Origin: a virus
Reading direction: 5' to 3' (one strand)
Length of the DNA: 25,344 bases
Virus record (IMG/VR): IMGVR_UViG_3300034166_000403
Span: 1-25,344 of that record
In this document: piece by piece, positions 1 through 25,344 of the stretch
Position numbering within the stretch: the stretch's first letter is position 1
Layout: each line of letters starts with the position of its first letter
Notes under the pieces: generated by a model
Database searches by the model: none
Told to the model about the DNA's origin: nothing
The model's input: the letters and a program-made list of their open reading frames with translations, nothing else
Position numbers and translations under genes: made by a program

Positions 1-210
1 ATGGATGACAACGCCATCAGCGTGACGTGGTGGGCCGGCTACGGGGCCGCTGGCTCAAGCGTGCCTGCCGCCATTCGCCACGCCTGCCTGATGCTGGTTG
101 GCCACTGGTACGAAAGCCGCAGCACGGTGCTCGTGGGCAGCATCAGCAAGCCGCTTGAGTTTGCTGTGGAATCGCTTCTCTCGTCACAGAAATGGGGCAG
201 CTACCAATGA
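1..210 (+). CDS. Phage head-tail connector protein, C-terminal part (gp6/phiE125 gp8-like)
   Basis: The reading frame is open at the left edge, so the ATG at base 1 is probably internal and only the last 69 residues are seen. The visible part has a helix with P-A-A-I-R-H-A followed by L-V-G-H-W-Y-E-S-R and ends with a helix carrying A-V-E-S-L-L. This order (a helix, then HWYE-x-R, then a loop, then AV-x-x-L-L) is typical of HK97 gp6/phiE125 gp8 head-tail connectors, which form a ring beneath the portal. The following gene starts inside its stop codon (ATGA) and a head closure gene comes next but one, which fits the standard morphogenesis order. The family assignment rests on a short C-terminal piece, so it is likely but not certain. 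Confidence 0.7.
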   Translation: MDDNAISVTWWAGYGAAGSSVPAAIRHACLMLVGHWYESRSTVLVGSISKPLEFAVESLLSSQKWGSYQ

Positions 211-608
211 GCATTGAAGGACGCATCAACGTGGACGTGCTGTTCCACGATAAGGACGGCACGGCATCGCTCAAGGTAACGAGCTTGCAGGACTCTCGGG
301 CCTACACCACTGGCAAGGTGGCTATCGTGAGCGGCACGGTTGGCACTAGTGCCGTGACTATCCAAGTCGCGCCGACAGCCTACAGGGACGCGAGCGGCGC
401 TTTAGTTTCGTTCTTTGAGATTGAGCGCTACGTGATTAAGTCCGGGCCTGCTGCCTTGGTTGTGAATAACCCGACTGTGACCGTGGACGCAAACTCGTTA
501 AGCATTGTTTCAAGCTCCTATGGTGATTTTGGTGACGCCGGGCAACTACCGACAGTGCGCGCAAACGCAGGCACATCCTCGTACACCATTGCGATGTACG
601 GCACATGA
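207..608 (+). CDS. Small structural protein of the head-tail region, unknown family
   Basis: I do not recognise this 133-residue protein. It starts at the ATG that overlaps the previous stop (ATGA); an in-frame ATG at 192 would add five residues inside the connector gene and is less likely. The sequence is rich in Thr, Ser and Val with alternating hydrophobic residues, has no membrane segment or signal peptide, and looks like an all-beta protein. It sits between the connector and the head closure gene and overlaps both by four bases, so it is almost certainly translated with them. A virion or assembly role, for example a head decoration or neck component, is inferred from position only. Confidence 0.75.
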   Translation: MSIEGRINVDVLFHDKDGTASLKVTSLQDSRAYTTGKVAIVSGTVGTSAVTIQVAPTAYRDASGALVSFFEIERYVIKSGPAALVVNNPTVTVDANSLSIVSSSYGDFGDAGQLPTVRANAGTSSYTIAMYGT

Positions 609-925
609 TTGACGCCGGCAAACTCCGCGAGCGAGTGACGTGGCAGCAGGCCACTGAGACTAGAAACAGCCTCGGCGAAACAATCGTTTCATGGGCTACG
701 TTCTCAACTGTGTGGGCCAGCGTTGAAGGCGTAACGGCCCGCGAGGCTTTGGCTGCCGGCCAGATGGACGTGACCATCACGCACAAGGTGCGAATGCGTC
801 ACTTAACTGGCCTGACGCAGCAGATGCGTGGCCTGTGGCGCGGGCGAGTGCTGGAGATTGTGAGCCTGCTCGAGCACGGCAACCGCAGCGAGCACGAAGC
901 CATCTGCCAGGAGGTGGTGGCGTGA
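605..925 (+). CDS. Phage head closure protein (head-tail joining, SPP1 gp16-like family)
   Basis: This 106-residue protein matches the head-tail joining family in length and pattern. It opens with I-D-A-G-K-L-R-E-R-V-T, followed by a Gly-rich turn and W-A-T-F-S-T-V-W-A-S-V-E, the usual W-x-x-V-W-A-x-[IV] strand. A region around R-M-R-H-L-T-G-L then precedes a strand ending in L-E-I-V-S. Such proteins close the portal-connector channel after DNA packaging and give the tail its docking surface. The start overlaps the preceding stop (ATGA) and its own stop overlaps the next GTG start, so it sits in a tightly coupled neck-gene run. Confidence 0.85.
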   Translation: MIDAGKLRERVTWQQATETRNSLGETIVSWATFSTVWASVEGVTAREALAAGQMDVTITHKVRMRHLTGLTQQMRGLWRGRVLEIVSLLEHGNRSEHEAICQEVVA

Positions 926-1692
926 GCAACATATTTGCCGAAGGCCCGTCGCTGATTCAGCTGTCGCTCGGCAAGAGCAAGACAGCCAAAGGACTGTATG
1001 GCCTCAAGACTCTTGATGATATTGTCCGTGAGCTCAAAAAGCTGCCGAAGGAAATCAGCCTTAAGTACCAGAGCCAAGCGTTGCGAAAGGCAGCAAAGCC
1101 TGGGCAGGACGCTCTGCGGAATGAGGTTTCGGCGATTGGCCAAGTCACCGGAAACCTACTCGCCAGCGTCACCAGAGTAGACCGCAAGTACACGAACAAC
1201 AAAGCCAACATCCCGGTGAGCGTAGTGGTTGTCGGGTTTCGACGCCCAACCAACACGGCGAGCCAAAAAGGCGCAGTGCCTGCTTTCACTGGCGGATCTG
1301 TGCTCAAGGGGCCAAATCGTGCGTACCACTCGCACCTAGTCGAGTTCGGCACCAGGCCGCGATCTCCAGGCAAGAGCAGGCAGGTGGCCAAGAAGAAAGT
1401 GATTCTCGGTGGCCGCATTCGCACCATAGCCGTCAGGGCAAAGCAGCAATCCGCAGGCGGCTTACTCTCGTCTTTTCGCTCTCGCGGGCCATTTACTGGC
1501 CGAGGGCTGTACCCAGTGGACTTCATTGCTCGCGGGTCCGTTGCGGGATCTCCTGCGCGTCATCCGCTGCAGAAGGCTTTCAATAAGTCAAAGAGCCAGA
1601 TGCAGACAACTCTCGACGTGGAAATGCGGAAGGCGCTGACTCGTGCCGCCACGGAATATCAGCGGAAGTTCGGCGGCACAGGAGGACTCTGA
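922..1692 (+). CDS. HK97 gp10-like neck/tail completion protein
   Basis: The 256-residue product is assigned to the HK97 gp10-type neck family. It has an N-terminal G-L-K-T-L-D-D-I-V-R-E-L-K-K-L-P-K segment, a basic helix with A-L-R-K-A-A-K-P-G-Q, and a V-T-G-N-L segment, all characteristic of that family. A long basic, Gly-rich middle and the L-V-E-F-G-T motif follow (the family shows H-x-x-x-x-E-F-G-T), then a C-terminal F-N-K-S-K region. These proteins bridge head closure protein and tail terminator. I chose the GTG at 922 because it overlaps the previous stop (GTGA) and lies just after AGGAGG. An upstream in-frame ATG at 835 would lie deep inside the head closure gene. It is somewhat longer than usual because of the basic insert. 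Confidence 0.85.
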   Translation: MSNIFAEGPSLIQLSLGKSKTAKGLYGLKTLDDIVRELKKLPKEISLKYQSQALRKAAKPGQDALRNEVSAIGQVTGNLLASVTRVDRKYTNNKANIPVSVVVVGFRRPTNTASQKGAVPAFTGGSVLKGPNRAYHSHLVEFGTRPRSPGKSRQVAKKKVILGGRIRTIAVRAKQQSAGGLLSSFRSRGPFTGRGLYPVDFIARGSVAGSPARHPLQKAFNKSKSQMQTTLDVEMRKALTRAATEYQRKFGGTGGL

Positions 1693-2102
1693 TGCTGAAG
1701 TCGCCAGAAGCCGCCCTCAAGCGTGTGCTTGATGCCAGCCCAGAAGTCGCCCTGCTCATCGGCACTGGGACATACCCGACGCTGGCCCCGGTGTCCGCTT
1801 CGCTGCCATTCGTGACGTGGAGGCGTACGGCGATCAGACGCACGCAGACGCTCCAAAGTCCTGCCGGGATACCGCAGGTCACGGTGGAGTACAGCATTTA
1901 CGCAGCCACCTACGAACAGGCCCGCCAGGTCGCAGACGCCATGCGTTCGGTTCTGGATGGATACGGGGGCGAAGTCCTAGGCTGCACTGTGTCGCAGGTG
2001 TCGCTTGAAAACGAAACCGACGACTTGGTAACGCTGGCCGGTTCCGACTTACCGCCGGCGTATCAAATCACCCAGCAATACGACGTTTGGTGGCAGGAGT
2101 AA
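1692..2102 (+). CDS. Tail terminator / tail completion protein (DUF3168-like)
   Basis: This 136-residue protein begins with S-P-E-A-A-L-K-R-V-L-D-A-S-P-E-V-A, as DUF3168 proteins do, and continues with a T-Y-P segment, a strand P-F-V-T-W and the motif V-E-Y-S-I-Y-A-A-T-Y-E-Q-A. The family typically has an aromatic strand followed by Y-x-x-A. A helix A-M-R-S-V-L-D-G and a closing strand I-T-Q-Q-Y-D-V-W-W follow. The family caps the growing tail tube and joins it to the head. The order gp10-like protein, DUF3168 protein, tail tube protein is the classical one. The start overlaps the preceding TGA by one base. Confidence 0.85.
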   Translation: MLKSPEAALKRVLDASPEVALLIGTGTYPTLAPVSASLPFVTWRRTAIRRTQTLQSPAGIPQVTVEYSIYAATYEQARQVADAMRSVLDGYGGEVLGCTVSQVSLENETDDLVTLAGSDLPPAYQITQQYDVWWQE

Positions 2103-2105
2103 CAA

Positions 2106-2489
2106 ATGCCCGCAACGCCTCATGACAGTTCCGGCACGACGTTCACTTTCGCAAGCGTGAACTACACGGTCACGAACATCACCTATACGATTGCCGACAA
2201 CAACGCCACCGATTCCATTGACGTTTCCCACCTGGGTCAAACGACTGGCGCGACTGTCGCCACGCTCTCGCGCCCCCTCAAGGGCTCTGCTGGAGACACT
2301 GGCAAAGAAGTCACCATTGACTACCTTGCGAATGCAGGCGCATCACCGATCGCACAGGGCATCACCGGAACGCTCACGATTGCTGGCGGCATCACGCTCA
2401 CTGGCGTTGCCGCCACGTGCAAGTCCTCAACCGTGACTCTGGCGACCAACGACGCCATCAAGGGCTCGGCATCGTTCCAGGTTGCTTGA
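2106..2489 (+). CDS. Tail tube-like structural protein 1
   Basis: The 127-residue Thr/Ala/Gly-rich protein is predicted to be all-beta and follows the tail terminator, where the major tail protein gene is expected. It contains V-T-N-I-T-Y-T and D-S-I-D-V-S-H-L-G, the latter like the strand and loop near the start of many tail tube proteins. A TGTLTI strand and K-G-S-A-S-F-Q-V at the end resemble the closing strand of phage tube proteins. An AGGAG site lies six bases before the ATG. It is small for a major tail protein. It and the next gene are the two candidates, and I cannot say from sequence alone which one forms the tube. Confidence 0.65.
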   Translation: MPATPHDSSGTTFTFASVNYTVTNITYTIADNNATDSIDVSHLGQTTGATVATLSRPLKGSAGDTGKEVTIDYLANAGASPIAQGITGTLTIAGGITLTGVAATCKSSTVTLATNDAIKGSASFQVA

Positions 2490-2507
2490 TCGCCAGCGGA
2501 GGAAGCC

Positions 2508-2828
2508 GTGGCGACTCACTCAACCGGCCTGTCTGTAACGTGGGGCGGCGTCGCGTTCACTGAGGTCACAGGCCTGCAGGTGTCTTACGCAGGCGGCTCC
2601 TCTAAGGGCCGCAGCGTTGTGTGGACTGACGATGCCGGCAGCGTTTCCGTGGAGTGCCTCGGGACCGCAAACATCAGCACGGGCGAATGGGGCTTGAGGA
2701 AGTCGCTCGTAGTTTTCGGCGCGGGCGTTTCCTTGACATCGAATGCAGTCTATGAGGGATGGACTGCCCAGCCGGAACTCAACGGAGTGACCCGGTATTC
2801 GGTGACGTTCAAACTACTAGACGGGTGA
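2508..2828 (+). CDS. Tail tube-like structural protein 2
   Basis: This 106-residue protein is also all-beta in appearance and Gly/Ser/Thr/Val-rich. It has a motif F-T-E-V-T-G-L-Q-V-S-Y, matching the common tail-tube opening of a strand, E-[IV]-x-[GS]-[LI], and a strand. It ends with a strand V-T-R-Y-S-V-T-F-K-L-L, typical of the last strand of tube proteins. The start is a GTG with GGAGG about five bases upstream. Two consecutive small tube-like genes are unusual: one may be the tube and the other a decoration or a second tube-fold ring. The frameshifting chaperone pair directly follows, as expected after a major tail protein. Confidence 0.65.
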   Translation: MATHSTGLSVTWGGVAFTEVTGLQVSYAGGSSKGRSVVWTDDAGSVSVECLGTANISTGEWGLRKSLVVFGAGVSLTSNAVYEGWTAQPELNGVTRYSVTFKLLDG

Positions 2829-2831
2829 GCA

Positions 2832-3185
2832 ATGCCACTGACTCGAGATCAGATCGACAACGCCCCAGACGCAAAGATCATCACCGTTGAAGCACCAGAA
2901 CTTGGTGGAGACGGGAAGATATGCATTCGCCTTATGTCTGTCGGCGATCGTGACTCCTACGAGATCAAGGCACTTGAGTCTTCCAATGGTGCCATCGTTG
3001 ACTTCCGGTCTGAGTTGCTCTGCCGCACGCTCTGCGACGAGAAGGGCGGCCTACTCTACCCAGGCGAGGAAGGCAAGGAAGCCATCAAGCGTCGCAGCAG
3101 CGACGTGATGCACCGCCTGTGGCATGCGGCCCTGAAGCACAACGCACTGACCGAGGAGGAAATAAAGAAGCTAGCGGGGGAATAA
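2832..3185 (+). CDS. Tail assembly chaperone, short form (lambda gpG analogue)
   Basis: The 117-residue acidic protein lies between the tail-tube genes and the tape measure gene, the conserved place for the gpG/gpGT pair. It contains the segment I-C-I-R-L-M-S-V-G-D-R-D-S-Y-E, followed by a helix with R-S-E-L-L-C-R-T-L and a C-terminal helix ending E-E-E-I-K-K-L-A-G-E before TAA at 3183-3185. R-L-M-S-V-G-D-R-D and L-L-C-R-T-L-C-D-E-K-G are typical of chaperones of this class. It should coat the tape measure protein during tail assembly. A probable -1 frameshift just before its stop fuses it to the downstream frame. Confidence 0.8.
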   Translation: MPLTRDQIDNAPDAKIITVEAPELGGDGKICIRLMSVGDRDSYEIKALESSNGAIVDFRSELLCRTLCDEKGGLLYPGEEGKEAIKRRSSDVMHRLWHAALKHNALTEEEIKKLAGE

Positions 3186-3484
3186 ACGCCCGCCCTACGC
3201 TGCAGTTCAAGCTGCGTCTGGCGGGTCACCTCAAGAAAACGCTACGCGAAATCGACGCGATGGACTCGCGCGAGTTCTCGCAGTGGATCGCTTGGGCCAG
3301 GTGGTTCCAGCCGCTGGACGATACGTGGGGGCAGACAGCCATGCTCGTGACTTCGGTGCTTGCCCCCTACTCCAAGCAGACTCCGGACCCAGAGAAGTTC
3401 ATTCCGATTGAAGACAGGGCCCCAAAGCATCCAACTCAGATAGCCGAGACGCTACGCCGCATGGCGTCAGATCTCGGAAAGTGA
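3119..3484 (+). CDS. Tail assembly chaperone, frameshift extension (gpT analogue)
   Basis: This frame lies -1 relative to 2832-3185 and overlaps its 3' end. The part after the slip site (about 100 residues) contains L-K-K-T-L-R-E-I-D-A-M-D-S-R-E-F-S-Q-W and W-A-R-W-F-Q-P-L-D-D, then an A-M-L-V-T-S-V-L-A helix, then P-E-K-F-I-P. This is the layout of minor tail protein T (S-x-E-[FL]-x-x-W, helix, F-x-P). The natural product is most likely a fusion from 2832 to 3484. The 3119 GTG has no good ribosome site and is only the first possible start in the frame, so independent translation is unlikely. The tape measure gene starts four bases after its stop. Confidence 0.75.
   Translation: MACGPEAQRTDRGGNKEASGGINARPTLQFKLRLAGHLKKTLREIDAMDSREFSQWIAWARWFQPLDDTWGQTAMLVTSVLAPYSKQTPDPEKFIPIEDRAPKHPTQIAETLRRMASDLGK
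3176..3226 (+). other. Programmed -1 ribosomal frameshift signal with downstream hairpin
   Basis: Zero-frame codons GCG GGG GAA are followed by the stop TAA. The run G-GGG-GAA (3176-3182) lets the P-site tRNA re-pair perfectly on GGG and the A-site tRNA move from GAA to GGA. A spacer of five bases (3183-3187, containing the stop) precedes a hairpin. Its outer stem is GCCCGCC (3188-3194) with GGCGGGT (3220-3226). Inner stems ACG/CGT (3197-3199, 3215-3217) and CAG/CTG (3203-3205, 3212-3214) surround the loop TTCAAG. Slip site, spacer and structure fit the known geometry of G/GT frameshifts. The heptamer is not a perfect X-XXY-YYZ site, so efficiency may be low. Confidence 0.65.
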
Positions 3485-3487
3485 CCT

Positions 3488-5764
3488 ATGGCAACCATCT
3501 CTCTAGGATTCAACCTCTCGGCATCTGCGGTGCAGATGGCCAGCGGCATCAATGCCGGCGTGGTGGAACTCGAGAAGTTGGGCCTGGCCGCCAAGAAGAC
3601 ACAGCGTGACGTTTCAACGCTTAAAACGATTGAGATCGGCCGAGCTTTTATTGGCGGCATCCAAGCGATTACGTCATCCATCAGCCAAGCCAACACGCTG
3701 CTGTCAGGCTTTGTCACGGAGTCCGTGTCTATTGGCGAAGAGGCGTCAAAGGCAAACGTCGTATTCGGTGAGTCAGCAAAGGCTGTGGCAGAGTTTGCCA
3801 ACAGTGCGTCTGGCATCGGCCTCTCGTCTCGGGCGGCGCTGCAGGCGACGGCATCATTCGGAAACCTGTTTACCGCAATCGGACTAAGCCAGCGGCAAGC
3901 AGCAGACTTCTCCGTTGATCTCGTCAAGCTTGCAGCAGACTTGGCGTCGTTCAACAACACCACGATTGAAGACGCCACGCTTGCTATCGGGGCTGCACTT
4001 CGTGGCGAAGCCGAGCCGATTCGCCGGTACGGCGTTCTTCTTAATGACGCCCAACTCAAGCAGGTGGCCTACGCCAGCAGTCTTGCGCAGGTGGGTGAGG
4101 ATCTAACTCCGGCCGTTAAGGCGCAGGCCGCGTACTTTGCGATTCTTAAGCAAACGGGCACAGCACAGGGCGACTTCGCACGCACATCAGACGGCCTTGC
4201 GAATCAGCAGCGCATCCTTGCGGCTGAGTGGGATAACGTCCGCGCCACGATAGGCGAGGGGCTGCAGCCTGCGTACAAAGCTTTTGTGTCTGGGCTTCGT
4301 GAATCGCTGCCTGCCATACAGGCCGCCGGACAGCAGCTTTCTACATTTATTGGGCAGATTGATTTCACTGCCCTTATTCGCTCTGTCGTGTCTAGCGTGC
4401 AATCGCTCGCTGGGTCTTTTGCGACCGTTGTCTCGTCTGCGGCTCCGCTGGCCGGAAACATCCTGCCGCTGATTGGCGGGTACTTGGCATTCATCAACCG
4501 GCAGGTTGTTGCGTCAGCCGTCTCAAACCTCAGCGGCACATTCATTGCAGCCGCTGCTTCAGCGTATAGGTTTGCTGGGGCTGCTGGCGTTGCTGCGGTT
4601 GGCGTGCGCACGCTTGCGGCATCTATTCGCGGGTTGTTGGCGTCAACCGGCATCGGAATCCTTGTAACGGTCTTGGGCTTGCTGGCAGGGCAGGTGGTTG
4701 AGTGGTCGCTGGCCACCAACACAGCCGGCCAGGAAGTTGCTACAGCCATCGACAGCCCAACGAAAGCAGCTGCCGGCTACCGTGCTGCTATCGCTGCGGC
4801 GACAAAGGAAACGCAGGACTTTGGCAAGAAGGCCAAGGACGCGCTCAAGGTGCCGACGTTCACGGCGCAGGATCTTGCCCAGGAAGCCATCGACGAAGCG
4901 AGCGCCGCTGTGAAAGCTCTGGCCAAGGAGCTTGGCGGACTGAATCGCGTGCCAGCCGCAGTGCTCGAGCGGTTCCGTGAAATCAAGGGCTTTGCCGAGG
5001 GCATCACGACAGACTCGCTCGCATTTGGTGACGCAATACAGTTGGCCAGCCGTGACGCGCAGGCGCTGACAACAGAAGTCCGCAACATCACTGACGCCAG
5101 GAAAGCTGACGCCGAAGCTGCAAAGGCTGCCGCAGACGCCGCAAGAAAGGCAGCAGAAGAGGCACGGCAGCGCACCGCAGAACTGGCCAACGCCGGGCTG
5201 AGCGACGCAGAGAAGAGTAGGCTGCAACTCAATAAGGATCTGCTGGCAATCGTCACTGAGCAGCGTGCTGCTGAAGAGGCGCTGGCTGCCGCCAAGCGTG
5301 CCGGCGATTCCAAGTCGCTTGCAGACGCTAGGCAGCGTCTCGCGTTATCGCAGGCGGCTGCGAAAGAGGCGAAGGCGCAGGACCGCGAGCGCCAGCTGCA
5401 GGCGCTCGGCGTAGACGAGAAGCTCTTGAAGCCAGCGACCACTTTGGCAGACCAGTTCAAGTCCGTACGCCAGGCATTCGACAAGAAGCTGATTGACGGT
5501 GGCGAGGCCCAGACCGCTCTCAGGAATCTTGCCAAGGAAGGCATCGACATCCGTAAGGAAATCTCACGAGAGCTTTCGCGTCCAGCTGCCTCGGCGCTCA
5601 ACGTCAATGACATCCGCACCAGCGAAGGCATTTCTGCCGTGTTCGCCCTTGGCCGCGAAGATCCAGCGATTGCCCAGCGGCGAGATCAGCTGAAGAAACT
5701 TGAGGAGATCAAGCAGGGCCTGATTGCTATCGGTGCGGCACCTGTCGGAATCTTGGGTGGCTAA
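3488..5764 (+). CDS. Tape measure protein
   Basis: At 758 residues this is the longest gene in the window. It sets tail length and is threaded inside the tail tube. The N-terminal half shows the usual tape measure pattern: helices with A-S-K-A-N-V-V-F-G-E-S, a Ser/Gly stretch, then L-A-A-D-L-A-S-F-N-N and R-G-E-A-E-P-I-R-R-Y-G, which are strongly conserved in tape measures. A hydrophobic segment lies near residues 383-405. A coiled coil rich in A, K, E and R runs near 537-570 and continues into charged helices to about 650. With the usual 1.5 angstroms per residue the tail would be roughly 110 nm. It follows the chaperone pair by four bases and overlaps the next gene by one base (TAATG). Confidence 0.9.
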   Translation: MATISLGFNLSASAVQMASGINAGVVELEKLGLAAKKTQRDVSTLKTIEIGRAFIGGIQAITSSISQANTLLSGFVTESVSIGEEASKANVVFGESAKAVAEFANSASGIGLSSRAALQATASFGNLFTAIGLSQRQAADFSVDLVKLAADLASFNNTTIEDATLAIGAALRGEAEPIRRYGVLLNDAQLKQVAYASSLAQVGEDLTPAVKAQAAYFAILKQTGTAQGDFARTSDGLANQQRILAAEWDNVRATIGEGLQPAYKAFVSGLRESLPAIQAAGQQLSTFIGQIDFTALIRSVVSSVQSLAGSFATVVSSAAPLAGNILPLIGGYLAFINRQVVASAVSNLSGTFIAAAASAYRFAGAAGVAAVGVRTLAASIRGLLASTGIGILVTVLGLLAGQVVEWSLATNTAGQEVATAIDSPTKAAAGYRAAIAAATKETQDFGKKAKDALKVPTFTAQDLAQEAIDEASAAVKALAKELGGLNRVPAAVLERFREIKGFAEGITTDSLAFGDAIQLASRDAQALTTEVRNITDARKADAEAAKAAADAARKAAEEARQRTAELANAGLSDAEKSRLQLNKDLLAIVTEQRAAEEALAAAKRAGDSKSLADARQRLALSQAAAKEAKAQDRERQLQALGVDEKLLKPATTLADQFKSVRQAFDKKLIDGGEAQTALRNLAKEGIDIRKEISRELSRPAASALNVNDIRTSEGISAVFALGREDPAIAQRRDQLKKLEEIKQGLIAIGAAPVGILGG

Positions 5765-6639
5765 TGGCCGTTATTTCATACCGCGAGGTTATCCCGCGAA
5801 CTTTCTCTCACCGTTTTGGGGAAAGCCCAACAGCGGAGCGAAAGTATGTTTGCACGCTTGATGGCCCAACTGCGACGCAAGAAATACTTGATACAGTTGG
5901 AATCTTTCACGGATCGCAGCACCCAGAATATCTATACCTGCTGTGCCTAAGCGGGGCCGTCACAGAAACGGATAGGCACCACGCCGAAATCTCGTACTCG
6001 TACGGCGTCGTGAATCAAGACGTTGCCTCATGGGATCCAAGCCCGCTGGCACGTTCTGACGTTTGGTCGTTCTCTACTGGCGGCTCTCAGGTTCCCGCGC
6101 TCATCTACTACGACGGCGCAACTAAAAAGCCGCTGGTCAATGCTGCTGGAGATTACTTTGAGGGGCTAACTGTCAACGAGGCTGAAGTTCGCTGCACCAT
6201 CAGCGGAAACCGAAACCAGTTCCCGATAGCGCTCGCTGCTGCGGTCACTAATACGGTGAACTCTGCAGGCTTTCTTGGCGGTGTGTCGCATACATGGTTC
6301 TGCTCTGGCATCAGCGGCCAGCAAACGGCCGAAGTGGTTAACGGCATCGAGATACGGTACTGGCAGGTGAGCGTGGAGCTCGTCTACCGCCAGAGCGGTC
6401 ACGATCTGCTGCTGCCTCACGTTGGCTGGCATTACGTCACTGGAAGCGGAAGCACTAAGTTTCGCACCTACGTGCGGTCTGACGAAGGCACCGACATCGC
6501 AGCAGCAAGCCCGCAACCTCTGAACTCGGACGGGTCGCAGAAATACACGGGCGGCACGTCTGGGCCTCCAGACATCCTGACTAGGCGTGTGTATCCAGAA
6601 ACAGACTTCTCCTCGTACTTTGGCAATCCGCCTTTCTAG
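5764..6639 (+). CDS. Putative distal tail / tail-tip structural protein
   Basis: I do not recognise a family in this 291-residue protein. It follows the tape measure gene with a one-base overlap, the place of distal tail and baseplate hub genes in siphophages. The sequence has moderate hydrophobicity and no signal peptide, with regions such as Y-L-Y-L-L-C-L-S-G-A-V-T-E-T-D-R and I-E-I-R-Y-W-Q-V-S-V-E-L-V-Y-R that look like beta strands of a structural protein. L-L-L-P-H-V-G-W-H-Y-V-T-G follows, and the C-terminus (P-E-T-D-F-S-S-Y-F-G) is aromatic and loose. A tail-tip role is inferred from position. It does not look like an enzyme. Confidence 0.75.
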   Translation: MAVISYREVIPRTFSHRFGESPTAERKYVCTLDGPTATQEILDTVGIFHGSQHPEYLYLLCLSGAVTETDRHHAEISYSYGVVNQDVASWDPSPLARSDVWSFSTGGSQVPALIYYDGATKKPLVNAAGDYFEGLTVNEAEVRCTISGNRNQFPIALAAAVTNTVNSAGFLGGVSHTWFCSGISGQQTAEVVNGIEIRYWQVSVELVYRQSGHDLLLPHVGWHYVTGSGSTKFRTYVRSDEGTDIAAASPQPLNSDGSQKYTGGTSGPPDILTRRVYPETDFSSYFGNPPF

Positions 6640-6641
6640 AC

Positions 6642-7118
6642 ATGCCTACAGTTCAAGATGTACGGATCACTTCTGCGACCAACGTGAGCGTCATTGTTTC
6701 GCTATGCACGGCGAACACAACCACGCTAAGCATGAGTGCGTACCCGGTTTTCTCAGCTTCAACCACCTACGGCACAAACTCATACAGGGCGAATACTCCG
6801 CTACTTCGGCTGTCTCCATCGACGGCCACAGTTGCCGTTTCAAACCCGAGCGTCTCAACGCAGACTTCTGCAGGATCAGCAACGGCCACGCTTACGTTTG
6901 GAACATCATTTGACGGCTCGACGGTGGAGTGGCAGGCAGGTGGATCTGTGCGTCGGTATCAATACATCATCCACACCTCGGGCCACACTCCTGCAACCGC
7001 ATACTCTCTTGCGGTCACCTCCAGCACGGCTGTGCTGGTGAGTGGTCGGATTGATATAGCAATCGCTGCAACGGCAGTTCAGCCAGGCATAAGCGTGTGC
7101 AGCGTGGTGGTGAGGTAG
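6642..7118 (+). CDS. Ser/Thr-rich beta-structured tail protein, unknown family
   Basis: This 158-residue protein is extremely rich in Ser, Thr, Ala and Val, with alternating patterns (A-T-V-A-V-S-N-P, S-A-T-A-T-L-T-F-G) that suggest a beta-sandwich. It has a single Trp in S-T-V-E-W-Q-A-G-G-S-V-R-R-Y, no signal peptide and no catalytic motif. The start lies two bases after the preceding stop with only a poor ribosome site, suggesting translational coupling. Between the tail-tip candidate and the RCC1-like tip protein it could be a fibre, decoration or carbohydrate-binding module. This is inferred from composition and place only. Confidence 0.7.
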   Translation: MPTVQDVRITSATNVSVIVSLCTANTTTLSMSAYPVFSASTTYGTNSYRANTPLLRLSPSTATVAVSNPSVSTQTSAGSATATLTFGTSFDGSTVEWQAGGSVRRYQYIIHTSGHTPATAYSLAVTSSTAVLVSGRIDIAIAATAVQPGISVCSVVVR

Positions 7119-7120
7119 CC

Positions 7121-7540
7121 ATGGCACAAAAGCCAGACGGAAAATCAATACGCACAGAACGAGTCACTTTCACGAAGCCAGCGGCTGAGCGTATCGCTAA
7201 GGTTGTTCGCACGGTTGAGCAGGGCGACCGTAGCGGGGCTGCATTAACTTTTGGAGCGGTGCCGCCTCAAGCGATGGCCGCATCAAGTGTCAAGTTTGCC
7301 TACCACACGGCTACCACGAACTGGTCAGTTATTGGGTTTACTGGAGCAACTACCACAAACAATACCAAAGTCATTCAGTTCGCTTTTCCAACGACAACGC
7401 CTTTTGCAACGGCACTCTGTGTCAATCATCTTTCTCCGATTCCCCTAATGACAACTGTTGCAACGGCGGCCATATCTTTGCAGCGAGTGCTCGTCCTAAA
7501 AGAAAACGGTATGTGGCGGCTTATCGGTGCTCAGTCATGA
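7121..7540 (+). CDS. Hypothetical tail-region protein
   Basis: This is a 139-residue protein of unknown family. The N-terminus is basic (R-T-E-R-V-T-F-T-K-P-A-A-E-R-I-A-K-V-V-R-T-V-E) and likely helical. The rest is Thr/Ala-rich with possible strands, including K-V-I-Q-F-A-F-P-T-T and R-V-L-V-L-K-E-N-G-M-W-R-L-I-G at the end. The ATG at 7121 has GAGG seven bases upstream and falls two bases after the previous stop; a GTG at 7097 would extend it into the previous gene and is less likely. Its stop overlaps the next start (ATGA). Basic N-terminal helices on short tail-region proteins sometimes anchor fibres, but no function can be assigned. Confidence 0.7.
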   Translation: MAQKPDGKSIRTERVTFTKPAAERIAKVVRTVEQGDRSGAALTFGAVPPQAMAASSVKFAYHTATTNWSVIGFTGATTTNNTKVIQFAFPTTTPFATALCVNHLSPIPLMTTVATAAISLQRVLVLKENGMWRLIGAQS

Positions 7541-9195
7541 GCGAGTTTCATGACTACCTGAACAACGACCCGTATGCGTGGTCTTACGTTGGAGCACAGA
7601 CAAACACCGGATGGCATTTCTGTTTTGCTCGCCTTCACAACTCCCCTACAGCGCAGTTGAATGCGTATGTATTAGGCGATGTTATTACGTTTTTTACCAA
7701 TGCTGATCTCTTCAACATTAGGCCATCCACAGAAGAGTTCCCATCTAGGCAAACCCTAACCCCGATTAACAATGTGATAGATGCTAGCAGTCTTGTAGCT
7801 CTCCGTCCCTTAGGTAGTGCTCGCTTAATAGCCATTTTATGCACATCAGAAGGTCATCTGTACGTGGTGGGTAACGAAGTCTTTGACTTTGCAAACAATT
7901 ACAAGCTCTTTGGTCTTGGCCCAGAGATCATTGACAACAGGATACAAGGAACCTACTTACAAACTGGTTCACCGCTGGGGAATAGAACAAAAACACGTCT
8001 CAGCCGGTTGACTCGCGTTCTTGGCGAAGGCGGCGACCTTGAGCAAGTCCAATTCAAGAGTGTGACATCTCATGAACATTGCCTAGCGGCGTTAGACTCC
8101 AACGGCAGTATCTGGTTTTCTGGCGATCCCTGTACGTCAGGGTTTACAGTTGAGGGCCAGTTCCCCAATGATCCTGGCGGACTACTTAGCTGGTTTCGCA
8201 AGGCAGACTTTGCATCCTACGAAGACGCTAGCGGAACAGTCACTCCGGCGCAACCGCTGGCGTTTAAAAAGATCCGCGCAGGCGGGACTAAAATACTTGC
8301 CCTTGGAGAGGACGATCACTTATACGTCTGGGGCACATTTAATCTTGGCAAAGAACTTACTTCAACTCGCCCACACCGCGTCAACGGATTTGTGGATAGT
8401 GTTGATCTTGTCGCCGGCGGGTCCGGCTACACGGCAGCTCCCTCAGTCACCGCTAGCGCACCTCAGCACCCAGACGGAACGACAGCGGTGTTTCAAGTCA
8501 CACAAGCAGGCGGTGCGGTTACAGGCATTTCGATTTCCAACCCAGGATGGGGATACACAAGCGCACCAACTCTAACGTTTTCTGGTGGCGGCGGATCCGG
8601 CGCGTCTGCTACAGCTGCTCTGTTTTCTCAAACTTGGCTAGACTGTGACGCGAGTTATGGGCCTGCAAGAACCAAGGCCTGCGCGGCTATTTCTAGCGAC
8701 GGAAAGTTGTACCTAAACAGCGCGTTTGATCTTTACGACGGAATGTCGTGGTTTTCTCCATCGTCTACCACTGGGTTTACTTCAGTATCGCTTGGAACCG
8801 ACCACGGCGTCCTACTTAAATCTGACGGATCATTCGGTTTTTGGGGAAGAGCGATTTACGTAAAGCCTGAGCTTGGATTAAGTGCTCGTGCTCCACTCAC
8901 AGTAGTCTCCCGTAGCGACATCGTGAACGCGCAAGCATTTGAGGAGGGCTATGCAATACTTACAGACGATGGGCGTGTATTTACGGCAGGCACAAATATA
9001 GACGCCGGAAGAGGATTAGAAACCTACAACGGCCAGCGTTTCGTTCCGCTGAACTCGGGTACAACAGACGGAGTAAGCAAGGCGCGGTTTTCATCTATTT
9101 TTGGAACCAGACTCGCAACCTTTCTTAACCGAATAGAGTCGCGCGACGAGTTCGGTAACCTGATTGATCCGCTGACTCCAGGGCTGCCTTCTTGA
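7537..9195 (+). CDS. RCC1-type beta-propeller protein, likely receptor-binding tail tip
   Basis: This is a 552-residue protein. Repeated units of the RCC1/ATS1 type are visible, each with a strand like H-C-L-A-A-L-D-S-N-G-S-I-W-F-S-G, I-L-A-L-G-E-D-D-H-L-Y-V-W-G, A-A-I-S-S-D-G-K-L-Y or H-G-V-L-L-K-S-D-G-S-F-G-F-W-G, separated by about 50-90 residues. Residues about 289-362 form an insert with G-G-S-G-Y-T-A-A-P-S-V and a second G-Y-T-S-A-P-T-L-T-F-S-G-G-G-G-S-G. This Gly-rich G-Y-x-x-A-P module is common in phage tail adhesins. The last gene of the tail block is where receptor-binding proteins usually lie. The gene has visibly more A and T than its neighbours, suggesting acquisition. The ATG at 7537 overlaps the previous stop; a GTG at 7513 is less likely. 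Confidence 0.75.
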   Translation: MSEFHDYLNNDPYAWSYVGAQTNTGWHFCFARLHNSPTAQLNAYVLGDVITFFTNADLFNIRPSTEEFPSRQTLTPINNVIDASSLVALRPLGSARLIAILCTSEGHLYVVGNEVFDFANNYKLFGLGPEIIDNRIQGTYLQTGSPLGNRTKTRLSRLTRVLGEGGDLEQVQFKSVTSHEHCLAALDSNGSIWFSGDPCTSGFTVEGQFPNDPGGLLSWFRKADFASYEDASGTVTPAQPLAFKKIRAGGTKILALGEDDHLYVWGTFNLGKELTSTRPHRVNGFVDSVDLVAGGSGYTAAPSVTASAPQHPDGTTAVFQVTQAGGAVTGISISNPGWGYTSAPTLTFSGGGGSGASATAALFSQTWLDCDASYGPARTKACAAISSDGKLYLNSAFDLYDGMSWFSPSSTTGFTSVSLGTDHGVLLKSDGSFGFWGRAIYVKPELGLSARAPLTVVSRSDIVNAQAFEEGYAILTDDGRVFTAGTNIDAGRGLETYNGQRFVPLNSGTTDGVSKARFSSIFGTRLATFLNRIESRDEFGNLIDPLTPGLPS

Positions 9196-9228
9196 CGTTG
9201 CTGCCATAGTCGCACGCAAGGATGCAGA

Positions 9229-9516
9229 ATGCCCGAGGATCACGTATTCACACTCAACGGCGACGAGCGATGGCTGATCAGGTTCACTGATCTCAAGGGC
9301 CAGGCGTACGGCTACACGTTTTCGCAGAAGTCCAAGCGGCCACGGATCTTGATTCACAACGGGCTCAGGGGCCGCCACAAGCTCACGATTTTGACGCACG
9401 AACTCCTCCATGCGCTTTTTCCAACCGCAAGCGAGGAACACGTCGAGCAGGCCGGCAAAGACATAAGCAAGGTTCTCTACAGCCTCGGATACCGAGAGGT
9501 GAGCGATGGGCCGTAG
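9229..9516 (+). CDS. Small HExxH zinc metallopeptidase-like protein
   Basis: The 95-residue protein has a clear H57-E58-L-L-H61 zinc motif inside the helix I-L-T-H-E-L-L-H-A-L-F-P. A following acidic helix S-E-E-H-V-E-Q-A carries E70, H71 and E73 as possible third ligands. Upstream are strands R-I-L-I-H-N and Y-G-Y-T-F, giving the compact fold seen in small phage HExxH proteins. Function could be peptidase, either of virion or host protein or of a cell wall stem, but no substrate is evident. AAGGA lies six bases before the ATG. It follows the tail block and overlaps the next gene by 11 bases. It could take part in lysis, but it lacks any cell wall-binding domain. Confidence 0.75.
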   Translation: MPEDHVFTLNGDERWLIRFTDLKGQAYGYTFSQKSKRPRILIHNGLRGRHKLTILTHELLHALFPTASEEHVEQAGKDISKVLYSLGYREVSDGP

Positions 9517-10411
9517 TGCTGGCACATTCCGCCGCAAGAACGCGAGCGACGCCTGGAACGTCACGAGCCTTGAGGGCAGCGTCACCCGCATTGACTTTAA
9601 CCAGCGTCTATGGGTGCTGCTTTCGAGTGACTGGCATTGGGACTCAGTGAAGTGCAACCGAGAGAAACTCACGGCGGATCTCACGAAAGCCCGCGAGTTA
9701 AACGCCGCAGTGCTCAGCATTGGCGACCACTTCGATGCGATGGGCGGCAAGTACGACCCGCGATCCAATGGCAAGTGGGACGTTAGGCCAGAGTTTCAAC
9801 GCGGCAACTACTACGACGACATCGTGACCCAGTGCGCCGAGTACCTCGAGCCGTACCGCGAGCAGATGGCCCTGATAACGCCGGGCAACCACGAGACGGC
9901 TGTGCGGAAGCGGATGGAGACGTGTTTGACTACGAGGCTCGTCGAGCAGCTGCGAGTGCGTGGCAGCAAGTGCAGGGCCGCGGGCTACTCGGGCTGGGTG
10001 ATGTTTCGGGCCAAGGCCGGGAAGACAAGCACGGCCCTGTACCGACTTTGGTACCACCATGGCTATGGTGGAGGTGGGCCGGTGACTCGCGGCGTCATTG
10101 ACTACAGCCGCTACCTCACAGACGTGGACGCTGACTGCGTTCACGCCGGGCACGTCCACCAGCGGACGCTGATTGAGGCCAGCCGGCAACGGCTCTCGCC
10201 AAATGGGCTCGTGCGGGTGCGGCCTATCCACCTCGTGCGAAGTGCGGCCTACAAGCAGGAATCATTAAGCGACGGCTGGGCTGTTGAGAAGGGCATGAGC
10301 AGCAGGCCGCTTGGTGGTTGGTGGATGCTGCTTCGGTGGAACACGGACCACACAGAACTGCGTGCGTCTTTCCACGACTCGCCACGCGATGACTCATCCT
10401 TTGACGAGTGA
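9506..10411 (+). CDS. Calcineurin-like metallophosphoesterase
   Basis: This 301-residue protein carries the full metallophosphoesterase motif set. S-D-W-H has D42 and H44, G-D-H lies at 73-75, G-N-H-E at 127-130, H-H-G at 184-186 and G-H-V-H at 215-218. These residues bind two metal ions and cleave phosphomono- or diesters. Phage members of the family act as nucleases or DNA-end processors (SbcD or MRE11-like), or as RNA or nucleotide phosphatases. Here no SbcC-like partner is visible. The C-terminal 40 residues are variable and acidic. The start overlaps the previous gene by 11 bases with GAGAGGTGAGC before it. The exact substrate cannot be deduced. Confidence 0.85.
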   Translation: MGRSAGTFRRKNASDAWNVTSLEGSVTRIDFNQRLWVLLSSDWHWDSVKCNREKLTADLTKARELNAAVLSIGDHFDAMGGKYDPRSNGKWDVRPEFQRGNYYDDIVTQCAEYLEPYREQMALITPGNHETAVRKRMETCLTTRLVEQLRVRGSKCRAAGYSGWVMFRAKAGKTSTALYRLWYHHGYGGGGPVTRGVIDYSRYLTDVDADCVHAGHVHQRTLIEASRQRLSPNGLVRVRPIHLVRSAAYKQESLSDGWAVEKGMSSRPLGGWWMLLRWNTDHTELRASFHDSPRDDSSFDE

Positions 10412-10447
10412 AATACGCTGCTGTTTTTCTTTCAAAAAGGAATGCCC

Positions 10448-11020
10448 ATGACCAACGACATGCTCGACGCAAACGATTTACTCCGCGCCGCAGTGGCCGC
10501 TCGCCGCGAGGCCCAGACCGCCGGCAAGCCGCTAGAGGAGTGGTACGACGTGTCGCAGGCGGCGACAGAACCTAGGTGCTTTGTCGCAAGTACCGAGGAA
10601 ACGCAACACGTCGATGAGCCATACATCGAGCACCTGCTGCACGAGCACCACCTGCACCGGGCTGGCCTAACGCAAGACGAACTAGACGAAGCCCTTGAGC
10701 GTCTGGCCGGCGACGGCATCACGCACGAGCAGCGGCCCGGTTCGCTGCCGTTTCTGGAACTGCTCGAGGAGTTGCGGCAGCTGCACTACGAAAAGACTGC
10801 CTCGTATGGCGGTGCGGCGGACCCATTTGAGAACGTCACCGCATCGGCCAAGTGTGGCGTTGAGCCCTGGCGGCGAGCGTTGTGCGACCTGTCTGACTGC
10901 GTTGTGCGAATGCAGAAGTTCGCCAACGGCCAGCCCGTGGACTACGAGAACGCACTGATTGACGCCGCCAACTGGTCGCTGATCTGCCTGCTTAAGTTGC
11001 GGGAGGCCAAGCGTGGCTGA
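10448..11020 (+). CDS. Phage protein with nucleotide pyrophosphohydrolase-like C-terminal region
   Basis: The 190-residue product has a variable, acidic and His-rich N-terminal half (H-L-L-H-E-H-H-L-H near residues 60-70). Its C-terminal part carries the pattern K-x-x-S-Y-G near 117-122, D-P-F-E-N-V, R-x-x-D-L-S-D-C-V-x-R-M, and A-N-W-S-L-I-C-L-L-K-L-R-E. This resembles small phage all-alpha NTP-hydrolase-like proteins (DUF1599/DUF6378-type), which act in nucleotide pools. I chose the ATG at 10448 because AAAAAGGA lies six bases upstream. The ATG at 10442 touches that site and cannot use it. The family call is by pattern only; the N-terminal half is unknown. Confidence 0.7.
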   Translation: MTNDMLDANDLLRAAVAARREAQTAGKPLEEWYDVSQAATEPRCFVASTEETQHVDEPYIEHLLHEHHLHRAGLTQDELDEALERLAGDGITHEQRPGSLPFLELLEELRQLHYEKTASYGGAADPFENVTASAKCGVEPWRRALCDLSDCVVRMQKFANGQPVDYENALIDAANWSLICLLKLREAKRG

Positions 11021-11219
11021 GCCGCTCACCGACGCATATCTGCTTGAGTGCGAGATGCGGGCCCGTCAGTTCTCGGGTGCGTACACAGGCACAAGCGGCA
11101 CGCTGGCCGGCTACGTGATTCACTTGTTGCAAGAAGTGCAACGGCTCAAAGCCGAGTGGCAACTGCTCGCGGTGGCTGCGGCAATGAAAGAAAACGAGCC
11201 GCCGGTTTCTTACGACTGA
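11013..11219 (+). CDS. Small hypothetical protein
   Basis: This 68-residue protein starts at a GTG inside the end of the preceding gene, with GGAGG upstream. It is likely helical: residues 6-20 and 30-55 can form helices, the second being L-A-G-Y-V-I-H-L-L-Q-E-V-Q-R-L-K-A-E-W-Q-L-L, which is amphipathic and heptad-like. There is no signal peptide or metal motif. It is the last plus-strand gene before the convergent integrase, and its stop is followed at once by a long hairpin. The amphipathic helix could serve in self-association, but no function is assigned. Confidence 0.65.
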   Translation: MAEPLTDAYLLECEMRARQFSGAYTGTSGTLAGYVIHLLQEVQRLKAEWQLLAVAAAMKENEPPVSYD

Positions 11220-11288
11220 CCTAGGCCAGGGCTTGAGCGGCGGCAGGTTTTACTCCCTTTCCCTGCCGTCGCTCGCCCTGTGCCTAGG
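11220..11288. terminator. Long imperfect inverted repeat between convergent genes, probable bidirectional terminator
   Basis: Three stacked stems are visible. CCTAGGC (11220-11226) pairs with GCCTAGG (11282-11288). CAGGGC (11227-11232) pairs with GCCCTG (11275-11280). GAGCGGCGGCAGG (11235-11247) pairs with CCTGCCGTCGCTC (11262-11274), with one G-U pair. Small bulges are TT at 11233-11234 and T at 11281, and the loop is 14 bases containing TTTT. It begins at the stop of the small protein gene and includes the integrase stop, so it can end both transcripts. No clear T-tract follows on either side, so it may instead be a processing or protein-binding site. Confidence 0.65.
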
Positions 11289-12198
11289 CCGCTGGCGTGC
11301 TTGGCCCGTTCAGATCCAGCGGCGGCAGGCAATCGACGCTGCTCTGCTCTGTAGGGCAGATCGTGGGATCTACATATCGTTCTTGAAGCTTAGGATCGCT
11401 GTGATCAAGCACCTGCGTAGCCGCGGCCGTACCGCCAGCCAGGGCTGCGTATGAGGCCCGAGTACGCCTGAGCCCGTGGAAGCCCCTGTAACGCACGCCA
11501 GAGAGCCTGCAGAGCAGTTTCAGTGAAGTCCACAGGCTTCCCCTGGCTCGGTCCCAGTGCCACACCAGTTCATCAGGCTGGCCCCGTTGCGGCAGCATCA
11601 TGGCCGCCAGCTGCTCTGTGAAGTCTCGCTCTATGTCGTGCGTCTGCCCTTTGCGAGTTTCACCGCGAAAGATCACCCGCCGACGCTCGAGGTCTAGTTC
11701 GCCCCACTTGAGCGACAGCAAAGCCGTTGCCCGTTCTCCGGTGCAGTAAGCCATGTAGATGAGCGTTGCCCACCACCAGCAAGACAACTTTCCGCCGGTG
11801 CGTCCGCGCCGGTGACGAGATTGCCGAATCAACTGCGCCACGTCTTCGGCTGTGTAGGCCCGGCCTGTCGGGATGCTCTTTGACACCTTGATGCGTGGAA
11901 GCTCAGGGAAATCCTTCGCCCAGCGTTTGCGTGCAGCCAGATTCCACACAGCGGCCAACATCACTTTGTCTTTCTGGACGCTCGCCGGTCTGACAACCTT
12001 GCCTCCCCAGGACTGCGTAGCACGGGCTCTGAGGTAGCGACTGATCACGAGGTCATCTAGGTCGGCAACGGTGGGCTCGTGCCCTAGGAACGCACGCAGG
12101 CGATCCAAGAGCATCGAGTACAGCACCATCGTCTTTGGGTTCAGATTCCGCAGGTCCGCATACCGCTCAAACAACTCAGCCAACGTCATCGGTTCCAT
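11284..12198 (-). CDS. int: Tyrosine recombinase integrase
   Basis: The 304-residue protein has an N-terminal SAM-like core-binding domain (residues about 4-90) and a C-terminal catalytic domain from about 113. The catalytic set is visible: R156 in C-T-G-E-R-A-T, K183 in T-R-K-G-Q-T, H241 and R244 in F-H-G-L-R-R-T-R, H266 in L-D-H-S, and Y275 in Q-E-R-Y-V. It cuts and rejoins attP and attB to insert the phage genome. No N-terminal arm-binding domain is obvious; the protein starts directly with L-A-E-L-F-E-R-Y. AAGGAG lies about seven bases before the ATG on the minus strand. It is the only minus-strand gene and is divergent from an excisionase candidate, a normal lysogeny layout. No target tRNA copy or att core is recognised. 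Confidence 0.93.
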   Translation of the reverse strand: MEPMTLAELFERYADLRNLNPKTMVLYSMLLDRLRAFLGHEPTVADLDDLVISRYLRARATQSWGGKVVRPASVQKDKVMLAAVWNLAARKRWAKDFPELPRIKVSKSIPTGRAYTAEDVAQLIRQSRHRRGRTGGKLSCWWWATLIYMAYCTGERATALLSLKWGELDLERRRVIFRGETRKGQTHDIERDFTEQLAAMMLPQRGQPDELVWHWDRARGSLWTSLKLLCRLSGVRYRGFHGLRRTRASYAALAGGTAAATQVLDHSDPKLQERYVDPTICPTEQSSVDCLPPLDLNGPSTPAA

Positions 12199-12210
12199 TT
12201 CCGCTCTCCT

Positions 12211-12292
12211 TTTTGAGTAGTGTACAGAAGTTCACGTCTGCACGCTGTACAAAATCACGAGCGGACTCGCCTCCACTCATACTTTCGTACAG
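12211..12292. repeat. TGTAC-type repeats in the integrase upstream region
   Basis: Three related sites lie upstream of the integrase: TGTACAGAAGTT at 12221-12232, TGTACAAAAT at 12246-12255 and, inverted, ACTTTCGTACA at 12281-12291. A further copy, CTGTACGAAAGT, lies at 13239-13250. All share TGTAC followed by a purine-rich stretch. They could be operators for the lysogeny switch or arm sites for integrase or excisionase. Binding is not shown by the sequence. Confidence 0.5.
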
Positions 12293-12350
12293 CACTCAAC
12301 TATGGGCAGCCGGCCTTGCGGATTCCACCGCTCGCGCCGGTTGCCATGGT

Positions 12351-12378
12351 TGGACAGTTTGGGCTGGTGGACAGTTTG
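12351..12378 (+). repeat. Direct repeat TGGACAGTTTG, two copies 17 bases apart
   Basis: TGGACAGTTTG occurs at 12351-12361 and again at 12368-12378. The second copy overlaps the -35 element of the promoter for the excisionase-like gene. A spacing of 17 bases is about one and a half helical turns. The position fits an operator or excisionase binding site. Confidence 0.55.
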
Positions 12379-12403
12379 ACTTGCCTAGCGGCGGCGTTAG
12401 ATT
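12376..12403 (+). promoter_or_regulatory. Promoter for the excisionase-like gene
   Basis: TTGACT (12376-12381) and TAGATT (12398-12403) are 16 bases apart. The predicted transcription start lies at or near the ATG at 12410, so the mRNA would be leaderless or nearly so, or translation starts at the GTG at 12416. The -35 element overlaps one TGGACAGTTTG repeat. Confidence 0.5.
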
Positions 12404-12409
12404 TGGAGC

Positions 12410-12646
12410 ATGGTCGTGGCACTACCAGAAGGACGGAAGCTGATTGGCACCGCTGAGGCGGCGAAGATCCTCGGCGTGAGCATGGGACGCATCCGCCAGC
12501 TGGCCCTGCTCGACGTGGCCGATGGCGGCATTCAGTCGTGGCTAGCCGCACCAACGGCCCGAGTCTTTGACGAGGCCGAGATTCGCAAGCGGGCCAAGGC
12601 CAAGCGGACTACTGGCCGCAAGCGTGGCGGGTTTAAGGCCAACTAG
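12410..12646 (+). CDS. Excisionase-like helix-turn-helix protein
   Basis: The 78-residue protein has a winged-helix or MerR-like HTH at residues 13-33 (G-T-A-E-A-A-K-I-L-G-V-S-M-G-R-I-R-Q-L-A-L). Next come a strand region with W-L-A-A-P-T-A-R-V-F, a helix D-E-A-E-I-R-K-R-A-K, and a very basic tail (K-A-K-R-T-T-G-R-K-R-G-G-F-K). Size, the fold pattern and divergence from the integrase suggest an excisionase or recombination directionality factor; a small repressor is possible. GGAG at 12405-12408 is only one base from the ATG at 12410 but seven from the in-frame GTG at 12416, so the real start may be two residues later. Confidence 0.7.
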   Translation: MVVALPEGRKLIGTAEAAKILGVSMGRIRQLALLDVADGGIQSWLAAPTARVFDEAEIRKRAKAKRTTGRKRGGFKAN

Positions 12647-12704
12647 CCTTCCCGCCCCACTTTTTCCCTGGAAAACCGGGGCAGAAAAAATCTTTTCTCA
12701 CCCC

Positions 12705-12732
12705 TTGCACGTTCTAACGCCGACGCTAGAAT
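12705..12732 (+). promoter_or_regulatory. Sigma70-like promoter, upstream copy of a duplicated element
   Basis: TTGCAC (12705-12710) and TAGAAT (12727-12732) are separated by 16 bases. The stretch 12708-12728 contains CACGTTCTAACGCCG and is repeated with one mismatch at 13181-13201. It precedes the 53-residue gene by about 55 bases. Confidence 0.6.
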
Positions 12733-12786
12733 AGGGGCGTGGCGAGCAAGTGAGACTCGCCGGCCAGCAAACAAGGAAACCAAGCC

Positions 12787-12948
12787 ATGACCAAGATCAC
12801 CAAAAGCCAAGAAATCAGCCGCCGGATTATTGAGGCAATGACTGTTCACCGCATGACCGTCCGCCAGGCGATCAACTACGTCTGCGGCGATGGTTCTTGC
12901 GAATCGATGATTGACTCGCTCTACGAAGAACTCCGCAAGGCCAACTGA
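12787..12948 (+). CDS. Small 53-residue regulatory-like protein
   Basis: This short gene encodes 53 residues: an N-terminal basic stretch T-K-I-T-K-S-Q-E-I-S-R-R-I-I-E-A-M, a middle M-T-V-R-Q-A-I-N-Y-V, and a C-terminal acidic helix S-M-I-D-S-L-Y-E-E-L-R-K. Two Cys flank G-D-G-S. The helix-turn pattern R-M-T-V-R-Q-A could belong to a small DNA-binding domain, but this is not firm. AAGGA lies nine bases before the ATG, and a promoter lies at 12705-12732. It is the first gene after the excisionase candidate and may act in early control. The stop at 12946-12948 is followed by paired hairpins. Confidence 0.65.
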   Translation: MTKITKSQEISRRIIEAMTVHRMTVRQAINYVCGDGSCESMIDSLYEELRKAN

Positions 12949-12956
12949 CTATCTAA

Positions 12957-12998
12957 GGGTGGGGCCACCCGGCCTGCCGCAAGCTGCAAAACGGGTGG
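12957..12998 (+). promoter_or_regulatory. Mutually exclusive hairpins upstream of a 47-residue gene
   Basis: CCACCC (12965-12970) can pair with GGGTGG (12957-12962), giving a two-base loop that is strained. As CCACCCG (12965-12971), it can instead pair with CGGGTGG (12992-12998) across a 20-base loop. The strong ribosome site AAGGAGG lies at 13024-13030. Two alternative pairings before a strong ribosome site could tune translation or early termination, but the segment is short and no ligand motif is seen. Confidence 0.35.
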
Positions 12999-13036
12999 CA
13001 ATCGCACACAGGATTCTCTGGCCAAGGAGGGCCACC

Positions 13037-13180
13037 ATGACTCGCCGCTGGAATGCCGCACTGCACTCGCTTGTGCTAGTCCGCCTGGGCCAAGAACTAG
13101 GCACCGACTCGCCCGCTGCTCGAGCAGTACACGACCTGCTGGAACTGCTGGCCAGCGTGGCCGGCATTCTTACCCGTTGA
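13037..13180 (+). CDS. Small 47-residue hypothetical protein
   Basis: The start is fixed by a strong AAGGAGG at 13024-13030, six bases before the ATG. The product is amphipathic and likely helical: W-N-A-A-L-H-S-L-V-L-V-R-L-G-Q-E-L-G, then S-P-A-A-R-A-V-H-D-L-L-E-L-L-A-S-V-A-G-I-L-T-R. The Leu/Val spacing fits a helical hairpin that could bind another protein. Its stop codon overlaps the -35 box of the next promoter. No family is recognised. It could be an early inhibitor or a small regulatory peptide, but this is not shown. Confidence 0.65.
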   Translation: MTRRWNAALHSLVLVRLGQELGTDSPAARAVHDLLELLASVAGILTR

Positions 13181-13205
13181 CACGTTCTAACGCCGTCGCT
13201 ACCTT
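13177..13205 (+). promoter_or_regulatory. Sigma70-like promoter, downstream copy of a duplicated element
   Basis: TTGACA (13177-13182) lies 17 bases from TACCTT (13200-13205). The stretch 13181-13201 nearly duplicates 12708-12728 (20 of 21 bases, differing only at A/T). The -35 box is consensus but the -10 box is weak, so it may depend on an activator. It overlaps the stop of the 47-residue gene and can drive the next gene with a leader of about 150 bases. Confidence 0.5.
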
Positions 13206-13238
13206 ACGCCACAGTTTTAGCGGCGGGGCTAGTAAACA

Positions 13239-13250
13239 CTGTACGAAAGT
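13239..13250 (+). repeat. Distant copy of the TGTAC repeat
   Basis: CTGTACGAAAGT here is the exact reverse complement of ACTTTCGTACAG at 12281-12292. It lies between two promoters. A shared regulator of integrase and this region is plausible. Confidence 0.5.
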
Positions 13251-13301
13251 TTGACTCCTCAAACCACTGTTTCCCCCGAGCGCCACGCACATAATTCCGA
13301 T

Positions 13302-13329
13302 TTGACACGCTAGTGAACAGGCGTATAGT
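13302..13329 (+). promoter_or_regulatory. Strong sigma70-like promoter of the 78-residue gene and early operon
   Basis: TTGACA (13302-13307) and TATAGT (13324-13329) have a 16-base spacer, the best match in the window. It is followed by AAGGAG at 13345-13350 and an ATG at 13360. This probably starts the long early operon, since no strong promoter is seen before the later genes. Confidence 0.75.
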
Positions 13330-13359
13330 TCGCCAACCCAAACGAAGGAGAGCCCCAAC

Positions 13360-13596
13360 ATGATCACGAATGAATCAAGCCCCCACGAAAACGAGTACCT
13401 CGCCGCAGTCGCCGGCCTGCACGAGCAGACGCCGAGCCCAGCACCGAAGGTCACCTACGCCATTGGCGACTTCGTAAGCGGATGCTCAGCCGGCAAGCGT
13501 TGGCAGGGACGCATCTGGAACGTCGATGGCGACCGACTCAGCATCGAGATTGACGGCGGATGGCTGGCCGTTTCGGCCAAGGACGTGACGCACTGA
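13360..13596 (+). CDS. Small hypothetical protein with SH3-like region
   Basis: This is a 78-residue protein. The N-terminal 30 residues are polar and probably disordered (N-E-S-S-P-H-E-N-E, S-P-A-P-K). From residue 32 on, a strand pattern Y-A-I-G-D-F-V, R-W-Q-G-R-I-W-N-V-D-G-D-R-L-S-I-E-I and G-W-L-A-V resembles a small SH3/KOW-type barrel of nucleic acid- or peptide-binding proteins. It has AAGGAG nine bases before the ATG and a strong promoter. It is the first gene before the RecT-like gene and may be an early control or accessory protein. The fold call is from pattern alone. Confidence 0.65.
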   Translation: MITNESSPHENEYLAAVAGLHEQTPSPAPKVTYAIGDFVSGCSAGKRWQGRIWNVDGDRLSIEIDGGWLAVSAKDVTH

Positions 13597-13727
13597 ACGC
13601 AGAAAGGACCGGCGGCAAGCGGAGCTAGTTGCCGGAAGGAGTGGGGCGGAGCCCCAGCAGCAAGGACGCAACAAACACCCGCCGAGCAGGACGCGGAGCG
13701 GGCATTTTCAACAGCAAAGGACGCGAG
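13597..13727 (+). other. Leader region before the RecT-like gene with two hairpins
   Basis: Two stems are visible. CGGCAA (13613-13618) pairs with TTGCCG (13629-13634), and TGGGGC (13642-13647) pairs with GCCCCA (13651-13656) across GGA. No convincing gene lies here. An AGAAAGGA at 13601-13608 has no start codon at a useful distance. The region may simply be a structured transcript segment. Confidence 0.4.
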
Positions 13728-14588
13728 ATGACCACAGAGATCAGCACCAACACGACGCCAACGAGGGGGCTGGCCCTCGCTTCATTCGATGACGCATTCC
13801 GCTTCGCCACCATGGTGGCCAAGTCGGAGTTTGCCCCCAAGGATTTTCGCGGCAAGCCCGAGTCCTGCCTGCTGGCGATTCAGCACGGCAGCGAGATCGG
13901 CCTGAGCCCAATGCAGAGCCTGCAGAACATCGCCTGTATCAACGGGCGGCCTGCGATCTGGGGCGATGCTGCCCTAGCGTTGTGCCTTGCCAGCCCCGTC
14001 TGCGACGGCATCCACGAGATGATGGAGGGCGACGGCGACAGCATGACGGCCGTGTGCCAGACCAGCCGCAAGGGCAAGGACGCCAACGTGGTTGGCCGGT
14101 TTAGCGTGGCCGACGCCAAGCGGGCCGGGCTGTGGGGAAAGTCTGGCCCATGGACGCAGTACCCCAAGCGGATGCTGCAGCTGCGGGCCAGGGGCTTCGC
14201 CCTGCGTGACGCCTTCCCTGACGTGCTGCGTGGGCTTGTGACGGCTGAGGAGGCCCAGGACTACCCGACGCAGCCAGAGCCCGTTGTGGTGCGGCCAAAG
14301 TTCACCGACGAGCCCAAGGCCACTGTGGTGAAACTCAAGGCGGATCAGCCGGCTGCTGCGAGCGATGCACTTGGCAACGCCCGCCTGGCGGTGAGCAAGG
14401 CCGACAGCATCACCGCGCTGAACCGTCTGCGAACGCTGGTGGCTCAGCGGCTCACCGAAGGCAAGTTCACGAAAGCCGAGCACGACGAGCTCGTGCAGCT
14501 GATGCTGCACCGGGCCGAGATGCTTGGCGACTCTGACGATGGCGTGGCGTTTGAGCACGAAGCCGCCGAGCACGAGGTGACGGCATGA
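13728..14588 (+). CDS. RecT-type single-strand annealing protein
   Basis: The 286-residue protein has the RecT-type core. It shows A-P-K-D-F-R-G-K-P-E-S-C (residues 36-47), then L-A-I-Q-H-G-S-E-I-G-L-S-P-M-Q-S-L-Q-N-I-A, N-G-R-P-A-I-W-G-D-A and R-F-S-V-A-D-A-K-R-A-G-L-W-G-K-S-G-P-W. The R-M-L-Q-L-R-A-R-G-F-A-L-R-D-A-F motif (residues 148-163) closes the core. It anneals complementary single strands during phage recombination. The C-terminal 110 residues are charged and variable. AAAGGA is six bases before the ATG at 13728; an upstream in-frame TTG at 13629 lacks a ribosome site. The usual partner exonuclease (RecE or YqaJ type) is not adjacent; the protein at 18557 is a candidate nuclease. 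Confidence 0.88.
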   Translation: MTTEISTNTTPTRGLALASFDDAFRFATMVAKSEFAPKDFRGKPESCLLAIQHGSEIGLSPMQSLQNIACINGRPAIWGDAALALCLASPVCDGIHEMMEGDGDSMTAVCQTSRKGKDANVVGRFSVADAKRAGLWGKSGPWTQYPKRMLQLRARGFALRDAFPDVLRGLVTAEEAQDYPTQPEPVVVRPKFTDEPKATVVKLKADQPAAASDALGNARLAVSKADSITALNRLRTLVAQRLTEGKFTKAEHDELVQLMLHRAEMLGDSDDGVAFEHEAAEHEVTA

Positions 14589-14803
14589 CGCTTGACGAGG
14601 CCATCACGGCAATCCGGACGGCTGGCAACAAGCACGATGCCATGAAGATTGCCAACGCCGTCTCGATGGAATCAATGGCCCTGGCTAGGCCATACGCAGA
14701 CGAGTTGGCTGTGCGTCATGCGTGGCATGAGCGTTGGGGCATGGAGCCCCAAACGCTTGGCGACGCAGGGCCACGACCGGGCACGAACTGGACAGGAGAC
14801 TAA
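14585..14803 (+). CDS. Small hypothetical protein after the RecT-like gene
   Basis: This 72-residue protein starts in the preceding stop (ATGA), so it is coupled to RecT. It opens with a helix M-T-L-D-E-A-I-T-A-I-R-T-A-G and continues with helical A-M-K-I-A-N-A-V. A C-terminal part is rich in W, H and P (H-A-W-H-E-R-W-G-M-E-P). There is no recognised motif. It may be a RecT accessory protein by position only. The stop is followed by 156 bases without a gene. Confidence 0.6.
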   Translation: MTLDEAITAIRTAGNKHDAMKIANAVSMESMALARPYADELAVRHAWHERWGMEPQTLGDAGPRPGTNWTGD

Positions 14804-14861
14804 CGCCACGCCATTGGCGACGCAGGCTGACGAACACAGCCGCATTGGCCGCCTAGCGGTA

Positions 14862-14932
14862 GGTGGCGAGTAACCACCGCAGCCGACGCCGTTGATCCGG
14901 CGGTGAGTCGGTCGCGCCGGGCGTAACCCGGC
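14862..14932 (+). promoter_or_regulatory. Three tandem hairpins upstream of the helicase gene
   Basis: In the 156-base gap 14804-14959 three stems follow each other. GGTGG (14862-14866) pairs with CCACC (14874-14878). CGCCG (14887-14891) pairs with CGGCG (14898-14902), with an outer CCGA/TCGG (14883-14886, 14908-14911). GCCGGG (14916-14921) pairs with CCCGGC (14927-14932). The helicase ribosome site follows at 14943-14948. It could be a structured leader, a processing site or a small RNA. GC-rich sequence forms hairpins easily, so this is only suggestive. Confidence 0.4.
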
Positions 14933-14959
14933 AAATACACACGAAAGGATGCGTGGACG

Positions 14960-16414
14960 ATGCAGGTTTATCTTGATGACACAATCGACTCATACCGCAG
15001 GTTTCTGCGTATCAAGTCGCTGCCGCGTTACGAGATCAGCGGCCGTATGGCGTGGTTCCCAGACGAGTACGCAGGCGACATCGGCGTAGCTGCCGACGAG
15101 CCAGCCATTGCGTCATACGAGCCACGGCCTGGGCTGTTTGATTACCAGCGGGACATTGTGCGGCTGGCGGTTGAGAAGAAGCGTTACGCCATCTTCGCTG
15201 ACTGCGGGCTCGGAAAGACGCTGATGCTGCTTGAGTTTGCCCGGCACGTCCGCGAGACGGTGCCCGACAAGCCAGTGCTGATTGTGTCGCCGCTCATGGT
15301 GGTTAAGCAGACGGTGGCAGAGGCCGAGAAGTTCTACGGCGACACGCTGCCCATCGAGCAGGTGGCAGCCAAGGATCTGGCCAAGTGGATGAAGAAGCCA
15401 GGCGGCCGGCTCGGCATCACGAACTACGACGCACTGCGAGACGATACGCCAGATGGCGACCTAGCGGGACTGATTCTTGATGAATCGTCCATGCTCAAAA
15501 GCCACTATGGGAAATGGGGCCAAGTGTGCCTGCGAATTGGTGCAGGCGTTGAGTGGAAGCTGGCCTTGACTGGAACGCCGGCACCGAATGATCGCATCGA
15601 GTATGCGAACCACGCCGTATTTCTGGACGCCTTCCCAAACGTCAACTCATTTCTGGCCAAGTTCTTCATCAATCGTGGCCAGACGATGGAGCGTTGGGAA
15701 CTGAAGCCGCACGCACTACGGCCCTTCTACCGTGCTCTTTCGCACTGGTGCATCTTCCTGACAGATCCCAGCACCTACGGCTGGAAAGATAACGTCCACA
15801 ACATCCCGCCCATTCACGTTCACATTGATGACGTGCGGCTATCTGCGGAGCAGGAGAAGGCCGTACGTGCAACGACGGGCCAGCTGTTCGTCACTGAGCT
15901 AGGCGGCATCACCACCAGGGCCAAGCTCTCGCGGATGGCAAAGTGCGAAAGCAGCATTAAGCCGCAGTACATCGTGGACATGGTGCGAGAGTGGCCAACC
16001 GAAAGCACCATTATCTGGTGCCGATACAACGACGAGCAGGACATGCTGGCCAGGATGATTCCCGGGGCCGCGAGCATCGACGGCAAGACGCCGCAGGAAG
16101 AACGCCAGCGGCTCGTTGACGAGTTCAAGGCTGGCAGCATCAAGGTTCTCATCACCAAGCCGAAGATTCTGGGCTTTGGACTCAATCTGCAAATCTGCAC
16201 GCGACAGGTATTCAGCGGCTTGCAGGACTCCTACGAGGAGTATTACCAGGCCGTGAAAAGGAGCAACCGCGTCGGCTCGTGGCGTCCGCTCAACGTCCAC
16301 GTCCCCGTGACTGACATCGAACGCCCGATGGTTGAGAACGTGCTGCGTAAGGCACGTCGCGTCGAGGCCGACACCCGCGAGCAGGAGGCGATGTTCCGTG
16401 ACGCTACTGCCTGA
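14960..16414 (+). CDS. SNF2-type superfamily 2 DNA helicase/translocase
   Basis: The 484-residue protein has a Q-like segment (F-D-Y-Q-R-D-I-V near 60-67) and Walker A A-D-C-G-L-G-K-T at 80-87. Motif II D-E-S-S at 174-177 and motif III L-T-G-T-P at 203-207 follow, then motif V G-F-G-L-N-L-Q at 405-411 and motif VI Q-A-V-K-R-S-N-R-V-G-S at 430-440. It hydrolyses ATP to move along duplex DNA. The two RecA-like domains are separated by an insert with S-H-W-C-I-F-L-T. It lacks fused nuclease domains. Its end overlaps the start of a DNA methyltransferase (GTG at 16398) by 17 bases, so the two are coupled. It may act in replication, recombination or DNA modification. AAAGG precedes the ATG. Confidence 0.88.
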   Translation: MQVYLDDTIDSYRRFLRIKSLPRYEISGRMAWFPDEYAGDIGVAADEPAIASYEPRPGLFDYQRDIVRLAVEKKRYAIFADCGLGKTLMLLEFARHVRETVPDKPVLIVSPLMVVKQTVAEAEKFYGDTLPIEQVAAKDLAKWMKKPGGRLGITNYDALRDDTPDGDLAGLILDESSMLKSHYGKWGQVCLRIGAGVEWKLALTGTPAPNDRIEYANHAVFLDAFPNVNSFLAKFFINRGQTMERWELKPHALRPFYRALSHWCIFLTDPSTYGWKDNVHNIPPIHVHIDDVRLSAEQEKAVRATTGQLFVTELGGITTRAKLSRMAKCESSIKPQYIVDMVREWPTESTIIWCRYNDEQDMLARMIPGAASIDGKTPQEERQRLVDEFKAGSIKVLITKPKILGFGLNLQICTRQVFSGLQDSYEEYYQAVKRSNRVGSWRPLNVHVPVTDIERPMVENVLRKARRVEADTREQEAMFRDATA

Positions 16415-17294
16415 CCATTCACCGTACGCCATTCACCACGGCGACTGCATTCCGCACATGCTCGAGGACATGCCGCCGCATTCGGTTGATTTCTCGGTTT
16501 TTTCGCCACCGTTCCCGAGTCTGTTTTCCTACACGTCAAAGGCTGAGGACATCGGCAACAGCGAGAACATGAAAGGCGAAGCCAAGATCCACTTGTCCTA
16601 CTTCTTTCGCGGGCTTGCTCGCGTGCTGAAGCCTGGCCGGGCCGTTGTCGTTCACGTCATGCAGATCCCAAGGCTTAAGCGTTCCGGCGAAGTAGGGCTG
16701 CACGACTATCGAGGGCTCAACATCCGTCTCGGTGAGCGTGCCGGGCTCGTCTACGAATATGACTGGGTGGTGAGAAAGAATCCGCAGGCCCAAGCGATTC
16801 GCACGCGAAGCCGTGAGCTTCAGTTTGCCGGCCTTGAGAGTGACAGGGCCAAGCAGCGTGGATGCCTGCCCGACTACCTCATCAAGTTCCGGGCACCTGG
16901 CGACAACGCACTAGCCATCGACTCTGAAGGCGACGTGTCGAGGAACGAGTGGATTGACTGGGCCGAATGCTGCTGGAGTGACATCCGCGAGACGAACACG
17001 CTGAACGTAAAAGAGGCCCGCAGCGAAGAGGATACGAAGCACATCTGCCCGCTGCAGCTGGACGTGATTGACAGGCTGGTGAGGCTGTACAGCAACCCCG
17101 GTGAGGTTGTCTTTTCGCCTTTCACTGGCATTGGCAGTGAGGGATACGTGGCACTTCAGCGTGGCCGCAGGTTCTACGGATGCGAGCTCAAGCCCGAGTA
17201 CCACGCCCAGGCGTTGAAGAATCTGGCCAAGGCTGAGCGAACGCACCAAGCGAATAGCAAAACTCTCTTTGACACACAAGAGGCCGTCGCTTGA
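16398..17294 (+). CDS. DNA methyltransferase, beta-class N4/N6 amino type
   Basis: This is a 298-residue product. Motif IV is S-P-P-F at 36-39 and motif I is P-F-T-G-I-G-S at 241-247. This order (IV before I) is that of beta-class amino methyltransferases; S-P-P-[FY] often marks N4-cytosine enzymes, but N6-adenine activity is possible. It begins with H-H-G-D-C near 13-17 and has a likely target-recognition region at about 90-210. I prefer the GTG at 16398, since AGGAGG lies nine bases upstream; an ATG at 16332 is deep inside the helicase gene. No restriction enzyme is adjacent. It probably protects phage DNA or marks it for control. Confidence 0.88.
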   Translation: MTLLPDHSPYAIHHGDCIPHMLEDMPPHSVDFSVFSPPFPSLFSYTSKAEDIGNSENMKGEAKIHLSYFFRGLARVLKPGRAVVVHVMQIPRLKRSGEVGLHDYRGLNIRLGERAGLVYEYDWVVRKNPQAQAIRTRSRELQFAGLESDRAKQRGCLPDYLIKFRAPGDNALAIDSEGDVSRNEWIDWAECCWSDIRETNTLNVKEARSEEDTKHICPLQLDVIDRLVRLYSNPGEVVFSPFTGIGSEGYVALQRGRRFYGCELKPEYHAQALKNLAKAERTHQANSKTLFDTQEAVA

Positions 17295-17345
17295 CGAGTG
17301 TGGCACGGTGGCCACTAGTGAACGACACGAAGCAAGGAGGCATGT

Positions 17346-18560
17346 ATGCCAGCGACAGCGACCAAGAAACTTAAGACCCCATATGAAAACCTTCTGCCGC
17401 CGCTCAAGACATCCGAGCGAGAGGCTCTTGCTGCGGACATCAAGGCCAATGGGGTGCTGCACCCGGTGGTGATCGACGAGGATGGCAACATCCTTGACGG
17501 GCACCATCGCTACGCCATCGACACCAACGCGCCGACGAGGACCGTCGAAGGGCTAAGCGACGAGGAGAAGCAGGCGTACACGATAAGGGCAAACCTGGCC
17601 CGGCGCAACTTGTCGCCAGATCAGGCGAGGGATGTTGCTAAGACTCAGCGAGCCATTGCAAAGAAGCTGAGAGAGTCCGACCCGAAGGCGTGGACGCTAA
17701 AGCGTGTGGCGGCTTTGCTTGGAGTTGCTGTTCAGACGGTCTCATCGTGGTTTAGTAACGATTCCAGCGATGGAAATACTACTAAAGTCCCCACGCCGGA
17801 CGCTCGCGTCAAACTTAACACTGCTGCTAAGGAAGAAGTCGTTGCCCGCCTTGAGGCTGGCGAGACGCAGCAGCAAATTGCAGCCGACTTCGGTGTGTGC
17901 CAGAAGACCGTCAGCAACATTGGAAAAAAGGCAGACGAGATCCACAGCCGCGACGATGACAAAGCCCGCAAAACAGCACATCTAAAAACCAGCAAGTTTG
18001 ACGTACGTCGTGGCGACTTTCGCCAGGTGCTCGCTGACGTTAGCAACGTGTCCCTTGTGCTGACAGATCCGCCATACCCGAAGGAGTTTCTTCCGCTCTG
18101 GGAAGACCTTAGCAAGTGGGCTGCCGGAGCGTTGGCCGACGACGGTTTGCTGGTTGCATACAGCGGCCAAATGTATCTGCCGCAGGTGCTCGAGCTGCTG
18201 GGTAAGCATCTCGATTTCTGGTGGTGCGGTGCTGTCGTTCACAAGGGTAGCGGCAACCTGACTCCGCTTGGCCACCCAGTTCGCAAGGTGGTCAACAAGT
18301 GGAAGCCTCTGGTGATGTTTATGAAGCGGGGCGGCGTTGGATTCCAGCGTTCGTTTAGCGACCTGATTGACGGCGCAGGAAAGCAGAAGAGCGAACACAA
18401 CTGGCAGCAGCATGAGGCTGAGGCAGCCATGCTGATTAAGGCTTTCACGAAGAAGGGCGAGTTAGTCGTAGACCCTTTTGCAGGATCAGGCGGGTTTTGC
18501 AAGGCAGCACACGATCTTGAACGCATCGCCGTTGGTGCAGAAATCTTGGAGGCGTCATGA
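17346..18560 (+). CDS. ParB-like / double HTH / DNA methyltransferase fusion
   Basis: The 404-residue protein joins three parts. Residues 10-85 form a ParB N-terminal domain with D-G-H-H-R-Y-A (51-57). Two HTH motifs follow at about 116-136 (W-T-L-K-R-V-A-A-L-L-G-V) and 162-193 (Q-Q-I-A-A-D-F-G-V-C-Q-K-T-V). Residues 215-400 form a beta-class methyltransferase with D-P-P-Y at 241-244 and D-P-F-A-G-S-G at 376-382. D-P-P-Y suggests N6-adenine. AAGGAGG is five bases before the ATG. The ParB part may bind DNA or nucleotides and the HTHs may target sites; function as a regulator plus modifier is inferred. The next gene starts in its stop (ATGA). Such ParB-methyltransferase fusions occur in phages; the double HTH is less usual. 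Confidence 0.85.
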   Translation: MPATATKKLKTPYENLLPPLKTSEREALAADIKANGVLHPVVIDEDGNILDGHHRYAIDTNAPTRTVEGLSDEEKQAYTIRANLARRNLSPDQARDVAKTQRAIAKKLRESDPKAWTLKRVAALLGVAVQTVSSWFSNDSSDGNTTKVPTPDARVKLNTAAKEEVVARLEAGETQQQIAADFGVCQKTVSNIGKKADEIHSRDDDKARKTAHLKTSKFDVRRGDFRQVLADVSNVSLVLTDPPYPKEFLPLWEDLSKWAAGALADDGLLVAYSGQMYLPQVLELLGKHLDFWWCGAVVHKGSGNLTPLGHPVRKVVNKWKPLVMFMKRGGVGFQRSFSDLIDGAGKQKSEHNWQQHEAEAAMLIKAFTKKGELVVDPFAGSGGFCKAAHDLERIAVGAEILEAS

Positions 18561-19003
18561 CGCTTGAGTTCACGGTGGCCGATGGCAAGCAAAGCCTGAA
18601 GGGCTCACCCACACGCGACGTGTTCAAGTTCATGCACAAGCAAATGTGCAAGGAGCATTGGGGTTGTGACTTGGACTTCATCTGGGTGATGAAGTCGCCC
18701 CAGCCCGACATTGTCGCCGGCCTGGACTACAAGACGGCATGTGACGAGGTCACATTCACAGAGGTTATTGCATACAACGCGCTGCTGTTTCGTGGCATCA
18801 GCGTCTACATCGTCGTTGGTGACGCCGAGACAGGATGCTTTGACGTTTATCAGTACCTCGGCGGGCATCACTACAAGCCTCGCTACACGCTGGAGTTCAT
18901 TCGCAAAACCAGTTGCTGGCAAGAATTTCATCAGTGGCAGGCAGAGATTCGCAAGGCGTTCGCTCATCGGTTCTCGTCGGAAGGGCAAACCCATGGCCGG
19001 TGA
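18557..19003 (+). CDS. PD-(D/E)XK-like nuclease-fold protein
   Basis: I do not recognise a named family. The 148-residue protein has a pattern of small PD-(D/E)XK-fold nucleases. There is a helix at 18-33, a strand C-D-L-D-F-I-W-V with D40, a strand V-A-G-L-D-Y-K with D57 and K59, a helix 65-80 (F-T-E-V-I-A-Y-N-A-L-L-F-R-G), then I-S-V-Y-I-V-V-G-D and F-D-V-Y-Q-Y-L-G-G. The D-x-x-D-x-K arrangement and the order of secondary elements fit this fold, but no specific family can be named. It follows the ParB-methyltransferase gene by overlap and its end overlaps the next gene. It could be an exonuclease partner for RecT, a restriction-type nuclease or a Holliday-type endonuclease. Confidence 0.65.
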   Translation: MTLEFTVADGKQSLKGSPTRDVFKFMHKQMCKEHWGCDLDFIWVMKSPQPDIVAGLDYKTACDEVTFTEVIAYNALLFRGISVYIVVGDAETGCFDVYQYLGGHHYKPRYTLEFIRKTSCWQEFHQWQAEIRKAFAHRFSSEGQTHGR

Positions 19004-19808
19004 ATGGATCAAAATGCGTATCGACCTGGCGTCCGACCCAGCTGTGGTGCGGATCCGCCGGGCCACTGGCCTGGACGCCGACTCGGTGGTGGGCAAGCTG
19101 CACCGCCTTTGGGGCTGGGCCGACGTTCACACCGCAGACGGCTCGGCGGTAGGGCTCGACGTTGACTGGGTGGACGAGCTTGTTGGGGTTCCCGGCTTCG
19201 GGGCCGCCATGATCGCCGCCGGTTGGCTCGAGGCGGATGGGACTGGAATCCGTTTTGCCAACTTCGACAGGCACAACGGGCAGCCAGCCAAGGTGCGGGC
19301 GCTCGGGAAAAACCGCATGAAACGCATCCGTTGCGCTGACAGCGCAACACTTGCGCCACTAGAAGAAGAGAAGAGAAGAATAAGAGAAGAAGAATTACAT
19401 GCTTCGCAGGTAGCCACGAGCGAACCGCCGAAGCGGCGGAAACGCTCGCGGCCCGCAGGCGGCATCGGGTGGACTGCTGACGCAGGGTGGCAGGGCATCA
19501 CGGACGCAGACCGCACCGAATGGGCCGCAGCGTACCCAGCGTGCGACGTGGCGGGCGAACTGCTGCGGGCCACGTCTTGGCTCAAGGCCAACCCGTCCAA
19601 GGCTCACAAGTCCAACTGGCGGCGTTTCGTGGTGTCGTGGCTCACCCGCTCGCAGGACAAGGGCGGGACAAACCGCACTCCAGGCGTACGCCCCGACGCG
19701 AAGCCGCCGCCAAAGGCGTGGAAGGACGAGTACCGCCCGGCCCCGTACCGGCGGCCCAAGGAACTGGCAGCGTTGACACCCGACTTATCACTCAAGGACG
19801 AGACATGA
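18993..19808 (+). CDS. Phage replication initiation protein
   Basis: The 271-residue protein opens with W-I-K-M-R-I-D-L-A-S-D-P-A-V, then D-S-V-V-G-K-L-H-R-L-W-G-W-A-D. A D-W-V-D-E-L-V-G-V-P-G-F segment follows, then G-I-R-F-A-N-F-D-R-H-N-G with K-V-R-A-L. This resembles the winged-helix N-terminus of phage replication initiators or helicase loaders. A charged linker (E-E-E-K-R-R-I-R-E-E-E) near 123-135 joins it to a C-terminal part with L-R-A-T-S-W-L-K-A-N-P. The ATG at 18993 overlaps the previous gene's end; an in-frame ATG at 18711 would run through the previous gene. An origin-like element lies inside the gene (19330-19394). Confidence 0.75.
   Translation: MAGEWIKMRIDLASDPAVVRIRRATGLDADSVVGKLHRLWGWADVHTADGSAVGLDVDWVDELVGVPGFGAAMIAAGWLEADGTGIRFANFDRHNGQPAKVRALGKNRMKRIRCADSATLAPLEEEKRRIREEELHASQVATSEPPKRRKRSRPAGGIGWTADAGWQGITDADRTEWAAAYPACDVAGELLRATSWLKANPSKAHKSNWRRFVVSWLTRSQDKGGTNRTPGVRPDAKPPPKAWKDEYRPAPYRRPKELAALTPDLSLKDET
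19330..19394. other. Candidate replication origin inside the initiator gene
   Basis: GTTGCGC (19330-19336) pairs with GCGCAAC (19342-19348) across TGACA, giving a perfect 7-bp palindrome. TTGCGC repeats once more at 19351-19356. Next comes a purine-only run with one T (19361-19394), rich in A and easy to melt. This order (iterons or palindrome, then an AT-rich tract inside the initiator gene's linker region) resembles lambda-type origins. The purine tract encodes the charged linker, which could also explain it. Confidence 0.5.
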
Positions 19809-20041
19809 CCCCAGAGAACACCACCACCATCGAGCGTCTGCCGCTCACGCCTAGCCAGCAGCGGGCGTACGAGTTCATTGCCAGCACCGCCGGCATGTGG
19901 GGGCCGAGCGTGCGAGAGATCGCGGCCGGGCTCGCCTACAAGAGCCCGCACGCTGTCACCGGCATGCTCGAGCAGCTGGAGCGTAAGGGCTGGATTACAC
20001 GCGAACCGGGCAAGTCACGAGGAATAAGGGTGCGAACATGA
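19805..20041 (+). CDS. LexA-type winged helix DNA-binding protein without protease
   Basis: The 78-residue protein is a LexA N-terminal domain. It has L-T-P-S-Q-Q-R-A-Y-E-F-I (residues 14-25), then P-S-V-R-E-I-A-A-G-L-A-Y-K-S-P-H-A-V (34-51), L-E-Q-L-E-R-K-G-W-I-T-R (55-66) and a wing ending S-R-G-I-R-V. The usual C-terminal S24 peptidase domain with the Ala-Gly cleavage site is absent. It may bind LexA-like operators and compete with host LexA or control phage genes. The start overlaps the previous stop (ATGA) and its stop overlaps the next start. Upstream in-frame starts would overlap the initiator gene heavily and are rejected. Confidence 0.83.
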   Translation: MTPENTTTIERLPLTPSQQRAYEFIASTAGMWGPSVREIAAGLAYKSPHAVTGMLEQLERKGWITREPGKSRGIRVRT

Positions 20042-20307
20042 CCACCGAAAGACTTATCAAGCGTCTGCTTCGTCTGCAGGGTGGCTGCATCCACGCGAGT
20101 GAAGACGCTGACAACTGGAGCATGCACGACTCGCTCGTTGCCAACGCTCGCACCATCGGGATTGCCATTGCGTCCATCAAGACGCTCAAGGCAGAGAACG
20201 ACGAACTGCGGGCCAGACTCGTCAGGCAGGCGTGCTACTTCGAGCACATCGAAGCACGCGAGCAGCCGAAGACGTGGCCGCTGCTTGAAGACGAGGAGGG
20301 GCTATGA
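20038..20307 (+). CDS. Small hypothetical protein
   Basis: The 89-residue protein starts in the LexA-like stop (ATGA). A basic N-terminal helix T-T-E-R-L-I-K-R-L-L-R-L-Q-G-G precedes a region with D-N-W-S-M-H-D-S. Then comes a heptad-like helix A-I-A-S-I-K-T-L-K-A-E-N-D-E-L-R-A-R-L that could form a short coiled coil. The C-terminus is acidic (L-L-E-D-E-E-G). There is no enzyme motif. Its place between LexA-like and sliding clamp genes suggests an early or replication-linked role, but that is inference. Confidence 0.6.
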   Translation: MTTERLIKRLLRLQGGCIHASEDADNWSMHDSLVANARTIGIAIASIKTLKAENDELRARLVRQACYFEHIEAREQPKTWPLLEDEEGL

Positions 20308-20555
20308 CGCTCACAGATTTTGTCTGGATCTCTGTTGGTGAACTTCTTCTCGCGGGCACTTTCGCTCTCGGGATTCTGGTTGGTGTCGCATTAAAGCCAC
20401 GAAAGGAATCGACTCATGGCAACTGCAACGAAGGAACGGAAGACGACTGGAATCACGCTGGCAACCTCAACGCTACGGGCGGCTCTTGCCGACGTGCTCA
20501 GGGCTGTGCCGGCAAGGCACGCGAAGCCCATCCTGGCCAACGTCCGGCTAGGTGA
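20304..20555 (+). CDS. Small predicted membrane protein overlapping dnaN
   Basis: The frame starts in the preceding stop (ATGA) and encodes 83 residues. Residues 5-29 (F-V-W-I-S-V-G-E-L-L-L-A-G-T-F-A-L-G-I-L-V-G-V-A-L) form one clear membrane helix followed by K-P-R-K-E-S-T. The last 46 residues overlap the start of dnaN in another frame and look like by-product sequence (Cys, Gly, Arg-rich). Thus the gene may be real with an unusual overlap of 140 bases. A holin-like or membrane-anchor role is possible, but nothing shows it. The overlap is the main doubt. Confidence 0.45.
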   Translation: MTLTDFVWISVGELLLAGTFALGILVGVALKPRKESTHGNCNEGTEDDWNHAGNLNATGGSCRRAQGCAGKAREAHPGQRPAR

Positions 20556-21534
20556 CGGGCTGCTGACGGGCACGGATCTCGAGGTGCGTATCGACCGCGA
20601 GATTGACTACCACGGCGACGCCATGCTGCTGCCGGCTCATCGGCTTAACGCTATCCTGCGGGCCGCGACCGGCGACGAGGTGTTTCTGATTCCGAAGGAG
20701 TCAAGCGTCACGGTGAAGTGCGGTGCCGGCTCGTGGACGCTGCCAACTGAGGACGCTGCAGAGTTCCCGACGTGGGACGCTGGCGATCTGAAGGCAATCT
20801 GCCGTCTGCCGGCGGATCAGTTCTGCCGGTCCGCAAAGGCCACGACGTATGCCACTGACACAGAGAGCAGCCGCTACGCACTGGGCGGCGTCATGCTGGA
20901 CGTGGAATCAACCGCAGACGGTTCGCGGCAGCACTGGGTTGGAACGGATGGCCGGCGCCTGGCGTGCGTCGAGACAGAGAGCGACGATGCCGTGGACGCC
21001 TCGCAGACCATCGTTCCGGCTAGGTTGCTGGCGACGGTGGCAAGCATGGCCACGGGTGACGGCAGCGTGCAGGTGGAGTCCAACGGCAAAGAGGTTCGCT
21101 TCTCGCTGGACGGCTGCACGATTACGGGCCGGCTCGTGGACGGCCGCTATCCACGGTGGCGTGACGTGGTTGGCGAGGCGGAAGGCGAGCCCACCGTGAT
21201 CGACGTGGTGGAGCTGCTCCAGGCGGTGCAGTCTGCGGCCATCGTCACCAGCGAGCAGAGCAAGGGCGTCTCGCTGACGTGGACTGCCAACACGCTGGTG
21301 CTCGTGGGCCGCTCAAGCGAGTACGGCGAAAGCAAGGTGATCTGCCCGACGATCGCGGCTGGCTCAACGGCAAGCACGAAGCTGGACCCGAAGTACCTGG
21401 CCCAGTTCTTGGCGAACCTGCCAGCCGACGAAGAGCCGCACGTTGACGTGTACGTGAAGGACGCCCAGAGCCGCGTGCTGCTCCGCTGCGGCCCGTACAC
21501 GGGCGTGATCATGCCGCTTGCGGAGGACGCATGA
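20416..21534 (+). CDS. dnaN: Sliding clamp, DNA polymerase III beta subunit
   Basis: The 372-residue protein has the length and pattern of DnaN. It shows L-R-A-A-L-A-D-V-L-R-A-V-P, then K-P-I-L-A-N-V-R-L, T-G-T-D-L-E-V-R-I, A-H-R-L-N-A-I-L-R, Y-A-L-G-G-V-M-L-D-V, W-V-G-T-D-G-R-R-L-A and D-G-R-Y-P-R-W-R-D. It ends T-G-V-I-M-P-L. These are the three-domain clamp hallmarks; host clamps end in a similar [V/I]-M-P-[LM]. It encircles DNA and tethers a polymerase. AAAGGA lies before the ATG. No phage polymerase is in the window, so it may recruit the host polymerase. Clamp genes are uncommon in siphophages of this size. Confidence 0.9.
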   Translation: MATATKERKTTGITLATSTLRAALADVLRAVPARHAKPILANVRLGDGLLTGTDLEVRIDREIDYHGDAMLLPAHRLNAILRAATGDEVFLIPKESSVTVKCGAGSWTLPTEDAAEFPTWDAGDLKAICRLPADQFCRSAKATTYATDTESSRYALGGVMLDVESTADGSRQHWVGTDGRRLACVETESDDAVDASQTIVPARLLATVASMATGDGSVQVESNGKEVRFSLDGCTITGRLVDGRYPRWRDVVGEAEGEPTVIDVVELLQAVQSAAIVTSEQSKGVSLTWTANTLVLVGRSSEYGESKVICPTIAAGSTASTKLDPKYLAQFLANLPADEEPHVDVYVKDAQSRVLLRCGPYTGVIMPLAEDA

Positions 21535-21905
21535 AAGCCAGCGAAGCATCACGCAACCACTCGCGGGCTGATCTCGTGCTGCTCCACCAACTGTGGGCGG
21601 AAGGCGTTACCTCGTCAGAGATTGCCAAGCGGTTTGGCGTGGCTTATTCCACCGTTACGAAGTGGGCACAGCGGTACAAACTGCCACGCAGGACGCTGCA
21701 CCCAGCTGACGAGCCCGAAGCGCCGACGCCCGAGGACGATGCCGCATCGCTAGGCGGGCTGGCGTTGTCGCCGTGGGTTGAGGAGCGGGCTAGGGTGGTC
21801 AGGGAAAAGCACTACGACAGCAGACGGCGAGAAGAGCCATGCAACACGCAAAGCAAGGTTAGCAAGTGGCGTCACGGGATCTGCCAGCCAAGAGGTGTGG
21901 CGTGA
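21531..21905 (+). CDS. GcrA-like helix-turn-helix DNA-binding protein
   Basis: This is a 124-residue protein. Residues about 19-53 form an HTH: L-H-Q-L-W-A-E-G-V-T-S-S-E-I-A-K-R-F-G-V, then Y-S-T-V-T-K-W-A-Q-R-Y-K-L-P-R-R. The W-x-E-G and L-P-R-R ends resemble GcrA-type domains. An acidic Pro-rich linker (D-E-P-E-A-P-T-P-E-D-D) follows, then a basic C-terminal S-P-W-V-E-E-R-A-R-V-V-R-E. It starts in the dnaN stop (ATGA). A late-gene or early-gene transcription regulator is likely. The HTH is similar in layout to the one at 24990. Confidence 0.75.
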   Translation: MKASEASRNHSRADLVLLHQLWAEGVTSSEIAKRFGVAYSTVTKWAQRYKLPRRTLHPADEPEAPTPEDDAASLGGLALSPWVEERARVVREKHYDSRRREEPCNTQSKVSKWRHGICQPRGVA

Positions 21906-21946
21906 CAGAACGCACAGGATCAGCGGCAGCGATGAAAGGACTCACC

Positions 21947-22384
21947 ATGCCGAAAGACGATGCAACGCTGTCCGCTGCATCCGCTGGTTCTGCCTGCTTT
22001 GAGTGCGGCGGTCTTGCCGACGTTGAGCATCACGTTGTTCCGAGATCACGAGGCGGAACGAAGACGGTGCGGCTGTGCGAGGATTGCCACGGCAAGGCGC
22101 ACGGAAGGGCGATGACCACGAACGCCCTCACGCGACAGGCTCTTGCTCGCAAGCGGTCGAACGGCGAGCGAACCGGGCAGGTGCCATTTGGGTTTGACCT
22201 CGCCAGCGATGGCGTGACGCTGATTCCCAACGCCGGCGAGCAGGAGTCATGGGGTGTTATTCGGGGGCTGCGAACACAGGGCATGACCCTTCGCGAAATC
22301 GCGGCCGAGATGAATCGCCGAGGCATTCGAACGAAAAAAGGCGGCCCTTGGGTTCATTCAACCATCCAGAGGCTTGTCGGCTGA
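21947..22384 (+). CDS. HNH-like protein fused to a serine-recombinase accessory domain
   Basis: The 145-residue protein has an HNH-like zinc motif: C17-x-x-C20, E27-H-H29, G-G, L-C44-x-x-C47-H48-x-x-x-H52. The Asn expected five residues before C44 is Lys39, so nuclease activity is uncertain. From about 73 it has R-T-G-Q-V-P-F-G-F, then L-I-P-N-A-G-E-Q, L-R-T-Q-G-M-T-L-R-E-I-A-A-E-M-N-R-R-G-I and G-P-W-V-H-S-T-I-Q-R-L. This is the Recombinase domain of large serine recombinases, without their catalytic domain. I prefer the ATG at 21947 with AAAGGA six bases upstream; a GTG at 21902 overlapping the preceding stop is possible. Confidence 0.78.
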   Translation: MPKDDATLSAASAGSACFECGGLADVEHHVVPRSRGGTKTVRLCEDCHGKAHGRAMTTNALTRQALARKRSNGERTGQVPFGFDLASDGVTLIPNAGEQESWGVIRGLRTQGMTLREIAAEMNRRGIRTKKGGPWVHSTIQRLVG

Positions 22385-22670
22385 CATAGGCAGAACCAGT
22401 AAGTATGCGGACCCGTGTATCCGCCACCGCTGGCCGTATATCTCCAAGCCATCAGCGCCGTGCAGCCGCTAGCCGCAAGCTTGTCGCGCTAACGCGGATT
22501 ATCTGCTGCATATCTCGCAGTCGTGTCACGCCCCGCGACATGACGCCAGAACGTATCCCAAAAGCGACGAAAAGCGAACACTTTTGCTTACGAGTAGGGC
22601 GGCCCTGATTCCTTGACACGTTTGCAATCCTGCTGGCTGTGGATTTGTTCCCAGTCACAGGAGGACTGCT
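22385..22670 (+). other. Gap with a promoter-like -35 box and no convincing gene
   Basis: This 286-base stretch shows no gene I trust. TTGACA lies at 22613-22618, in TTGACACGTT as in the early promoter elements, but a good -10 box at 16-18 bases is not visible (the area 22636-22645 is weak). It probably drives the secreted protein gene, whose AGGAGG lies at 22659-22664. A 67-residue frame at 22405-22608 lacks a ribosome site and looks random. Confidence 0.45.
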
Positions 22671-22967
22671 ATGCGTTTCGTTTTGCTTCTCGCCGCCCTG
22701 GCGTTCGCTTCGTTTGCCAACGCTGACACCACAGTGGTGGCTCGTCGTGGCTCTGTCATCAGTGCCCAGGACCACGCCGTCGTGATCGCTCGTCGTGGCT
22801 CGCTGGTTCACAGCAGCTGCGGCCAGTACGAGGGCATTGGCACCGGCTCAACGCCTGAGCAGGCCCGGCGTAACTGCTGCTTCTTCGGGAAGCGTGTCAT
22901 CGTCGAGGAAGGCGTTGCCTACTCGCCCGTCGCCCGTCGCTGGTTCGCAGTCATCCGCTATCGGTGA
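22671..22967 (+). CDS. Small secreted protein with Sec signal peptide
   Basis: The 98-residue protein begins with a Sec signal: M-R-F, hydrophobic L-L-L-A-A-L-A-F-A-S-F, then A-N-A with likely cleavage after residue 18. The mature part has two copies of V-x-A-R-R-G-S (residues 22-28 and 38-44). A 14-base direct repeat GCTCGTCGTGGCTC encodes them at 22740-22753 and 22788-22801. C50 and C69-C70 could form disulfides, and the end reads R-R-W-F-A-V-I-R-Y-R. A strong AGGAGG site precedes the ATG. It is likely exported to the periplasm or surface in lysogens or infected cells. No family is certain; it could be a moron affecting the host. Confidence 0.72.
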   Translation: MRFVLLLAALAFASFANADTTVVARRGSVISAQDHAVVIARRGSLVHSSCGQYEGIGTGSTPEQARRNCCFFGKRVIVEEGVAYSPVARRWFAVIRYR

Positions 22968-22970
22968 GCC

Positions 22971-23369
22971 TTGGCCGTCACGTTCACCGTCGCAGGGCAG
23001 CCCGTCCCACAGCCGAGGCCGCGAGTCTCAACTGCGGGCGGGTTTGCCCGTGCCTACGTGCCAGGGAAGCACCCGGTGCATGCGTACCGCGAGGCTATCG
23101 CAGCAGCTGCTCGAGCGGCCGGGCTCACGACAACCGGCGAGGTGCTGAACGTGGTGATTGACGCAGTGTTTGAGCGGCCAAAGTCGCACATGAACAAAGC
23201 AGGCGTGAAGAGCACGGCCGCGAAGCTCCCGCGCCCCGACGTGGACAACTTGGCCAAGGCCGTGCTCGACGCGCTGCAGGACGTGATGGGCGATGACTCG
23301 CTAGTAGGGCGATTGGTGGTGGAAAAGTCATATGGCCAGGAGGCACGGACTACCGTGCGAATCTCGTGA
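22971..23369 (+). CDS. rusA: RusA-family Holliday junction resolvase
   Basis: The 132-residue protein opens with F-T-V-A-G-Q-P-V-P-Q-P-R-P-R and has a helix A-Y-R-E-A-I-A-A-A-A-R-A. A strand V-V-I-D-A-V-F-E-R-P-K follows, then the signature R-P-D-V-D-N-L-A-K-A-V-L-D-A-L and G-D-D-S-L-V. The D-x-D-N-x-x-K and the D-D pair are the catalytic acidic residues. RusA cuts Holliday junctions and branched phage replication intermediates. The start is a TTG three bases after the preceding stop, since no ATG or GTG in frame gives the conserved N-terminus. Its stop overlaps the next GTG start. Confidence 0.9.
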   Translation: MAVTFTVAGQPVPQPRPRVSTAGGFARAYVPGKHPVHAYREAIAAAARAAGLTTTGEVLNVVIDAVFERPKSHMNKAGVKSTAAKLPRPDVDNLAKAVLDALQDVMGDDSLVGRLVVEKSYGQEARTTVRIS

Positions 23370-24136
23370 GCACTGTGGCCGTAGTCATCCCTACGTGGAA
23401 CATGGCCAACACACTTGGTCGGGCTCTTGGCTCGGCGTGCGTTGGCGGCGCCGATGAGATTGTCGTGGTGGACGATGCCAGCACTGACGCCACTTACAGC
23501 GTCGTGCAGCAATGGCAGAAGAGCCATCCGCATGTGCAGTACGTGCGGCATCCTGAGAAATCGAAGGATCACAACGCAGCCCAGCGTGATGTGTGGCTAT
23601 CGCTAAAAAGCAATCACGTCATCGGCTTGGCTGCCGATGACTGGCTTTACCCGTCTGCCGTTGAAGCCGTACGCCGCAATGCTCATTCGCCTGTGGTGTT
23701 CACGGACGCAGACGCGTTTGACGATCAAGGCCGATTCATTCACTGGCACATGAGCGAGTTCTACGGCTACAAGTCCGCCCAAGAGGTGCGTTATCGAGTG
23801 CGTGGGCCTGCCAATTTGATTGAGAGCGGCATTGGCTCGTCACTACGCCGAGATATGGTGCAGTGGCTGTGGATGATGAAGTGGGATTCGCTTGGCCCGC
23901 TCATGGATAGCGTCGGCTATGGCACCATTGCGTGCCTGTTCGGTGCCACCTACGTGCAATGCAAGGGTGCTGGGCTCACAGTGCGCGAGCGAAGTTACGG
24001 AAGAAATCCCGACTGGACTGAGAACGATTACCGCACGATGGGCATGAAAGCTGTGGCGTGGATGGACTACGCGGGGCTCGACCGCGAGACCATTAAGGCG
24101 ATGGCCCGCAAGCGTTGCTATGTGGAGGTGGCATGA
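23366..24136 (+). CDS. Family 2 glycosyltransferase
   Basis: The 256-residue protein has a GT-A fold: V-A-V-V-I-P-T-W-N (residues 4-12), E-I-V-V-V-D-D-A-S-T-D (31-41), then A-A-D-D-W (about 89-93) with the D-x-D-like metal site and F-T-D-A-D-A-F-D. The second half has an R-x-D-M-V-Q-W segment and Y-G-T-I-A-C, as in family 2 enzymes. It transfers an activated sugar to an unknown acceptor. The GTG start overlaps the RusA stop. It forms a pair with the next glycosyltransferase. The acceptor may be host surface glycan, virion protein or modified DNA; none is shown. Confidence 0.85.
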   Translation: MSTVAVVIPTWNMANTLGRALGSACVGGADEIVVVDDASTDATYSVVQQWQKSHPHVQYVRHPEKSKDHNAAQRDVWLSLKSNHVIGLAADDWLYPSAVEAVRRNAHSPVVFTDADAFDDQGRFIHWHMSEFYGYKSAQEVRYRVRGPANLIESGIGSSLRRDMVQWLWMMKWDSLGPLMDSVGYGTIACLFGATYVQCKGAGLTVRERSYGRNPDWTENDYRTMGMKAVAWMDYAGLDRETIKAMARKRCYVEVA

Positions 24137-25014
24137 TTATTCCCGCCCGTCTCTGGCAGCCGCATGAGCCCTTCTTAGACGCCTACCGAGAGCGTGCCGA
24201 AGAAGGCGTGCCCCGGCTGCGGAACTCAAAGGTGGCATTCGTTGGGCTGGCCCGAAACTGTGCGGTAAGGCTCGCCCAAAACCTTGGCCTGCTTGAGCAG
24301 CTGCAGGATCTGTGCGGCTCGTGGTCGCTGCACATTGAGAGCAACGACTGCACTGACGCCACGCTGGAAGTGCTGCACGACTACTGCCGCGAGAAGCCGC
24401 AGGCCACGTTCCACTATCAGATTCTCGGGCGCGAGCAGCATACTTCAGAGTTCGCCGGCCGTCGCACGATCGCCTTGGCGGAATACCGAGACTCATGCCA
24501 GCGGTGGGTGAAGTCGTGTTCCGCTGATGCGGACTACGTTTGCGTCATTGATTGGGATGCGTGGGGCGGATGGAACACCAACGGCGTGCTGAACGGGCTC
24601 GGCTGGCTCGTTGAGTTACCCGGTGCCTACGGCATGGCGAGCTTCAGTTTGTTTCAGTACGACTTCGGCCACGGGCCGCAGTGGCACCATTACGACTTGT
24701 GGGCCTTGCGTGGCGTTGGGCAGGCCGAGTGCTACTTCGACACGTACCAGAGCGGCTACGGGGGCTTCGGCTACACATGGCTGCCGCCTGTTGGCTCGCC
24801 GCCCGTGCTCGTCTCGTCAGCATTTGGTGGCATGGCGATTTACCGCACCGACGCCTACCTCAAAGGAACGTATGACGGCGTGAGAGACTGTGAACACGTT
24901 CCGTTCCATCAGAGCATTGCGCGAGCGACGGGCCAGCACCTGTACCTAAACCCGTCGCAGCGAATGCTGATGGCCTGGATGCCTGAGCCATGCGTGGAAT
25001 CACCTCAACCATAA
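24133..25014 (+). CDS. Second glycosyltransferase, CAP59/GT69-like pattern
   Basis: The 293-residue protein has V-A-F-V-G-L-A-R-N-C-A (residues 35-45), then L-L-E-Q-L, S-L-H-I-E-S-N-D-C-T-D-A-T-L-E-V-L (near 67-83) and V-C-V-I-D-W-D-A-W (about 137-145) with a D-W-D metal motif. Next are M-A-S-F-S-L-F-Q-Y-D and F-G-G-M-A-I-Y-R. This resembles capsule-type mannosyltransferases (GT69), which have an F-[IV]-x-x-x-x-x-N-x-E and x-N-D-x-x-D-x-T pattern. The ATG at 24133 overlaps the previous stop with GGAGG upstream. Together the two enzymes could build a short glycan. Confidence 0.75.
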   Translation: MIIPARLWQPHEPFLDAYRERAEEGVPRLRNSKVAFVGLARNCAVRLAQNLGLLEQLQDLCGSWSLHIESNDCTDATLEVLHDYCREKPQATFHYQILGREQHTSEFAGRRTIALAEYRDSCQRWVKSCSADADYVCVIDWDAWGGWNTNGVLNGLGWLVELPGAYGMASFSLFQYDFGHGPQWHHYDLWALRGVGQAECYFDTYQSGYGGFGYTWLPPVGSPPVLVSSAFGGMAIYRTDAYLKGTYDGVRDCEHVPFHQSIARATGQHLYLNPSQRMLMAWMPEPCVESPQP

Positions 25015-25344
25015 GCGTGGCCGCTTTCCACGCTGATTGGATGACTCACATGCCCATGCGGGCACTCTGTGAGCGTTGGACGATTTCGCGAGATCAGGTC
25101 ATCCGCCTGGCCGTGGTCTGGGAGTTGCCCAGACGCCACGACAGGAAGCTCAGGGCAAAGCCACTAAGGCAGCGAGATCCCACAACGACAGAGATTCAGC
25201 AGGCGTGCATCCGCATTCAGGCGACGTGGAGCAAGGACGTGGAAGAAGAGCGGCGAGTTGTGAAGTCTCAGGCATTCTCCATGAAACGCATACCGCTTGA
25301 TAGCGCGACTCGTTCCCACATCGACGTGGAATACAACGGCGACT
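24990..25344 (+). CDS. HTH protein at the right edge, likely before terminase genes (partial)
   Basis: The frame is open to the right edge (118 residues seen). Residues 13-50 form an HTH: F-H-A-D-W-M-T-H-M-P-M-R-A-L-C-E-R-W, then S-R-D-Q-V-I-R-L-A-V-V-W-E-L-P-R-R. It continues with R-D-P-T-T-T-E-I and I-R-I-Q-A-T-W-S-K-D-V-E-E-R-R. Proteins with this layout often sit before terminase genes and bind DNA; a small terminase or regulator is possible. The ATG at 24990 overlaps the glycosyltransferase by 25 bases; GTG at 25017 and ATG at 25041 are alternatives, the last cutting into the HTH. No ribosome site decides it. Confidence 0.65.
   Translation, partial: MRGITSTISVAAFHADWMTHMPMRALCERWTISRDQVIRLAVVWELPRRHDRKLRAKPLRQRDPTTTEIQQACIRIQATWSKDVEEERRVVKSQAFSMKRIPLDSATRSHIDVEYNGD

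Follow-up and report, generated by a model that had tools for sequence, protein, structure and literature searches.

An RCC1-type beta-propeller as a proposed exchangeable tail-tip protein, paired with an adaptor domain, in an uncultured and probably temperate phage

The window analyzed here is a virus record of 25,344 bases, taken at its full length. Its left part is a neck and tail block of the siphovirus type, in which the genes follow the order head closure, neck, tail terminator, tail assembly chaperone, tape measure, g291, g158, g147 and a gene for an RCC1-type protein. The tail-tip-like position that a sequence-only reading had assigned to the RCC1 gene is borne out, as this gene is the last of the tail block. 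The right part of the window holds a small HEXXH protein, a metallophosphoesterase and a minus-strand integrase, and then RecT, a helicase, a methyltransferase and replication and sliding-clamp genes. Because an integrase gene is present in the window, the phage, which is uncultured, is probably temperate. A megablast search of the window against deposited phage records gave no match, and a near relative is absent among deposited phages. Annotation searches for defence genes and for NCBIfam families returned none. The features on which the analysis turns are the following.

3488..5764, plus strand: tail tape measure protein of 758 aa, which anchors the tail block (PHROG 1535 tape measure, E 2.3e-23; tblastn matches to actinophage tape measure proteins).
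5764..6639, plus strand: g291, a conserved tail protein right after the tape measure, predicted to be mostly beta (44-100% identity in relatives).
6642..7118, plus strand: g158, a small protein (46-97% identical in nearer relatives; distant ones without a match).
7121..7258, plus strand: N-terminal part of g147 (MAQKPDGK..VTFTKPAAERIAKVVR..E.GDR..LTFG), proposed as the docking end of an adaptor (conserved in all relatives; 61-86% identical whatever the slot content).
7259..7540, plus strand: C-terminal domain of g147, RCC1-matched type, forming the left side of the exchanged cassette (homologues confined to RCC1-carrying phages; codon z -4.9).
7537..9195, plus strand: RCC1-type beta-propeller of 552 aa, the proposed receptor-binding tail-tip protein (Pfam, PDB sequence, AlphaFold, Foldseek).
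9229..9516, plus strand: small HEXXH (IrrE/M78-like) protein, the first conserved gene past the slot and its right boundary (74-95% identity in sisters whose slots differ in content; weak Pfam M78 match, E 0.013).
9506..10411, plus strand: metallophosphoesterase on the right flank of the slot (PHROG 7339, E 1e-11; sisters 95-99% identical).

The AlphaFold model of g291 (pLDDT 76) has no significant match in the PDB and no solved relative, so the RCC1 gene is placed at the tail tip by gene order only. A tail-tip fold for g291 was considered and dropped for the same lack of a match.

RCC1 propellers are best known as protein-interaction domains. The RCC1 gene of the window starts with an ATG at 7537 that overlaps the stop of the upstream g147 (ATGA) and ends with a stop at 9195. 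Its product matches the Pfam RCC1-like domain PF25390 with an E of 3.2e-13, yet under the gathering score of 150, and passes the gathering score of RCC1_2 (31.2 bits against 22). As a single sequence it finds human RCC1 in phmmer (E 8e-6), and a profile of its family finds the RLD of HERC2 among PDB sequences (E 1e-12). The best PDB matches of its AlphaFold model in Foldseek are the RCC1 propellers of RPGR, RCC1, HERC2 and UVR8 (best E 7e-14), with a TM (target) of about 0.4-0.6 to RCC1-like domains, and the viral structure matches include several uncultured-phage proteins named RCC1. The RCC1-type propeller suggested from the sequence alone is thereby confirmed by Pfam, by PDB sequence search and by the predicted fold. 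Parts of the propeller also give weak profile matches to the phage RCC1 virion families PHROG 4219, 7220 and 16766 (E 0.014-0.09).

The AlphaFold model was built from six homologues, a shallow alignment, and has a mean pLDDT of 62 and a pTM of 0.71. Its quality is good at about residues 160-395 (mainly blades 3-5 and the insert described below); residues 1-78 have a pLDDT <50, and the end is poor in parts. Seven RCC1 signatures can be read by eye, at residues 25-47, 94-114, 178-198, 249-269, 377-397, 419-439 and 467-487, together with a degenerate eighth, C-terminal signature at residues 520-541. The protein is consistent with a seven-bladed ring. Since the model is confident mainly for blades 3-5, this blade count leans partly on the sequence signatures.

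One feature lies within the propeller itself.

8392..8628, plus strand: Gly-rich insert, residues 286-364, between blades 4 and 5 (PHROG tail and virion structural families, E down to 7e-15; same site in other full-length relatives).

The insert carries a GYTAAP motif at residues 297-302 (window 8425-8442) and a GYTSAP motif at residues 339-344 (window 8551-8568), and its region of the AlphaFold model has a pLDDT of about 80-95. The earlier description of an insert between blades with two GYTxAP modules is correct in all but its length, which was given as 74 residues and measures 79 aa. Homologues of the insert occur in many phage structural proteins, including tail and baseplate proteins of T4-like cyanophages, where the matches fall in N-terminal or fibre regions (tblastn E ~1e-5). 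The window insert is homologous to a GSGYTSAP module in tail fibre and baseplate proteins of these cyanophages, for example Sf-FP1 and the S-RSM4 tail fibre-like protein. The cyanophage module lies outside a propeller, either close to the N terminus or within long fibres, while that of the window forms a loop between blades 4 and 5.

The insert had also been taken as a sign of a mobile adhesin module. As a recent add-on it does not hold up, since it has the same place in the other full-length relatives and is common in phage structural proteins; a recent insertion of the module into the propeller was rejected because the position is identical in those relatives. The first motif is sometimes degraded in them, but the Gly-rich stretch stands at one equivalent site throughout, which indicates that the insert is part of the ancestral architecture. 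It may serve as a structural or attachment loop, or as an accessory binding surface, belonging to the ancestral protein.

About 100 IMG/VR relatives were collected via g291 and g147, and all counts of relatives refer to the matches listed. In most relatives the gene after g147 varies. The occupant of this slot is an RCC1 propeller in some, and elsewhere one of many kinds of Cys-rich protein or a Cys-rich protein of 800 aa. The slot is filled in the informative relatives. The neck and tail DNA of the sisters L019, L065 and L090 is 92-98% identical to that of the window, and most of those proteins of a fourth sister, L026, are 94-100% identical. The slots of these four nevertheless contain at least three different Cys-rich proteins, unrelated to the propeller. 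In blastn, the four sisters are 81-84% identical to the window up to ~6435 and 80-89% identical from 9230 onward, and between these positions similarity is limited to short stretches, chiefly ~110 bp at the 5' end of g147. Position 6435 was rejected as the left boundary of the exchanged block because g291 is homologous to its end (61-63%); the protein comparison shows a sharp left junction inside g147.

7229..9230, no strand: exchanged region (blastn similarity to the sisters ends at ~7228-7240 and resumes at 9230-9235).

Exchange is also seen between RCC1 proteins. A stretch of 4978 bp that runs up to about codon 120 of g147 is 98.96% identical between the relatives L105 and L189. Beyond it, their RCC1 proteins are only 31% identical; 87% DNA identity returns just before the next gene. 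The boundaries of the exchanged region in conserved genes would fit recombination between phages. No convincing repeats were found in 6400-9400, and no recombinase gene lies within the cassette, which thus lacks the marks of a self-mobile genetic element, a recombinase of its own or flanking long terminal repeats. The mobile module proposed from the sequence alone is therefore upheld as far as exchange is concerned, by the unrelated slot genes of the sisters and by L105 and L189. The unit is not the named gene alone, however, but includes the C-terminal part of g147 (7259-7540). A second variable block was seen in the middle of the tape measure gene, at window 3637-4436, which has no blastn similarity to sisters that are 92-98% identical just upstream.

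The Cys-rich slot proteins (L009, L019, L026, L037, L058 and others) have a CCxCC near the N terminus and are very diverse. Those scanned had no PHROG match, and three of them had no Pfam match. They would be the alternative tip proteins, and they may form a family. In many relatives the Cys-rich slot protein is followed by a second small gene of about 90-160 aa with a CGC..RQ..LN-like ending. This gene is absent from the window, and L187 has both the second small gene and an RCC1 protein. Examples are:

L019:8879-9154, second small gene.
L026:9816-10103, second small gene.
L090:10383-10658, second small gene.
L007:12407-12697, second small gene.

Two further slot proteins, those of L088 and L092, are probably RCC1 proteins but were not counted as clear cases (RCC1_2 E 0.04 and 0.009, respectively). 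A profile of the clear RCC1 members matches L092 chiefly at the insert, and the hhalign comparison of alignment A3 with L088 was discarded as circular, L088 being a row of A3.

The two parts of g147 are distributed differently among the relatives. The first 45 residues are conserved in all relatives compared, whereas the C-terminal domain is 39-71% identical among RCC1-carrying phages and was not found in others. When the C-terminal domain was used as the sole query, with no RCC1 sequence, the contigs among the matches listed had an RCC1 gene directly downstream in every case (8/8), and three of the eight were new. Some of these contigs share backbones (two are window-type; L105, L188 and L189 are another such group), which leaves about five independent lineages. 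In L028 and L029 the domain is 68-71% identical even though just 13% of the length of the tape measure is matched and g285 is 27-28% identical, which indicates spread across lineages. On these comparisons, the C-terminal domain of g147 travels with the propeller.

The base composition of the slot was compared with that of the surrounding genes. The RCC1 gene does have the lower GC content that had been noticed by eye, 0.508 compared with 0.577 upstream and 0.608 downstream. Its GC3 is 0.47, while that of the intact flanking tail and downstream genes is 0.57-0.77 and that of both g147 parts is 0.46-0.47. Likewise, its synonymous codon usage deviates from that of the tail block (z = -12.1), as does that of the g147 C-terminal part (z = -4.9); the conserved N-terminal part of g147 has a z of -1.7, and the other tail-block and downstream genes are within about +/-3. 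The two outcomes named beforehand as refuting the first reading, a fold other than a propeller and a composition equal to that of the tail block, were thus not seen. The low GC is not, however, specific to a foreign RCC1 gene, because almost every unrelated slot gene also has a GC3 lower than that of g291 in its own phage. The mean difference in GC3 from g291 is -0.175 for 49 slot genes labelled non-RCC1, a set that contains one unlabelled window-type gene copy without a change in the picture, and the five RCC1 slot genes lie 0.19 to 0.26 below. Low GC thus characterises the slot and not RCC1 genes in particular, and as evidence for foreign origin it is weakened. Low GC and deviating codon usage are also typical of cargo genes, and the RCC1 gene could be a non-virion moron placed after the tail genes by chance. 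This is scarcely credible, given that the RCC1 start codon overlaps the stop of the adaptor, that the C-terminal domain of the adaptor is exchanged together with the RCC1 gene and that the slot is filled in informative relatives.

It is instead likely that the RCC1 propeller is a distal host-recognition protein, exchangeable as a cassette with a matched g147 adaptor. Two traits of receptor-binding proteins are found in the RCC1 gene, which is the most distal gene of the tail block and is exchanged between otherwise near-identical phages. Carried in the virion, the gene product would form the tip of a long-tailed, probably temperate phage and would have a seven-bladed beta-propeller of the RCC1 type as its scaffold. 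Its adaptor would be g147, whose conserved first ~45 residues may dock on a common tail tip made of g291 and its neighbours and whose C-terminal domain may carry a single matching kind of tip protein. Together with the tip gene, this C-terminal domain would then make up a cassette that phages exchange by recombination, the conserved 5' end of the adaptor gene serving for this at its left side and the conserved M78-like gene at its right. Such a swap could replace an RCC1 propeller with a Cys-rich tip protein, or one RCC1 allele with another, and the phage would come to recognise a different surface structure, with a possible change in host range. Swapping of tail-tip genes between phages is common.

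In the same slot of L105 (7698-10613), the homologue joins an RCC1 propeller to three downstream FN3 domains, which match the central tail fibre J family (PHROG 31, E 6e-16). These domains give added support for a tail role of the slot proteins. The match to the tail fibre J family is confined to the FN3 part of L105, and the window protein is without FN3 domains.

The exchange of a terminal structural gene and its low similarity would also be expected if the RCC1 protein were an accessory adhesin or decoration of the virion, for instance for mucus, particles or biofilm matrix, and not a specific receptor-binding protein. The presence of the Gly-rich module in many kinds of phage structural proteins points the same way. 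However, there is no other large variable gene after the tape measure, an evident receptor-binding protein would otherwise be missing from the block, and the slot is filled in informative relatives, all of which make an accessory function unlikely. Exchange is likewise expected of an enzyme that acts on the host envelope, a depolymerase or peptidase on a propeller scaffold, and some phage propeller tail proteins, such as the endosialidases named in PMC4901313, are enzymes. The window protein, in contrast, resembles RCC1 propellers, which are best known as protein-interaction domains, and no enzyme family was matched in Pfam, NCBIfam or PHROGs, so that an enzymatic role appears very unlikely.

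The sole published proposal found for the role of phage RCC1 proteins is DNA organisation, put forward for the RCC1-like proteins of the jumbo coliphage phAPEC6 from the known interaction of eukaryotic RCC1 with DNA (PMC7247149), and PHROGs places RCC1 families under DNA metabolism. By analogy, the window protein could be an internal DNA-organising or ejected virion protein. Against this, its gene follows the tape measure and is not among the head genes, the sisters have unrelated Cys-rich proteins in its place, and the same-position homologue of L105 carries tail-fibre-type FN3 domains. Moreover, the RCC1 fold alone is no proof of DNA binding, as it is shared by UVR8 and the HERC2 domains, and RCC1 sensu stricto functions in Ran exchange and nucleosome binding, with neither Ran nor nucleosomes in the presumed bacterial setting of the window. 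Of the rivals, a DNA-organising role, which we regard as highly improbable, is the hardest to reconcile with a slot that closes a tail block and can hold Cys-rich proteins instead.

RCC1-type virion proteins, propeller receptor-binding proteins and the exchange of tail-tip genes are each already known. RCC1-like proteins of phages GAP32 and W70 have been found in virions by mass spectrometry (PMC5259590; PMC11370258). These proteins and those of phAPEC6 (PHROG 4219) are RCC1-type phage proteins like that of the window, but they belong to jumbo phages and Vequintavirinae, large myoviruses of which many have several RCC1 copies per genome (GAP32 has one). The window phage, in contrast, encodes just one such protein, whose gene closes a siphovirus-like tail block and is accompanied by that of a matched adaptor. 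The established propeller receptor-binding protein is the five-bladed Gp45 of phi11 (PMC4901313), which resembles the role proposed here in that it is built on a propeller, sits at the tail tip of a temperate siphophage and binds the receptor. Gp45 has five non-RCC1 blades, a long trimeric helical stem and a C-terminal tower, whereas the window protein has seven RCC1 signatures and a predicted N-terminal helix of 9 residues, in a low-confidence stretch, and is not of the phi11 type. The propellers of phiKZ gp131C, which is seven-bladed, and PRD1 P2 are cited in the same source as proposed receptor-binding domains at the virion periphery (PMC4901313). P2, from a tectivirus, has a distorted propeller of five blades, and the function of gp131C is putative; both are likened to the window protein by description. 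Within a literature coverage that is incomplete, no report was found in which an RCC1 propeller serves as an exchangeable tip alongside a matched adaptor, and it is this combination that appears to be new.

A wider proposal, which we offer tentatively and hold to be possible but somewhat doubtful, is that RCC1-type propellers make up a general class of phage receptor-binding heads that can be exchanged, every one matched by an adaptor C-terminal domain of its own, and that one backbone can carry unrelated binding folds, namely RCC1 propellers, Cys-rich proteins and FN3 fibres. If so, the RCC1 proteins of jumbo phages, which are now filed under DNA condensation, would be adhesins too. The near-identical backbones that differ in the RCC1 or non-RCC1 protein at the end of the tail block amount to a natural experiment, through which the role of phage RCC1 proteins becomes directly testable. 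Additionally, the adaptor and tip pairs may point to a natural plug system for host recognition.

Genome contigs were also scanned for a host. No relative of g147 was found in them, and the sole match of g291 was distant (33%), in contig L182, which is binned to Planctomycetota. This contig also has a distant g147 relative and a Cys-rich slot protein (L182:9995-12325), and it is the only hint of a host.

Several other genes of the window deserve mention. A family 2 glycosyltransferase is encoded at 23366-24136 (Pfam E 7e-19; the PHROG match is weak and GtrB-like). Carried by a phage that is probably temperate, it could alter a host surface glycan and exclude further infection. At 21866-22384, an HNH motif is followed by the truncated start of a serine recombinase domain, which resembles a fragment or fusion. 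Lastly, two neighbouring genes at 16332-18560 each match parts of N6/N4 DNA methylases, the methylase part of the second standing behind ParB-like and helix-turn-helix parts, and the pair is perhaps a split or duplicated methylase.
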